Shown here in pieces: positions 1 to 64,000 of a stretch of 64,000 bases of DNA (the first letter of the stretch is position 1; each line of letters starts with the position of its first letter). Under the pieces are notes generated by a model. That model saw only the letters and a program-made list of their open reading frames with translations, made no database searches and had not been told where the DNA came from. The DNA lies in NCBI GenBank assembly GCA_021845505.1, contig JAJZVU010000015.1:1-64000 (forward strand), written 5' to 3'. The stretch is from Pseudomonadota bacterium. GTDB taxonomy: Bacteria; Pseudomonadota; Gammaproteobacteria; Burkholderiales; Burkholderiaceae_C. The position numbers were made by a program, and so were the translations under genes.

Positions 1-92
1 AGGAAGCGGTCCAGCCCGAGCAGGCGCGTGACCACGCCCAGCACCACCAGCACCGCCAGGTTGGTGGCGAGGAACAGCACGATGCGTTTCAT
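1..92 (-). CDS. htpX: Protease HtpX homologue, N-terminus only
   Basis: Only the first 30 codons lie in the window; the gene runs off the left edge. The translation begins MKRIVLFLATNLAVLVVLG, a hydrophobic first membrane helix that closely matches the conserved start of HtpX. HtpX is an inner-membrane zinc metalloprotease that degrades misfolded membrane proteins in other bacteria. The HExxH zinc site would lie outside the window, so the call rests on this N-terminal signature. The 110 bp leader between this start and the upstream RtcB-like gene carries a possible heat-shock promoter and a small palindrome. Confidence 0.8.
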   Translation of the reverse strand, partial: MKRIVLFLATNLAVLVVLGVVTRLLGLDRF

Positions 93-154
93 CGTCGGTC
101 TCCGGTGAACGTACAACCAGCCACACAAGTTGCGTTTGGTAACTTGCAGTCGAA

Positions 155-181
155 AGTATAGGCGTGGGGGACGTTTTCAAG
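155..181 (-). promoter_or_regulatory. Candidate heat-shock-type promoter for htpX
   Basis: Read on the minus strand, CTTGAAA (181-175) exactly matches the sigma-32 -35 box. After 12 bases CCTATACT (162-155) serves as a partial -10 element. The start codon of htpX is about 60 bp downstream. htpX is a known heat-shock gene in E. coli, which fits. TATACT could also act as a sigma-70 -10, but the spacing to TTGAAA would be too short. Confidence 0.45.
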
Positions 182-202
182 GGGTCGGCGCGGCGCGCCG
201 GC

Positions 203-1417
203 TCATCCGCCCAGGTGCAGCCTGGGCAGCAGCCTGGCGACGCGGCGTGCCAGTCCGGCCGCTTCCGCGCCCAGCGCGATGGCGTCGAGCTGGCGGCCGC
301 TCGCCGCCGCGCCGGCCACCCCCAGCGAGGCCAGTGCGTGATGCGAATTGCCGGGGCAGCCGGCCAGTACGTGGCCGGCCTCGCGGCCGACGAGCAGCAC
401 CGGATGGCCGAACGCCGCCATGTCCGCCGGCAGTTCGGGGTGTCCGGGAGCCAGCAGCCGGGCCGCAGCGCAACGGTGGACGAGCAGCCGTCGCAAGCGG
501 CCGTCGATCGCATGGACTTCCTCGCGACAACTGCTCGAAGCGCCGTCGTGCAGCAAGTCCAGCCGGCAGCCGGGGAACACGCGCTCGAACGCCTGCCGCG
601 CGGCGTGGGTCAGCAGCTGCCGGCGAGCCATCGCTCCATTGGCCACGGCTCGCAGCGCGCCCAGATAGCGCTGCCCGAGCACCGAGCCCGCCTCGACCCA
701 CACCAGTGCCGCTACCGGTGCCGGACGCGGCCCGCCGCGGGCACGCATCTGGCGCAGGTAGTCCAGGCTCACCTGGCGCGCCAGCCCGCGCGCACCGCCT
801 TGCACGCCCAGCACCAGTTCGCCGCGGCGCAGGCCGAAGCCACGTTCCGCGTCGTCGCCGAAGACCTGCTGCACCTCCAGCAGCTGCAGCGCGGCGTGGC
901 CGCTCCAGCCGTCGTCGAAGTCCCGCGCCAGCCGTCGCAACGCCAGCGCAGACACGGCGTGCGGCTCGGCGCCCGCCGCACGGCCGCCGTCCTCGATGCG
1001 CCGCAGGTCCGCGGCATCGCCCCAGCCCCGGCAGACGGCCCAGCGCGCTCCGCCCTCCAGAGCAGCCTGCAGGTCATGCGCGCCCAGTTCGACCTGCGCG
1101 AGGGCGCGTCGCAACTCGACGGCCAGGCGTTGGGCGCGCGCCGGCAGCGCGCTCGCAGCGAGGCCTGTGCGCAGCAACCGCGCGCCGAAGCCCGGGTCGA
1201 CGCCGACGCCTCCGGGCCAGGCCGCCGCCGCGCCGTCGAGGTCGAAGGCGGCGACGCGACCGATGGCCGGCGCGCCATCGCGTGCCACGCCGAGCAGTGC
1301 GTGGCTGATGCCGACGAGCCCCGGCAGGCAGGCCATCGCCTCGAGTCGCGCTCGCTCGCCCGCGGGCAGGCGCTGCACCGCGGCGCGCGTGCCGTACAGC
1401 CGCACCGGCACCTGCAT
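203..1417 (-). CDS. RtcB-like protein lacking catalytic residues
   Basis: A 404-residue protein with the overall RtcB RNA-ligase layout of the archease-associated group. Recognisable segments are [47 protein letters not shown]-like [14 protein letters not shown] and APGHPELP. The expected active-site residues are largely gone. The metal-binding Cys of the DxxCG motif is Phe77 and the NH pair before LEVQ is Leu177-Gln178. The His of HTGSRG is Gln206, and the GMP-accepting His falls near Val367; only His271 is kept. The reading frame is long and intact, so it looks like a pseudoenzyme rather than a decaying gene. The start was chosen for its match to the family N-terminus (MQVPVRLYG); an in-frame ATG at 1480 is an alternative. 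It lies downstream of an equally altered archease-like gene. Confidence 0.7.
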
Positions 1418-1616
1418 CGCGCCATGCCTGGGCAGTTCCCACACGGTGGCTCGGGATGGTGGTGGGCTGGACGATGGCATGGCGCTCGCGAAGGCAGATC
1501 CGCAGGTCGCCAAGTCCGCACGTTCGCACGTTCGGGAGGCCTCCGGGCGCGGCCATTTTCGTCGTGCCGGCCCGGGTTCGACCATGCGCGAGGTCAAGCC
1601 GGCGGACGCGTCGCGG

Positions 1617-2072
1617 TCACTCGCCGAAACGGCATTGCGCCATCCAGCGCCCATCGTCCAGCCGACGCACCCTTGCCTGGCGCGCCCCGTCGGGCAGGTC
1701 GCGCCGGCGCGGCGCGCTGTGGGCGTCGAGCGCCTCGCCCCAGGCGGTGGCACGCAGCCGGCAGGTGTCGACCGCGACCGCGAAGCGGGCAAACCCCATG
1801 CCCCGGACCGTGGCTTCGCGGGCAAGGCGCTCGAGCCATTCGAGCAACAGTTGTTCGGGGCCGGCCGCGTCGAACTGGAGGTGCAGCGGCTGCAGCGCGC
1901 GCAGACCGACCCCGTCGCCCAGCAGCGAACCGACCCCCGCGGCGGCTTGCGCGAAGGCGCCGTCGAGCGTCGGCGCGTAGGCCTGCAGCAGCGTGTGGTG
2001 CGCCTCGCGCAGGATCTCCCAGTTGCCGGGTTCGAGCGTCAACGCCGCGTCATTGCAGGCCATCGGGGTCAT
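1617..2072 (-). CDS. Archease-like protein lacking metal ligands
   Basis: A 151-residue protein with the archease pattern: [12 protein letters not shown] helix, LLLEWLERL helix, a strand with LRATAWGE and a closing DGRWMAQ strand. Archease is the small metal-dependent activator of RtcB guanylylation. The diagnostic HTAD motif is replaced by residues around EAHHT, so the Asp ligand is absent. The usual terminal Asp (VIFDV-like) is replaced by CRFGE, and the KAxTYH segment is not present. The gene is followed after about 200 bp by the RtcB-like gene on the same strand, which supports the identification. The ATG at 2072 was preferred on length; another in-frame ATG is at 2063. No strong ribosome-binding site is seen. 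Confidence 0.62.
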
Positions 2073-2243
2073 GCGCAAGGAACGAGTGGGAAAGGACCGT
2101 TTCGGCGGGGCGCCCATGCTAGCCGCAGGCGCCTGCCCAGCCCTCAAGCCCTTATGCGCGATGGAGGTATTCGGCGCCGGCGTGCCGCGGGCGCGGGAGC
2201 ACAATGGCTTGCGCTACCCCACTCAGCTACAGGAGGCTTGCCG

Positions 2244-3065
2244 ATGCTCAGCGCAGACGATCTGTGGAAGGACGTGATGGAATTGCGCGCCCGCTGTCCA
2301 CTGGTGCACAACGTGACCAACCTGGTGGTGATGAACTTCAACGCCAATCTGCTGCTGGCAGCCGGAGCCTCGCCGGTGATGGTGCATGCCCATGATGAAG
2401 TCGAGGAAATGGCGGGGATGGCCGGCGCGCTGGTGCTCAACATCGGGACCCTGCAGCCGGAATGGGTCGAGTCGATGCGCCTGGCCCTGCTGGCCGCGCG
2501 TGCCCGCGCGACCCCCGTGGTGCTCGATCCCGTGGGCGTCGGCGCCACCGCCTACCGCCGGCGGGTCGTGGCGGCGTTGCGCGCGGCCGGCGAACCCGAC
2601 GTGTTGCGCGGCAACGCGTCGGAAATCGTCAGCGTCGCGGGAGACGCGGCCGGCGCGCGCGGCGTCGACAGCCTGCTGCAGGCCGACGCCGCGCTCGATG
2701 CGGCGCGACGCCTCAGCCGCGACAGCGGCGCGGTGGTCTGCGTGTCGGGTGAGCACGACCATGTGGTCGACGCGTCGGGCCGCCATGCCCGACTGGGCAA
2801 TGGCGATGTGTGGATGACCCGGGTCACCGGGGTCGGCTGCGGCGCCAGCGCGCTGGTCGCCGCGTTCGCCGCGGTGCAGCCCGACCGTTGGCGCGCCACG
2901 GTGGCGGCGATGGCCTACCTCGGCGTGGCCGGCGAGGTGGCGGCCGAGCGCACCCGTGCCGCCGGTGCCGGAATCGGCCGATACCAGGTCGAACTGCTCG
3001 ACGCCGTGCACCTGCTCGATGCCGGCACCTTCGGTGCGCGCCTGCGCATGGAGGTCGGCGCATGA
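2244..3065 (+). CDS. thiM: Hydroxyethylthiazole kinase
   Basis: Phosphorylates 4-methyl-5-(2-hydroxyethyl)thiazole to feed thiamine phosphate synthase in thiazole salvage, in the cytoplasm. The 273-residue protein matches ThiM throughout: [15 protein letters not shown] near the start, [25 protein letters not shown] and the anion-hole segment [15 protein letters not shown] with the conserved Cys. A perfect AGGAGG (2231-2236) sits seven bases before the ATG. thiE follows 28 bp downstream, a common salvage pair. No TPP riboswitch core is visible in the 171 bp between the archease-like gene and this start. Confidence 0.95.
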
Positions 3066-3093
3066 GCGCGGCGCGCAGCGCCGGGGCGCGACG

Positions 3094-3741
3094 ATGAACC
3101 GCGTCGCCCTCGGCGCCCTGAGGCTGTACCTGGTGGTCGGCGGGCTCGACGAGCCGCGGCTGCTGCATCTGGTGCGCGAGGCGTTGCGTGGCGGAATCAC
3201 CTGCCTGCAACTGCGGGAGAAGTCGATTTCCACCCGTGCATTCGTCGCGCGTGCCAGGCTGCTGCGCGATGTCCTGCATGGGCACCGGGTACCGCTGATC
3301 ATCAATGATCGCCTCGACGTCGCGCTGGCCAGCGCCGCCGACGGCGTGCACCTGGGGCAGGACGACCTCGGGGTGGACGTGGTGCGCCGGTACATGCCGC
3401 GGGCGATCGTCGGCCTGTCGGTCGGCTCGCTGCCGGAGCTCGACGCCGGTGTCGCGCAGGATGTCGACTATCTCAGCCCCAGCCCGCTGTTCGCCACCCG
3501 CAGCAAGCCCGATGCCGGGCATCCACTGGGGCTCGAGGGCTTGCGCGCCATGCGCGCGCGCTGCAGCTCGCCTCTGGTGGCCATCGGGGGCATCGACCGC
3601 GGCAATGCCGGGTCGGTGTTCGCGGCCGGGGCCGACGGCATCGCGGTGGTCTCGGCCATCGCCGGGGCCGCCGATCCGGCTGCCGCCAGCGCGGAGCTGG
3701 CAGCCGTGGCCCGCAGCGCGCGCGCCGGCCGGCCGACTTGA
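3094..3741 (+). CDS. thiE: Thiamine-phosphate synthase
   Basis: Joins the pyrimidine diphosphate and thiazole phosphate to give thiamine phosphate. The 215-residue TIM-barrel protein has the family motifs CLQLREK, LIINDRLDVAL, DGVHLGQDD, VGLSVGS, DYLSPSPLF, VAIGGI and GADGIAVVSAI. The start codon overlaps the stop of an 11-codon open frame that itself begins within the thiM stop (ATGA at 3062), so translation may be coupled. The TGA stop overlaps an FNR-like palindrome belonging to the next operon. Confidence 0.95.
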   Translation: MNRVALGALRLYLVVGGLDEPRLLHLVREALRGGITCLQLREKSISTRAFVARARLLRDVLHGHRVPLIINDRLDVALASAADGVHLGQDDLGVDVVRRYMPRAIVGLSVGSLPELDAGVAQDVDYLSPSPLFATRSKPDAGHPLGLEGLRAMRARCSSPLVAIGGIDRGNAGSVFAAGADGIAVVSAIAGAADPAAASAELAAVARSARAGRPT

Positions 3742-3751
3742 TCGTTGTCAG
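3738..3751 (+). promoter_or_regulatory. FNR-type box upstream of ubiU
   Basis: TTGATCGTTGTCAG fits the FNR/ANR consensus TTGAT-N4-ATCAA: the left half-site is perfect and the right half keeps TCA. A possible -10, TAGAGT (3792-3797), would place the box near -60, close to the class I position. ubiUV is FNR-activated in E. coli, and an FNR-type regulator is encoded just downstream, so the site makes biological sense. Confidence 0.55.
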
Positions 3752-3870
3752 CCATCGCAGCCGTGGTCGCCTGGCCGGCGCGCCGGCGCGCTAGAGTCCT
3801 GCAGCTTGGGTAGCCAGCCGCGCGCAGCCGATCGCGTCGGCTGCCCAGGCCAACCAGGGGAGTACGCTCG

Positions 3871-4893
3871 ATGGAGCAGCAAAGCAGGCGCCGCAAGCCC
3901 GAGCTGGTGTGTCCGGCCGGATCGCTGCGGGCGCTGCAGCTGGCGGTGGATTCCGGCGCCGACGCCGTCTACCTGGGGCTGCGCAACCAGACCAACGCGC
4001 GCGCCTTCGCCGGCATGAACTTCGACCAGGCGCAGATCCGCGAGGGCGTGCGCTACGCCCACGACCGCGGCGCCAAGGTCCTGATGGCCTTGAACACCTT
4101 CGCCGCGGCCGAGGATCCCCAACCCTGGTTCGACGCGGTCGAGCAGGCGGCGGGACTCGGCGCCGATGCGCTGATCGTCGCCGACAGCGCGGTTCTGGAC
4201 TACGCCCACAGGCACCATCCGCAACTGCGGCTGCACCTGTCGGTGCAGGCGTCGGCCACCTCCTACGAGGCGCTCGAGTACTACCGCCAGCGCTACGGGA
4301 TCCAGCGCGCGGTGCTGCCGCGGGTGCTGACCTTGTCGCAGGTGGCCCATCTGGCGCGCAACACCCTCGCCGAAGTCGAGGTCTTCGGTTTCGGCAGCCT
4401 GTGCGTGATGGTGGAGGGGCGCTGCGCGCTGTCGTCCTATGCCACCGGCAGTTCGCCCAACAATGCGGGGGTTTGCTCGCCCGCGGCGGCCGTGCGCTGG
4501 ACCGAGCGCGAGGACGGCAGCGTCGACGCGCGCCTGGGCGGGGTGCTGATCGACAGCTACGCGCCGGGCGAGGCGCGGGCCTACCCGACCTTGTGCAAGG
4601 GGCGCTTTGTCGTCGACGGACGCCGCGGCTATGCGCTGGAGGAGCCGACCAGCCTGAATACCCTGGAGCTGCTGCCGGAGTTGATGGACCATGGCGTCGC
4701 CGCGGTGAAGATCGAGGGCCGGCAGCGCAGCGCGCAGTACGTCAGCGAGGTCACTCGGGTGTGGCGCGAGGCCATCGACGCCGCGGCCGCCGACCCCGGC
4801 TACAGGGTGCGCGATGCCTGGAGCGCGCGCCTGGCGCGCTGGGCCGAGGGCCAGCAGCACACCCTGGGCGCCTATGACCGGCCCTGGCGCTGA
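3871..4893 (+). CDS. ubiU: O2-independent ubiquinone hydroxylation protein UbiU
   Basis: A 340-residue U32-peptidase-family protein. With UbiV it carries out the ring hydroxylations of ubiquinone synthesis without O2, using prephenate as oxygen donor in E. coli. The four cluster-binding cysteines expected for a 4Fe-4S centre are seen in SLCVMVEGRCALSS, NAGVCSPAA and YPTLCKGRF. N-terminal ELVCPAGS and DAVYLGLRNQTNAR are typical of the family. ubiV begins 13 bp after the stop. A GC-rich hairpin (3824-3844, 8-bp stem) lies in the leader, and an FNR-like box lies 120 bp upstream. Confidence 0.93.
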   Translation: MEQQSRRRKPELVCPAGSLRALQLAVDSGADAVYLGLRNQTNARAFAGMNFDQAQIREGVRYAHDRGAKVLMALNTFAAAEDPQPWFDAVEQAAGLGADALIVADSAVLDYAHRHHPQLRLHLSVQASATSYEALEYYRQRYGIQRAVLPRVLTLSQVAHLARNTLAEVEVFGFGSLCVMVEGRCALSSYATGSSPNNAGVCSPAAAVRWTEREDGSVDARLGGVLIDSYAPGEARAYPTLCKGRFVVDGRRGYALEEPTSLNTLELLPELMDHGVAAVKIEGRQRSAQYVSEVTRVWREAIDAAAADPGYRVRDAWSARLARWAEGQQHTLGAYDRPWR

Positions 4894-4906
4894 GGAGGCG
4901 GCAAGC

Positions 4907-5854
4907 ATGCGCAACCCCGAGCGACTGCAACTGAGTGTCGCGCCGCTGCAGTACTGGTGGCCGCGCGAGCGCATGTCGGCCTTCTACGCGGAGGTCGCCG
5001 ACAGCGCGGCCGACACCGTGGTGCTCGGCGAGGTGGTGTGCTCGCGCCGCCGCGAATACAAGCTGGCCGACTGGATGGACCTGGGCCGCGACCTGCGCGC
5101 GGCCGGCAAGCAGGTGCTGCTGGCCACGCCGACCCTGGTGACCGGCGAGGCCGAACTGCGCAGCCTGCGGGAGACGGTGCAGCAGGGCGAATTCCCGGTG
5201 GAGGCGGGCGACGCCTCGGCGCTTGCGGTGCTGCTGCGCACGCCCGCGGTGCGCTGCGCGCTCGGGCCGCACCTGAACATCTACAACCGGCAGGCGCTGA
5301 GCGAGCACGCGCTGCCCGGGGCCACGCGATGGTGCGCGCCGGCCGAGCTGCCGCTGGTCGCGGTGGCTCGGGTCAACCCGCCCGATCGGCCGGTGGTCGC
5401 GGGCGAGGGGCCGCTGCTCACCGAGGTATGGGCCTTCGGACGCCTGCCGCTGGCCTTCTCGGCGCGCTGCTTCACCGCGCGCCATCACGGGCTGAACAAG
5501 GACCATTGCGAGTTCCGCTGCCGCGACGACGCCGACGGACTCGTGGTGCGCAGCGGCGACGCCCGCGATTTCCTGTGCCTCAACGGCACCCAGGTGCAGT
5601 CGGCCGGGGTGCATGCGCTGGTCGAGGACCCGGCAAGCCTGCGCGCCGCCGGCATAGGCAGCCTGCGGCTGGCGCCTTGCGCCTCGGGGTTCGCCCGTGT
5701 GCTCGAGGTGTACGACGGCCTGCGCGACCAGCGCCTGACGCCGCGCGATGCGCGCGCGGCATTGCGCGATCTGCCGTTGCCCGGGGAACTGGTCGACGGC
5801 TTCGCCCATGCGCGCGCCGGCATGCAGCGGCTGTCCGAGGAGAGCGCGGCATGA
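4907..5854 (+). CDS. ubiV: O2-independent ubiquinone hydroxylation protein UbiV
   Basis: Partner of UbiU in the heterodimeric 4Fe-4S hydroxylase complex. The 315-residue U32-family protein shows LSVAPLQYWWPRE at its start, one cluster Cys in VVCSRRREYK and three more in SARCFTARHH and KDHCEFRC, matching the four-Cys UbiV pattern. GAGGAGG at 4892-4898 is an excellent ribosome-binding site eight bases before the ATG. The stop overlaps the ubiT start. Confidence 0.93.
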   Translation: MRNPERLQLSVAPLQYWWPRERMSAFYAEVADSAADTVVLGEVVCSRRREYKLADWMDLGRDLRAAGKQVLLATPTLVTGEAELRSLRETVQQGEFPVEAGDASALAVLLRTPAVRCALGPHLNIYNRQALSEHALPGATRWCAPAELPLVAVARVNPPDRPVVAGEGPLLTEVWAFGRLPLAFSARCFTARHHGLNKDHCEFRCRDDADGLVVRSGDARDFLCLNGTQVQSAGVHALVEDPASLRAAGIGSLRLAPCASGFARVLEVYDGLRDQRLTPRDARAALRDLPLPGELVDGFAHARAGMQRLSEESAA

Positions 5855-6327
5855 CACAGGGTCTGTCCGAAGGCGCGTCCCCGTGGCGGCCGCCCGCCTC
5901 GGTGGGCCAGGCTTGCGCACGTGCCGTCGATACCGCGTTGCGCGTGGCTTCGCCGCTGCGCGGCTTGCTGGGCCGCTTGCCGGCGCAGCCTCCATCCTGG
6001 CTGGCCGCGCGAGCGCTGGACAGGCTGCTGTTGCCGCGACTCGATGCCGACACCCTGCTGGCCTGCCGCGACCGCATGGTCGAGTTGCATCTCGGGGACC
6101 TGGGGTTGCGCCTGGGGTTGCGCCTGACCGCCGGCGGCTTCCGGGTGGCCGAGGGAGTGCCCGAACTGCGCGTGCGTTCGAGCGCGCGGGCGCTGCTGCG
6201 CCTGCTGCGCGGCCAGGACGACGCCGACCGGTTGTTCTTCGACGGTGAACTGGTGATGGAAGGCGACACCGAATTCGGCCTGCTGCTGAAGAACCAGCTC
6301 GATGCCATCGGCCCGCTGTGGAGTTGA
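5851..6327 (+). CDS. ubiT: SCP2-domain ubiquinone accessory protein UbiT
   Basis: A 158-residue protein with an SCP2-like lipid-binding fold (LRLTAGGFRVAEG, DADRLFFDGELVMEGDTE, LLLKNQLDAI). UbiT replaces UbiJ as the lipid-binding scaffold for anaerobic ubiquinone synthesis in E. coli. The ATG overlaps the ubiV stop (ATGA), giving a contiguous ubiUVT operon. Identification rests on the domain and on the conserved neighbourhood. Confidence 0.88.
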   Translation: MTQGLSEGASPWRPPASVGQACARAVDTALRVASPLRGLLGRLPAQPPSWLAARALDRLLLPRLDADTLLACRDRMVELHLGDLGLRLGLRLTAGGFRVAEGVPELRVRSSARALLRLLRGQDDADRLFFDGELVMEGDTEFGLLLKNQLDAIGPLWS

Positions 6328-6331
6328 AGTC

Positions 6332-6374
6332 TTGCCCTGGGTCAAACCGGCCGGCGCAGCAGCCCACCTATAGT
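6332..6374 (+). promoter_or_regulatory. FNR box plus -10 of the regulator gene
   Basis: TTGCCCTGGGTCAA (6332-6345) is a 14-base dyad with FNR geometry (TTGNN-N4-NNCAA). A good -10, TATAGT, is at 6369-6374. With initiation about seven bases after it, the dyad centre falls near -42, the classical class II activator position. It sits right after the ubiT stop and before the FNR-type regulator, suggesting autoregulation or control by a related FNR/DNR protein. Confidence 0.55.
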
Positions 6375-6413
6375 CGCAGCCTGGTGTCCCCCCTTTCGAC
6401 GAGCCTGGAGGCG

Positions 6414-7088
6414 ATGCAGCCCGCGCCGGTGGTTCCGCTATGGCAATGCGAGGACGACGCGCGCGGCTGCCTGCGCGGCGCGCGGCGCGCTCTGCAGCGG
6501 CGGGAGCTGGCCGCCGGCCAGCCGCTGTTTCGCCAGGGCGACAGCCTGTGCCGGGTGTTCGTGCTGATGAGCGGCGCGGTGCAGGTGTCGCGCCTGGACC
6601 GCCAGGGCCGGGCGCGCATCGTCGACCTGGTGCTTCCGGGCGATGTGCTGGGCTTCGACGACTTCGCCTCCGGGGTGTACTCGGGCAGCGCGCAGGCCTT
6701 GCGCGACGCGCTGGTCTGCGCCATCGAGCCCGCGCGCTGGCAGAGCCTGCGCCAGCGCGACCTGCGGCTGCCCGCTCTGGCCAGCCTGGGGGCGTCCCAG
6801 GTCCAGCGGGCGATGCGCCAGAACATGCGGCTGCGACTCGGCTCGGCGGCGCGACTCGCGGACTGGTTGCTGCAGCTGGCCGCCAGGGTCGAATCGCCGA
6901 ACATCGAGCTGCCGCTGAGCTACCAGGACCTGGCCGAGTACCTGGACCTGCGGCCGGAGACGCTGAGCCGGGCGTTGCGCGAACTCGAGCGCAGGCAGTG
7001 CCTGCGGCGTGCCGGGGGGCTGCGCCTGGAACTCGATCCGGAGCTCCTGCGTCAGACCCGCGCGACGCCGAGGCCGCGCCAGGTGTGA
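6414..7088 (+). CDS. CRP/FNR-family transcriptional regulator
   Basis: A 224-residue regulator with an N-terminal cyclic-nucleotide-like sensor domain (GQPLFRQGD, SGAVQVSRLD, GDVLGFDDFASG), a dimer helix and a C-terminal winged helix. The recognition helix reads PETLSRALREL, keeping the E..SR residues that read TTGAT half-sites in FNR. Cysteines occur at 12 and 19, at 46, and at 102 in ALVCAIEP, which aligns with FNR Cys122. The N-terminal pair is spaced C-x6-C rather than the usual three-Cys FNR cluster. It may bind an atypical FeS cluster or sense something else. The ATG at 6414 has GGAGG very close; a GTG at 6318 is in frame but would overlap ubiT. Confidence 0.85.
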   Translation: MQPAPVVPLWQCEDDARGCLRGARRALQRRELAAGQPLFRQGDSLCRVFVLMSGAVQVSRLDRQGRARIVDLVLPGDVLGFDDFASGVYSGSAQALRDALVCAIEPARWQSLRQRDLRLPALASLGASQVQRAMRQNMRLRLGSAARLADWLLQLAARVESPNIELPLSYQDLAEYLDLRPETLSRALRELERRQCLRRAGGLRLELDPELLRQTRATPRPRQV

Positions 7089-7140
7089 CGCGCCGCCGGG
7101 GCGCGGCGCGAGCTGGCGGATCGGCCGTGGCGCAGGCGGC

Positions 7141-7230
7141 TTCAGGAGACTTCAGGCGATTTCAGGCGGCTTCAGGCGACTTCAGGCGACTTCAGGCGAC
7201 TTCAGGCGACTTCAGGCAGATTCAGCAGGC
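7141..7230. repeat. Decamer tandem repeat, TTCAGGCGAC unit
   Basis: Nine consecutive 10-base units start with TTCAGG or TTCAGC; four are identical (TTCAGGCGAC, 7171-7210). Units at the edges have drifted. The array lies between the regulator stop and the convergent GNAT gene and supplies the latter's stop codon (TCA at 7222-7224, read on minus). The period of ten is not a multiple of three. Confidence 0.95.
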
Positions 7231-7791
7231 CGGGTCGGCGCCCAGTTGGTAGAGCACCTGGCGCCGCAGCGGATGGCCGACCGCGAGCCGCGGGTGGTCG
7301 AATTCCGCCACCCGCCGCATGCCCAGCCGCAGCATCACCGCCTGCGAGCGCAGGTTGCACGAGGCCGTGAAGGCCTGCACCGCGTGCAGCGCCAGGCGCC
7401 CGAAGGCCACGCCCAGCGCGGCGCGGGCGGCCTCGGTGGCCAGGCCCCGGCCCCAGAAGGCGCGGGCCAGTCGCCAGCGCATTTCCACGCCGTCGGCCGG
7501 CTCGAAGCCCGGCGGGATCGGAGCCAGGCCGACAACGCCGACGAAGGCGCCGTCGGCGCGCGATTCGACGGCCCAGGTACCCCAGCCATGATGCTGCAGG
7601 AACTGCTGGCAGCAGCGAGCGAAGGCCTCGCTGTCGGCGCTGGACAGCGGCCCGGGCAGGCAGCGCATCACCTCGGGGTCGCGATGCATCGCCGCCAGCG
7701 GCGGCAGGTCCTGGTCGCGCCAGCGCCGCAGCAGCAGCCGCGGGGTGGCCGGTTCGACCGGGTCGGGCAGGATCGGCAGCGGGGTGGGCAT
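7222..7791 (-). CDS. GNAT N-acetyltransferase, RimJ/RimL type
   Basis: A 189-residue acetyltransferase. It begins TPRLLLRRWRDQD, continues with a GxxG-containing segment VGVVGLAPIPPG and the acetyl-CoA site region WGRGLATEAARAAL, and closes with SQAVMLRLGMRR, all typical of RimJ/RimL-type GNAT proteins that acetylate alpha-amino groups or small molecules. The true substrate cannot be read from sequence. The ATG at 7791 was preferred; an ATG-like start 13 codons upstream exists. Its last codons meet the decamer array. Confidence 0.82.
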   Translation of the reverse strand: MPTPLPILPDPVEPATPRLLLRRWRDQDLPPLAAMHRDPEVMRCLPGPLSSADSEAFARCCQQFLQHHGWGTWAVESRADGAFVGVVGLAPIPPGFEPADGVEMRWRLARAFWGRGLATEAARAALGVAFGRLALHAVQAFTASCNLRSQAVMLRLGMRRVAEFDHPRLAVGHPLRRQVLYQLGADPAC

Positions 7792-7908
7792 CGCGCAAGC
7801 TCGGTGGGCAAAGCGGATTGGACTCTGCACGCCGCTTCAGGTTCCCGGCGCCCCGGGATCTCCCCGGCCGGGTCAGGGCTTAGGATCGGAGACTGAAAGG
7901 ACTGCGAG

Positions 7909-8286
7909 ATGGACGAAGCGATCGCCGAGTGGATCATCGAGTACGCCGCGGATGCCCTGGTCTACTGCGACACCAGCGGAACGATCGTGCGCTGGAACCG
8001 CGCGGCGGCCGCGCTGTTCGGCTTCGATCGCGACGAGGCGCTCGGCTCCAGCCTGGACCTGATCATTCCCGAGCACCTGCGCCCGGCCCACTGGCAGGGC
8101 TTCCGGCGCGCGCTGGCCAGCGGCAGCACGCGCCTGTCGGGCCGGCCGACCTTGACGCGGGCGCTGGCCAAGGACGGCGGCCGGCTGTATGTGCAGATGA
8201 GCTTCGCGCTGGTGCGCGATCCGGCAGGCGACGTGGTCGGCAGCGTCGCGGTCGCGCGCCGCGCCGAGGGCGGCGGCAAGGGCTGA
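7909..8286 (+). CDS. Stand-alone PAS-domain protein
   Basis: A 125-residue protein that is essentially one PAS domain: DALVYCDTSGTIVRWNRAA, LFGFDRDEALGSSLDLIIPE and a closing RDPAGDVVGSVAVARR strand. There is no attached kinase, cyclase or DNA-binding domain, so it probably acts by protein-protein contact or ligand sensing. Single-PAS proteins like this are often annotated as PAS sensors of unknown output. The gene stands alone; a 7-bp GC hairpin follows its stop. Confidence 0.85.
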   Translation: MDEAIAEWIIEYAADALVYCDTSGTIVRWNRAAAALFGFDRDEALGSSLDLIIPEHLRPAHWQGFRRALASGSTRLSGRPTLTRALAKDGGRLYVQMSFALVRDPAGDVVGSVAVARRAEGGGKG

Positions 8287-8305
8287 GCCGCGCTGCGGGG
8301 TGCGA

Positions 8306-8322
8306 CCCGGCCGCGGGCCGGG
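8306..8322 (+). terminator. GC hairpin after the PAS gene, possible terminator
   Basis: CCCGGCC-GCG-GGCCGGG forms a perfect 7-bp stem with a three-base loop 20 bp after the PAS stop. There is no T-tract, so intrinsic termination is uncertain. The rest of 8323-8553 shows no gene. Confidence 0.3.
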
Positions 8323-8553
8323 ACCGGGAGCCGGTGCGCGTTGCATTTGTGGTTCGCGGGTTTGGATGGCGTTTCAATTTTGGAACGCGGCAGCGCCCGC
8401 GGCCGCCGGCGCGCTCTGTCGGGCAGCCGTTGCCGACGGCCCGCACCCCCGGCTTCACCACGTCCGCGCGGCCTCGGCCGGCGGGTGGCACGCGCCTTGC
8501 TAAGTGGTCCGTCACCGGCCAGCCCAGGGCCCTGCGAGAGGGAGCACGACAGC

Positions 8554-12093
<3,540 letters not shown>

Positions 12094-12189
12094 TCCGCCG
12101 CGCCGGCCGCGCAGGCGCGCGCCGTCGCGGGAAGTCGCACCGCACGCTGCGGTGGCTGGAGTTTCGCGGTCCCTACCCAGGAGGTTTCG

Positions 12190-14091
12190 ATGGACTATGC
12201 AAGCTATCACCGTCGCTCGATCGAGCAGCCCGAGGCGTTCTGGGCCGAGCAGGCCGCGCTGGTCGACTGGCACAAGCCCTGGCGGCAGGTCCTCGACGGC
12301 AGCCGCAAGCCCTTCGCGCGCTGGTTCGTGGGCGCGCAGACCAACCTGTGCCACAACGCGGTCGACCGCCACCTCGCCGCCCGAGCCGAGCAGCCGGCGC
12401 TGGTGTGGGAGTCCACCGAGGTCGAGCGCAGCCGCAGCTACAGCTACGCCGAGCTGCACGCCGAGGTGCAGCGCATGGCCGCGGTGCTGCGGCGCCACGG
12501 CGTCGGCCTCGGCGACCGCGTGCTGATCTACATGCCGATGATTCCCGAGGCGGTGTTCGCGATGCTGGCCTGCGCGCGCCTGGGGGCGATCCACTCGGTG
12601 GTGTTCGGCGGCTTCGCCGCGCTGAGCCTGGCCACCCGCATCGACGACGCGCGCCCGGCGGTGGTGGTCAGCAGCGACGCCGGATCGCGCGCGGGGCGCG
12701 TGGTTCCCTACAAGCCCCTGCTCGACCAGGCGCTCGAGCGCGCCGCCCACAAGCCCCGGGCGGTGCTGATGGTCGATCGCGGGCTGCACGCGTGGGACGC
12801 GGTCGCCGGGCGCGATGTCGACTACGCCGCCGAGCGCGAGGCGGTCGGCCAGGCGCAGGTGCCGTGCACCTGGGTCGACGCCGAGCATCCGAGCTACATC
12901 CTCTACACCTCGGGGACGACCGGGCGGCCCAAGGGTGTGCAGCGCGACACCGGCGGCTACGCGGTCGCGCTGGCGGCGTCGATGCGAGACATCTTCTGCG
13001 GCCAGCCCGGGCAGACCATGTTCACGACGAGTGACATCGGCTGGGTCGTCGGCCACAGCTACATCGTCTACGGGCCGCTGATCGCCGGCATGACCACGGT
13101 GCTGTACGAGGGCACGCCGCTGCGCCCCGACCCCGGGATCTTCTGGACGCTGGCCGAGCGCCACCGCGCCAGCGTGATGTTCTCCTCGCCCACCGCGGTG
13201 CGGGTGCTGAAGAAGTACGACACCTCGTGCATGCGCAGCCGCGACCTGTCGGCGCTGCAACGCCTGTTCCTCGCCGGAGAGCCGCTCGACGAGCCCACCG
13301 CGGGTTGGATCGCCGAACAACTCGGCCGCCCGGTGGTCGACAACTACTGGCAGACCGAGACCGGTTGGCCGATCCTCGGGCTGCCCTCGGGGGTGCAGGA
13401 CCTGCCGGCGAAAATCGGCTCGCCGGGAATCGCGATGCCGGGTTACGACGTGCGCATCCTGCGCGAAAGCGACGGCGAGCCCGTCGCGGCGGGGGAGAAG
13501 GGCGTGGTCACCATCGCCTGGCCGCTGCCTCCGGGGTGCATGCAGACGGTGTGGGGGGACGACGCACGCTTTGTCGACACCTACTGGTCGACCTTTCCCG
13601 ACCGGCAGGTCTACTCCACCTTCGACTGGGGGGTGATCGACGACTCCGGCTACGTGACCATCCTCGGCCGCACCGACGACGTGATCAACGTCGCCGGACA
13701 CCGGCTGGGCACGCGCGAGATCGAGGAAAGCATCTCCAGCCATTCCGCGGTCGCCGAGGTCGCCGTGATCGGAGTCGCCGACGCCGTCAAGGGGCAGAAC
13801 GCGGTCGCCTTCGTCGTGCCGCGCGACGCCTCGCGGGTGGCCGGCGGCGACGAGCGCGAACGCCTGGCCGAGCAGATCATGCAGACCGTGCAGGCCCAGC
13901 TCGGAGCGGTCGCGCGCCCGGCGCGCGTGCTGTTCGTCGGCATGCTGCCCAAGACCCGTTCGGGCAAGCTGCTGCGCCGCTCCATCCAGGCGCTGTGCGA
14001 GGGGCGCGACCCCGGGGACCTGACCACGCTGGAGGATCCGGGCGCGCTCGAGCAGGTGCGCCAGGCGCTGTGCTGTCCCGCGGGCGACTGA
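12190..14091 (+). CDS. prpE: Propionate--CoA ligase
   Basis: Activates propionate to propionyl-CoA with ATP. The 633-residue ANL-superfamily enzyme has YILYTSGTTGRPKGV (P-loop), DIGWVVGHSYIVYGPL typical of the acetyl/propionyl-CoA synthetase branch, YWQTETGWP, the hinge GRTDDVINVAGHRLGT and the catalytic Lys in KTRSGKLLRR. PrpE rather than Acs is favoured by the MDYASYHRRSIEQPEAFW start and the EEPT-like substrate loop. CAGGAGG at 12178-12184 is a good ribosome-binding site. No prpBCD genes are visible nearby; propionyl-CoA may instead feed polyester or odd-chain metabolism. Confidence 0.9.
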   Translation: MDYASYHRRSIEQPEAFWAEQAALVDWHKPWRQVLDGSRKPFARWFVGAQTNLCHNAVDRHLAARAEQPALVWESTEVERSRSYSYAELHAEVQRMAAVLRRHGVGLGDRVLIYMPMIPEAVFAMLACARLGAIHSVVFGGFAALSLATRIDDARPAVVVSSDAGSRAGRVVPYKPLLDQALERAAHKPRAVLMVDRGLHAWDAVAGRDVDYAAEREAVGQAQVPCTWVDAEHPSYILYTSGTTGRPKGVQRDTGGYAVALAASMRDIFCGQPGQTMFTTSDIGWVVGHSYIVYGPLIAGMTTVLYEGTPLRPDPGIFWTLAERHRASVMFSSPTAVRVLKKYDTSCMRSRDLSALQRLFLAGEPLDEPTAGWIAEQLGRPVVDNYWQTETGWPILGLPSGVQDLPAKIGSPGIAMPGYDVRILRESDGEPVAAGEKGVVTIAWPLPPGCMQTVWGDDARFVDTYWSTFPDRQVYSTFDWGVIDDSGYVTILGRTDDVINVAGHRLGTREIEESISSHSAVAEVAVIGVADAVKGQNAVAFVVPRDASRVAGGDERERLAEQIMQTVQAQLGAVARPARVLFVGMLPKTRSGKLLRRSIQALCEGRDPGDLTTLEDPGALEQVRQALCCPAGD

Positions 14092-14128
14092 CGTTGCGTT
14101 CGCGTGCGTGCGTGCGGGCGCGCCGGGT

Positions 14129-15040
14129 TCAGGCCAGCGCCGCGGCGCCCGCGGCGATCAGCAGCACAGCCAGCAGCGCGCGCCGGCCCGGGCGCTCGCC
14201 CAGCAGGGCCCAGGCCAGCAGCACGCCGAACAGCATCGAGGTCTCGCGCAGCGCGGCGACCTGGCCCACCGGGGCGCGGGTCATCGCCCACAGCGCCAGC
14301 GCGTACGACGCCACGCTGCTGGCGCCGCCGCCGACGCCGCGCAGCAACAAGCGCAGCGCCTGCCGGGCATGCGGCGCCGAGTCGGGGCGCGAGCGCAGCA
14401 GTGCGCGCGGCCCGCTGTCGCGCAACAGCCACGCCATCGTCGGCAGCGCGGTCAGCGCGAAACTCCACAACGCGTACGCCATCGGCGCATGCGAAAGCCG
14501 TGCCCCTTGGGCGTCGTTCAGGGTGTAGGCGGCGATGACCGCCGAGTTCGCCAGCGCATAGGCCACCGCGCGGCTCTCGCCGGGCAGCAGGCGAGCGCGC
14601 AGCAACAGCACGCCGCCGGCCACCGCCGCGACCGCCGCGGCCTGCGCCGGGCGCAGCGCCTCGCCGAACCACGCGATCGCCGCCAGCACCACCACCACCG
14701 GCGCCACGCCGCGCATCAGCGGGTAGCTGACCGCCACCCGGGCGCGCGCGTAGGCCGCTGCCAGCAGCGCGAAATACGCCACATGCAACCCGCCGCTGAG
14801 CGCCAGGTGCGGCCACGCGGGGAGCGCCGGCTGGCGCATCCACGGCAGCAGCGCGAGCGCGCACAGCGCGCTGCCGAACACCAGGCGCGCGGTGTCCAGC
14901 CGGCGGTCGCCGCCGCCCCCGCGCACCGAGACGTTCCAGCAGGCGTGCAGCAAAGCCCCCAGCACGACGGCCGCGAAGGCCAGCGCGGGGACGTGATCGG
15001 GCACCTGGCAGCAAGCCACGGATGCGAGGTCGGGCGCCAT
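14129..15040 (-). CDS. EamA/DMT-family permease
   Basis: A 303-residue integral membrane protein with about ten hydrophobic helices arranged as two EamA repeats (PALAFAAVVLGALLHACWN; ALWAMTRAPVGQVAALRETS with LLGERP). The repeat-end motif GEALRP/GERPGR is typical of drug/metabolite transporters. The substrate is unknown. The ATG at 15040 is preferred, because reading further upstream would enter the tRNA gene. It converges with prpE. Confidence 0.85.
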   Translation of the reverse strand: MAPDLASVACCQVPDHVPALAFAAVVLGALLHACWNVSVRGGGGDRRLDTARLVFGSALCALALLPWMRQPALPAWPHLALSGGLHVAYFALLAAAYARARVAVSYPLMRGVAPVVVVLAAIAWFGEALRPAQAAAVAAVAGGVLLLRARLLPGESRAVAYALANSAVIAAYTLNDAQGARLSHAPMAYALWSFALTALPTMAWLLRDSGPRALLRSRPDSAPHARQALRLLLRGVGGGASSVASYALALWAMTRAPVGQVAALRETSMLFGVLLAWALLGERPGRRALLAVLLIAAGAAALA

Positions 15041-15055
15041 GGTCGCAGCTCGGTC

Positions 15056-15130
15056 TGGTCCCGCCAGCAGGAATCGAACCTGCATCTAACCCTTAGGAGG
15101 GGCTTGTTCTATCCATTGAACTATGGCGAG
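15056..15130 (-). tRNA. tRNA-Arg, anticodon CCT
   Basis: The minus-strand sequence folds into a full cloverleaf. The acceptor is CTCGCCA paired with TGGCGGG, the D arm is GTTC/GAAC, and the anticodon loop CTCCTAA has anticodon CCT. The T arm is GCAGG-TTCGATT-CCTGC, followed by an encoded ACCA end. The first pair is C1-G72 and the second a U-G wobble, a slightly unusual acceptor end. Confidence 0.95.
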
Positions 15131-15435
15131 AGCGAAGGGGCCAACCCGACTTTTCATTCTATCGGCGCCGCGCGGCGCGTTCGCTCGGGCGTTCGAGACC
15201 CCGGGTCGACGGCCGCGATATCCCGGGGGCCGGTTCGCTGTGTCGCCCGGTCGCTCGCCTTCCATGTCGCCCGGCACGCGGTGGCGGGGGCCGCCAGCGC
15301 GAAGCGCGGCACGCTGAGCCGCATCGGCACAGTCGGTCACAACTGCTAGCATGGTCCCCTCCGCGGCGCGGGCGGCCAGCGCCTGCGCCCTGTCGCGTGC
15401 GCGAGGAGCCACGAGGAATCAAGCAAGGGACCAGC
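15131..15435. other. Intergenic region with tRNA promoter
   Basis: No convincing gene. On the minus strand TAGAAT (15161-15156) is a good -10 for tRNA-Arg, about 25 bp before its 5' end. On the plus strand TAGCAT (15347-15352) could be a weak -10 for the carrier-protein operon that starts at 15436, but no clear -35 is seen. Confidence 0.5.
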
Positions 15436-15723
15436 ATGCTGGAGCCAGTCATCCAGAACTACCTCGTTCGCCGGGCGAAGGTCGATCCGGCACGTTTCGA
15501 CAACCCCGATCTGCTCGTCGCCGACCTCGGGCTCGATTCGCTGGGCCTGGTGGAAATGCTGTTCGAGATCGAAGAGTCGGCCGGCTTGCAGCTGTCGGAT
15601 CCGATGCGATTCCAGACCATGCAGTTCCGCGCCATGGTCGCCGCGATCGAGGCCGAACTTCGCGAGCACAACGGCGGCGTGTTGCCGGAACTGGACGCGC
15701 TGGGCGTATCGACCCAGCCGTGA
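15436..15723 (+). CDS. Acyl carrier protein 1 of the polyene cluster
   Basis: A 95-residue acidic carrier protein with the phosphopantetheine site in ADLGLDSLGLVEML (Ser near residue 36). It would carry the growing chain as a thioester. The ATG at 15436 follows AAGCAAGGGA. Its TGA overlaps the ATG of the downstream ketosynthase (TGATG), so the two are co-translated. It is the first gene of a large aryl-polyene-like cluster and corresponds in role to the ApeE/ApeF carrier proteins. Confidence 0.88.
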   Translation: MLEPVIQNYLVRRAKVDPARFDNPDLLVADLGLDSLGLVEMLFEIEESAGLQLSDPMRFQTMQFRAMVAAIEAELREHNGGVLPELDALGVSTQP

Positions 15724-17054
15724 TGCGGGTCGTGCCGCGCCGGGACGACGACGTGCAGGCCGCCGAACTTCCCCGCGTGGTGGTGACCGGCATGGGCATG
15801 CTGTCGCCGCTGGGGGCGGACGTCGCGCGCAGCTTCGACGCAGCGGTGGCCGCGCGCAGCGCGGTTCGTGCGGCCGCACCGGACATCTCCGCCGGGCTTG
15901 CCGGCATGCTGGCGGCGCCGGCCGCGGTCGAGCCGGCCGCGCTGCTCGATACGGCCGACGCGGGCCTGGACCGCGCCACCCAGCTGGCGCTGGTGGCGGC
16001 CGGGCAGGCGCTGGCCGAAGCCGGAGTCGAGCCCGACCCGCACGGAGCCGAACGCTTCGGCGTGTTCTCGGGGATCGGCTTCGGCGGCGCGTCCACGCTG
16101 GATGCCATGTTCAGCCGCTACTTCGGCCTGCTGCTCGGCGACGAGGCCGGCCGCAGGCGGGCGACCGTGGTCCATCCGCTGACCGTGCCGCGGCTGATGG
16201 CCAACGCATCGCAAGGCCTGGTGTCCATGCGCTACGGCCTGCGCGGCATGGGCAACACCTACAGCGTGGCCTGCTCGTCGTCGGCGATCGCCGCCGGCGA
16301 GGCGCTGCGCGCGATCCGGCATGGCTACCTGGACGCGGCGGTGGTGCTGGGCAGCGAGGCCATGCTCACCGCCGGATCGATGGTCGCATGGAACGCCTTG
16401 CGCGTGCTGGCCAGGCCCGATGCGGCCGACCCGGCCGCGAGCTGCCGCCCCTTCGACCGCCGACGCAACGGCTTCGTGCTCGGCGAAGGGGCCGGGGCCC
16501 TGGTGCTGGAGAGCGAGTCGCGCGCCCGCGCGCGCGCAGCGGCCCCGCTGGCCGAACTGGCCGGCTACGGCGCCAGCAGCGACGCGCACCACCTGACCGC
16601 GCCTTCGCTGCAGGGCCAGGTCGCCGCGATGCGCCAGGCGCTGGAGCATGCGCGGCTGGCGCCCGGCGACATCGGGTACGTGAATGCGCACGGCACCGCG
16701 ACGGACCTCGGCGATGTGATCGAGGCGCAGTCCATCGTCGAGGTCTTCGGCCCCGCGGCGCAGGGCCCGGCCGTGAGCTCGACCAAGGCCGTGCACGGGC
16801 ACCTGATCGGCGCCGGGGGGGTGATCGAGCTGATCCTGGCGATCCAGGCCATGCGCACCGGCGTGCTGCCCCCCACCGCCCATCTGGGCGATGTCGATCC
16901 GCGCTGCGCGGTCGACCTGGTCGCCGGCGGGCCGCGCCGCGGCTGCCGCATCGACGCCGTGATGTCGAATTCCTTCGCGTTCGGCGGCAGCAATGCCTGC
17001 CTGGTCGCCCGGCGTGTCGCGCGCTGCGACCCGCCGCGGGAGATTCCGTCGTGA
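15723..17054 (+). CDS. Beta-ketoacyl-ACP synthase, polyene cluster
   Basis: A 443-residue FabF-type ketosynthase with the complete triad: Cys184 in SVACSSSA, His323 in NAHGTAT and His360 in GHLIGAGG. The C-terminal NSFAFGGSN is conserved. It should elongate a carrier-bound acyl chain by two carbons. It lies between a carrier protein and a PAP2 membrane enzyme with overlapping codons on both sides. In the aryl-polyene scheme it could be the ApeR-like initiating or auxiliary synthase, but the exact role is inferred. Confidence 0.88.
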   Translation: MRVVPRRDDDVQAAELPRVVVTGMGMLSPLGADVARSFDAAVAARSAVRAAAPDISAGLAGMLAAPAAVEPAALLDTADAGLDRATQLALVAAGQALAEAGVEPDPHGAERFGVFSGIGFGGASTLDAMFSRYFGLLLGDEAGRRRATVVHPLTVPRLMANASQGLVSMRYGLRGMGNTYSVACSSSAIAAGEALRAIRHGYLDAAVVLGSEAMLTAGSMVAWNALRVLARPDAADPAASCRPFDRRRNGFVLGEGAGALVLESESRARARAAAPLAELAGYGASSDAHHLTAPSLQGQVAAMRQALEHARLAPGDIGYVNAHGTATDLGDVIEAQSIVEVFGPAAQGPAVSSTKAVHGHLIGAGGVIELILAIQAMRTGVLPPTAHLGDVDPRCAVDLVAGGPRRGCRIDAVMSNSFAFGGSNACLVARRVARCDPPREIPS

Positions 17055-17779
17055 TCGACCTTGCACGCCGGGTGCGCACGCGGCGCGGGGTGCTGGCGGC
17101 GGCCGTGCGCATCGCCCGCCTGCTGGGCGCCCATTTCTGGCTCAAGAGCATCGGCACGACGGTGATCATGACCGTCTTCTTCATGGCCTATTTCGACCTG
17201 CTGCGCCATCCTTCGGGGCCGGTGACGACCATGCCGCTGACCGCAGTGGACCGCTGGATCGGCTTCCAGCCCTGGGCGCTGCCTCTGTACCTGTCGCTGT
17301 GGGTCTACGTGTGCGCGCCGGCGATGCTCATGGAGTCCAGGCGCGAGCTGCTGCGTTTCGGCGCCGGCATCAGCGGGGTCTGCCTGGTCGGCTTGCTGAT
17401 CTTCTACCTCTGGCCGACCCAGGTGCCGTCGATGCAGGCGCTGTACGCCGGCCATCCGGACTTCGACCTGCTGCGGGGCATCGACGCCGCCGGCAATGCG
17501 TGTCCGTCGCTGCACGTCGCGTCGGCGGTGTTCGCGGCGCTGTGGCTCGACCGCGTGCTGCCGGCGCTGGGCCTGGGCCGGCGCGCGCGCTGGCTGAGCT
17601 GGCTGTGGTGCGGGCTCATCGTGTACTCGACGATGGCCATCAAGCAGCATGTGCTGATCGACGTGGTGTGCGGCCTGCTGCTGGGCTGGGCCGGCGCGGT
17701 CCTGGCCCGCGGCCCGGCGCTGGCCGCCAGCCTGGCCGAAAGCCCGGTGGGAGTCGGCGCCGGCAGCGGCGGTGCCTGA
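17051..17779 (+). CDS. PAP2-superfamily membrane phosphatase/transferase
   Basis: A 242-residue protein with about five hydrophobic helices and both halves of the PAP2 active site: CPSLHVASAV (SLH motif) and STMAIKQHVLIDVVCG (H-x3-D motif). The form resembles the inositolphosphotransferase-like PAP2 branch, which moves phospho-head groups between lipids, more than simple phosphatases. It starts with GTG overlapping the ketosynthase stop (GTGA), which ties it to polyene synthesis. It might process an isoprenoid or phospholipid anchor; this is inference. Confidence 0.8.
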   Translation: MIDLARRVRTRRGVLAAAVRIARLLGAHFWLKSIGTTVIMTVFFMAYFDLLRHPSGPVTTMPLTAVDRWIGFQPWALPLYLSLWVYVCAPAMLMESRRELLRFGAGISGVCLVGLLIFYLWPTQVPSMQALYAGHPDFDLLRGIDAAGNACPSLHVASAVFAALWLDRVLPALGLGRRARWLSWLWCGLIVYSTMAIKQHVLIDVVCGLLLGWAGAVLARGPALAASLAESPVGVGAGSGGA

Positions 17780-18168
17780 CGGCGATGCCGGGCCGGGGGG
17801 GTCCGGTCGAGCGGGACCTGCCGGCCATCCACGCGGTGCTTCGGCATCGCGCGGACATGCCCTTCGTCGGCAACGCGGTGGCGCACGACGCCCGGCACTT
17901 CACCGGCGAGGTCGACCGGGCGCCGGCGCTGCCGGTGCCGCAGGGGCATGACCCGGGCCTGCCGGTGGTCCCGATGGTTCCGACGGTCCCGGGGGGAGGG
18001 CCAGCATGGCGCTGCTGAGGGTCAAGCCCCTGCGCGAGCAGTTGCTCGGTCGCGCCGGCTGAGCGCACGTCGTGCGCGACGGCGCAGCAGCGGGCGTGCG
18101 GACCCGGCGCGCCCCCCCGGCGGTTATGATGGAATAGTGATTTGCTTGCGCTTTTCGAGCCTTTTGCC
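17780..18168 (+). other. Gap inside the polyene cluster; weak ORF, promoter
   Basis: A frame from ATG 17784 to 18018 (78 residues, containing PAIHAVLRHRADMPFVGNA) is open but resembles nothing I recognise and becomes Pro/Val-rich at its end. It may be a remnant of a lost cluster gene or non-coding. Near the right end TATGAT (18125-18130) stands in a locally AT-richer patch and could be the -10 of the second carrier-protein operon. Confidence 0.3.
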
Positions 18169-18459
18169 ATGTCTCCTTCTTCCGCCACGAAGCCGCAGGT
18201 CGATCCGCAGTTCCTCCAGGAAATCGGGGAACTCATCGTCCAGGCACTGGAGCTGGACGTCGCGGCAGCGGATATCGACCCCGACGCGCAGCTGTACGGC
18301 GACGGCCTCGGCCTGGATTCGATCGACATCCTGGAAGTGGCCCTGGTCCTTTCCAGGAAGTACGCAGTGCAACTGCGCGCCGACGACGCCGACAACCAGC
18401 GCATCTTCAGCTCGCTGCGACATCTGGCCAGCCATGTCGCGGGGCTCCGGGCAAGGTGA
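18169..18459 (+). CDS. Acyl carrier protein 2 of the polyene cluster
   Basis: A 96-residue acyl carrier protein with the phosphopantetheine attachment site GLGLDSIDILEVAL. It heads the main block of overlapping biosynthetic genes. Aryl-polyene clusters regularly have two distinct carrier proteins, one often used for head-group loading. The ATG at 18169 was chosen over an upstream TTG. Its stop overlaps the GTG of the next gene. Confidence 0.88.
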   Translation: MSPSSATKPQVDPQFLQEIGELIVQALELDVAAADIDPDAQLYGDGLGLDSIDILEVALVLSRKYAVQLRADDADNQRIFSSLRHLASHVAGLRAR

Positions 18460-19106
18460 AACGACCCGGGATCCTGGCTGCGCTGCGCACGCTGCTGACC
18501 CTCGGCTGCGCGGCGTATCCGCTGGCTGCGTACTCGGCCGGCTACCGCGCCCACCCGCCCTGGCTGGCAGCGATGCTGAGCTGGGGCCCGCTGGTGCTGC
18601 TCGCCGCATGGCTGATCGGGCGCAGCCGCCTGCGCCTGTGGCTGGGCCTGGCCGCGGCGCTCGGACTTGCGCTGCTGTGGCGCGAGCGCGCGCTGGTGGC
18701 GCAGCACCTGGCGTGGGCCTACCTGGCCGAGCATGCCGGGAGCATGGGCCTGCTGGGTATCATGTTCGGCAGCACGCTGCGCGGCGGGCAGATTCCGCTG
18801 GTCACCCGATTCGCCGCGACCATCCGGCCTTCGATGTCGGACGCGCTGCTGCGCTACACCCGCGGGGTCACCGTCGCATGGACCCTGTTCTTCGTCGCGA
18901 TGGCAGCCGCCTCGCTGCTGTTGTTCGCGCTGCGCCCGCTGGCTGAGTGGGCCCTGTTCGCCGGCGCCTGGACCCCGGCACTGGTGTCCCTGATGTTCGT
19001 CGTCGAGTACGCGCTGCGGCACGCACTGCTCGGTCCGGCCGATCGGTCGGGGCCCTGCGAGGCGCTGCGTGCCTACATGCTCTATACCGCGGAGCGCAGG
19101 CGATGA
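18456..19106 (+). CDS. Membrane protein, ApeG/COG4648-like
   Basis: A 216-residue protein with several hydrophobic helices (LLTLGCAAYPLAAY, WGPLVLLAAWLIG, TLFFVAMAAASLLLFAL) and GIMFGSTLRGGQIPLVTRFA, RYTRGVTVAWTLFF. This combination matches the small membrane protein found next to the carrier proteins in aryl-polyene and flexirubin clusters; its biochemical role is unknown. The GTG start overlaps the carrier-protein stop. A nine-codon frame beginning in its stop (ATGA) leads to the ligase start. Confidence 0.75.
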   Translation: MKRPGILAALRTLLTLGCAAYPLAAYSAGYRAHPPWLAAMLSWGPLVLLAAWLIGRSRLRLWLGLAAALGLALLWRERALVAQHLAWAYLAEHAGSMGLLGIMFGSTLRGGQIPLVTRFAATIRPSMSDALLRYTRGVTVAWTLFFVAMAAASLLLFALRPLAEWALFAGAWTPALVSLMFVVEYALRHALLGPADRSGPCEALRAYMLYTAERRR

Positions 19107-19128
19107 CAGCGGCGACAGGGGGTCCGCG

Positions 19129-20487
19129 ATGACGCGGGCGCTGCCTTTGCTGGCCGGCAACGACCCGGACGCGATTTTCGCGTGGCGGCGGGGCATCCCG
19201 GTACGTGCCGCCGAATTCCTGGCCGACGTCGAGCGGCTGGCGCGCGCGATGCCCGCGGGAGGGCATGTGCTCAATGCCTGCCAGGACCGCTACCACGTCG
19301 CGGTGGGCTTTGCCGCCGCGCTGGTGGGCGACAAGATCAACCTGCTGCCGTCGACCCGCAATCCCGATACCGTGCGCCACCTGCGCGCCTGCGCGCCCGA
19401 CCTGTTCTGCCTGGTCGACGGCCCCTGCGACCTGCCGCTGCCGCAGATGCGCTACCCGGAAGCGCTCGCGGCCGCGGGCCGCGCGGCGAGCGCCATGCCG
19501 GAGATCGACGAGGACCGCGTGGTCGCCAGGGTCTACACCTCCGGCTCGACCGGAGCGCCGCTTCCCCACGACAAGACCTGGGGGGCGCTGGTCGCCTGCA
19601 TTCGTTCGGGCCGCGACCGGCTGGCGCTGCCCGCGCGCACCACCCTGGTCGGCACGGTTCCGGCGCAGCACATGTACGGCTTCGAGTCGACGCTGCTGAT
19701 GGCCTTCCACGGCGATCTCGCCCTCGGCTCGGCGCATCCGTTCTATCCGGCCGACATCGTCGACGAGCTGGCGCGGGTGCCGGCGCCGCGCATGCTGGTG
19801 TCCACCCCGGTCCACTTGCGCGCGCTGCTCGCCTCCGGGCTGGACATCCCGCCGCTGCGGATGGTGCTGTGCGCGACGGCGCCGCTGGCGGTCGAGCTGG
19901 CGCACGAAGTCGAGGCCAGGACCCGCGCGCCGCTGGTGGAAATCTACGGATCGACCGAAACCGGCCAGATCGCGACCCGGCGCACCGCGCGCACCGACGC
20001 GTTCACGCTGCTCGACGGCCTGGCCCTGGTGCCGACCGCGGACGGGGTGGCGATGGCCAGCGGCGGCCATCTCGCGCGGCCGACGCCGATCCACGACATC
20101 ATCGAACCGCTGGGCGGTGGCGACTTCCGGCTCCACGGGCGCAGCGCCGACATGGTCAACATGGCGGGCAAGCGCAGTTCGCTGGCCCATCTCAATCACC
20201 AGCTGTGCAGCGTCCCCGGGGTGCTCGACGGGGCCTTCTTCGCCCCGGACCCGACCGCGCGCGACGGCGTGGCTCGCTTGATGGCCTTCGCGGTGGCTCC
20301 GGGACTCACCGTGCAGGCGCTGCGCGCCGCGCTGCGCGAACGCATCGACGCCGCCTTCATGCCGCGTCCGCTGGTGCTGCTCGCGGACATGCCGCGCAAC
20401 GCCACCGGCAAGCTGCCGCGAGCCGCGCTGGCCGCGCTGGCAGTCGAGCACGGCGAGATTGCCCAGGCCGAGGACGATGACTGCTGA
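19129..20487 (+). CDS. AMP-dependent acyl-ACP ligase, ApeH-like
   Basis: A 452-residue ANL-family ligase. It has the P-loop YTSGSTGAPLPHDKTW, the EIYGSTETGQIATR motif, the hinge region HGRSADMVNMAGKRSS and catalytic Lys in RNATGKLPR. It is shorter than classical acyl-CoA ligases, as in ApeH-type enzymes that adenylate an aryl or acyl starter and load it on a carrier protein. It sits between the COG4648-like protein and a dehydratase, the canonical aryl-polyene order. The starter is likely a hydroxybenzoate-type acid, but no head-group enzyme is in the window. Confidence 0.85.
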   Translation: MTRALPLLAGNDPDAIFAWRRGIPVRAAEFLADVERLARAMPAGGHVLNACQDRYHVAVGFAAALVGDKINLLPSTRNPDTVRHLRACAPDLFCLVDGPCDLPLPQMRYPEALAAAGRAASAMPEIDEDRVVARVYTSGSTGAPLPHDKTWGALVACIRSGRDRLALPARTTLVGTVPAQHMYGFESTLLMAFHGDLALGSAHPFYPADIVDELARVPAPRMLVSTPVHLRALLASGLDIPPLRMVLCATAPLAVELAHEVEARTRAPLVEIYGSTETGQIATRRTARTDAFTLLDGLALVPTADGVAMASGGHLARPTPIHDIIEPLGGGDFRLHGRSADMVNMAGKRSSLAHLNHQLCSVPGVLDGAFFAPDPTARDGVARLMAFAVAPGLTVQALRAALRERIDAAFMPRPLVLLADMPRNATGKLPRAALAALAVEHGEIAQAEDDDC

Positions 20488-20791
20488 AACCCTGCATCCC
20501 GGCTATCCCCCCGGACATCCGGCGTTCGACGGCCACTTCCCGGGCAACCCGCTGGTGCCGGGGGTGCTGCTGCTCGATGCCGTGGTGCATGCGTCGTGCG
20601 AGCCCGAGGCGCTCGCCCGCGGCGGGGTGTGCATCGACCAGGTCAAGTTCACCGCGGTGGTGCGACCTGGGCAGTCGCTGGTCATCGACTGCCCGTCGCC
20701 GCTCGCCGCAGGCGGGCGCTTCCGCGTGCTCCAGGGGGCGCGCGTGGTGGCTGGTGGATCGCTTTCGCCCATCCGCGAAGCGCAACGCTAG
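20477..20791 (+). CDS. Hotdog dehydratase, ApeI-like
   Basis: A 104-residue single-hotdog protein containing HPAFDGHFPGNPLVPGVLLLD, the FabZ/FabA-type signature with its catalytic His. It would dehydrate 3-hydroxyacyl-carrier intermediates to give conjugated double bonds. The ATG lies 11 bp inside the ligase gene. A second, different hotdog enzyme is encoded at 27805-28281, as in Ape clusters, where ApeI and ApeP act together. Confidence 0.82.
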   Translation: MTAETLHPGYPPGHPAFDGHFPGNPLVPGVLLLDAVVHASCEPEALARGGVCIDQVKFTAVVRPGQSLVIDCPSPLAAGGRFRVLQGARVVAGGSLSPIREAQR

Positions 20792-20793
20792 CG

Positions 20794-21786
20794 ATGGCGA
20801 GCGGGCCCGAAACTCCTGCGCCGGCCTGCCCGGCCGAGCGCCGAGCCGACTCGCCGGCGGGCGAGTCGCGCCGGGCCTCGTGGGCGCGTGACCGCGAACG
20901 CAGCAATGCGACGATGCTGCGGGTGATGACCTGGATTTCGCTGCGCCTGGGGCGCGGCCCGGCGCGCCTGGTGCTGCTGGGCATCTGCGCCTACTTCCTC
21001 GCCTGCGCGCCCAGGGCGCGCAGGGCCTCTGCCGACTACCTCGGCCGGGTCCTGGGACGCCGACCCGCGTGGCGCGAAAGGTTCGCGCATATCCATGCCT
21101 TCGCGTCGACCGTCCACGACCGCGTGTTCCTGCTCAACGATCGCGCCGAACTGTTCGATCTTTCCAGCCGTGGCGTCGAGCACATCGAGGCCGCGCTGGC
21201 GCGCGGCCGCGGAGCGTTGCTGCTGGGCGCCCACTTCGGCAGCTTCGAGGTGCTGCGTGCCGCGGGGCGGCTGCGCGGAGGCCTGGCGATGTCCCTGCTG
21301 ATGTACCCGGACAACGCGCGCAAGATCAACTCGGCGCTGCATGCCATCAACCCGGCTGCCCAGCAGGACATCATCGCGCTGGGCCATGCGGACTCGATGC
21401 TGCGCGTGGGCAACGCGCTCGATGCCGGGGGGGTCGTGGGCATCCTTGCCGACCGCTCGCTGCACGAACAGGCGGTGGCGCGGCTGCCGTTCCTGGGTGC
21501 CGACGCGCAGTGGCCGCTGGGGCCGTTGCGCATCGCCGCGCTGATGCAGCGTCCGGTGCTGTTCATGGCCGGCATCTATCGGGGAGGCAACCGCTACGAG
21601 GTGGTGTTCGAGCCGCTCGCCGATTTTTCCGGACTCGGTCGCGCGGCGCGCTCAGCGGCCGTCGATGAGGCGTTGCGCCTCTATGTGCAAAGGCTCGAGC
21701 AGCACTGTCGCGACGCCCCGTTCAACTGGTTCAATTTCTTCGACTTCTGGGGCGCGCCGGGCGCCGCGGCGGCGAGGTCGCACTGA
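20794..21786 (+). CDS. LpxL-like lysophospholipid acyltransferase
   Basis: A 330-residue protein of the LpxL/HtrB family. A 45-residue polar extension precedes the usual start region TWISLRLGRGPARLVLLG; the catalytic H-x4-E is in GAHFGSFEVLR, with GILADRS and NWFNFFDFW further on. In aryl-polyene pathways such an enzyme attaches the finished acyl chain to a lipid or glycolipid acceptor at the inner membrane. The extension could reflect a start that is too far upstream: an in-frame ATG lies just before LRVMTW. Confidence 0.82.
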   Translation: MASGPETPAPACPAERRADSPAGESRRASWARDRERSNATMLRVMTWISLRLGRGPARLVLLGICAYFLACAPRARRASADYLGRVLGRRPAWRERFAHIHAFASTVHDRVFLLNDRAELFDLSSRGVEHIEAALARGRGALLLGAHFGSFEVLRAAGRLRGGLAMSLLMYPDNARKINSALHAINPAAQQDIIALGHADSMLRVGNALDAGGVVGILADRSLHEQAVARLPFLGADAQWPLGPLRIAALMQRPVLFMAGIYRGGNRYEVVFEPLADFSGLGRAARSAAVDEALRLYVQRLEQHCRDAPFNWFNFFDFWGAPGAAAARSH

Positions 21787-21797
21787 GGGGCCGTCCG

Positions 21798-22424
21798 ATG
21801 CATCGACCCGCGACCCGCCGCACGCCGGCACGCGGCTCGCGCAGGCGGGCGCTGGCGCGCCTGGCCTGCGCCGCGCTGGCCGGCCTGGGCGTGGGCGCGC
21901 CGGCGCAGGCCGCGGCGTGGGACCTTGCCGTGTTGATGCGGCTGCTGGCAGCGCGCGGATCGGGCGAGGCGAGCTTCGACCAGACGAAGACCCTGGCCAT
22001 GCTCGACGCGCCCATCGAGTCCTCGGGCACCCTGCGCTACGCGCCCCCCGACTACCTGGAAATGCGCACCCTGAAGCCCAGGCCCGAGAAGGTCGTCGTG
22101 CAGGGCGCCCGCATCACCGTGGAAGTCGACGGCCATTCGCGGCGCTTCGATCTCGACCAGGCGCCCGCGGTCGGCGCGCTGGTCGGCGGAATCCGCGCCA
22201 CCCTCGGCGGCGACCTGGGCGCGCTGCAGCGCGCGTATCGAGTCAGCCTGGGCGGCGACGAGGCGCTGTGGACCCTGGCGCTGGTTCCGCGACTGCCGGC
22301 GGCGCGGGAGCGGGTCAGCGAAATCGACATCAGCGGCTCGGGAGCCTGGCTGCGCAGCATCGCGATCTTCGAGGCCGACGGCGACCACTCGCTGATGCGG
22401 CTTCACCGGCTGCGGCAGCGATGA
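21798..22424 (+). CDS. LolA-like outer-membrane carrier, ApeL-like
   Basis: A 208-residue secreted protein. An Arg-rich start and a hydrophobic stretch ending APAQAAA form a signal peptide. The mature part follows the LolA pattern: ASFDQTKTLAMLDAPIESSGTLRYAPPDYLEMRT, then VVVQGARITVEVDG. LolA-type proteins carry lipidated cargo through the periplasm; in polyene clusters they are thought to carry the pigment lipid to the outer membrane. The stop overlaps the MMPL exporter start (ATGATG). Confidence 0.85.
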   Translation: MHRPATRRTPARGSRRRALARLACAALAGLGVGAPAQAAAWDLAVLMRLLAARGSGEASFDQTKTLAMLDAPIESSGTLRYAPPDYLEMRTLKPRPEKVVVQGARITVEVDGHSRRFDLDQAPAVGALVGGIRATLGGDLGALQRAYRVSLGGDEALWTLALVPRLPAARERVSEIDISGSGAWLRSIAIFEADGDHSLMRLHRLRQR

Positions 22425-24799
22425 TGCGACGCCGCCACGCGATCGTCCTGCTGTGGCTGGCGCTGCTGGCCGGCGCGCTCGCCGTGGTCGCGCATTCGCG
22501 CTTCTCGGCCGACATGTCGGCTTTCCTGCCCCGCGCGCCGGATGCGCAGCAGCGGGTGCTCGTCGACCAGCTGCGCACCGGCCTGGTGTCGCGCATCCTG
22601 ATGGTCGGGATCGACGGCGCGACGCCCGGCGTGCGTGCCGACATCTCGACGCGACTGGCGCGGCGGTTGCGCGCGACCGCGGAGTTCGCAGCGGTGGACA
22701 ACGGCCAGGCCAGCCGCACCGCCCGCGACTTTGCGCTGGTCTACTCCCACCGCTACCTGCTCAGCCCGTCGACCACCCCGCAGGCCTTCACCGCGGCCGG
22801 TCTGCACCGCGCGATCGCCGACGCCATCGCGCAATTGGCCGCGCCGATGGGCGACCAGTTCAAGCACCTGCTGCCGGCCGATCCGACCGGAGCGACCCTG
22901 GGGTTTCTCGAGGCCATCGCGCCGCGCACCCAGCCGCGGCGGATCGACGGCGTCTGGGCCTCCCCCGACGGCTCGCGCGCGCTGCTGTTCCTGGTCACGC
23001 GCGCCCCGGGCACCGATACCGATGCGCAGCAGCGCGCGCTGCGTCGGCTGCGGGCGGATTTCGACGCCGCCCGCAGCGCGCTCGGTCCGCGCGCCGCCGG
23101 CGTCTCGCTGGTGGTCAGCGGACCGGCGGTGTTCGCGGTGCACTCGCGCAGTGCCATCGAGCATGCGGTGACGCGGGTCACCGTGCTCGGCGCGAGCCTG
23201 ATCGTCGCGCTGCTGCTGCTGGTCTACCGCTCGCTGCCGTTGCTGGTGCTCGGTTTGCTGCCGGTCCTCACCGGGGTGGCCGTCGCCACAGCCGCGGTGG
23301 GCCTGGGCTTCGGGCTGGTGCAGGGAATCACCCTGGGCTTCGGCACGACCCTGATGGGCGAGGCGGTCGACTATTCCATCTACCTGTTCGTGCAGTCGGG
23401 CGGCCACGACGGCGGCGGGCGCAGCGCCTGGGTGCGGGACTTCTGGCCCACGGTGCGACTGGGGATGCTCACCTCGGTGGTCGGTTTCGCCAGCCTGCTG
23501 CTGTCGGACTTTCCCGGGCTGGCGCAGATCGGCGCCTACTCCATCGTCGGGCTGCTCACCGCGGCGCTGGTGACCCGCTTCGTGCTGCCCGAGTTGCTGC
23601 CCCGGTCGCTGGTGGTGCGCGACCTGAGCGTTGCCGGCGAGCGGCTGCTGCGGGTGGTGCGCGCCGTGCGCCGCTTGCGCTGGCCGCTGGCGCTGCTGGT
23701 GCTGGCCTCGCTGGCGCTGCTGCTGGTCCAGCGGCAGCATGTCTGGAACCCGCGGCTGGCGGCCCTCAGCCCGATGCCCCGCAGCATGCTCCAGACCGAT
23801 GCGACCTTGCGCCGCCAGATCGGCGCGCCCGACTCGGGCGACCTGGTGGTGCTGGTCGGAGCGACCCAGGAAGCGGCGCTGCAGGCCGCCGAGGCCATCG
23901 CCCCACGGCTGCGCGCGTTGCAGCGCGAGGGGCTGATCGGCGGTTTCGACAGCCCGGCGCGCTACCTGCCGAGCGCGCGCACCCAGCGGGCACGCCAGCG
24001 CGCGCTGCCGAGCGCCGGGCAGCTCGAGGCCAACCTGCGCGCCGCGGTGGCCGGTCTGCCGGTGGCGCCCGGTCTGTTCAAGCCCTTTGTCGCAGCGGTC
24101 ACCGCCGAGCGCCAGGCTGCGCTGCTGACACGCTCGGACTTCGCCGGCAGCTCGTTCGCGCTGGCGCTGGACGGCATGCTGGTGCAAGGCCGCCACGGCC
24201 GCTGGATGGCCCTGCTGCCGCTGCGCGCGCCGGCCCATCGCGAGATCTCCGTGGCACGCCTGCGGGTGGCGCTGCGCGGCAGCGGCGGCCGGGTGGTCGA
24301 CCTCGGCGCGACGAGCGACGACCTGTACCGCGGCTACCTGGGCTCGGCGATCTGGTTGTCCGCCGGCGGTGTCGTGGGCATGGCGGTGCTGCTGCTGGCC
24401 GCCTTGCGCTCGCCCACCCGGGTGGCGCGGGTGCTGGCGCCGCTGCTCGCGGCCGTGGTGGTCGTCGCGGCGGGTCTGGTGGTGCTGGGGCAGCGTCTGA
24501 CCTTGCTGCACCTGGTGGGCATGATGCTGGTCATCGCGGTGGGGTCGAACTACGCGTTGTTCTTTGCCGGCGGCAGGCGGCACGGCGGGATCGCGCCGCA
24601 GACCGTGGCGTCGCTGGTGTTCGCGAACCTGACCACGGTCGCAGGTTTCGCGCCCCTGCTCATCGCCGGTGTGCCGGTGCTGACCGCGCTCGGGGCCACG
24701 GTGGGGCCGGGAGCGCTGCTGGCGCTGGTGTTCTCGGCCGTGCTGTCGGCGCCCGCCGACGCGCCGGCAGGCGCTGCGCTGGACGGAGCCACCCGATGA
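22421..24799 (+). CDS. MMPL/RND-family lipid exporter, ApeM-like
   Basis: A 792-residue inner-membrane transporter with twelve expected membrane segments arranged as two halves. Each half has a large periplasmic loop and a six-helix bundle (for example LIVALLLLVYRSLPLLVLGLLP and VVGMAVLLLAALRSP). Conserved GFGTTLMGEAVDYSIYLF and AVGSNYALFF are the MMPL helix-4 signatures, with Asp in the first half. It likely flips or exports the polyene lipid. It overlaps genes on both sides. Confidence 0.9.
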   Translation: MMRRRHAIVLLWLALLAGALAVVAHSRFSADMSAFLPRAPDAQQRVLVDQLRTGLVSRILMVGIDGATPGVRADISTRLARRLRATAEFAAVDNGQASRTARDFALVYSHRYLLSPSTTPQAFTAAGLHRAIADAIAQLAAPMGDQFKHLLPADPTGATLGFLEAIAPRTQPRRIDGVWASPDGSRALLFLVTRAPGTDTDAQQRALRRLRADFDAARSALGPRAAGVSLVVSGPAVFAVHSRSAIEHAVTRVTVLGASLIVALLLLVYRSLPLLVLGLLPVLTGVAVATAAVGLGFGLVQGITLGFGTTLMGEAVDYSIYLFVQSGGHDGGGRSAWVRDFWPTVRLGMLTSVVGFASLLLSDFPGLAQIGAYSIVGLLTAALVTRFVLPELLPRSLVVRDLSVAGERLLRVVRAVRRLRWPLALLVLASLALLLVQRQHVWNPRLAALSPMPRSMLQTDATLRRQIGAPDSGDLVVLVGATQEAALQAAEAIAPRLRALQREGLIGGFDSPARYLPSARTQRARQRALPSAGQLEANLRAAVAGLPVAPGLFKPFVAAVTAERQAALLTRSDFAGSSFALALDGMLVQGRHGRWMALLPLRAPAHREISVARLRVALRGSGGRVVDLGATSDDLYRGYLGSAIWLSAGGVVGMAVLLLAALRSPTRVARVLAPLLAAVVVVAAGLVVLGQRLTLLHLVGMMLVIAVGSNYALFFAGGRRHGGIAPQTVASLVFANLTTVAGFAPLLIAGVPVLTALGATVGPGALLALVFSAVLSAPADAPAGAALDGATR

Positions 24800-25638
24800 G
24801 CGCCGCTCCCGAGCCGCCGCGGCAGACGACTCGCGCCCTCGGCCAGCTGCCGCCGAGCGTGCTGGGCGTGGGTGCGGTGAACCTGATCGCGTTGGCCGCC
24901 GTGGTTGCCGCGCCGGGCAGCTGGCCGTGGGCGCTGGGCGCTGCGCTGCTCGGCCATGCCTGGATCGGTGCGCTGACCCTGAGCCCGCGCACGCACCGGC
25001 TCGGCCCCAACCTGGTGCGCCTGGCGCCGGAGCATGTGGCGCGCGGCCTGGTGGCGATCACCATCGACGATGGCCCCGATCCGCGCACCACCCCGGCGGT
25101 GCTGGAGATCCTGGATGCCCACGCTGCCACCGCCAGTTTCTTTTGCATCGGCGAGCGGGTCGCACGCCACCCCGAGCTGGCGCGCGAGATCGTCCGCCGC
25201 GGCCACCGGGTGGAAAACCATACGGCGCGACACCGACACGATTTCGCGCTGCTCGGCCCGCGCAGGTACCTCGCCGAACTGGCCGCGGGGCAGGCGCTGA
25301 TCGAGGCGGCCACCGGCGTCGCGCCGTGCTATTTCCGCGCGCCTGCCGGATTCCGCAATCCCTTCTGCTGGCCGGCTCTGCAGCGCGCCGGGCTCGTGCT
25401 CGCATCGTGGACGCGACGCGGCTTCGACACCCGGGACGGCGACGCGGCGCGGGTGCTGCGGCGGCTCGCCGACGGCCTGGCGGCCGGCGACATCCTGCTG
25501 CTGCACGACGGCCACTGCGCCCGCACGCCGGCCGGCGTCCCGGTGATCCTGGAAGTCCTTCCGCAGTTGCTCGCGCTGCTGCAGCGGCGCGGCTTGCGGG
25601 CCGTGGCACTGCCCCGGCCTCCCGGGAGCCTTCGATGA
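24796..25638 (+). CDS. Polysaccharide deacetylase (NodB domain)
   Basis: A 280-residue protein with one or two N-terminal hydrophobic segments and a complete NodB catalytic domain. It shows TIDDGPDPRTTP (two Asp), HRVENHTARH (two metal His), RAPAGFRNP and LLLHDGH. These enzymes remove N-acetyl or related groups from sugars. It overlaps the MMPL stop (ATGA), so it is translated with the polyene export genes and may trim a glycan or glycolipid acceptor. Such a gene is not part of the minimal aryl-polyene set. Confidence 0.87.
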   Translation: MSAAPEPPRQTTRALGQLPPSVLGVGAVNLIALAAVVAAPGSWPWALGAALLGHAWIGALTLSPRTHRLGPNLVRLAPEHVARGLVAITIDDGPDPRTTPAVLEILDAHAATASFFCIGERVARHPELAREIVRRGHRVENHTARHRHDFALLGPRRYLAELAAGQALIEAATGVAPCYFRAPAGFRNPFCWPALQRAGLVLASWTRRGFDTRDGDAARVLRRLADGLAAGDILLLHDGHCARTPAGVPVILEVLPQLLALLQRRGLRAVALPRPPGSLR

Positions 25639-25736
25639 AGCGTTGCGCCGGCGATGCGGCCCGCGTTGCGTGGCACTTCGCGCCGCAGGCGATCGAGCCG
25701 CCGCGGCCCGCCCCGGCCGCGGCTTCGCTACAGTAA
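25635..25736 (+). CDS. Short coupled ORF, doubtful
   Basis: A 33-codon frame begins in the deacetylase stop (ATGA) and ends ten bases before the next ketosynthase. The product has no recognisable domain. The position is where aryl-polyene clusters often carry a small lipoprotein gene (ApeN), but no lipobox is present. It may just couple translation across the gap. Confidence 0.2.
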   Translation: MKRCAGDAARVAWHFAPQAIEPPRPAPAAASLQ

Positions 25737-25745
25737 CTGGGCATC

Positions 25746-26987
25746 ATGGCTTCGAATCGTCCTCGTCTTGCGCCGCTGCATGTCGTGCGCGCCACCGCGA
25801 CCAGCTGCCTGGGCAGCGGCCTGGCCGCGCACGCCGCGGCGCTTCGCGACAACCGTTGCGGGCTGGCGCGCTGCGAGTTCGATGTCTGCGACCTGCCGAC
25901 CTGGATCGGCGAGGTGCGGGGTGTCGACTCCGTCGGCCTGCCCGCGGCGCTGGCCGTCTTCGATTGCCGCAACAACCGGCTGGCCGAACTCGCGCTGGCG
26001 CAGGACGGCTTCCTGCAGGCCGTCGAGCACGCGGTGGCCCGCCACGGCGCGCATCGCGTCGGGCTGTTCGTCGGCACCAGCACCTCGGGCATGCTGGAGA
26101 CCGAGCAGGCGTACCGGCGGCGCGACGCACGCGGCGCGTTGCCTGGGGATTTCAACTATTGCGCCACGCACAGCACGGCGTCGCTCGCCGCGTTCCTGGG
26201 CGAGCGCCTGGGGCTGCGCGGGCCGGCCTGCGTGATTTCGTCGGCCTGCTCGTCCAGCGCCAAGGTGTTCGCGACCGCGCAGCGCATGATCGGCGCCGGG
26301 CTGGTCGACTGCGCGGTGGTCGGCGGAGTCGACACGCTGTGCCTGACCACCCTGTACGGCTTTCATTCCCTCGAACTGCTGTCGCCCAGTCCCTGCCGAC
26401 CCTACGACGTCGCGCGCAACGGGCTTTCGCTGGGGGAGGCGGCAGCCTTCGCCGTGCTCGAGGCCGCGCCGCGGCACCTGGCCGACGACGAGGTGCTGCT
26501 GCTGGGCAGCGGCGAATCCAGCGATGCCCACCACATGTCGTCGCCCCACCCCGAAGGCCTCGGCGCGCGAATGGCGATGCAGCAGGCGCTGGCCGAATGC
26601 GCTCTGCAGCCGTCGGACATCGACTACATCAATCTGCATGGAACCGCCACGCCCAGCAACGACGCTGCCGAAGGGCACGCCGTGGCAGCGCTGTTCGGTC
26701 GCGGCACCTCGTGCAATTCGACCAAGGGCGGGACCGGCCATACGCTGGGCGCTGCCGGCGGCCTGGAGGCGGTGTTCTGCCTGCTGGCGCTGCGCGACGG
26801 CTTCCTGCCGGGCAGCCCCGGCACGCAGGTCCTCGACCCGGCCATCGCCGGGCCGCAGCAACTGCGCTACCGTTGCGCGGCCGAGCCGGCCCGGCCGGGT
26901 TTCGCGATGAGCAATTCCTTCGGCTTCGGCGGCACGAATTGCAGCCTGGTGCTGGGCCGCGCCGATGCGTGGAGGGCGCGTCGATGA
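25746..26987 (+). CDS. Beta-ketoacyl-ACP synthase, ApeO-like
   Basis: A 413-residue ketosynthase with Cys168 in SSACSSSAKVF, His298 in NLHGTAT and His332 in GGTGHTLGAAG, plus NSFGFGGTN near the end. It is probably the main chain-extending synthase and is followed by an overlapping chain-length-factor-like partner, as in Ape and type II polyketide systems. The order KS, CLF, dehydratase, ketoreductase is the elongation module of aryl-polyene clusters. Confidence 0.9.
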   Translation: MASNRPRLAPLHVVRATATSCLGSGLAAHAAALRDNRCGLARCEFDVCDLPTWIGEVRGVDSVGLPAALAVFDCRNNRLAELALAQDGFLQAVEHAVARHGAHRVGLFVGTSTSGMLETEQAYRRRDARGALPGDFNYCATHSTASLAAFLGERLGLRGPACVISSACSSSAKVFATAQRMIGAGLVDCAVVGGVDTLCLTTLYGFHSLELLSPSPCRPYDVARNGLSLGEAAAFAVLEAAPRHLADDEVLLLGSGESSDAHHMSSPHPEGLGARMAMQQALAECALQPSDIDYINLHGTATPSNDAAEGHAVAALFGRGTSCNSTKGGTGHTLGAAGGLEAVFCLLALRDGFLPGSPGTQVLDPAIAGPQQLRYRCAAEPARPGFAMSNSFGFGGTNCSLVLGRADAWRARR

Positions 26988-27811
26988 GCGCGTTGCGCGG
27001 GCGCCCGCTGGCGGCCTGCCTGGCCGGCGTCGGACTGCTGGGGCCAGGGCTGTCGGGGTGGCCCGCGGCGGCCGCGGTGCTGCGCGGCGAGCAGCCCTAC
27101 CTGCCGGCGCGCACCGAGATGCCCGCTGCGCAGTGGTTGCCGCCGGCCGAGCGCCGGCGCGCGACCGCGGCGGTCAAGCTGACGCTGGCCACCGGAGGCG
27201 CCGCGCTGGCGATGGCCGAGCGCGACGCCACCGATCTGCGCACGGTGTTCGCGGCTTCCAGCGGGGACGGCGTGAACTGCCATGCGCTGTGCGAGGCGCT
27301 GGCTTCGCCGGATCGGCTGGTGTCGCCGACGCGTTTCCACAATTCGGTGCACAACGCGGCCTCCGGCTACTGGGGCATCGCCACCCATTGCATGGCGGCG
27401 TCGGCGGTGCTGTGCGCGGCGCACGACGGCAGCTTCGGCGCCGGCCTGCTCGAGGCCCTGGTCGAGGTCGGAACCAGCGGCGAGGACGTGTTGCTGCTGG
27501 CCTACGATACCGACTACCCGGAGCCGCTGCGCAGCGCTCGCCCGATACCCGACGCCTTCGGCGTGGCGCTGTTGCTGGCGCCGCGCCGCAGCGGCGCCGC
27601 GCTGGCCTGCATGGCCGTCGATGCGGCGGCGCCGTTCACCGAGGCGCCGCCGCGCGGCCTGGAGCAGCCCGGGCTGGAGGCGCTGCGCCGTTCGATTCCG
27701 GCCGCGCGCTCGCTGTCGCTGCTGCAAGCCGTCGCGCGCGGCGAGTCGGCCACCGCGGTGGTCGACTACCTGCCGGGGCGGCAACTGCGGGTGGAACTGT
27801 CGCCATGCTGA
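26984..27811 (+). CDS. Ketosynthase-like chain length factor
   Basis: A 275-residue protein with a ketosynthase-like N-terminal fold (CLAGVGLLGPGLSGW, RTVFAASSGDGVNCHALCEAL, FHNSVHNAASGYWGIAT, MAASAVLCAAHDGSF) but no active-site Cys-Ser-Ser-Ser. It fits the truncated ketosynthase family that partners with catalytic synthases to set chain length. It overlaps the ApeO-like gene by four bases and the following dehydratase by seven. Confidence 0.82.
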   Translation: MSALRGRPLAACLAGVGLLGPGLSGWPAAAAVLRGEQPYLPARTEMPAAQWLPPAERRRATAAVKLTLATGGAALAMAERDATDLRTVFAASSGDGVNCHALCEALASPDRLVSPTRFHNSVHNAASGYWGIATHCMAASAVLCAAHDGSFGAGLLEALVEVGTSGEDVLLLAYDTDYPEPLRSARPIPDAFGVALLLAPRRSGAALACMAVDAAAPFTEAPPRGLEQPGLEALRRSIPAARSLSLLQAVARGESATAVVDYLPGRQLRVELSPC

Positions 27812-28281
27812 CGCCGTCGCCGTGGCTGCACGATCAGGCCTGGATCGCGGCGCACATCCCCCATCGCGGCAGCATGTGCCTGCTCGAGGGCGTCGTCGCG
27901 TGGGATGCCGGGCATGTCGTGTGTTGCGCCGACAACCACAGGCGGCTCGACCATCCGTTGCGGCAGTTCGGCCGGCTGGGCGCGGCCTGCGGCATCGAAT
28001 ACGCTGCGCAGGCGATGGCCGTGCACGGCGCACTGCTGTCGCAGCGCGGGCCGGCCGCGCGCCCGGGCATGCTGGTCAGCGCGCGCCAGGTGACGCTGCA
28101 CGTGGGCCGGCTGGACGACGTGCAGGGCGCGCTGCGCATACGCGCCGAACGCCTCGGCGACGGCGACCCGCTGCTGCTGTATGCCTTCAGCGTCAGCGCC
28201 GGCGGGCGCACGCTGCTCGAAGGCCGAGCCTGCGTGCTGCTCGGCTCCGTTCCCGAAGCCAGCGAACCGTCCGCGCCATGA
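27805..28281 (+). CDS. 3-hydroxyacyl-ACP dehydratase, ApeP-like
   Basis: A 158-residue hotdog protein with AAHIPHRGSMCLLEGVVAW at its start, the ApeP form of the FabZ-like HR-x-PM signature, and QFGRLGAACGIEYAAQAMAV in the central helix. It would dehydrate the growing polyene intermediate. It lies between the chain length factor and ketoreductase with overlaps on both sides. Confidence 0.83.
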   Translation: MLTPSPWLHDQAWIAAHIPHRGSMCLLEGVVAWDAGHVVCCADNHRRLDHPLRQFGRLGAACGIEYAAQAMAVHGALLSQRGPAARPGMLVSARQVTLHVGRLDDVQGALRIRAERLGDGDPLLLYAFSVSAGGRTLLEGRACVLLGSVPEASEPSAP

Positions 28282-29030
28282 GCCCTTCACCTTCCAGGCC
28301 CGCCTCGGGCGTCCGACGTGCGCTGGTCACCGGGGGCAGCGGCGGAATCGGTGCCGCGATCTGCGAGGCCCTCGCGCGTGCCGGCATGCATGTCATCGTC
28401 CACGCCAACTCGCGGATCGAGCAGGCGCAGGCGCTGGCGCAGCGCTTGCGCGCGCAAGGCCTGGAGGCCGAGGCGGTGGCCTTCGACCTGCGCGCGGCAG
28501 CGGCCACCGCGGCGGCCGTCGCGGCGCTGCTCGAAGCGGGTCCGGTGCAGGTGCTGGTGAACAACGCCGGAGTGCACGACGACGCCGTGTTTCCGGGGAT
28601 GACCGAGCAGCAGTGGGAGCGGGTGCTGGACGTCGGGGTCAACGGCTTCTACCGCGTGACCCAGCCGTTGATGCTGCCGATGATCCGCACGCGCTGGGGG
28701 CGCATCATCAACATCACCTCGGTGGCCGCGCTGATCGGCAACCGCGGGCAGGTGAACTACGCGGCGGCCAAGGGGGCGCTGCACGCGGCCACCAAATCGC
28801 TGGCGCTGGAAGTGGCCAGTCGCGGCATCACCGTCAATGCCGTGGCGCCCGGGATCATCGCCACGCCGATGAGCGGGGGCGCGTTCGATGCCGCGGCGAT
28901 CGCGCGCCTGGTGCCGGCGCAGCGCGCCGGCACCCCCGAGGAGGTGGCCGACCTCGTGGCCTTCCTGGCCTCCGAGCGGGCCGGCTACATCACCGGGCAG
29001 GTGATTTCGATCAACGGCGGCATGGCCTGA
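28278..29030 (+). CDS. 3-ketoacyl-ACP reductase, ApeQ-like (FabG family)
   Basis: A 250-residue short-chain dehydrogenase. It has the cofactor motif TGGSGGIG, NNAG, the catalytic Ser in NITSVAALIG and the YxxxK pair in NYAAAKGALHA, and ends with TGQVISINGGMA. It reduces the ketosynthase product so that the two dehydratases can form a conjugated polyene. This is the last gene of the plus-strand block; the next gene is convergent and starts its stop six bases away. Confidence 0.92.
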   Translation: MSPSPSRPASGVRRALVTGGSGGIGAAICEALARAGMHVIVHANSRIEQAQALAQRLRAQGLEAEAVAFDLRAAAATAAAVAALLEAGPVQVLVNNAGVHDDAVFPGMTEQQWERVLDVGVNGFYRVTQPLMLPMIRTRWGRIINITSVAALIGNRGQVNYAAAKGALHAATKSLALEVASRGITVNAVAPGIIATPMSGGAFDAAAIARLVPAQRAGTPEEVADLVAFLASERAGYITGQVISINGGMA

Positions 29031-29035
29031 CGCGT

Positions 29036-29827
29036 TCAGCGACCGCGCAGCCGGCGCCAGGCCAGCCGCGGCAGGCGCAGCGCGAAGCCCAGCATCAGGC
29101 GCAGGTGCATCCAGGTCAGCAGCGTGTTGTCGCGCAGGTAGCGGAAATGCGAAACCCCGCCCTCGTCGCCGCGCAGGTAGCGCACCGGCGCCGGCAGATT
29201 GATCGCGGCCACGCCGGCCCAGCTCAGGCGCACCACGGCTTCGGGGTCGAAGTCGAAACGCCGCATCCAGCGCTGCCCGCGCATCAGCGAGCGCAGCGGG
29301 GCTATGGGGTAGACGCGAAAGCCGTAGAGGGAGTCGCCGATCCCCGCGCCCAGGGTCTCCAGCCGAGCCCAGGCGTTGGAGATCTTGCGGCCCTGCACCC
29401 TCAGTTGCGGAGCGTCGTCGGCGAACACCGGTCGCCCCAGGATCATCGCGTCGGGGTGTCGCAGCGAGGCCTGCATGAAGGCGCCGATGCACTCGGCCGG
29501 GTGCTGGCCGTCCGAATCCATGGTCAAGGCATGGCTGAAGCCGGCAGCCTGCGCAGCCTCCAGGCCGGCCAGTACCGCGGCCCCCTTGCCCTGGTTGCGC
29601 GGCAGAACGATGACCCGCAGCTGCGGGTCGCTGCCGGCCATCTCCAGCAGGCGCGGGGTGGTGCCGTCGTCGCTGCCGTCGACCACCAGCCAGACCGGAG
29701 CCCATGCCGCGCGGGCCGCGCGCACCGTCCGGTAGACGGCAGGCCCGGGGTTGTAGCTGGGAATGAGCACCAGGTGGCTGGAGCTCGGCTGCGGCGCGCC
29801 TTCTGCGGTGTCAGGAGGGAGGGTCAT
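29036..29827 (-). CDS. Family 2 glycosyltransferase
   Basis: A 263-residue GT-A enzyme: HLVLIPSYNPGPAVY at the start, VVDGSDDGT for nucleotide-sugar binding, the NQGKGAAVLAG segment and DSDGQHP carrying the DxD-like metal site. The C-terminus is basic and partly hydrophobic (membrane-associated). It resembles glycosyltransferases near flexirubin and polyene clusters, where a sugar or dolichyl-like transfer to the lipid is proposed. The ATG lies inside the upstream acyltransferase gene (17 bp overlap). Confidence 0.85.
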   Translation of the reverse strand: MTLPPDTAEGAPQPSSSHLVLIPSYNPGPAVYRTVRAARAAWAPVWLVVDGSDDGTTPRLLEMAGSDPQLRVIVLPRNQGKGAAVLAGLEAAQAAGFSHALTMDSDGQHPAECIGAFMQASLRHPDAMILGRPVFADDAPQLRVQGRKISNAWARLETLGAGIGDSLYGFRVYPIAPLRSLMRGQRWMRRFDFDPEAVVRLSWAGVAAINLPAPVRYLRGDEGGVSHFRYLRDNTLLTWMHLRLMLGFALRLPRLAWRRLRGR

Positions 29828-30632
29828 GTCGGCTGCCCTGGCAGGGCCCGCACGCGGCAGCGGGGGCCTTGTCCAGGGCCTGGCGGAAATAGGCCTGGAG
29901 TTCGGCGATGAATGCCTGCGCGTCGGTCGGCGGATCGAAGCGCCGACCCAGGCGCGCGCGGTAGGTGATGGGCAGGCGCGGTACGTCGCGCAGCCGCCAG
30001 CGCTTGCCCAGGAACGGCGAATCGGCTTCGAGCAGCACCGTCTGCACCGGGACCCCGGAGCGCTTGGAGATCCATCCCACCATGCCACGGACCGGGCCGA
30101 TCGGCTGGTCGCAACTGCGTGTCGCCTCGGGGAACAGCAGCAGCTGGCGGCCGTCGCGCAGTTCGGCCAGCGCCGACTCGATCATGCGCAGCAGGTCGTC
30201 GTTGCCGATGTAGCCGGCGAGCCGGGCACCGGCGCCCAGGGCCGGATGGGCCAGCAGGCCGGACTTCATCACGCAGGCCAGACCGGGCAGCCGCGAAATC
30301 ACCAGCGGGGCGTCGATCAGAGTGGGGTGGTTGGGTGCGACGATCAGCGGCCCCTGTCCGCGCAGCGAGTCCAGCTCCGACAGGTCGAAGCGGTAGGCGC
30401 CGATCCAGCTCAGCGTGCCCAGGTAGGCGCGGAACGCCGCGCGGATCAGCGCGCGCCCGAAGGCTCGCCCGGCGCGCGCGGGAAGCGCGTAGCACAGCGG
30501 AAGCGCCACGGGGGTCCAGAGCAGCCCCATGAGGCCGAACAGCGCGAGGCCGCAATAGGTGCGCAGGATGTCGAGCACCCGGACCGGACGCAGCGCACGG
30601 GCGCCGGCTCGCCCCGGCATCGGCTCAGTCAT
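29811..30632 (-). CDS. 1-acyl-glycerol-3-phosphate acyltransferase-like
   Basis: A 273-residue PlsC-family protein with a hydrophobic N-terminal stretch, catalytic NHPTLIDAPLV (NH-x4-D) and FPEATRS in the second block. It is distinct from both the LpxL-like enzyme of the plus strand and the PlsC at 32176-32919. With the glycosyltransferase it forms a two-gene unit facing the polyene block, likely installing or modifying the lipid anchor. Confidence 0.83.
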   Translation of the reverse strand: MTEPMPGRAGARALRPVRVLDILRTYCGLALFGLMGLLWTPVALPLCYALPARAGRAFGRALIRAAFRAYLGTLSWIGAYRFDLSELDSLRGQGPLIVAPNHPTLIDAPLVISRLPGLACVMKSGLLAHPALGAGARLAGYIGNDDLLRMIESALAELRDGRQLLLFPEATRSCDQPIGPVRGMVGWISKRSGVPVQTVLLEADSPFLGKRWRLRDVPRLPITYRARLGRRFDPPTDAQAFIAELQAYFRQALDKAPAAACGPCQGSRHDPPS

Positions 30633-30720
30633 CGCTGCGCACCCTGCGCGGGGAGCGGTCGGGAAGCCACGCCACGCCGACTCGCCGCGACACGCCGGAG
30701 CTTGCAGCCTGCCTGGCCCA

Positions 30721-32073
30721 TCAGCCCGTGACGCTGCCCGGAAGGGTCTGCGGATCGACCTGCTTCTTGCGCAGCGTCCTGGCGCGCAGGCTGCGGCGCA
30801 GATGGCGCAGCGCGTCCAGGTAGAAGATCCCCTTGAGCAGCCGCACCGAGGTCCAGATCGGCGTGTCGCCGAAGATGTCTCCCGCAAGCACCGACAGCAG
30901 CGCCTCCTTGACCCGCAGTACGTTGCGCGGGCCCATGAACAGATCGCGCATGCTCGGGTGGTTGATGCGGTAGATGAACCAGGAGAATTCGCGCGGGCCG
31001 CGGCGCAGCGCCCGATCGTAGGCTTTCATCGCGCGTGCCTCGGCGGCGGGATCGCGCAGGCAGGCGGCCAGCGCTTCGGCGGCGAACACCGCGCCTTGCA
31101 TCGCCAGCATGACGCCGGAGGAGAACACCGGGTCGATGAACGCGTAGGCATCGCCGACCAGCAGGTAGCCGGGGCCGTGGGTGCGGTCGCAGGCGTAGGA
31201 ATAGTTCCCGGTGGCCTGCACGGGGGTGACGCGGGTGGCGCCGGCCAGGCGCTCCGACAGCTCCGGCGACCTCGCGATGGTGTCGGCGAAGAACTGTTCG
31301 AGGGAGGTTTCGCGGGTCTTGAAGTAGTAGGGCCACGCGACCGCGCCGATGCTGGTCGTTCCGTCGGCCAGCGGAATGAACCAGAACCAGCCGTGGTCGA
31401 ACCAGAAGATGGTGATGTGGCCTTCGGCCTTGCCCTGCAGACGCCTGGCGCCGGTGAAATGGGCGAACATCGCCGCGCTGTTGTGCCTGGGGTTGCGGTG
31501 CTTGGCCTTGAGGCGCCCGCCGAGGAAGGTGTCCCGCCCGGAGGCGTCGACCACGTAGCGGGCGTTCCAGCTCGAGCGCGTGCCGTCGTCGTGCTCGGCC
31601 AGGATCACGGCTCCCCGTCCTGCCTCGTGGAAGCGCACGTCCTTCACGGTGCAGCCTTCGACGACCAGCGCGCCGTTGGCCGCGGCGTTGCGCAGCAGGA
31701 TGTGGTCGAACTCGGAACGGCGCACATGGTAGGCCATCGGCATGGTCCGGTTCCAGGCCTCGGCGAAGGCGTAGGTCTGGGTCTTGCGGGCATGCCACGG
31801 CGAAACGAATTCCGCACCCCACTTCTCCATGCCGATGGCGCGCACCTGCTCTCCCACCCCGAGCCGGTCGAGCAGCGCCAGGTTGGCCGGAAGCAGCGAT
31901 TCGCCGATGTGGAAACGCGGATGGCGATCCTTCTCCAGCACGGCGACCCGAATGCCCTGTTGCGCAAGCAGGGTCGCGGTGGTGGAGCCGGCAGGGCCGC
32001 CGCCGATCAACACCACGTCGCAGTCCCCCCGCTCCGGGGCCTGGGTCGGTGCAGCAGACGATTCAGCGATCAT
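30721..32073 (-). CDS. FAD-dependent oxidoreductase, halogenase-like
   Basis: A 450-residue flavoprotein with the FAD fingerprint VVLIGGGPAGSTTATLLAQQG, HIGESLLPANL and the GWFWFIPL segment that matches the WxWxIP signature of flavin-dependent halogenases, then GDAYAFIDPVFSSGVMLA. Halogenase-like flavoproteins accompany xanthomonadin- and flexirubin-type pigment genes, whose products can be brominated or chlorinated. It could halogenate or hydroxylate the aryl head or act as a desaturase; sequence alone cannot decide. An AGGAG stands just before the ATG at 32073; a longer in-frame start is at 32115. Confidence 0.82.
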   Translation of the reverse strand: MIAESSAAPTQAPERGDCDVVLIGGGPAGSTTATLLAQQGIRVAVLEKDRHPRFHIGESLLPANLALLDRLGVGEQVRAIGMEKWGAEFVSPWHARKTQTYAFAEAWNRTMPMAYHVRRSEFDHILLRNAAANGALVVEGCTVKDVRFHEAGRGAVILAEHDDGTRSSWNARYVVDASGRDTFLGGRLKAKHRNPRHNSAAMFAHFTGARRLQGKAEGHITIFWFDHGWFWFIPLADGTTSIGAVAWPYYFKTRETSLEQFFADTIARSPELSERLAGATRVTPVQATGNYSYACDRTHGPGYLLVGDAYAFIDPVFSSGVMLAMQGAVFAAEALAACLRDPAAEARAMKAYDRALRRGPREFSWFIYRINHPSMRDLFMGPRNVLRVKEALLSVLAGDIFGDTPIWTSVRLLKGIFYLDALRHLRRSLRARTLRKKQVDPQTLPGSVTG

Positions 32074-32175
32074 GGCTCCTGGAGTCCGAACGGGTCGGGA
32101 CGTGTCAAGCCGCATGCAGGCATGCGCGCGACCCCAGGTGCCCCTGCGCGTGGGCCGCAGGCCTTCGAGCCCATT

Positions 32176-32919
32176 CTAGGCAGACGCGCCCGCGCGTTGA
32201 AGCGCGTCGCGCAAGGCGTCGTGGGTCGACCGCGCCAGCTCGCGGCGGTCGTCGGCGCGCAGCACCGGCAGGTAGTGCACGTGCACCCGCAGCCGCGGGC
32301 CCGCGGCGATGCTCCGCAGGCTGTCCAGCAGGGTGTCGTCGCCGACGTAGGCGGCGCTGCGGCTGGGAGCTCCCGACACCGCGTCGACGTAGCGCAGCAG
32401 CACCGGTTGCACCACCGCGCCGGCGCTGACGGCAGCCTGGAACAGGTTGGCATGCAGCGGCAGGATGTGCGTCCCGTCGGAGGTCGTGCCCTCGGGAAAC
32501 AGCGTCACCTGTTCGGCGTTGCGCAGGCACGCGGCGATGTCGTGCACCACCCGCAGCGCGTCGCGCGGGCGCTCGCGCTCGATGAACAGGGTTCCGGCTC
32601 CGGCGACCAGGCGGCCCAGCAGCGGCCAGCGATGCACGTCGGCCTTGGCCACGAAGCGCGTCGGGTGCGCGGCGTTGAGCGCCACGATGTCCAGCCACGA
32701 CACGTGGTTCGCGGCGACCAGGCAGGCTCCCTGGAACGCCTGGCCGTGCACCTGCAGGCTGGCGCGTCCGGCGCGCAGCACGCGGCGCGACCAGCTGCGC
32801 ACCGCGTCGCGTCGAGCGGCAGCGGACATCCGGTGGAACGAGCGCATGCGCCACAGCCCGCGCAGCACTTCCAGCCCCAGGCGGCCCAGCAGCGCCGCCA
32901 GCCGCAGGCGGCGCATCAT
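32176..32919 (-). CDS. plsC: 1-acyl-sn-glycerol-3-phosphate acyltransferase
   Basis: Adds the second acyl chain to lysophosphatidate in phospholipid synthesis. The 247-residue protein has the NHVSWLDI motif (NH-x4-D), FIERERPRD and FPEGTTSDG, and a hydrophobic N-terminus. It starts ATGATG overlapping the stop of the dihydroorotase-like gene, so it ends the pyr operon. This arrangement with pyrC' is usual in betaproteobacteria and suggests a housekeeping rather than a pigment role. Confidence 0.9.
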   Translation of the reverse strand: MMRRLRLAALLGRLGLEVLRGLWRMRSFHRMSAAARRDAVRSWSRRVLRAGRASLQVHGQAFQGACLVAANHVSWLDIVALNAAHPTRFVAKADVHRWPLLGRLVAGAGTLFIERERPRDALRVVHDIAACLRNAEQVTLFPEGTTSDGTHILPLHANLFQAAVSAGAVVQPVLLRYVDAVSGAPSRSAAYVGDDTLLDSLRSIAAGPRLRVHVHYLPVLRADDRRELARSTHDALRDALQRAGASA

Positions 32920-34220
32920 CGTGCGGCGCTCGCGCCCGCCTGGTGGTGTATGACCCTGCCGTCGATAATGGTCGCAAGCACCCTGCCGTGCAGCTCCAGG
33001 TCGCCCAGCGGGGTGTGCTTGGCGCGGCTGAGCAGCGCCTCGGGAAGCGGCCTCCAGCGGGCCTGCGGATCGACGACGATCAGCTCGGCAGCCGCGTCCG
33101 CCTGCAGCCGCGGCGCCTCGACCCCGGCCGCGGCGGCGGCGCGGGTGGTCACGGCGGCCAGCGCCCGGGGCAGCGGCAGGCCGCTGCGGCGGGTGAACTC
33201 CAGCACCGCGGGAAGCAGCAGCTCGAGGCCGCTGGCGCCGGGGGCGGCCTCGCCGAAGGGCAGCACCTTGTCGTCGCTGCCCAGCGGGGTGTGGTCCGAC
33301 ACCAGCGCGTCGATGGTTCCGTCGGCCAGCGCCTGCATCAGGGCGTCGCGGTCGGCCTGCTGGCGCAGCGGCGGATCCAGGCGCATGCGCGAGTCGAACC
33401 AGCCGATGTCCAGGTCGGTGAGCAGCAGGTTGTGGATCGACACGTCGGCGGTCACAGGCAGTCCCTCGGTCTTGGCGCGCCGCAGCAGCTCGACCCCGGC
33501 CGCGCTGGACAGGCGGCACAGGTGCACCGCGCAGCCGGTCGCGCGCACCAGCTCGAAGACGGTATGCAAGGCCACCGTCTCGGCCGCCACCGGCACCCCG
33601 GCAAGCCCGAGGCGCTGGGCGTAGGGTCCGCTGGCCGCGACCCCGCGCGAAAGGTGGGCATCCAGCGCCGGCAGCCAGACCTTGTAGCCGAAGGTGCTGG
33701 CGTACTGGAGCGCGCGCAGCAGCAGCTGGGTGTCGGCCAGCGGCACGCCGGCCTGCGACAGTCCGATGCAACTGGCCTTCACCAGCGAGGCCATCTCGGC
33801 CAGTCGCTCGCCCTTGAGCCCCACGGTCAGCGCGCCCAGCGCGTACACCCGCGAGCGCCGGATGCGGCGTGCCCGCCAGCGCAGCATCTCCACCAGGCTG
33901 GGCTCGTCGAGCACGGGGTCGGTGTCGGGCGGGCAGACCACCCGGGTGACGCCGCCCGCGCCGGCCGCGGCCAGTTCGGAGTCGAGCAGCGCGTCGGCCT
34001 CGCCGCCGGGTTCGCCCAGGCGCGCGCACAGGTCGATCAACCCCGGCATCACCAGGCAGCCCTCGGCCTCGATCACTCGCTCGGCCGCGTGGTCGGCGGC
34101 CTGCTCGCCGACCGCCAGGATGCGCTCGCCGCGGATCGCCACGTCGCCGCGGCAGTGCATGCCGCTGGCCGGGTCGACCAGCGTGCCGCCGCGCACCAGA
34201 AGGGTGGTGGGGTCGTTCAT
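32916..34220 (-). CDS. pyrC': Dihydroorotase-like protein, non-catalytic (PyrC')
   Basis: A 434-residue amidohydrolase-family protein next to pyrB. The usual zinc motif DxHxH after PGLID is replaced by PGLIDLCARLGEPG, so both His ligands are missing. SDHTPLGSDDK is kept near the C-terminus. Pseudo-dihydroorotases of this type are needed to assemble active aspartate transcarbamoylase in Pseudomonas-type PyrB complexes. A catalytic PyrC must then be encoded elsewhere. pyrB is just four bases upstream. Confidence 0.9.
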   Translation of the reverse strand: MNDPTTLLVRGGTLVDPASGMHCRGDVAIRGERILAVGEQAADHAAERVIEAEGCLVMPGLIDLCARLGEPGGEADALLDSELAAAGAGGVTRVVCPPDTDPVLDEPSLVEMLRWRARRIRRSRVYALGALTVGLKGERLAEMASLVKASCIGLSQAGVPLADTQLLLRALQYASTFGYKVWLPALDAHLSRGVAASGPYAQRLGLAGVPVAAETVALHTVFELVRATGCAVHLCRLSSAAGVELLRRAKTEGLPVTADVSIHNLLLTDLDIGWFDSRMRLDPPLRQQADRDALMQALADGTIDALVSDHTPLGSDDKVLPFGEAAPGASGLELLLPAVLEFTRRSGLPLPRALAAVTTRAAAAAGVEAPRLQADAAAELIVVDPQARWRPLPEALLSRAKHTPLGDLELHGRVLATIIDGRVIHHQAGASAAR

Positions 34221-34224
34221 GGCT

Positions 34225-35181
34225 TCAGGCGCCGGTGTTGGCGACGATGGACAGCACGGCCATGCGCACCGCGATGCCGAAGCGCACCTGCGGCAGGATC
34301 ACGCTCTGCGGCCCGTCGGCGACCGAGGAGTCGAGCTCGACCCCGCGGTTGATCGGCCCCGGATGCATGACGATGGCATCGCGCCTGGCCAGCCGCAGTC
34401 GCTCCGGGGTGAGGCCGTACATCATGTGGAATTCGCTTGCCGACGGCAGCAGGCCGCCCGCCATGCGCTCGTTCTGCAGTCGCAGCGCGATCACCACGTC
34501 GGCGTCGCGCAGCCCCTGCTCGATGTCGTGGCACACCCGCACCCCGAGCTGCTGCAGGTCGGCGGGTACCAGGGTCTTCGGGCCGACCGCGCGCACCTCC
34601 GGCACGCCGAGGGTGGTGAGGGCGTGGATGTCCGAGCGCGCGACCCGCGAATGCACGATGTCGCCGACGATGGCCACCGTCAGCGCGCCGAAGTCGCGCT
34701 TGTAGTGGCGGATGGTCATCATGTCCAGCAGGCCCTGCGTCGGGTGGGCATGCCGGCCGTCGCCGGCGTTGACCACGTGCACGTGCCGGGGGACATGCGA
34801 GGCGATGAGGAACGGCGCGCCGCTCTGGCTGTGGCGCACGACGAAGATGTCGGCGTCCATCGCCTCCAGGTTGGCGATGGTGTCGAGCAGCGATTCGCCC
34901 TTGGAGGTGCTGGAGCGCTGGATGTCGAGGTTGAACACGTCGGCCGACAGCCTCTGCGCGGCGATCTCGAAGGTCGTGCGGGTGCGCGTGGAGTTCTCGA
35001 AGAACAGGTTGAACACGCTCTTGCCGCGCAGCAGCGGAACCTTCTTGACCTCGCGCTCGCCGAAGCTCATGAAGCCCTGCGCGGTGTCCATGATGTGCAG
35101 CAGCACGTCGCGCGGCAGGCCCTCGATCGACAGCAGGTGGCGAAGCTCGCCGTTGCGGTTGAGTTGCGGATGGGAGGGCAT
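34225..35181 (-). CDS. pyrB: Aspartate carbamoyltransferase catalytic subunit
   Basis: Commits carbamoyl phosphate and aspartate to pyrimidine synthesis. The 318-residue chain has the carbamoyl-phosphate motif [33 protein letters not shown] and HPGPINRG. Its start ATGA overlaps the pyrR stop. The co-encoded PyrC' subunit suggests a dodecameric PyrB-PyrC' complex without a PyrI regulatory chain. Confidence 0.96.
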
Positions 35182-35708
35182 CAGGATTGCGACTCCAGGT
35201 ACACCATGCGCAGCGCCTGCCCGCCGTCCGCGTCGGCGCGTTCCAGCGCGAGCATGCGATGCGGGGGCAGCTCCACGCTGGCGCCGACGATGCCGGCGCA
35301 GATCGGCAGTTCGCGACCGCCGCGGTCGACCAGCACGGCCAGGTCGATGCGCGCCGGGCGCCCGAAGTCGTAGATTTCGTTGATCGCGGCGCGGATGGTG
35401 CGGCCGGTGTAGAGCACGTCGTCGACCAGCAGGATCGAGCGCCCGTTGACGTCGAAAGGCAGTTCGGTGCGGTTGCCGCTGGGGTGCAGCCCGCGCGTGC
35501 CGAAATCGTCGCGATGCAGGGTCGACGACACCACCCCCAGCGGCGTGCCCGGGCGCAGGTCCTCGTGCAGCCGCTGCGCCAGCCACGCGCCGCCCGAGTA
35601 GATGCCGACCAGCGTGGGCGCGGCAGCCTGGCTGGACAGCCAGTCGCGCACGAGTTCGCGCAGGCGCAGGTACAGCGCCTCGGCATCCGGAGGGGCGGGG
35701 TGGTTCAT
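35181..35708 (-). CDS. pyrR: PyrR bifunctional regulator/uracil phosphoribosyltransferase
   Basis: A 175-residue phosphoribosyltransferase-fold protein with the PRPP loop [17 protein letters not shown] and [14 protein letters not shown]. PyrR attenuates pyr operons in Bacillus and has weak uracil phosphoribosyltransferase activity; in proteobacteria its regulatory role is less clear. No attenuator structure is visible before pyrB. It overlaps ruvX and pyrB by four and one bases. Confidence 0.92.
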
Positions 35709-36124
35709 GCGGCGGGATCTCGCAGGTATTGTTCCAGGATCAGCCGCGCCGATTCGGCATCGATGTCGCGCGCCCCGCTGTCCTGCGCGGCGCGCGAGGT
35801 GTAGCGCTCGTCGACCAGCGCCACCGGCAGCCCGAAGCGGCCGTGCAACTGGTTGGCGAAGCGCCTGGCCTGCAGGCTGCGCGGCTGCTCGGCTCCCTCG
35901 TCGCGCGACAGCGGCAGGCCGACGACCAGCCGCGCCGGGCGCCACTGGCCGAGCAGGCGGGCGATGGCGTCGAAGCGCTGCTGCCGGCCCGCCGCGGGCA
36001 CGCTGCACAGCGCGCTGGCGGTGCCGGTGACGGTATTGCCCACGGCCACGCCGATCAGCCGCGTGCCGAAATCGAAGCCCATCAAGACGGCGGGGTCGCG
36101 ATGGGCAACCGCGGTTTCAGGCAT
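35705..36124 (-). CDS. ruvX: Putative Holliday-junction resolvase RuvX (YqgF)
   Basis: A 139-residue RNase H-fold protein: [15 protein letters not shown] at the start with catalytic Asp, [11 protein letters not shown] in the middle and [11 protein letters not shown] near the end. YqgF proteins process 16S rRNA precursor ends and have been proposed as Holliday-junction resolvases. It overlaps algH by eight bases and pyrR by four. Confidence 0.93.
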
Positions 36125-36692
36125 GGCCGGCCGTGCTCGACAGGCTGACGCTGCTGATGCCCATCAGCGACATCGCCGCGTCGAAGCGCTCCTCGGCGGC
36201 GACGTCGAACACGATGCGCGAATCGGCCTCGACCGTCAGCCAGCCGTTGCGGGAGATCTCGTCCTCGAGCTGGCCGGCGCTCCACCCCGAGTAGCCCAGG
36301 GCGACGAAGAAGCGGCTCGGACCTTCAGCGGCCGAGATATGTTCCAGCACGTCCTTGGAGGTGGTCATCTGCAGGCCACCCGCCACCTGCAGCGTCGAGG
36401 CGTAGGAACGCTCGGTCGGGTCGTGCAGCACGAAGCCGCGCTCGGTCTGGACCGGGCCGCCGTAATAGACCGTCCGCGACGCCAGTTCGGCCTGCTGCAG
36501 AGGCAGCTCGATGCGCTCGAACAGGTCCTTGAGCACGATGTCGGTCGGCCTGTTGATCACCAGCCCGAGAGCTCCGCGGGACGAATGCTCGCACACATAG
36601 ATCACGCTGCCGGCGAACGACGAGTCGACCATGCCGGGCATCGCGATCAGGAACTGGTTGCTCAGGTTCGAGGCGTCGCTGCGGGATTTCAT
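36117..36692 (-). CDS. algH: UPF0301 protein AlgH/YqgE
   Basis: A 191-residue UPF0301 family protein with NQFLIAMPGM, SVIYVCEHSSRGALGLVINRP, GGPVQTERGFVLHD and FVALGYSGWSAGQLEDEI, all conserved. Its molecular function is not settled; it is linked to alginate regulation in Pseudomonas. It heads the six-gene minus-strand operon ending in plsC, and shares a 75 bp divergent intergenic region with phrB. Confidence 0.93.
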   Translation of the reverse strand: MKSRSDASNLSNQFLIAMPGMVDSSFAGSVIYVCEHSSRGALGLVINRPTDIVLKDLFERIELPLQQAELASRTVYYGGPVQTERGFVLHDPTERSYASTLQVAGGLQMTTSKDVLEHISAAEGPSRFFVALGYSGWSAGQLEDEISRNGWLTVEADSRIVFDVAAEERFDAAMSLMGISSVSLSSTAGHA

Positions 36693-36767
36693 GACGGCAC
36701 ATATTATCGCGACGCGCCCGCCAAGGGGCGCGTATTTCTCACCCCGTCGTCGACGTGGCCTTTCCCG

Positions 36768-38291
36768 ATGTCCGCTACCTCCCGTCCTGCCGCGGCGCCC
36801 CTGGAACTCGGCCTGGTGTGGCTGAGGCGCGACTTGCGCCTGCACGACCACGCCGCGCTGCATGCCGCGTTGCAGCGTTGCCGGCGGGTGCAACCGGTGT
36901 TCGTGTTCGACACCGACATCTTGCAACCCTTGTTGCAGCAGGGGATTCGAGGCGACCGCAGGCTGCTGTTCATCCGGGACAGCCTGCTGGAGATCGACCT
37001 GGCGTTGCGCGAGCACGGCGGCGCGCTGGTCGTGCTGCACGGTCGTGCGCCCGAGGAAGTGCCGCGCCTGGCGCGGCGGCTGGGGGCGCAGGCGGTGTTC
37101 GCCAACCGCGACCACGAGCCGCTGGCGCTGCGCCGCGACGCCGCCGTGGCCGGCGAACTGGCTGGCGCGGGAATCGACTTCCACGCCTGCGACGACCAGC
37201 TGGTCATGCCGCCGGGGTCGATCGTCAATGGCCAGCGACGCCCCTACCAGGTGTTCACCCCCTACAAGAATGCCTGGCTGGCGCGCCTGCGCGACGGCGC
37301 GGCCGAGCTGCTGGCCGAGCGCGATTGCCGGTCGCTGCCGCAACGCCTGCGCGCCGTGCCGGCGGCCGCGCCGGGGTTGCCGCCGTTGGCGCAACTGGGC
37401 TTCGACCAGCCGGCCTGCCTGCCCGCCGGGGTGGATGCCGGCAGCGGCGGCGCGCGCCGCGCCTGGCAGGCCTTCCGGCTGCGGCTCGACGACTATGCGC
37501 AGGACCGCGATTTTCCGGCGCGCCAGGGAACCAGCGGGCTGTCGGTGCATCTGCGCTTCGGCACCCTGAGCGTGCGCGAACTGGTGCGCCACGCGTGGCC
37601 GGCGGCGCGCCGCGGCAGCGCCGGCGCGGCGAGCTGGCTGTCCGAGCTGGTGTGGCGCGAGTTCTATGCCCAGGTGCTGCACCATCACCCGCAGGTCGCG
37701 CAGGGTCGCTGCCTGCGTCCCGAGTACGAGCGCATCGCCTGGGACGAGTCGGATGCCTTGTGGCAGGCCTGGAGCGAGGGCCGCACCGGCTACCCGCTGG
37801 TCGATGCGGCGATGCGCGAACTGCTGCGCAGCGGCCGCATGCACAACCGGCTGCGCATGGTGACCGGCAGCTTCCTGTGCAAGGACCTGGGGCTGGACTG
37901 GCGCCTGGGCGAAGCCCATTTCGCGCGCTGGCTGCTCGATTTCGACCTCGCCTCCAACAGCGGCGGCTGGCAGTGGGTGGCCTCCTGCGGCTGCGACGCC
38001 CAGCCTTGGTTCCGGGTGTTCAACCCGGTCGAGCAAAGCCGCAAGTTCGATCCGCAGGGCCAGTACATCCGCAGCCAGCTCCCCGAACTGGCCGCGCTGG
38101 ACGCCCGGGCCCTCCACGCGCCCTGGGCGGCGTCGCCGCAGCAGTTGCGCGCGGCCGGCGTGCGCCTGGGAGAGGACTACCCGTTGCCGGTGGTCGACCA
38201 CGCGCAGGCGCGCCGGCGCACGCTGCAGCGCTATGCCGTGGTGCGCGGCGAGCCGCCGGGACCCGGCGACGCCCAGCAGGCGCTGCTGTGA
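36768..38291 (+). CDS. phrB: Deoxyribodipyrimidine photolyase
   Basis: Light-dependent repair of cyclobutane pyrimidine dimers. The 507-residue class I protein has an N-terminal antenna domain (GLVWLRRDLRLHDHAAL) and the C-terminal FAD domain (TGYPLVDAAMRELLRSG, HNRLRMVTGSFLCKDL, WQWVASCGCDAQPWFRVFNP). Key tryptophans for electron transfer are present. It converges with chpA; only 34 bp separate the stops. Confidence 0.93.
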   Translation: MSATSRPAAAPLELGLVWLRRDLRLHDHAALHAALQRCRRVQPVFVFDTDILQPLLQQGIRGDRRLLFIRDSLLEIDLALREHGGALVVLHGRAPEEVPRLARRLGAQAVFANRDHEPLALRRDAAVAGELAGAGIDFHACDDQLVMPPGSIVNGQRRPYQVFTPYKNAWLARLRDGAAELLAERDCRSLPQRLRAVPAAAPGLPPLAQLGFDQPACLPAGVDAGSGGARRAWQAFRLRLDDYAQDRDFPARQGTSGLSVHLRFGTLSVRELVRHAWPAARRGSAGAASWLSELVWREFYAQVLHHHPQVAQGRCLRPEYERIAWDESDALWQAWSEGRTGYPLVDAAMRELLRSGRMHNRLRMVTGSFLCKDLGLDWRLGEAHFARWLLDFDLASNSGGWQWVASCGCDAQPWFRVFNPVEQSRKFDPQGQYIRSQLPELAALDARALHAPWAASPQQLRAAGVRLGEDYPLPVVDHAQARRRTLQRYAVVRGEPPGPGDAQQALL

Positions 38292-38325
38292 CCCCCCCGG
38301 TCGGCCGCCGGCGGCGCAGCCGCGT

Positions 38326-41300
38326 TCACTCCGATTCCGTCTCCAGCACGTACTCGCGCAGCAGCCCCAGCAGTTCCTCCTCCGAATAGGGCTTGCCCAG
38401 GTAGTGGTTGACCCCGAGCTCCTGGGCGTAGTTGCGGTGCTTGTCGGCGATGCGCGAGGTGATCATGATCACCGGCAGGTGCCGTGTGCGCTCGTCGGCG
38501 CGGATGTTGCGGGTGAGGTCGAAGCCGTCCATCCGGGGCATTTCGATATCGGTCAGCACCACGTCGGGCAGGCTCTGCTGCAACTGCTCCAGCGCGTCCA
38601 TCCCGTCCTTGGCCAGCATCACCGCATAGCCGTTGCGGGCCAGGAAACGCTGGGTGACGCGCCGCACGGTGATCGAGTCGTCGACCACCAGCACGGTATT
38701 CGCATGGGCCGCCGCCGGCTGCACGGTCGGCGTCGACACGCTGGCCGCGCGCGTGTCGACGGACTGCGCACGCATGCGCGCGGCCGCCTTGTCGCCATGC
38801 ACCGCGGCCAGCGCAACGGGGTTGTAGATCAGCACCACGCCGCCGTCGGGCAGCACGGAGATTCCGGCCAGCCCGGGCACCCGGGAAAGCTGCGGGCCCA
38901 GGTTCTTCACCACGACTTCCTGGTTCCCCAGCACCTCGTCGACATGCAGCGCCAGGCGCTGCGCCGCGCTGCGCACCAGCACCACCGGCACCGTGCGGCC
39001 CGGGGTCTCGCTGCTCGCCCCCGACTCGTCGGTCAGGGCCCCCAGCCAGTACAGCGCAAGCTGCTGGCCGCCGTGCTCGAGCTGCCCGGCGCGCAGCGCG
39101 GGCTCGAGCTCGGCCGGGCGCATGCGCAGCACCAGGTCGACCAGGCTCGACGGCACCGCATGGATGCGCTCCCCGACCCGCAGCAGCACGACCTGGGTCA
39201 CCGCCGTGGTCAGCGGCAGCACCAGCGTGAAGGTCGTGCCCTGGCCGGCCACCGACTCCACCTCGACGCGTCCGCCGAGCGCCCGGGTGTCGTTGCGCAC
39301 CACGTCCAGGCCGACGCCGCGGCCGGCGATCTCGGTGGTCTGCGTCGCGCTGGAAAAGCCGGGGCGGAAGATGAGTTCGCGCAACTGCGCCTGCGTGGGC
39401 TGCTCGCCTTCGCCCAGCAGCCCCTGCGCGCGCGCCTTGGCCGCGATGTCGTGGTAGCGCAGGCCGCCGCCGTCGTCGTGCACCGAGACCACGACTTCGC
39501 TGCCTTCGTGGCGCAGCCGCAGCGTGATGGTGCCCAGCGCCGGCTTGCCGGCGATCTCCCGTTCGGCCGGAGTCTCCAGCCCATGCGCGACCGCGTTGCG
39601 CAGCAGGTGTTCGAAGGCTCCGGCCATGCGGTCCAGCACCCCACGGTCGAGCTCGATGGTTCCGCCCTGGATGTCCAGCCGCACGGCCTTCGCGGCATCC
39701 TTGCTGGCCTGGCGCACGGTGCGATACAGGCGCTCGGAAATGCTGTCGAACTCGACCATGCGGGTACGCAGCAGGTCGCGTTGCAGCTCCCGCGTCAGCC
39801 GCGACTGGCGGGCCAGGCTGTCCTCGGTGGACTGCAGCGCGCGTGCCAGCGACCCCTGCACCAGCGCGAGGTCGTCGACCGACTCGGCCATCATGCGGGT
39901 GAGTTCCTGAAAGCGCGTGAAGCGGTCGAATTCCAGCGGGTCGAAATCCCGGCCGTCCTCGCGCGTCGCCTGGGTGCGGGCGGTCATCTGCGCGTCGGCC
40001 TGCAACTCGATGTCGCGCACCTGGGCACGCAGCCGCGCCAGGTTGTCCCCCAGGTCGCGCACCGAGCCGCGGATGGTCTCGAATTCGCTGTCCAGGCGGG
40101 CGCGCGCGATGCTGACCTCGCCCACCTGGTTGACCAGGCGGTCCAGCAGCGCAGCCTGCACGCGCACAGGCTGCGCGCGCGCGAACACCCGTGCGGCGTC
40201 GCCGGCCGCGGCGGGCAGGCCCGCCGCGCCGCCGTCGTGGCCGGCGGCCTCGGCCGCGCTGGCCGGCGCCTGCGCCGGCGCGGCAGCCTGCTGCTCCAGC
40301 AGCGCGCGTTCGGGGTGGATTTCCCCGAGTTCGGTTTCACCGCGGTTGCCGGCCTCGCGCAGCCGCTCGAAGCGGGTGTTGATGTCGTCGCAGCGCGCCA
40401 CCAGCGCGGAGACCGCGGCCTCGGGCGCCGGGCGGTCGTCGTCGTCGCCGAGCAAGGCCTCGATGTCCGTTTCCAGCGCATGGGCCATGTCGCCCAGTGC
40501 CATCGTGCCCGCCATGCGGGCGCTGCCCTTGAAGGTATGCAGCAGGCGCATGGCCTGCCGGGGGGCGCTGGTGTCGGACGGCCGGATCTCCCATTGACGC
40601 AGCGCGGTCGCGAGCTGGGGCAGCAGTTCGGCCGCCTCGAACTCGAAGATGGGGAACAGCTCGGGGTCGATGGCGTCGCGTGCCAGGGTGTCCACCGGCG
40701 GCTCGGGCTCGGCTGGCGTCGCGGGCTGCGCCGGCTGCCAGTCGAAAGCGGCCGGGGCGAAACCGGGCAGCGGTTGCGCCGATACTTCCTGCAGGTCGAG
40801 TTCGTCGAGTTCCGCGGCCAGCGGCTGTGGCGGCGTGTCCAGCAGATCGGGCATGTCCTGCGCGGCCTGCTGCCGCGACGGCGGCAGCGTCGCGTCGGCT
40901 GCCGCCGGCTCGGCCTGCTCGCTCGGCGCCCAGGGCCAGGCCGAGGCTTCCTCGGGCGGCTGCGCGGCAGGCGCCGCCTCGCTCAGCTCGTCCAGACGCT
41001 GCACCAGTGCCTCCAGCGCAGCCTCCAGCTCGGCCGGCGCCGGGTGGACGAAGCCGGCAGCGAACTGGTGCAGCAGGCGACGTATTTCGTCGACCGTGCG
41101 GGGAAGCAGCCCGCGCTCGGTCTCGTCGACCTCCAGCGCATGCGCGCTCTGGCCCTGGATCGCCTGTTCGAGCAGGCCCGCCAGCTGCTGCACGCTGCGC
41201 AGCCCGACGGTGGCCGAACTGCCGCGCAGCTGGTGGGCCAGCGCCATCGTGTCATCGCCGATCGGCAGGTGGGGCAGCAGCGACCAGGCCGCCAGGCTCT

Positions 41301-44300
41301 GGTCCAGGCGCCGGACCAGTTCGTCGGCCTCGTTCAGGTAGATGGTCTGCAGTGCCTGGGGAATGTGCAGGTCGTCGACGCTGCGCACGCCCTCGGCCGC
41401 TTGCGGGGCGCGGGTCTCCAGGTCGAGCAGCGACGCATCGGGCCAGTCGATCGGCCAGTGCGCCGCAGCGGGCGCCGTGGTGGCCGCCTCGGCCGGTTCG
41501 CTCCCGGTTGCGCCTTCGGGCTCGTGTTCGGGCTCGCGTTCGGGCTCGCGTTCGGGCTCGCGTTCGGGCTCGCGTTCGGGCTCGGGCTCGTGCCCGGGCT
41601 CGACTTCGGCCACCGACTCCTGCGCCGCCTCGCTGGGCGTCTGCGCTTCGAACCGGGGTGCGGCGACCGGCTCGAGCGGCAGGTCGAACATCGCGTCCAG
41701 GTCCGCAACAGCCGGCTCCTGCTCGGCCACGGCCTGCGGCGGCGCCTGCGGGACGGGCTGGTCGCCGGCGGTGGGCTCGGCCGCTGCCTGCTGCGGCCAT
41801 GCGGGCCAGGTCGCAGGGTGGCGGGGCGCGGACTCTTCCGCCGCAGCCGGTTCGGCAGCGGCCTGTTCCTCTTCGAAACCTGCCGGTTCGCGATCGGCTG
41901 GTTCGACCGGTGCTTCCTCGACCGGGGCGGGTTCGGGGCGTGGCTGCCCGGCCTCGGCGGCCTCCATCGCGGCGGGTTCGGCCGGCTGCCGCTCGCGCTC
42001 CACCGCCCCGGGCTGTTCGTGCAGCCATGCGGGCCATGCGGACCATGCGGGGGCTTGCGCCTGCGGCTCGGGCTCGACCGCGGCCTCGTCGACCGGCTCG
42101 GGCTCGACCGCAGCCTCGTCGACCGGCGCGGGCTCGGGCGGCGCCTCGGCGATCGCCTCGATCGGCGGCTGCCCGGCGGCGATTTCCGCGGCCGGTTGGT
42201 GCTCGGGCGCTTGCGGTTCGGGCGCGGCTTCCTCGACCGCGGCCTGGTCGACCGGCGCGGGCTCGGGCGGCGCCTCGGCGATCGCCTCGATCGGCGGCTG
42301 CCCGGCGGCGATTTCCGCGGCCGGTTGGTGCTCGGGCGCTTGCGGTTCGAGCGCGGCTTCCTCGACCGCGGCCTGGTCGACCGGCGCGGTCTCGAGCGGC
42401 GCTTGCGCCCACGCGATCGCCTCGGCCGCAGGCTGCTCGGCGGCGATTTCCGCGGCCGGCGCCTGTTCCAGCGGCGGCTGTTCGAACCCGGCCTGTGCGA
42501 TCCAAGGCTCCTGCGGCGGCATCTCTTCGAAGGCCATCGGCTCGAACGATGGCTCCGCGGTCGGTTCGGCGTCGGCCGGCGCTTGCGCGGCCTGGACTTG
42601 CGCGACCGCCTCGGCCTCGACGGGCGCCGGCTCGACCGCGGGCGCCTGCGGGGACGGCGCCCCGGCTGCGGCGGGCAGGTCCGTGGCCGGCTGCGCTGCC
42701 GGGCCCGGCAGCGGCGCTTGCCGCACGGGCTGCACGCCCTCGCGCATGCGGCTGGCGGCCTGCACCAGTTCGGCGCCGGAACGCGAGCCGCCGTCGCCGG
42801 CACGCAGCGCATTCACCCAGCCCTGCAGGTGCTCCAGCGCCTGCTCGGCCAGTTCGAGGGCTTGCGCAGGAGCCTGACGCGCCTCGGCCAGGATCTGGTT
42901 GAACACCTGTTCGAGCGCCCACGCCGCCTCGCCGAAGTCGTTCATGCCGACCATGCGAGAACTGCCCTTGAGGGTGTGGAAGCTGCGACGCAGCGCGGTC
43001 AGCGAATCGTCTGCCGGATCGGGGCCGCGCAGGTCGGTGATGCGCTGCCGACCCTCGGCGATGACTTCGTCGGCTTCGTCGAGGAAGATTTCCAGCAGTT
43101 CGGGATCGGGAGCGGGTGTCGGCTCGAACCCCGGCTCGAACCCCGGCTGCGCCGACGGCGCGAGCGCGGCCGGCGGCCATTCGTCCGGAACCGACGAAGC
43201 TGCCGCGTCGAGTTCGGTGTCGAAGTCGGAGCGCGCCGGCGGCTGCGCGGCGGCGGGCGCGGCCGCCTCCTCGGGCGGCGGGCTCAGGGTTTCGGCCTCT
43301 TCCAGCGGGACGGGGTAGGGGCGATCCGTGGCCACCGGTTCGGCCGGCGCCTGCGGCGCGGCCAGCGGCTGGGCGCCCTCGGGTGCCGCCGCCTCGGGCG
43401 CCGGCCGCGCCAAGGGTACCGCTCCGCGGGCGTGCGGAACCACGGGGCGCAACTCCCCGGTGTGCGAGTCGAACTGGAAGGAGTTCTTCGCCAGGTCGGG
43501 CTGGTAGCCCAGCATGTCGACCAGGAAACCCAGCGCGCCGATGTTCGCGGCCAGCGGCTCGAAAGCCCCGGCGGGTTCGCGCGCGGTCGGCTCCTGCGCC
43601 GGCGCGGCCATCAGGTTTTCCACGCTCTGCCGGATGTGCGCGAGGGCCTGCGCTCCCACGTCCATGCCGAGCACCGACAACACGCCGCGCATCTGGCCCA
43701 GCAGCCGCGGCACCGGCTCCAGTTCGGGCAGGGTCTGCGGGTCGCGGAAATAGCGGTCGAGCAGCCGCTCGACGGTCCCCATGTCGTGCCGCAATTCCTG
43801 CACCACCGTGCCCAGGGTCTGGTTTTCCGAGACCTTGCGGTACAGCTGTTCCATCCAGGCGGCGAAGGGCTCGCTGGCGTAGCCCTGCGCGCTGCGCTGC
43901 AGGCGCTGCGCCAGCTCGCGAGCGCGCGGCAGGAATTCGGCATCGTCGGCGCGGAAATGCACCAGCGACGCCTCGAGGAACAGCAGCGAGGTCGCGACCT
44001 CCAGCACGCGCTCGGGAGTCAGCAGCGAACGCTGCTCGCCGATGACCTGCAGCATGCGCTCGACCGCGCTGGGCAGCACCTCGGCGCCGGCGCACAGCTG
44101 GCGAAGCAGCAAGGCCAGCTGTTGCAGGTTTTCCTGCAGCCTGGCGATGCGCTGGAAGTCGCCGTTGCCGATGTGGGCCCAGCCATCCTTGACCTGCACC
44201 ATGCGCTTGCGCGCCTGCTGCACCAGGGCGGGGTCGACCAGTCCGAAATGCGGCTGCTGCCAGTCCACCACCGAGTGGGCGCGCAGCCCGAGCGTGCGCG

Positions 44301-45192
44301 CGACCTCCTGCAGCGCCAGCGGCGGCTGGCGCGAGAGCTCGTTGGCCCGGGCCAGCGCCTGGTCGCAGAAGAACAGCAGTTCGTGCCCCAGGCGTCGCGG
44401 CGCCTGGGCATGGCCGGCGAGCATCTGGCGCAACTGCAGGTTCAGGCGATTGCACAGCCGCTTGACGTAGATGTCGGGCTCGATCAGCCCGTCGCCGAGC
44501 GCCGCGAGGAAACCTTCGGCGATCCACCACAGCGCCCGCTCGTCGCCGCGGCTGGCGCGCTGCGCCTGCCGCGCCACTTCCTGCATGGTCTGGCCCGCGC
44601 CGCGCAAGTCCCCCGCGCGCAGCACGTCCAGCAGCGCGCGCTCGTAGTCGCCGCGCGCCTGCATGCCCAGCGCGCGCAGCGGGGCGCCGTCGTCGGTCGG
44701 TTGGGGCCAGTCCCAGGCGAAGTCCCACAGGTCGGCCGGATGGGCGCCGTCGCCGCCAGCCAGGTCGGCCAGCGAGCGGTACTGGCGGAACAACTTGACC
44801 GCCGGCTCCTCGCGCCCAGCGGCGCGCGCCTCCAGGTAGTCCAGCACCGCGTGCAGCGCCGCCTCCAGCGCCTCGACCATCGGCGCGTCCAGCCGCCCGG
44901 GCTGCTCGAGGGCGCGCAGCAGCACCCGCTCGGCGGTCTGCAGCACCTGCACGCAGGGGCGCTGGTCGAGCAGTTCCAGCGCGCCGCAGGCCTGGTGCAC
45001 GTGGCTGCGCGCCTGCAGCAGCGCGCCCGGGGCCTGGGGCTGTTCGTCCGGGGTCGCGCCCGCCTGCTGCGCCTGGCGGCGCACCGCCGCGAGCGCACCC
45101 AGCAGGTTGTCGCGAACCTGTTCGAGGACCCAGGCCAGCGCCGCGGTGTCGGGCGGCGCGGAGGACAGCGATGTCGAGGCAACGTCGTTCAT
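38326..45192 (-). CDS. chpA: ChpA hybrid chemosensory histidine kinase
   Basis: A 2288-residue CheA-type kinase of the Pil-Chp system controlling twitching pili. Clear HPt sites are His739 (SFHTLKGSSRM), His1320 (MALAHQLRGSS) and His1552 (LLHTFKGSARM). The first 600 residues are helical and probably hold degenerate HPt units. Then follow the dimer helix, HATPase boxes (HLLRNAVAHGLE, VHDDGGGLRYHD, GRGVGLDVVRND), a CheW-like domain and a C-terminal receiver with Asp2215 in LTDIEMPRMDG. HPt units are joined by long Ala/Pro/Glu linkers containing recent tandem repeats (residues about 938-1024 and 1200-1225). It is the last gene of the pilGHIJ-chpA run. Confidence 0.95.
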   Translation of the reverse strand: MNDVASTSLSSAPPDTAALAWVLEQVRDNLLGALAAVRRQAQQAGATPDEQPQAPGALLQARSHVHQACGALELLDQRPCVQVLQTAERVLLRALEQPGRLDAPMVEALEAALHAVLDYLEARAAGREEPAVKLFRQYRSLADLAGGDGAHPADLWDFAWDWPQPTDDGAPLRALGMQARGDYERALLDVLRAGDLRGAGQTMQEVARQAQRASRGDERALWWIAEGFLAALGDGLIEPDIYVKRLCNRLNLQLRQMLAGHAQAPRRLGHELLFFCDQALARANELSRQPPLALQEVARTLGLRAHSVVDWQQPHFGLVDPALVQQARKRMVQVKDGWAHIGNGDFQRIARLQENLQQLALLLRQLCAGAEVLPSAVERMLQVIGEQRSLLTPERVLEVATSLLFLEASLVHFRADDAEFLPRARELAQRLQRSAQGYASEPFAAWMEQLYRKVSENQTLGTVVQELRHDMGTVERLLDRYFRDPQTLPELEPVPRLLGQMRGVLSVLGMDVGAQALAHIRQSVENLMAAPAQEPTAREPAGAFEPLAANIGALGFLVDMLGYQPDLAKNSFQFDSHTGELRPVVPHARGAVPLARPAPEAAAPEGAQPLAAPQAPAEPVATDRPYPVPLEEAETLSPPPEEAAAPAAAQPPARSDFDTELDAAASSVPDEWPPAALAPSAQPGFEPGFEPTPAPDPELLEIFLDEADEVIAEGRQRITDLRGPDPADDSLTALRRSFHTLKGSSRMVGMNDFGEAAWALEQVFNQILAEARQAPAQALELAEQALEHLQGWVNALRAGDGGSRSGAELVQAASRMREGVQPVRQAPLPGPAAQPATDLPAAAGAPSPQAPAVEPAPVEAEAVAQVQAAQAPADAEPTAEPSFEPMAFEEMPPQEPWIAQAGFEQPPLEQAPAAEIAAEQPAAEAIAWAQAPLETAPVDQAAVEEAALEPQAPEHQPAAEIAAGQPPIEAIAEAPPEPAPVDQAAVEEAAPEPQAPEHQPAAEIAAGQPPIEAIAEAPPEPAPVDEAAVEPEPVDEAAVEPEPQAQAPAWSAWPAWLHEQPGAVERERQPAEPAAMEAAEAGQPRPEPAPVEEAPVEPADREPAGFEEEQAAAEPAAAEESAPRHPATWPAWPQQAAAEPTAGDQPVPQAPPQAVAEQEPAVADLDAMFDLPLEPVAAPRFEAQTPSEAAQESVAEVEPGHEPEPEREPEREPEREPEREPEHEPEGATGSEPAEAATTAPAAAHWPIDWPDASLLDLETRAPQAAEGVRSVDDLHIPQALQTIYLNEADELVRRLDQSLAAWSLLPHLPIGDDTMALAHQLRGSSATVGLRSVQQLAGLLEQAIQGQSAHALEVDETERGLLPRTVDEIRRLLHQFAAGFVHPAPAELEAALEALVQRLDELSEAAPAAQPPEEASAWPWAPSEQAEPAAADATLPPSRQQAAQDMPDLLDTPPQPLAAELDELDLQEVSAQPLPGFAPAAFDWQPAQPATPAEPEPPVDTLARDAIDPELFPIFEFEAAELLPQLATALRQWEIRPSDTSAPRQAMRLLHTFKGSARMAGTMALGDMAHALETDIEALLGDDDDRPAPEAAVSALVARCDDINTRFERLREAGNRGETELGEIHPERALLEQQAAAPAQAPASAAEAAGHDGGAAGLPAAAGDAARVFARAQPVRVQAALLDRLVNQVGEVSIARARLDSEFETIRGSVRDLGDNLARLRAQVRDIELQADAQMTARTQATREDGRDFDPLEFDRFTRFQELTRMMAESVDDLALVQGSLARALQSTEDSLARQSRLTRELQRDLLRTRMVEFDSISERLYRTVRQASKDAAKAVRLDIQGGTIELDRGVLDRMAGAFEHLLRNAVAHGLETPAEREIAGKPALGTITLRLRHEGSEVVVSVHDDGGGLRYHDIAAKARAQGLLGEGEQPTQAQLRELIFRPGFSSATQTTEIAGRGVGLDVVRNDTRALGGRVEVESVAGQGTTFTLVLPLTTAVTQVVLLRVGERIHAVPSSLVDLVLRMRPAELEPALRAGQLEHGGQQLALYWLGALTDESGASSETPGRTVPVVLVRSAAQRLALHVDEVLGNQEVVVKNLGPQLSRVPGLAGISVLPDGGVVLIYNPVALAAVHGDKAAARMRAQSVDTRAASVSTPTVQPAAAHANTVLVVDDSITVRRVTQRFLARNGYAVMLAKDGMDALEQLQQSLPDVVLTDIEMPRMDGFDLTRNIRADERTRHLPVIMITSRIADKHRNYAQELGVNHYLGKPYSEEELLGLLREYVLETESE
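41519..41590 (-). repeat. 12-bp tandem repeat in chpA linker
   Basis: About five 12-base units (GGCTCGCGTTCG on the plus strand) in frame encode a run of EPER tetrapeptides in a highly charged linker. Flanking units have drifted to EPEH and EPEP. Confidence 0.9.
42122..42379 (-). repeat. 129-bp tandem duplication in chpA linker
   Basis: Two head-to-tail 129-base copies (42122-42250 and 42251-42379) differ at one position that I can find, encoding a 43-residue Pro/Ala/Glu linker unit. A third, strongly diverged copy follows to about 42480, and a 30-bp unit is duplicated just before (about 42064-42121). Confidence 0.92.
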
Positions 45193-45253
45193 GCCGGGTC
45201 GTGGACTGGGTTGCGCGCGGGATGGGCTGGCGGATCGGGGGCCGGGCGCGCGC

Positions 45254-47440
45254 TCAGCCGATCTTGAAGCGGGAGACCGATTCGCGCAGCACCTCGGCCA
45301 CCCGCGCCAGTTCGCTGACCAGGTCGGCAGTGGAGCGGGTGCCTTCGCCGGTCTGCTCGGTCACCGCGAAAATGTGCTGGATGCTGGTCGCGACCTGGTT
45401 GGCCGACTGCGCCTCGGTCAGCGCCTGCTGCGAAATGAGCTCGATCAGTTCGGCCAGATGGCGCGACACGCGGTCGATTTCCGACAGCGCCGCGCCGGCG
45501 CTGTCGGACAGGCGCGCCCCCTCGACCACCCCCTGGGTGCTCCTCTCCATCGCCGCCACCGCATCCTGGGTGTCGGTCTGGATGGTGCGCACCAGCGCCG
45601 CGATCTGCTTGGCCGCCTCGGCCGAGCGTTCGGCCAGCCGCTGCACCTCCTCGGCCACCACCGAGAAGCCGCGCCCCGCATCGCCCGCCGACGCCGCCTG
45701 GATGGCCGCGTTGAGCGCCAGCACGTTGGTCTGCTCGGTGAGGTCGGAGATCAGCTCGGTGATCTCGCCGATTTCCTGCGACGACTCGCCCAGGCGCTTG
45801 ATGCGCTTGGACGTGTCCTGGATCTGGCTGCGGATGGAGTTCATGCCGTCGATGGAGTTGCGCACCGCCAGCAGCCCCTGTTCGGCGGCGTCCAGCGACT
45901 GCCGCGCCACGGTGGACGAGTGCTGCGCCTGCGCCGACACCGTGTTGATGCGCTCGGCCATGTCCAGCACCGCGCGCCCGGTCTCCCGGATTTCCACCAG
46001 CTGCTGTTCCGACGAGCGCAGCAGGTCGCCCGAGGTGGTCTGCGCCTGGCTGGAGGCGCGGCGCACCTGCTCGGCGGTGCGCTGGACCTGGCCGACCAGG
46101 CTGCGCAGTTCCTCCACCGTGTAGTTCACCGAGTCGGCGATGGCCCCGGTGATGTCCTCGGTCACCGTGGCCTGCTGGGTGAGGTCGCCCTCGGCGACGT
46201 TCTGCAGTTCGTTCATGAGCCGCAGGATCGCCGCCTGGTTGGCCTCGTTGCTGCGCCGGGCCTCCTGTTCCTGGCGCTCGGCCCGCCGGCGCTCGCGCTC
46301 GGCCTGCAGCGCCCGCTCGCGGGTTTCCTGCACGTACAGCCGGCCCAGGCCGAGCAGCGACAGCAGCGCCAGCAGGCTGGCGGCGACGAGGAACCACAGT
46401 TCGGCGCTGCCCAGCCCGGCCTGCGAGGAGTAGCGCTGCTGCAACTGCCGCAGCCCGCCCAGCAACGGTACCGACTGCTCCAGGACCTGCGCCTGCGCCA
46501 GCCGCGCGCTGCTGAGTTTCTGCAGGTTGGACAGGATCTGCGCCGACAGCTCGGAGACCCCGGCGAAGGCCTTGCGCATGCCCTGCACCTGCAGCTGCGC
46601 CTCGCCGTGCACCGGCGCCAGTTGCAGCGCCGCGTCGCCGCCCAGCAGGCCCGCGCTGAGCTGGTCGAAGGTGCGGAGGTCGCGCCCGAGCGCGAACACC
46701 GCCTCCGGGCTGATCCCCCGGTAGGACAGGAATTCGTTGGCCGACTTGCCGATGCGCTGGGTGAGCATCTCCAGTTGCGCCGCGGCCGCCACATTGCCGG
46801 CCGACGCGCCTTGTTGCAGCAGCAGCGAGGTCAGGGTCTGCGCTCCCTGCAGCAACGCGTCGGACTCGCGGCTGATGGTGCGCAGCGAGTCGTTGGTGCG
46901 GGTGAGCAGTCCTTGCATCTCGAGCACCACGCGGGCGTTCTTCACCGCGGTCTGCACGCCCGGCGTGACCGCCTGCAACGGCGCGCCGCCGATGGCCTCG
47001 GCGCCGCCCGCGTGCAGCCGTTGCATGTCGCGCTGCAGCGCGTCGGCGCTGGCGGCCAGTTCGCGGAAGCCCTCGGTCGATCCCAGCAGAGCGGCGCTCA
47101 CCGATTTGGCCAGGCGCTGCGACTGCATCAGCGCGTCGCCCGAGGTGTTCAGCAGTTGCGCCGAATACGAGGTCGTGCGCAGTGTCGCCGCCAGCGCGAT
47201 GCCCACCAGCACCATCGACACCACCAGCAGCCCGACCAGCAGCCTCTGCTGGGTGCCCACCGCCAGGCGCCCGATCAGCGGCAGCCGGCCGATGGGTTGC
47301 TCGCCGCGGCTGTCCTCGACGTCGCGCTGGTCCTGCATCGCCGGCGACAGCGTGGCGCCACTGACCGTGGCGTCGCTCGCGGCGAAGGCCGTGGCGTCGG
47401 CCGATGCGCGCTTGGAGGAGAACCGGGAGAACAAGGCCAT
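45254..47440 (-). CDS. pilJ: Twitching-motility methyl-accepting protein PilJ
   Basis: A 728-residue chemoreceptor. A cytoplasmic N-terminal extension of about 60 residues precedes TM1 ([19 protein letters not shown]). The periplasmic region has two type IV pili sensor (PilJ) repeats; TM2 is around [19 protein letters not shown], followed by a HAMP-like stretch and a long signalling coil with the hairpin tip [18 protein letters not shown]. It signals to ChpA through the CheW-like PilI. It ends 61 bp before chpA. Confidence 0.93.
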
Positions 47441-47508
47441 GACTGCTCCGACGGGGTCGACGACTCGATGGGTGCCAGTAGGGGCGCGGGGGAGGGGGAT
47501 CGTGGGCC

Positions 47509-48033
47509 TCAGACGACCTGCAGGAAACGCGCGTCCTGCGACAGCAGCGCCAGGTTCAGTTCATGCCAGGTCTGCCCGGCCGAGTCGCGCAGCGGCGGGC
47601 CCAGCCAGGGACGATCGGGGTCGGCCGCCGCCGGCTCGCCGGTGAATTGCGAGGGCATGCGCAGGCCGGCGAGCTGGTCGACGAGCAGCGCGCAATTGAT
47701 TTCCAGCCGCGGCGAGAATTGCACCAGCCGGCTGTGCGCGCCGCCGCGCGGCTGGGCATCGGCCGGAGGGGCATCGCCGAGAAAGCCGGCGAGGTCGACG
47801 ATCCCGCACAACACGCCGCGCAGGTTCAGCAGCCCGGCGAACCAGGCGCGGGCGTGCGGCAGCGGCGTCGGCGTTTCCCAGCTGGAGATCTCACCCGACT
47901 GCGCAAGCGGCAGCAGCAGCCGATGCGTGCCGGCGCTGACGGCCAGCCAGCGCGACTCGCTGCGGGTGTGCTGGGCGCCTTGCAGGCGTGCAGCCAGGCG
48001 TCCCTGGAATTCGATCAGCGAGCTCTTGGCCAT
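47509..48033 (-). CDS. pilI: CheW-like adaptor PilI
   Basis: A 174-residue CheW-domain protein ([46 protein letters not shown]) that couples PilJ to the ChpA kinase. It lies between pilH and pilJ, the usual Pil-Chp order. The ATG at 48033 is preceded by weakly purine-rich sequence. Confidence 0.88.
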
Positions 48034-48051
48034 GGGCGGGGTGGTCGTGGC

Positions 48052-48417
48052 TCAGTTCAGTCGCATGATCTTGCTCAGCAGGTCGTGGGGGTCGACCGGC
48101 TTGGTGACGTAGTCGCGCGCGCCCTGCCGCATCGCCCACAGCTTGTCGGTTTCCTGCTGCTTGCTCGTGCAGACGATGATGGGCAGTTCGCGGTAGGCCG
48201 GGTTGCGGGTGATCTGGCGCGTCAGCTGGAAGCCGTTGACTCCGGGCATCACGATGTCCATCAGCACCAGGTCGGGGCGGTCCTGCTCGATGGCGGCCAG
48301 CGCCTGTTCGCCGTTCTCGGCGGTGCGCACCTGGTAGCCGTTCTTGTTCAGCAAGTCGGACAGGAAATACAGCTCGGTGCGCGAGTCATCGACGATCAGG
48401 ATCTTGCGGATGCTCAT
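48052..48417 (-). CDS. pilH: Response regulator PilH
   Basis: A 121-residue single-domain CheY-like regulator: KILIVDDSRTELYFL, phospho-Asp in LVLMDIVMPGVNGFQ, and the conserved Lys in YVTKPVDP. In Pseudomonas PilH opposes PilG and affects pilus retraction. The start overlaps the pilG stop by four bases. Confidence 0.92.
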   Translation of the reverse strand: MSIRKILIVDDSRTELYFLSDLLNKNGYQVRTAENGEQALAAIEQDRPDLVLMDIVMPGVNGFQLTRQITRNPAYRELPIIVCTSKQQETDKLWAMRQGARDYVTKPVDPHDLLSKIMRLN

Positions 48418-48848
48418 GATTGGGCGGGTTTGAGCGGCGGGGCGTCCGCTGCGGGGTCGTGCGCCGTCGCCTGACGATGCGCCTGCACCGCGTGCAGCAG
48501 CTGGTCCTTGGTGAAGGGCTTGGTCAGGTAGGCCTCGGCGCCCACCATGCGGCCGCGCGCCTTGTCGAACACGCCATCCTTGGACGACAGCATCACCACC
48601 GGGATCGAGGCGTGCCGGGGGCTGCGCTTGATAATCGCCACCGTCTGGTAGCCATCGAGTCGCGGCATCAACACGTCGCAGAAAATCAGGTCCGGCATCG
48701 TGTCGTTGACCTTGGACAACGCATCGAACCCATCCTCCGACAACAATACCTCGAAGCCGGCCTGCCTGAGAAAGATCTCCGCGCTGCGCCGGATGGTATT
48801 GCTGTCGTCGATCACCAGCACCTTGAATGAAGCGGTGGCCGTGTTCAA
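48414..48848 (-). CDS. pilG: Response regulator PilG
   Basis: A 144-residue CheY-like regulator (FKVLVIDDSNTIRRSAE, DLIFCDVLMPRLDGYQ, AYLTKPFTKDQ). PilG promotes pilus extension and twitching. No ATG is available near the domain start. The TTG at 48848, nine bases after GGAGA, gives a sensible protein. It is the first gene of the pilGHIJ-chpA run. Confidence 0.9.
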   Translation of the reverse strand: MNTATASFKVLVIDDSNTIRRSAEIFLRQAGFEVLLSEDGFDALSKVNDTMPDLIFCDVLMPRLDGYQTVAIIKRSPRHASIPVVMLSSKDGVFDKARGRMVGAEAYLTKPFTKDQLLHAVQAHRQATAHDPAADAPPLKPAQS

Positions 48849-48942
48849 ACGCGATCTCCGTAATGCACCAGAAGGGTCGGATGCAGCCGCGCGGGCAGCG
48901 CATGTTGCGCCGCGACGCGCCGCGCCATGCCCGGGGGGCGGG

Positions 48943-49122
48943 TCAGATCTGCACCATTTCGAAATCGTCCTTGCGTGCGCCGCATTCCGGGCAGGTCCAG
49001 TTGATCGGTACGTCGGCCCAGCGCGTCCCCGGGGCGAGGCCGCTTTCCGGGTGTCCCAGCTCCTCCTGGTAGACAAACCCGCAAATCAGGCACATCCAGG
49101 TCTTGAAGTCAGGTTCTGTCAC
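48943..49122 (-). CDS. Rubredoxin
   Basis: A 59-residue iron protein with both CxxC knuckles: MCLICGFVY and WTCPECGARKDDF, the canonical Fe(Cys)4 site. It carries electrons for oxygen or hydroxylation chemistry. The GTG at 49122 gives the usual length; an upstream in-frame ATG would add 12 residues. TAGAAT at 49159-49154 on the minus strand is a plausible -10. Rubredoxin beside a ThiD-like kinase and hemL is a common betaproteobacterial arrangement. Confidence 0.93.
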   Translation of the reverse strand: MTEPDFKTWMCLICGFVYQEELGHPESGLAPGTRWADVPINWTCPECGARKDDFEMVQI

Positions 49123-49250
49123 AGCGTATCGTCCTCTGGCATAAGATTCAATCATTCTAAAAACAGGGCCGCAGCTTTTGTGGCATCCTGCCGACCGGGC
49201 GGCTGAGGGCTTGGCCGCCACCCGCCGTCCACTTCCGCGATTGCGTCATC

Positions 49251-50117
49251 ATGCCTCCATCCAGCGAAGCCCCGGAATCTCCACCCGCAGTGATGTTCTT
49301 CAACGCCGCCGACCCCAGCGGCGCCGCGGCGCTGAGCGCCGACCAGGCGGTGTGCGCTGCGGTCGGCTGCCATGCGCTGCCGGTGACCACGTCGATCTGG
49401 GTCTGCGACACGGCCGAGGTGTTCGACATCGTCGAGATCGATGCCGACGCGGTGGTCGAGCAGGCGCGCGCCGTGCTGCAGGACGTCGAGCTGGCTGCCT
49501 GGAAGGTCGGGTTCCTGGGCAATGTCGAGGTGGTCAGCGCGGTCGCCGAACTGCTCGCCGATTACGCCCAGTTGCCCTTGGTGACCTATGTGGGCAATCT
49601 GCAGGCGCTGGAGGAGTCGCAGGTCGAGGAATACGCCAAGGCCATGCAGGAGCTGGTGCTGCCGCAGACCCGGCTGTTGTGCGGCAACGTCAGCGCGCTC
49701 AGCCAGTTGCTGTTTCCCGACGTCGAGCGCGAGCAGCCGCCCACCCCGGACGCGTTGATGCAGCAGGCGCAGTCGATGGGGGTGCAGTACCTGCTGGTCA
49801 GCGGCGTGCTGGTTCCCGAGAACCATGTGGAGAACGTGCTGCTGAGCCCGCGACGCCAGTTGCTGCGCGAGCGTTTCGAAATGTTCGACGCGGGCTTCTC
49901 GGGGGCCGGCGATACCCTGTCGGCCGCGGTGGCGTCGCTGCTGGCCACCGGCGCCAAGCTCGACCAGGCGGTGCACGAAGCGCTGGAGTTCCTCGACCAG
50001 AGCCTGGACTTCGCCTACCGCCCGGGGATGGGCAACCTGGTTCCCGACCGCTTCTTCTGGGCCCAGACCGGGCCCGAGGCGGAAGGCGACTCGATCTCCC
50101 CGGTCGGCCTGCAATAG
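49251..50117 (+). CDS. ThiD-like hydroxymethylpyrimidine kinase
   Basis: A 288-residue ribokinase-fold protein of the hydroxymethylpyrimidine (phosphate) kinase family: ADPSGAAALSADQAVCAA near the start, LAAWKVGFLGN, and the anion hole FSGAGDTLSAAVAS with the catalytic Asp. The N-terminal loop lacks the GGGAG run of classical ThiD, so substrate choice may differ. It is divergent from rubredoxin and six bases upstream of hemL. With thiM and thiE at the left end of the window it would complete thiamine salvage if active. Confidence 0.8.
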   Translation: MPPSSEAPESPPAVMFFNAADPSGAAALSADQAVCAAVGCHALPVTTSIWVCDTAEVFDIVEIDADAVVEQARAVLQDVELAAWKVGFLGNVEVVSAVAELLADYAQLPLVTYVGNLQALEESQVEEYAKAMQELVLPQTRLLCGNVSALSQLLFPDVEREQPPTPDALMQQAQSMGVQYLLVSGVLVPENHVENVLLSPRRQLLRERFEMFDAGFSGAGDTLSAAVASLLATGAKLDQAVHEALEFLDQSLDFAYRPGMGNLVPDRFFWAQTGPEAEGDSISPVGLQ

Positions 50118-50123
50118 CCCCTC

Positions 50124-51425
50124 ATGTCCAGTCCATCGACCAACCAGTCGCTGTTCGAGCGCGCGCAGCGCAGCATCCCGGGCGGCGTGAATTCCCCTGT
50201 GAGGGCCTTCCGCCAGGTCGGCGGGGTGCCGCGCTTCATCGAGCGCGCCGAGGGCCCCTACCTGTTCGACTCCGAGGGCCGGCGCTACATCGACTACATC
50301 GGTTCGTGGGGCCCGATGATCGCCGGGCATGCCCATCCCGAGGTGGTGTCCGCGGTGCAGCAGGCCGCCACGCGCTCGCTGTCCTTCGGCGCGCCGACCG
50401 CCGACGAGATCGACATCGCCGAGGCCTTGCGCGATCTGCTGCCGGCGGTCGAGATGGTGCGCCTGGTGTCCAGCGGAACCGAGGCCGCGATGAGCGCGCT
50501 GCGCCTGGCGCGGGGCTTCACCGGGCGCGACGCCATCGTCAAGTTCGAGGGCTGCTACCACGGCCACGCCGACAGCCTGCTGGTCAAGGCCGGCTCCGGG
50601 CTGCTGACCTTCGGCAATCCGAGCTCGGCCGGGGTCCCGGCCGACGTCGCGGCGCATACCCTGGTGCTGGAGTACAACAACATCCCGCAGATCGAGGAAC
50701 TTTTCGCAAGCCGCGGCTCGCAGATCGCGTGCGTGATCGTCGAGCCGATCGCTGGCAACATGAATTTCGTGCGGGGCGATCGAGCCTGGCACGCCCGGTT
50801 GCGCGAACTGTGCACCGCGCATGGCGCGCTGCTGGTGTGGGACGAGGTGATGACGGGATTTCGCGTCGCCCTCGGAGGCGCCCAGCAGCTGTACGGCATC
50901 CGCCCCGACCTGGTCGTGCTCGGCAAGGTGATCGGCGGCGGCATGCCGCTGGCGGCCTTCGGCGGCCGTGCCGAGATCATGCAGTGCCTGTCGCCGCTGG
51001 GCGCGGTCTACCAGGCGGGCACGCTGTCGGGCAATCCGGTGGCGGTGGCAGCGGGCATGGCGCAGCTGCGCATCGTGCGCCGGCCGGGCTTCTACACCGC
51101 GCTGGCCGCGGCGACCGCCGGGCTGATGCAGGGCCTGGAGCAGGCGGCGGCGCGCCACGGCGTGCCGTTGTGCACCGACTGCGAGGGCGGCATGTTCGGG
51201 CTGTACTTCGCGTCGGCCAGGCCGCGCTGCTACGCCGACGTCGCGCGTGCCGACCTGGGGGCGTTCAAGGCCTTCTTCCACGCGATGCTGTCGCGGGGCG
51301 TGTACCTGGCGCCGAGCATGTACGAGGCGGGCTTCGTGTCCAGCTCGCACGACCCGGCGGTGCTGCAGGCCACGCTGCAGGCGGCCGACGAGGCCTTCGC
51401 CGAGATCGCCCGGCCCAGCGCCTAG
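50124..51425 (+). CDS. hemL: Glutamate-1-semialdehyde 2,1-aminomutase
   Basis: PLP-dependent conversion of glutamate-1-semialdehyde to 5-aminolevulinate for haem, cobalamin and sirohaem. The 433-residue protein has [45 protein letters not shown] and the PLP Lys in [17 protein letters not shown]. It starts six bases after the kinase gene and is convergent with mtgA. Confidence 0.97.
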
Positions 51426-51468
51426 CCGGTCGCCCAGCCGGTCGCCCGGCCAGCCCCCGGGCCGCCGT

Positions 51469-52188
51469 TCAGCGCGGGATCTGCGCGTCGGCGGCCCGCG
51501 CCGCGATGACCCAGCTGCGGCGGTCGATGTACGGGCCGTACAGGTGGTGCTGGAAGAAGCGCGGCGCCGGAAGCATCACCGCGAGCCGTGCGGCCTGCAG
51601 CTGCGACAGCCGCGACGCCGGCACATGGAAGTAGGTCTGCGACGCGGCCTGCGCGCCGTAGATGCCGTCGCCCCACTCGACGCTGTTCAGGTACATCTGC
51701 AGGATGCGCCGCTTGCTCAGCAGCAGCTCGAGCATGCCGGTGATCAGCAGCTCCTGCCCCTTGCGGATGTAGCTGCGCTCGGGCGACAGGAACAGGTTCT
51801 TCGCCAGCTGCTGGGTGATGGTCGAGCCTCCGACCAGCAGGTGCCTGCGCTCGGCGTAGCGGCTGTGGTCGCGCCTCCAGGCCTGCAGCATCGCCTGCCA
51901 GTCGACCCCGGGGTTGTACAGGAAGGTCGAGTCCTCGGAGGCCACGACCGAGCGCTTGAGCCAGGCGCCGATGTCGCGATAGCCCAGCCATTCGTGACGC
52001 CAGGTCACGGGCTCGGAAGTGCGCAGCATGCGCCATTGCGCGGCGCGCATGAACGAGGTCTCGTTGACCGGCAGCACCGACCAGAGGGCGATGCGCAGCG
52101 CGAAATAGCCCTGCAGCACCAGCCAGGAGGCCAGCGCCAGCGCCAGCAGGCGCAGTGGCGAGCCAGGCCGCGAGGCGCCTCGGCTCAT
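51469..52188 (-). CDS. mtgA: Monofunctional peptidoglycan glycosyltransferase
   Basis: Inner-membrane GT51 enzyme that polymerises lipid II. The 239-residue protein has one N-terminal membrane helix (LLALALASWLVLQGYFAL), the catalytic Glu in VVASEDSTFLYNPGVD, GGSTITQQLAKNLFLS, RKGQELL and KRRILQMYLNSVEWGDGIYG. It overlaps aroE by four bases. Confidence 0.95.
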   Translation of the reverse strand: MSRGASRPGSPLRLLALALASWLVLQGYFALRIALWSVLPVNETSFMRAAQWRMLRTSEPVTWRHEWLGYRDIGAWLKRSVVASEDSTFLYNPGVDWQAMLQAWRRDHSRYAERRHLLVGGSTITQQLAKNLFLSPERSYIRKGQELLITGMLELLLSKRRILQMYLNSVEWGDGIYGAQAASQTYFHVPASRLSQLQAARLAVMLPAPRFFQHHLYGPYIDRRSWVIAARAADAQIPR

Positions 52189-53075
52189 GACCCGGAGCGC
52201 TCGCCGGAGGTTGCGGCGGCCGCGGCCTCGGCCTGCAGTTCGGCGCGCAGGCAGGCCAGCACCGGCGCGGTGTCCACCCGCACGCGACGCCACAGCGCGA
52301 AGCTCTCGGCGGCCTGTTCGACCAGCATGCCCAGCCCGTCGTGCGCCTGCGCTCCGGCGTCGCGGGCGAGCCGCACGAAAGGGGTCGGCAGGGCGCCATA
52401 CATCAGGTCGTAGGCCAGCGCCGACGCGTGCAGCACGCCGGCCGGCAGTTCGGGCAGTCCGCCGCCCAGCGATCCGGCCGTGGCGTGGATCACCAGGTCG
52501 TGTCCGGGCCGCGGCCCGGCGCTCGGCGCCAGCCGGGCGCCGGTCTGCCGCGCCAGCCCGGCGTGGAGATCCACCAGCGCCTGCGCGCGCTGCGGTGTGC
52601 GGTTCCAGACCTCGACCGCGGCCGCGCCGGCCTGCAGCAGCGCGCCCAGCACCCCGCTGGCGGCGCCGCCGGCGCCCAGCAACAGCACCCGCATGCCGCG
52701 CAGCGCCTGCTCGGGCGGGCGGCCGAGCAGGCGGGCCAGGTCGCGCACCAGGCCGATGCCGTCGGTGTTGTCGCCCCACAGTGTGCCGTCGGCATCCCAG
52801 CCGAGGGTGTTGGCGGCCTGCGCCAGTGCGGCGCGCGCCGACAGCCGCGACGCGGCGCGCGCGGCGTCGAACTTGAAGGGCACCGTGACGTTGCAGCCGC
52901 GCCCGCCCTCGGCACGGAACTCGCGCAGCCCGGCGTCGAAGGCGCCCAGCTCGACCAGGCGGCGCTCGTAGCGGATCGAATGTCCGCATTGCTCGGCGAA
53001 CAACTGGTGGATTCGCGGCGAGCGGCTGTGCCGGACCGGGTTGCCCAGCACGGCGTAGCGATCGGGTGGGTTCAT
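52185..53075 (-). CDS. aroE: Shikimate dehydrogenase
   Basis: NADPH-dependent reduction of 3-dehydroshikimate. The 296-residue protein has YAVLGNPVRHSRSP, the catalytic Lys in CNVTVPFKFD, the catalytic Asp in GDNTDGIGLVRD and the Rossmann motif LLLGAGGAASGV. It overlaps mtgA and the TonB-like gene, a conserved betaproteobacterial string. Confidence 0.95.
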   Translation of the reverse strand: MNPPDRYAVLGNPVRHSRSPRIHQLFAEQCGHSIRYERRLVELGAFDAGLREFRAEGGRGCNVTVPFKFDAARAASRLSARAALAQAANTLGWDADGTLWGDNTDGIGLVRDLARLLGRPPEQALRGMRVLLLGAGGAASGVLGALLQAGAAAVEVWNRTPQRAQALVDLHAGLARQTGARLAPSAGPRPGHDLVIHATAGSLGGGLPELPAGVLHASALAYDLMYGALPTPFVRLARDAGAQAHDGLGMLVEQAAESFALWRRVRVDTAPVLACLRAELQAEAAAAATSGERSGS

Positions 53076-54031
53076 CGCGGCCTCCGGCTGCCGGGCGAGA
53101 CCAGGTCGTCGGCACGCAGCCGGGCATGCAGTCCGCCCTCGCGGGTGAAGTCGAATCCGGCGACCACGATCATCTGGTCGGTGTCGCGCAGCATCCGCGG
53201 CGTGAAGGCGCCGAACGGCTGGGCGCCCCGCACGATGGCCTGCGCCATGCGATCGAGCAGCGCATCGCCCGAGCCGTGCACCACCTCGGCGCGCAGCACC
53301 CTGCCCGCGGAGTCGACGGTGATCGCCATGATCAGGCGCCCGTACAGCTTGTGGCCGTCGCTTTGCGGGAAATCGGCGGTTCCCAGGCGTTCGATGCGCT
53401 CGCGCATGCGGTCGTAGTACAGCGCGTAGGGCACGCTGCGCGTGTCGGGGCCGACCAGGCGCCGGCGGGGGTTCGCGTTGTGCAGCGCGATGCGGCGCTC
53501 GATGGCGCCGATCAGCTGCAGCATTTCCCGCCGCTGCGCCTGCAGCGCCTGCTGCCGGGTTTGCGTCGGCGAGTGCGTCGGCACGGCCTGTTGCAGCGTG
53601 ACGACCTGGCTGCGTTCGGCGCTCAGCACCCGGCGCGCCTCGGCGCTCGGTGCGCTGAGCTGGCGCCGGCTGTCGCGGGCCGCATCGCCGGCCTGGTTGC
53701 GCGCGGCGGCCGGCAGCGGGGTCGCGGCCAGCCCGTCGTGCGCGCTGCCGCCGCCCTCCAGGTCGGCCTGCGCCAGCGCCTGGGCGTGTCGCGGCGGGTG
53801 CGGGGTGGAACTGTTCACCAGCACCACCGACAGCGGCGGCAGGTCGGAGGAGGCCGAACGCATCGCCGGGATGCCGAAGTGGATTCCCAGCACCAGCAGG
53901 TGGATCGCCAGCGAAACCCCCAGCGCCCACTGCAGCGGACTCGGTCGGGGTCGCGCGCGCGCGGCGGCGCGCCGCGCGGTCGGCGCTCCGGCCTCAGGCC
54001 GCGGGCGGGACATCGGACTGGCCATGGACAT
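53072..54031 (-). CDS. TonB-family C-terminal domain protein
   Basis: A 319-residue protein with one N-terminal membrane helix (LGVSLAIHLLVLGIHFGIP), a variable linker, and a TonB-like C-terminal domain (GRLIMAITVDSAGRVLRAEVVHGSGDALLDRMA). It may energise an outer-membrane receptor or serve an envelope role. No exbB/exbD genes are nearby. Starts at 54031, 54025 and 54013 are all possible; all overlap the upstream RNase gene. Confidence 0.85.
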   Translation of the reverse strand: MSMASPMSRPRPEAGAPTARRAAARARPRPSPLQWALGVSLAIHLLVLGIHFGIPAMRSASSDLPPLSVVLVNSSTPHPPRHAQALAQADLEGGGSAHDGLAATPLPAAARNQAGDAARDSRRQLSAPSAEARRVLSAERSQVVTLQQAVPTHSPTQTRQQALQAQRREMLQLIGAIERRIALHNANPRRRLVGPDTRSVPYALYYDRMRERIERLGTADFPQSDGHKLYGRLIMAITVDSAGRVLRAEVVHGSGDALLDRMAQAIVRGAQPFGAFTPRMLRDTDQMIVVAGFDFTREGGLHARLRADDLVSPGSRRPR

Positions 54032-56111
54032 GCGCGACGCCGTGCTGCGCGGGCTCGGGCGCCGCCGCGGGAGCCGTCTCGTCTGCCGGCTCCTCCTGCG
54101 CCGCCTGGTCGACCGCCAGTTGCAGGCCCGCGGTCAGCGGCTGCTGTTCGTCGGCTTCGCCGTCGCCGTTCTCGGCCTCGACCGTCTCCGCCGCGGCGCC
54201 GGCGGCCTGCAGCAACTGCAGCACCCGGCAGGGCTGCTCGAGGGTCACCAGGTCGGGCTGGCCGAACTGCACCCGGACCCGCGCGCCGCGAGGCAGTTCC
54301 TGCGCGCCCGACGCCGGCAGCACCAGCGGCAGGCCGTCGATGCGCACCAGGCCTTCGCGCAGCACGGCACCGTCGGCTTGCGCGATGCCTTGCTGCTGCA
54401 GGTAGCGCAGCGTCCAGTAGCGTTCCATCGCGCGCTGGAAGTCCCCATAGGCCTTGTAGGTTTCCTCGAAGGACTCGACCACCGCGTACAACTGCGCGTC
54501 CTTCGGACGATAGGGGGCGGCCAGCGCGGCGGTTCGACCGTGGCGGGCCGCCGCGATGAGCTGCCCCTGGTTGACCAGGTCGGCGTAGCGACGCAGCGGC
54601 GAGGTGCACCAGGCATACTGCGCGACTCCCAGCCCCTGGTGCGGCGCCGGACGGGTGCTCATGCGGGTGCGCTGGTTGGCGCCGAAGCCGCTCTGGCTGC
54701 GGTAGATCGCCGGCAGCCCGATTTCGGCCAGCCAGCCGCCCCAGGTGGCGTTGGCCAGGATCATCATCTCGGCGACGATCAGGTCCAGCGGCGCGCCGCG
54801 CCGGCGCGGCACGATTTCCACCCGTGCCTGCTCCTCGCCCTGGTCGAGGTCGTGCACGCGGAAGCTGAAATCCACCCCGGCGTGGCGTTCCGGGCGGCCC
54901 CGCACCTGCTCGCGGGCCGCCTGCAGCCGCTGCGCCAGCTGCCACAGCCGGGCCAGCTCGGCGGCGCAGGGATAGGGCTGCAGCGCCGGATCGCCGGCCA
55001 GCGACTGTTCGGTGATCAGCGAATCGAGCTGGTCGTGGCGCAGGTTGGCGACGATTTCCACCCTCTCGATGCGGGTTTCGAATCCCCTGATCTGCGACTG
55101 GGGATCGAAATCCACGTACAGGCTGAGCGCCGGCGCGTGGCTGCCCTCGGCCAGCGTGAAGGCCTGCACCAGCGAGTCGGGCAGCATGGTGATCTTGTCC
55201 CCCGGCATGTACACGGTGGACATGCGCTGGCGCGCCGCCTGGTCCCACGCGCCGTCGCGCTGCAGCGCCAGTGCCGGCGCCGCGATGTGGATGCCCAGCA
55301 GCACGCCGCCGTCGTCGCGCGGCTGCAGCGACAGCGCGTCGTCGATCTCGGTGGTCTCGGAGTCGTCGATGCTGAAGGCGCGCGCCTGCGACAGCGGCAG
55401 CTCGGGCAGCGCCGGGGTCGGCGTCGCGACCTGCGGGAACGCCGTTCCGCGCGGGAAATACTCCAGCAGGAAACGCTGCATGTGGAAGCGCCACGGCGAG
55501 GCGATCGCGCCCGCCTCGCGCAGCAGCTGCAGCGCGCCCTTGCCGCTTTGCCGCACCGCCAGCGCCAGCGCCTTGTACTCGGCGCTGTTCTTGTCGGGCT
55601 TGAACAGCAGGCTGTACAGACGCTCGGCGATCGACTGCGGGCAGCTGCCCTGCTGCAATTGCGAGGCTTCGGCCTGGATGCGCCGCTCGAGTTCCTGGCG
55701 GCGGGCGATCCCGGCCAGCGCGGCCTGCAGCACTTCGCGCGTGGCCTTGCGGAAGCGTCCCCTGCCGCGGCGCGAAAAGTAATGCGGCGCGCCGTGCAGG
55801 CGCAACAACACCGCGGCCTGCTGACGGGCGTCGCTGGCTGCGCCGTAGTACTCGGCGGCGAGCTGCTCGAAGCCGAACTCCTCGTCGGGGGCGAACTCCC
55901 ACAGCAAGTCGAGTTCGATCTCGCCTTGCTGCTCCTGCGCCCACTGCATCAACGCTTCGGGCTCGGGCGAGTCGAAGCGCAGCAGCGCCTGCTGCTGCTT
56001 GATCTTCTGGCGCTTGCCGCTGGCCAGCTCGACCTGCAGCGAGGCCTCGGCCTGGCTCATGATGCGCGCGGCGGCCAGCTTGCCGGCGTCTTCGTAGACA
56101 ACGTAGGTCAA
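53994..56111 (-). CDS. RNase II/RNase R-family exoribonuclease
   Basis: A 705-residue RNB-domain protein that degrades RNA 3' to 5'. The metal-binding Asp cluster is in FSIDDSETTEIDDALSL, and TSPLRRYADLVNQGQL is the conserved RNA-binding RNB motif. The C-terminal about 70 residues are Ala/Glu/Gln-rich and low in complexity. No ATG suits the family start; a TTG at 56111 (before TYVVYEDAGK) or a GTG at 56120 is likely, giving a near-overlap with the yqiA-like stop. Cold-shock and S1 domains are not obvious. Confidence 0.88.
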   Translation of the reverse strand: MTYVVYEDAGKLAAARIMSQAEASLQVELASGKRQKIKQQQALLRFDSPEPEALMQWAQEQQGEIELDLLWEFAPDEEFGFEQLAAEYYGAASDARQQAAVLLRLHGAPHYFSRRGRGRFRKATREVLQAALAGIARRQELERRIQAEASQLQQGSCPQSIAERLYSLLFKPDKNSAEYKALALAVRQSGKGALQLLREAGAIASPWRFHMQRFLLEYFPRGTAFPQVATPTPALPELPLSQARAFSIDDSETTEIDDALSLQPRDDGGVLLGIHIAAPALALQRDGAWDQAARQRMSTVYMPGDKITMLPDSLVQAFTLAEGSHAPALSLYVDFDPQSQIRGFETRIERVEIVANLRHDQLDSLITEQSLAGDPALQPYPCAAELARLWQLAQRLQAAREQVRGRPERHAGVDFSFRVHDLDQGEEQARVEIVPRRRGAPLDLIVAEMMILANATWGGWLAEIGLPAIYRSQSGFGANQRTRMSTRPAPHQGLGVAQYAWCTSPLRRYADLVNQGQLIAAARHGRTAALAAPYRPKDAQLYAVVESFEETYKAYGDFQRAMERYWTLRYLQQQGIAQADGAVLREGLVRIDGLPLVLPASGAQELPRGARVRVQFGQPDLVTLEQPCRVLQLLQAAGAAAETVEAENGDGEADEQQPLTAGLQLAVDQAAQEEPADETAPAAAPEPAQHGVAHVHGQSDVPPAA

Positions 56112-56127
56112 TTCAGCATCCACACAT

Positions 56128-56766
56128 TCAGTCGGCGCGAACGCCGAGGAACTCCAGCACGGCGTCGCAGTGCCGGTGAGCATAGTCGTGCAGCCCATGG
56201 CCGCCAGTGTCGACCACGCGCAGGCTGGCGCCGCGGTAGCGCGCGGTCATTTCGGCCGAGTCGAGCACCTCGTCGTCGCGGGCGATCACCGCCAGGTAGC
56301 GCGCGGGATGCGGCAGCGGCGCACCGGGCGGAGCCAGTTCGTAGGCCCGCAGTTCGGCCACGTGCCCGGCGGTGAACACAAAGCGCAGCGCGGGGTCGTG
56401 CCAGCTCGTGTGTTCGCCGATCTGCGCGCCCAGGTCGCGGGCCGGGTCGACAGCCGGGTTGAGCAGCGCGGCGCGGCAATCGAGCCGCTCGGCCAGCCAG
56501 GTGGCGTAGAACCCGCCCAGCGAGCTGCCGATCAGCGCCAGGCGCCGCGGCGCGGCCTCGCGCACCAGCGCCAGCGCCAGGTCCACCGCCTGGCGCGGCG
56601 ACGGCGGCAGCTGCGGGCAGATCCATTGCACCGCGGGCTGCCCGGGCGCCCGCAGCTGCTGCAACCTGGCGTGGGTCAGCCGCGCCTTGGCCGAATCCGG
56701 CGACGAGCGGAAGCCATGCAGGTACAGCAGGTGGGAGGGGCGCTGGGGCGAGTCGTCGACGGGCAT
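56128..56766 (-). CDS. YqiA-like alpha/beta-hydrolase esterase
   Basis: A 212-residue protein of the UPF0227/YqiA family: LLYLHGFRSSPDSAKA at the start, nucleophile Ser in IGSSLGGFYATWLAER, Asp in ARDDEVLD and His in GGHGLHDYA. YqiA of E. coli is an esterase with preference for palmitoyl-CoA and nitrophenyl esters. Its physiological role is unknown. Confidence 0.87.
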   Translation of the reverse strand: MPVDDSPQRPSHLLYLHGFRSSPDSAKARLTHARLQQLRAPGQPAVQWICPQLPPSPRQAVDLALALVREAAPRRLALIGSSLGGFYATWLAERLDCRAALLNPAVDPARDLGAQIGEHTSWHDPALRFVFTAGHVAELRAYELAPPGAPLPHPARYLAVIARDDEVLDSAEMTARYRGASLRVVDTGGHGLHDYAHRHCDAVLEFLGVRAD

Positions 56767-56853
56767 GCTCGAACCGGGGCTCGAGCCGCCCCGCGGAAGC
56801 TAGCCTCCATCGTAGCGGGTGGCCGCGGCGCCGGTCACCCGCCGGGCCGCGGC

Positions 56854-57315
56854 TCAGCCGGCGCCGGCCGAGGGCGCCTCGGACGACTCGGGAGGCCAGT
56901 CGCGGATGTAGGCCTTGAGCATGCGGTTCTCGAAATCCTGCTCCTGCACCACCGCGCGCGCGACGTCGCGGAAGGAAATCACCCCCAGCAGGGTCGTTCC
57001 GTCCATCACCGGGATGTAGCGCGCGCCGCTGTCGAGCAGCAGCCTGCGAAGCTCGTCCAGCCCGGTGTCGGGGGAGCAGTGCACCGGGTCGCGTTGCATC
57101 AGCTCGGCCACGTCGCGCCGCCCGCCGGCGTCCGAACTCAACGCCTCCAGCGCCTCGCGAAAGGTCAGCATGCCGGCCAGGCGTCCGCCGTCCATCACCA
57201 CCAGCGAGCCGACGTCGTGCAGCGCCATGGTGCGCGCCGCCTCCATCAGCGGGGTTCCGGGGGCGACGGTGAACAGCGCGGTCCCCTTGATGCGCAAAAT
57301 ATCACGTACTTGCAT
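56854..57315 (-). CDS. CBS-pair domain protein
   Basis: A 153-residue protein made of two CBS motifs: TVAPGTPLMEAARTMALHDVGSLVVMD and HCSPDTGLDELRRLLLDSGARYIPV, with GVISFRDVARAVV. Such proteins bind adenosine nucleotides and modulate partners. GGAGG stands five bases before the ATG. It is divergent from the alpha/beta-hydrolase gene. Confidence 0.9.
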   Translation of the reverse strand: MQVRDILRIKGTALFTVAPGTPLMEAARTMALHDVGSLVVMDGGRLAGMLTFREALEALSSDAGGRRDVAELMQRDPVHCSPDTGLDELRRLLLDSGARYIPVMDGTTLLGVISFRDVARAVVQEQDFENRMLKAYIRDWPPESSEAPSAGAG

Positions 57316-57432
57316 CGCGGCCTCCGGTCGGCATTGCGGGCATGAACCCAATATAGTGCAGGAGGCAGCAGGATTCCATGGCGGCTGCGACGCGGGGGGC
57401 GAAGAACCTGCGGCATGGATAGGGAGATTTCG

Positions 57433-58230
57433 ATGCAATGCCTGGTCGATTCGCGGCAGGTGCATGTCCATTCCACCGAGGCGGCGGGCCGCGCCGCGGC
57501 GCGGCCGGTGCTGCTGCTGCACGGGGCAGGGCAGGACCATCGCGCCTGGCTGCCGACCTGGTCGGCGCTGCAGCGCGCCGGCCATGGCTTGTACGCCCCG
57601 GACCTGCCCGGGCATTCCGACAGTGCGGGCCCGCCGTGCGGCAGCATTGCCGAGCTGGCCGCGTGGGTGCTGGAACTGCTCGACGTGCTGCAACTGGGGC
57701 CTTGCGCGCTGGTCGGGCACAGCATGGGTTCGCTGGTGGCGCTGCATGCCGCGGCGCTGGCGCCGCAGCGGGTGAGCCACCTGGCGATGGTCGCCAGCGC
57801 GCTGCCGATGAGCGTGTCGCCGGAGCTGCTGCAGCGCGCGCGCAGCGATCCCCCGTCGGCGATGGAGGACATCGCCCGCTGGTCGCACAAGAGCTCGCGC
57901 GAGCAGCCACCGGACCCCGCGCTGGTCGACTCCACGCTGCGGCTGATGCAGTCGGTGCAGGCGCGCTGGCCGGCGGGGGACCTGCTGGCCACCGACCTGG
58001 GCGCCTGCGACAGCTATGCCGACGGACTGGAGATGGCGGGCCGGGTGCGCGCCCCGGTGGAACTGGTGCTGGGTCGCGCCGACCGCATGACCCCGCTGCG
58101 CGCCAGTGCCGAGCTCCAGCAGCGCCTGCCGCGGGCGCACGCCAGCGTGCTCGACGCGGGTCACTCGCTGATGCAGGAGCAGCCGGCCGCGGTGGCGCAG
58201 GCGCTGCTCGACCTGCTGGAGCGCCGCTGA
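57433..58230 (+). CDS. Alpha/beta hydrolase
   Basis: A 265-residue alpha/beta hydrolase with LLLHGAGQDHRAW (oxyanion region), the nucleophile elbow VGHSMGSLVAL, the acid LGRADRMTP and His in DAGHSLMQEQP. This is a generic family; substrates could be esters, lactones or short PHA-like oligomers. AGGGAGA precedes the ATG at 57433 by six bases; an in-frame ATG six codons upstream is weaker. Confidence 0.87.
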   Translation: MQCLVDSRQVHVHSTEAAGRAAARPVLLLHGAGQDHRAWLPTWSALQRAGHGLYAPDLPGHSDSAGPPCGSIAELAAWVLELLDVLQLGPCALVGHSMGSLVALHAAALAPQRVSHLAMVASALPMSVSPELLQRARSDPPSAMEDIARWSHKSSREQPPDPALVDSTLRLMQSVQARWPAGDLLATDLGACDSYADGLEMAGRVRAPVELVLGRADRMTPLRASAELQQRLPRAHASVLDAGHSLMQEQPAAVAQALLDLLERR

Positions 58231-58247
58231 GCGCGAGGGGTCGACTC

Positions 58248-58279
58248 AAAAAAAGAGGCCGATCGTCGCCGATCGGCCT
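58248..58279 (-). terminator. Intrinsic terminator of the phasin gene
   Basis: On the minus strand a perfect 10-bp stem (AGGCCGATCG paired with CGATCGGCCT, four-base loop) is followed by CTTTTTTT. It lies 100 bp after the phasin stop. On the plus strand the A-run precedes the hairpin, so it does not terminate the hydrolase gene. Confidence 0.88.
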
Positions 58280-58379
58280 GCTGAAGGTACTGGAAAGTAC
58301 CGAGGAGACAAACGGTACGGCCGTCTGCGCGGCCTCGCTCGGCCGGCTGCCCGGGGGGCGGCCGGCGCGGGCGGTGACC

Positions 58380-58943
58380 TCAGGCGGCGGCGCGCTTGGC
58401 GCGGCCGACGCTGCCGTTCTGCGCCGCCTTCATCGCGGTGCTGGTCACGGTGTTGATGTTGGCTTCGACGACTTCGGCGGCCTGCTTGCTCGCCTTGTGC
58501 AGCGAGTCGTAGGCGTTGTTGGCCGCGCTCATCGCGCTCTTGAGGATCGCCACCGCGGTTTCGGTTCCCGCCGGGGCGTTCTTGGTCGCGGTTTCGACCA
58601 GCGCCTGCACCTTCTTGTTCATCTCGGCGGCGTTGGCTTCGACCGCCTTGGCGATCTCGGCCTGGGTGCCCGAGGCGATCTCATAGACGTGGTGCGAGTA
58701 CGCCAGCATCTTCTCGGCCAGCGGCTGAGCCAGGTTGGGTTGCAGCGCGGCGAGTTCCTGCAGGTCCTTGACCGACAGCGCGGCCAGCGCGGCGTCGGTG
58801 GTCTCGTGCATCGCGGTCTTCAGCGTCTGCAGATTGAGTTCGACCATGCGCTCCAGGCCGTCCATGGCCTTGCCCGACAGGGCAAACAGGGTTTCCAGCT
58901 GGGACTTCTGGGCGGCGATCACTTGTTCGGGGGTCAGCATCAT
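58380..58943 (-). CDS. phaP: Phasin family protein
   Basis: A 187-residue phasin that coats polyhydroxyalkanoate granules. The MMLTPEQVIAAQKSQLETLFALSGKAMDG start and Ala-rich amphipathic helical pattern match the PhaP family. ATGATG preceded by CAGGAG gives the start at 58943. A near-consensus promoter and an inverted repeat lie upstream. Presence of a phasin implies PHA synthesis, for which the carboxylase and propionyl-CoA genes at the left end may supply precursors. Confidence 0.92.
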   Translation of the reverse strand: MMLTPEQVIAAQKSQLETLFALSGKAMDGLERMVELNLQTLKTAMHETTDAALAALSVKDLQELAALQPNLAQPLAEKMLAYSHHVYEIASGTQAEIAKAVEANAAEMNKKVQALVETATKNAPAGTETAVAILKSAMSAANNAYDSLHKASKQAAEVVEANINTVTSTAMKAAQNGSVGRAKRAAA

Positions 58944-59040
58944 CAGCTCCTGGTTCAATGGCGCGAGGCCTGTTCATCACGTCGGCCGGAGTTGAGCCCA
59001 GCCCGCTCGGTTCCTTCGCAGCGTTTGCCGCGAAGCCTTA

Positions 59041-59113
59041 TTGGTGCGTTGCACAAATCGAATTCTAGACCCCTTTGCGGCGCTGTCAAGTCCTTTTTGC
59101 TGCAACGCACCAA
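59041..59113 (-). promoter_or_regulatory. Phasin promoter with flanking inverted repeat
   Basis: On the minus strand TTGACA (59089-59084) and TAGAAT (59067-59062) are spaced 16 bases: a strong sigma-70 promoter. Two arms of a perfect 13-bp inverted repeat, TTGGTGCGTTGCA (59041-59053) and TGCAACGCACCAA (59101-59113), lie outside it, one over the start site and one upstream of -35. PhaR repressors regulate phasin genes by binding near such promoters. The remaining 59114-59318 shows no feature. Confidence 0.7.
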
Positions 59114-59318
59114 AAAACTTACCCAGCCGAAAAATCGCCATCAAACAACAGCTTGCAGGGCATTTGCCGAGCTCGACGGGCTTCCGCGACGGCGTCTGGG
59201 CGCGCCGGCAAGGCCCGCCGGAGCGAGCGCGCCGGGAGTCGGCATGCCGTGTCGCAGCAAGGCGCCACCCCGGCGCGCCCACGGCGCAGCCGCCGGCCGC
59301 GCCCTACACTGTTTCTCC

Positions 59319-60050
59319 ATGTCACGACCCGCGATACCCCCATCCTCCCTGCCGGACTGCGCGAGCGACTCCAGCGCGGTCGACGCGGCCATCACCTCGC
59401 GCCGCGCGGTGCGTCGTTTCCTGCCGCGGCCGGTGCCGCGCGAGGTCGTCGAGCAGATCCTGCGCGTGGCCTCGCGCGCGCCCTCGGGCACCAATATCCA
59501 GCCCTGGCAGGTGCATGTGCTGACCGGCGCGGCGCTGCGGCGGCTGTGCGACCGCCTGGTGCGCGCCTACGACCGTCCCGACGCGGCCACCGAGTACACC
59601 GAGGAATACGCCTACTACCCGCTGCAGTGGTGCAGCCCGTACATCGAGCGTCGGCGCAAGGTCGGCTGGGACCTGTACGGCCTGCTGGGGATCGCCAAGG
59701 GCGACAAGCCGGCCATGCACGCCCAGCATCGGCGCAACTTCGTGTTTTTCGACGCTCCGGTGGGCCTGCTGTTCACCATCGACCGGGTGCTCGAGCTCGG
59801 CAGCTGGCTGGACTACGGGATGTTCCTGCAGAACATCATGATCGCAGCCCGCGCACGCGGGCTGGACACCTGCCCGCAGGCCGCCTTCACCCCCTTCCAC
59901 CGGGTCATCGCCGAGGAACTGCAGCTCGACGCGAGCCGGCAACTGGTCTGCGGCATGGCGCTGGGCTGGGCCGACCCGGACGCGGTGGAGAACACCCTGG
60001 TGACCGAGCGGGCCGAGGTGGATGAGTTCACGGTTTTCCGCGATCGATGA
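59319..60050 (+). CDS. Nitroreductase-family FMN oxidoreductase
   Basis: A 243-residue nitroreductase: [19 protein letters not shown] and [16 protein letters not shown] near the start, [15 protein letters not shown] and [11 protein letters not shown] at the end. It reduces nitroaromatics or quinones with NAD(P)H via FMN. Its stop overlaps the pncB start by four bases, so they are co-translated, perhaps reflecting shared dependence on NAD supply. Confidence 0.9.
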
Positions 60051-61240
60051 TCATCGAGTCGCTGCTCGACACCGACCTGTACAAGTTCACGATGATGCAG
60101 GTGGTGCTGCATCATTTTCCCGCGGCCGAGGTCGAGTATCGCTTCCGCTGCCGCACGCCGGGGATCGCGCTGGCTCCGCTGCTGCCGCGCATCGACGCCG
60201 AGCTCGACGCGCTGTGCCGCCTGCGCTTCAGCCCCACCGAGCTCGACTACCTGCGCAGCCTGCGGTTCATCCAGAGCGACTTCGTCGATTTCCTCGAGCT
60301 GTTCCACCTGAACCGCTCGCGCATCGATGCCCGCCCGGCTTCCGACCCGCAGGCGCGCTCGCGCGGAGAGATCGACATCCGGATCCGCGGACCGTGGCTG
60401 CACACCATCCTGTTCGAGGTCCCGGTGCTGGCCATCGTCGGCGAGGTCTGGGCCGCGCACGCCCATGCCGACGCCGACCAGCCCGCCGCGATGGCGCGGC
60501 TGGATGCCAAGATCGCCAGCCTGCGCCAGCCCGGCCTGGAGGGCTGCCGCATCGCCGACTACGGCACGCGCAGGCGCTACTCGCGCGCCTGGCAGCGGCG
60601 GGTGCTGGAGCGGCTGCGCTCGGGGCTGGGCGAGCAGCTCGCCGGCACCAGCAATGTCGAGCTGGCGCGGGAAATGGGACTGGTGCCTCTGGGAACGATG
60701 GCCCACGAGTACCTGCAGGCCTGCCAGGCGCTGGGGCCGCGGCTGCGCGACACCCAGGTGTTCGGCTTCGAGACCTGGGCGCGCGAGTACCGTGGCGACC
60801 TGGGCATCGCGCTGGCCGACGTCTACGGCCTGCAGGCCTTCCTGCGGGATTTCGACCTGTATTTCTGCAAGCTGTTCGACGGCGCGCGTCACGATTCCGG
60901 GGACCCCTTCGCGTGGGGCGAGCAGATGATCGCCCATTACGCCCGCCACCGCGTCGACCCGCGCGGCAAGACCCTGGTCTTCAGCGACGCGCTGACGGTC
61001 GACAAGGTGGTGGCGCTGTACCAGCGATTCCACCAGAGGGTGAGGCTGGCCTTCGGAATCGGCACCAACCTGATGCACGACCTCGGGCACGACGCCCCGC
61101 AGATGGTGATCAAGATGGTGCGCTGCAACGGCCAGCCGGTGGCCAAGATCACCGACGAGCCGGCGAAGAACATGTGCGACGATGCCGCGTACCTGGCCTA
61201 CCTGCGGGAGGTGTTCCAGATTCCCGCGTCGCCGGCCTGA
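60047..61240 (+). CDS. pncB: Nicotinate phosphoribosyltransferase
   Basis: Converts nicotinate and PRPP to nicotinate mononucleotide in NAD salvage. The 397-residue protein has [20 protein letters not shown], the phosphorylated His in [27 protein letters not shown], and [10 protein letters not shown]. It overlaps the nitroreductase gene. Confidence 0.96.
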
Positions 61241-61284
61241 TGCACGGCATGCGGGCCAGCGGCCAACTCGGCGAAGAGACGACC

Positions 61285-62277
61285 ATGACCACCGAACCTG
61301 CCCAACGACCCCGCGTGCTGGTTGCGCGCAAGCTTTTCGACGACGTGCTGGAGCCGCTGCGCCAGGCCTGCCAGGTGCAGTTCAACGACGACGACCGCAT
61401 CGCCGACCCGGCGCAGCTGCGCGCCTGGATGAGCGACAAGGACGGGGCGCTGATCACCGGCAGCGAGCGCATCGACGCGGCGCTGCTCGAGGCCTGTCCG
61501 CGGCTGCGCGTGGTCAGCACCATGACCGTGGGTTTCGACCACGTGGATGTCGGCGCCTGCGCACGGCGCGGCATCGTGGTCACCCACGCGCCCGACGTGC
61601 TGACCCAGACCACCGCCGACTTCGGCATCGCGCTGCTGCTGGCGGCGGCGCGGCAGATCGGCGACGCCGAGCGTTACCTGCGCGCCGGCGAGTGGCGCAG
61701 CTGGAGCGCCGACCTGTTCGCCGGCAGCGACGTGCACGGCAGCACCCTGGGGATCGTCGGCATGGGGCGCATCGGGCGCGAGGTCGCGCGACGCGCCGCG
61801 CTGGGCTTCGGCGCAACGATCCTCTACCACAACCGCAGCCGGCTGTCCGAGGATCTGGAGCGGCCGATCGGGGCCCGCTACTGCAGCCTGGACGCGCTGC
61901 TCGAGCAAAGCGACCACGTGCTGCTGGCGCTGCCGTTCAGCGTGCAGGCCCGGCACCTGATCGGGCGCGAGCAGCTGGCGCGCATGCGCCGCGGCGCGAC
62001 CCTGGTGAACATCGGGCGCGGCGGCCTGGTCGACGAGCCGGCGCTGGCGCAGGCGCTGCACAGCGGCCACCTGGGCGCCGCCGGGCTGGACGTGTTCGAA
62101 GGCGAGCCGCGGGTCGACCCGGTGCTGCTCGGCGCGCCGCGCCTGGTGCTGACCCCGCATATCGCCAGCGCCTCGCTGCCGACCCGGCGGGCGATGGTCC
62201 GCCTGGCGATGGACAACCTGCTGGCCGTGCTGGCGGGGCGTCCGGCGCTGACCCCGGTGGCGGCAGTCGCCGCCTGA
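61285..62277 (+). CDS. D-2-hydroxyacid dehydrogenase, glyoxylate reductase-like
   Basis: A 330-residue NAD(P)-dependent enzyme of the GhrB type: STMTVGFDHVDVGAC, Rossmann GIVGMGRIGREVARRA, NIGRGGLVDEPAL with catalytic Arg, GLDVFEGEPR with Glu and TPHIASAS with His. It reduces glyoxylate or hydroxypyruvate. An in-frame ATG at 61240 overlaps the pncB stop; the ATG at 61285 following GGCGAAGAGA fits the family start better. Confidence 0.9.
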   Translation: MTTEPAQRPRVLVARKLFDDVLEPLRQACQVQFNDDDRIADPAQLRAWMSDKDGALITGSERIDAALLEACPRLRVVSTMTVGFDHVDVGACARRGIVVTHAPDVLTQTTADFGIALLLAAARQIGDAERYLRAGEWRSWSADLFAGSDVHGSTLGIVGMGRIGREVARRAALGFGATILYHNRSRLSEDLERPIGARYCSLDALLEQSDHVLLALPFSVQARHLIGREQLARMRRGATLVNIGRGGLVDEPALAQALHSGHLGAAGLDVFEGEPRVDPVLLGAPRLVLTPHIASASLPTRRAMVRLAMDNLLAVLAGRPALTPVAAVAA

Positions 62278-62279
62278 GC

Positions 62280-63671
62280 GTGGACACCCTGGCGCTGCTG
62301 GCGATCGCCGGGCTGCTGGCGCTGCTGGTACTGCAGGCCGCGCTGCAGCTGGCGCGGCTGCGCGAACTGGCGGCGCTGCAGCGCGAGCAGGGGCAGGCGC
62401 TGCAGGAGCTGGAGCGGCAGTGGCAGGAGGCCTTGCAGGCGGCCAGCCAGGCGCTGCGCACCGAGCAGTCTGCCCAGCTGGCGGCGCAACTGGCCGCGCT
62501 GCAGCAACTGCTGCTGACCCAGCAGGGCGAGGCGGCTCGCACCAGCAACAGCCGGCTGGAGGCGATGGCGCAGCAGCTGCAAAGCCTGCAGAAGGGCCTG
62601 GCCGACACCCTGGCGCAACAGGTCGGCGCGCTGGGCCAGAGCACCAGCCAGACGCTGCAGACGCTGCAGATGCAACTCGGCGAGCGCGTCGAGACGCTGC
62701 GCGCCAGCACCGAGCAGCGCCTGCGCGAATTGCAGAGCGGCAACGAGACCAAGCTCGAACAGATGCGGCTGACGGTCGACGAGAAGCTCCACGCGACCCT
62801 CGAGCAGCGCCTGGGCGAGAGCTTCCGGCAGGTCGCCGAGCGCCTCGAGCAGGTGCACAGCGGACTGGGGGAGATGCGCAGCCTGGCGCAGGGGGTGGGC
62901 GACCTCAAGCGGGTGTTTTCCAACGTCAAGTCCCGCGGCGTGCTGGGGGAGATCCAGCTGGCCGCTCTGATCGACCAGGTGTTCACCCCCGAGCAATACG
63001 GGGTGAACGTGGAGACCGTCCCCGGCAGCGGGGCGCGGGTGGAGTACGCGTTGCGGCTGCCCGGCGACGGCCAGGGGCCGCTGTGGCTGCCCATCGACGC
63101 CAAGTTCCCGCGCGAGGACTACGAGCGCCTGCTGGAGGCGCAGGACAGCGCCGACAAGGTTGCCGCCGACGCCGCGGCACGCGCCCTGGAGGCGCGGCTG
63201 CGCGACGAGGCCAAGACCATCCGCGCCAAGTACGTCGCCAGCCCCCACACCACCGATTTCGCCATCCTGTTCCTGCCCACCGAGGGCCTGTACGCCGAGG
63301 CGTTGCGCCGGCCCGGCTTGCTGGAGGCGCTGCAGCGCGAGCAGCGGGTGATGCTGGCCGGACCGACGACCCTGCTGGCGCTGCTCAGCAGCCTGCAGAT
63401 GGGGTTTCGCACCCTGGCGCTGCAGCAGCGCTCGACCGAGGTGTGGAAGGTGCTGGGGGCCGTCAAGACCGAGTTCGGCAAGTTCGGCGAGGCGCTGTCC
63501 AGGGTGCGCCGCAAGCTGGACGAGGCCGGCAGCACCCTGGGCGCCGCCGAGACCCGCACGCGGGTCATGCAACGCCAGCTCAAGGAGGTCGAGGCGCTGC
63601 CCGCCGAGCAGGCCGGCGTGGTGCTGGGTTTGCCCTCGATCAACCCGGGGGACGAGCAGGGCGAGGTATAA
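62280..63671 (+). CDS. rmuC: DNA recombination protein RmuC
   Basis: A 463-residue protein with one N-terminal membrane helix (ALLAIAGLLALLVLQAALQL), a long coiled coil rich in Gln/Leu/Glu, and the RmuC nuclease-like domain (FSNVKSRGVLGEIQLAALID, PIDAKFPREDYERLLEAQ, FAILFLPTEGLYAEALR, PTTLLALLSSLQMGF). RmuC limits inversions at short repeats. GTG start at 62280, two bases after the dehydrogenase stop. Confidence 0.93.
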   Translation: MDTLALLAIAGLLALLVLQAALQLARLRELAALQREQGQALQELERQWQEALQAASQALRTEQSAQLAAQLAALQQLLLTQQGEAARTSNSRLEAMAQQLQSLQKGLADTLAQQVGALGQSTSQTLQTLQMQLGERVETLRASTEQRLRELQSGNETKLEQMRLTVDEKLHATLEQRLGESFRQVAERLEQVHSGLGEMRSLAQGVGDLKRVFSNVKSRGVLGEIQLAALIDQVFTPEQYGVNVETVPGSGARVEYALRLPGDGQGPLWLPIDAKFPREDYERLLEAQDSADKVAADAAARALEARLRDEAKTIRAKYVASPHTTDFAILFLPTEGLYAEALRRPGLLEALQREQRVMLAGPTTLLALLSSLQMGFRTLALQQRSTEVWKVLGAVKTEFGKFGEALSRVRRKLDEAGSTLGAAETRTRVMQRQLKEVEALPAEQAGVVLGLPSINPGDEQGEV

Positions 63672-63740
63672 AGAACGTTTGCGCGGCGCGCGGGCACGGC
63701 GCGTCCGACCTACCATTGCCGTTGATTGCAGGAGCCCAGC

Positions 63741-64000
63741 ATGCAGGCGCAGGAAATCAGCCTGGACGTCCTGGCGGAAAAATACGCCAAGGCCGACGAA
63801 AAAACCCGGCAGGACATTGCGCAGCGGGTGGCCCGCGCGCTGGCGGCCGTCGAGGCCGACCCCGGCGCAGCGCAGCAGCGCTTCCTGTGGGCCATGGAGC
63901 AGGGGTTCATCCCGGCCGGGCGCATCCTGTCGGCGGCCGGCAGCGGCATCCAGGCGACGCTGATCAACTGCTTCGTGCAACCGGTGGGCGACTCGGTTTC
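63741..64000 (+). CDS. nrdJ: B12-dependent ribonucleotide reductase, partial
   Basis: The first 86 codons of adenosylcobalamin-dependent (class II) ribonucleoside-diphosphate reductase; it continues past the right edge. The sequence contains ISLDVLAEKYAKADE, FIPAGRILSAAG and ATLINCFVQPVGDS, which match NrdJ N-termini closely; the Cys in LINCFV belongs to the active-site pair. AGGAG (63730-63734) precedes the ATG. A class II enzyme works with or without O2. Confidence 0.9.
   Translation, partial: MQAQEISLDVLAEKYAKADEKTRQDIAQRVARALAAVEADPGAAQQRFLWAMEQGFIPAGRILSAAGSGIQATLINCFVQPVGDSV

Follow-up and report, generated by a model that had tools for sequence, protein, structure and literature searches.

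Two adjacent genes near the left end of the window (the whole stretch of 64,000 nucleotides that was analysed) encode members of the RtcB and archease families that have lost 7 of 8 and 5 of 5 key residues, respectively, with both reading frames left open. Judged by profile scores, the family assignment of both proteins is far beyond chance, and there is strong reason to infer from their residues that the pair is unable to ligate RNA. We regard it as somewhat probable, on the strength of the sequences, that the two form a pseudoenzyme pair whose ligation chemistry has been lost and which purifying selection maintains in some other role, perhaps the binding of RNA. A pseudoenzyme pair is a descriptive class and not a curated family; kept homology, lost catalytic residues and purifying selection were all found here, with one ortholog only.

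The genes and their surroundings are compiled in Table 1. Both frames are intact and adjacent, as the first-pass annotation had it, and they are intact also in the ortholog (genome G024). On the minus strand the order is archease-like gene, RtcB-like gene, htpX, with the archease-like gene upstream on the same strand. The RtcB-like protein matches PF01139 over the domain (E 2.3e-40, 139.5 bits against a Pfam cut-off of 27), and its best relative in the PDB is the RtcB of P. horikoshii (1uc2, E 8.7e-56). The archease-like protein matches PF01951 over the domain (E 6.7e-11, 43.1 bits against a Pfam cut-off of 25), with archease 4n2p as its best PDB relative (E 4.5e-7), and a profile comparison with hhalign of the two archease-like proteins against 13 archeases gave a probability of 99.4. 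The opposite strand of the pair holds an open frame of 652 aa (164-2122); the minus strand was chosen over it because of the homology. The home genome (G000) yielded one PF01139 match and one archease match, which are the window pair itself; no other RtcB or archease matched there, nor did RtcA. No sigma-70-like promoter or terminator-like match was found in window positions 1-2400, the lack of a promoter match being counted against the preferred reading, and no Rfam match in positions 1-4000.

Table 1. Features at the locus of the RtcB-like/archease-like pair (window coordinates)
Feature	Position	Strand	Remarks	Evidence
htpX start (M48 protease gene)	1-92	-	cut by contig end; whole gene in G024 contig L130	PF01435 E 1.1e-35 there
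RtcB-like protein gene	206-1480	-	425 aa; stop codon 203-205	PF01139, 1uc2 matches
archease-like protein gene	1620-2072	-	151 aa; stop codon 1617-1619	PF01951, hhalign
thiM (hydroxyethylthiazole kinase) gene	2244-3065	+	right flank	PF02110 E 2e-72
stretch present in window and G024, absent in G012	165-2205		rough bounds	thiM side rests on weak match, E 0.18

Residues of the RtcB-like protein are numbered here as in P. horikoshii RtcB, in which we take the further ligands to be Cys98, His234 and His329; eight residues with a part in metal binding, nucleotide binding or His-GMP formation were scored. In the P. horikoshii enzyme, Asp95 and His203 are assigned to Mn, Asn202 to the triphosphate, and Asp65 and His404 to the His-GMP bond (PMC3973293); in human RTCB, metal is bound by Asp119, Cys122, His227, His259 and His353, and GMP is taken up by His428 (PMC10944509). 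All eight key residues were present in each of the 75 rows of ordinary RtcB compared (one G049 gene appears twice, as L007 and L011, so that at most 74 are distinct); the RtcB-like protein keeps one of the eight, Asp95, and so does its ortholog. The metal Cys, the three metal His and the guanylylated His that mark an RtcB are all gone: the Cys98 position holds F in the window and R in the ortholog, the His positions read 203 to A, 234 to Q and 329 to S, and the segment that held His404 is deleted. The position of Asn202 is occupied by H in the window (His195, which adjoins the lost His203) and by Q in the ortholog; further losses are Asp65 to G, Glu206 to Q, Tyr/Phe204 to A and Lys480 to G. 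The first-pass annotation was therefore right on the Cys and the guanylylated His and too sparing on the metal histidines, of which it had counted two of three as lost. Ligands at shifted positions were looked for in the alignment, and no shifted replacement was evident; the neighbouring His380 and His381, kept in the ortholog and lying shortly before the deleted His404 segment, are conceivable as new ligands. Among the 192 RtcB positions conserved to at least 97% in the 75 ordinary rows, the RtcB-like protein keeps 90, substitutes 82 and deletes 20. In our reading of this split by role, the kept positions look like the fold core, and the lost ones include the active site.

For archease, two reports describe Asp12, Asp141, the last residue, His9 and Lys117 as required (PMC3973293, PMC10944509). 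In ordinary archeases these five positions are present in 66 to 69 of 69 rows, an archease row being available for 69 of the 75 RtcB rows; the archease-like protein keeps none of the five, in window and ortholog alike. The two Asp, the Lys, the His and the C-terminal metal-binding end that mark an archease are replaced (Asp12 to H, Asp141 to G, Lys117 to L, His9 to E/Q, and the last-residue position to E/A), so that the absence of the Asp ligands reported earlier was borne out and extends to His9, Lys117 and the C-terminal ligand position. Of 23 highly conserved archease positions, 10 are kept, 12 substituted and one deleted. In the human complex the archease tip reaches into the RtcB active site in an acid-on-basic fit (PMC10944509). 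Both proteins have changed at these contact surfaces, so that any interaction which persists must have taken another form. With the altered charges the acid-on-basic fit is weaker, and this favours either a changed contact or no contact at all.

The net charge of the RtcB-like protein is +14 in the window and +10 in the ortholog; in the 75 ordinary rows the median is -1 and values span -11 to +10. The shift is modest, as the ortholog comes out level with the top ordinary row; it would suit RNA binding and could come from GC pressure. The archease-like protein has a net charge of -2 in the window and +1 in the ortholog, compared with -8 as the median of 69 rows (range -13 to +18). Neither the RtcB-like protein (425 aa) nor the archease-like protein (151 aa) contains a single lysine, and their orthologs lack it as well; in five neighbouring proteins the lysine count is between 1 and 4 each. 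Perhaps this absence reflects GC pressure on weakly held residues. The predicted model of the RtcB-like protein is of low confidence (pLDDT 58, pTM 0.62). At E ≤ 0.001 it has 16 PDB matches, every one an RtcB (TM-score 0.50-0.66, rmsd 9-11 Å), which is no independent proof of the fold because the input alignment contained RtcB proteins. Among its poorly modelled stretches are 56-85, 315-346 and 365-410, where the alignment places portions of the former active site, and the model of the archease-like protein (pLDDT 51) is too weak for use.

A search for homologues with the same losses, recommended in the first-pass annotation, returned a single orthologous pair, from the same genus, at the same locus and with the same losses (88% identity for the RtcB-like and 89% for the archease-like protein). 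It lies on contig JAKBBQ010000110.1 (MAG ZJ4.bin41), an independent assembly that is colinear with the window over 8.2 kb. Among 28 genus genomes, 7 of which fall outside 90% completeness and 5% contamination, the degenerate pair occurs in 2, ordinary RtcB in 1 (G012) and no match in 25. With the RtcB-like protein as query, matches were obtained in 6 of 60 relatives, 3 of 28 genus, 12 of 399 family, 75 of 399 order, 82 of 369 class and 13 of 398 phylum genomes, and with the two-row alignment as query in 29 of 239 relatives; these genome sets overlap and include the home genome. Besides the two carriers, no match exceeded 46% identity (reached by a 116-aa fragment) in the searches from relatives to phylum, full-length matches there staying at or below 44%, and the scores of the two-row search of the 239 relatives show the same gap between the pair and the remaining matches. 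The residue-by-residue reading covered at most 30 matches per search, so that losses among some 45 weaker order matches and 50 weaker class matches could be missed, and the residue counts comprise RtcB frames of at least 150 bits to the window protein, which leaves aside, among others, G338 and the weak matches L027-L029. In G338 (L026/L030) the N-terminal half of RtcB is out of frame with the later parts, beside an archease with an ordinary C-terminus; this is either a broken gene or an assembly error. A contig scan for exact 8-residue matches, which would miss relatives near 50% identity, retrieved only the G024 contig under a public name. Plasmids, phages and viral contigs yielded no close relative, and no viral archease was found; 66 distant viral RtcB loci served only for alignment depth.

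The pair sits between htpX and thiM, the latter running the opposite way. The close relative G012 has htpX directly beside thiM, with about 185 bases between them and no remnant of the pair; its flanks match those of the window at 84% over 102 bases on the htpX side and at 76% over 72 bases at the thiM gene start, and weakly in the stretch before thiM. This empty site makes an insertion of the pair into the htpX-thiM interval most likely. The site is seen empty in this one genome, since seven more genus genomes show thiM without htpX in the stretch fetched. The thiM match is split in three in G007:C53:61182-62302 (L114, L118, L121) and in two pieces each in G009 and G002, likely through frameshifts or assembly errors. 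G012 carries an ordinary pair elsewhere, in the order polX-archease-rtcB (L210, 13101-15982), and a polX match was obtained, at a loose cut-off, within the short loci of 13 of the 75 ordinary pairs. Among 17 genus genomes searched, polX was found in G024 and G012 and not in the home genome; in G024 (L209) a related polX with a neighbouring 468-aa gene is present, with no archease-rtcB after polX. The window pair may or may not have descended from the polX-archease-rtcB stretch of G012. In a FastTree phylogeny the branch leading to the pair is 2.1-3.0 substitutions per site long, and its point of attachment lacks good support. Farther along the window, positions 18142-26987 hold acyl carrier protein and ketoacyl synthase genes, which suggest a fatty-acid-like biosynthetic cluster, perhaps of the aryl polyene type.

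With genes so stripped of catalytic residues, simple decay has to be considered, in which functionless remnants would have kept open frames through GC-richness and small divergence; the near-total loss of active-site residues and the very small number of carriers would fit this, as would dN/dS values above those of five neighbouring genes (0.02-0.27, the ubiT stretch having been taken slightly too long). The losses are, however, common to both genomes, which places the divergence of window and G024 after them, and yet dN/dS over that divergence is 0.37 for the RtcB-like gene (bootstrap 0.26-0.53) and 0.31 for the archease-like gene (0.14-0.62), not near 1, the value that the first-pass annotation had named as speaking against its proposal. 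In a neutral simulation, in which the same kinds of substitution were placed randomly with base-change types kept and codon preference not modelled, mean dN/dS was 1.05 and 1.24, respectively, and none of 2000 trials for either gene came out as low as observed. Stop codons arose in 1488 of the 2000 trials for the RtcB-like gene and in 693 for the archease-like gene; the real genes have none, and neither the broken frames nor the dN/dS near 1 of pseudogenes were found, the frames being unbroken in both genomes. Moreover, three intergenic stretches diverge by 11.8-20.4%, against 8.9% and 8.6% for the genes. Since dN/dS lies below all neutral trials and the frames are intact, plain decay is improbable. 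This evidence of selection comes from one pairwise comparison of two carrier genomes. As one antisense frame is equally low (0.39 and 0.33), dN/dS alone does not fix the strand, which homology does.

What the pair would be retained for is a separate matter. Between the orthologs, 14 of the 82 lost RtcB positions differ, against 5 of the 90 kept ones (P 0.026); because lost positions change more than kept ones, the proteins seem to be retained, but not for the former active site. It is a doubtful yet serious alternative that the role has nothing to do with RNA (a structural or regulatory one, for example) and that no contact between the two proteins is required. Of the known contact and catalytic residues only Asp95 is left, what has been retained is something other than the former active site, and the archease-like protein has given up its strong acidity, all of which would agree with such a role, but adjacency together with low dN/dS in both genes is simplest if the proteins work together. 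A changed enzyme with a new active site, built for instance on the C-terminal His/Cys residues 337, 359, 370, 375, 380 and 381, is very improbable: these residues are identical in both orthologs, but at 88% identity that much conservation is to be expected, they fall in a weak part of the model, and no substrate is known.

The preferred reading of a pseudoenzyme pair would then run as follows. An archease-rtcB gene pair would have been inserted between htpX and thiM; along a long ancestral branch the RtcB-like protein would have lost the guanylylated His together with its ability to bind metal and GTP, and the archease-like protein its metal-holding tip, and purifying selection would thereafter have retained the pair for another task. 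Family and net charge hint that the RtcB-like protein might bind RNA (broken ends, say, or a structured RNA) but not join it; the archease-like protein, for its part, might be a remodelled partner or assembly helper. The fuller version, a jointly repurposed, non-ligating two-protein machine that would hold or shield RNA (broken tRNA or rRNA ends, for example) through a remodelled contact, with binding or regulation replacing chemistry, is a tentative possibility. Against the preferred reading count the two carriers only, the lower dN/dS of the neighbours, a dN/dS of 1.4 over codons 1-60 of the RtcB-like gene, the lost interface surfaces and the weak models. Of the joint exit from RNA ligation that had been proposed at the outset, the joint loss of active-site and activator residues, the intact frames, the adjacency and the purifying selection in one orthologous pair stood.

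Compared with the RtcB-archease operon of P. horikoshii and the ordinary pair of G012, the window pair has the same two families in adjacent genes on the same strand, archease upstream of rtcB, but its identity to ordinary members is only about 40% (RtcB) and 30% (archease), and, unlike the G012 pair, it lies at a different locus without a polX neighbour. Two reports describe ligation, capping or repair roles for the RtcB1-RtcB3 paralogs of Myxococcus xanthus and for RtcB2-PrfH and RtcAB of E. coli (PMC10630183, PMC9223846). Like these, the RtcB-like protein would be a bacterial family member with a specialised role; unlike them, it lacks the residues for the chemistry, and its genome gave no RtcA match. 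The statement that no paired non-catalytic RtcB/archease had been described held among the literature matches listed (open papers), and no open paper was found that links RtcB with a pseudoenzyme. If both proteins have lost their chemistry and yet stay selected, RtcB and archease would be able to function apart from ligation, and nature would have supplied in this pair a test case for the use of the RtcB fold in the absence of catalysis.
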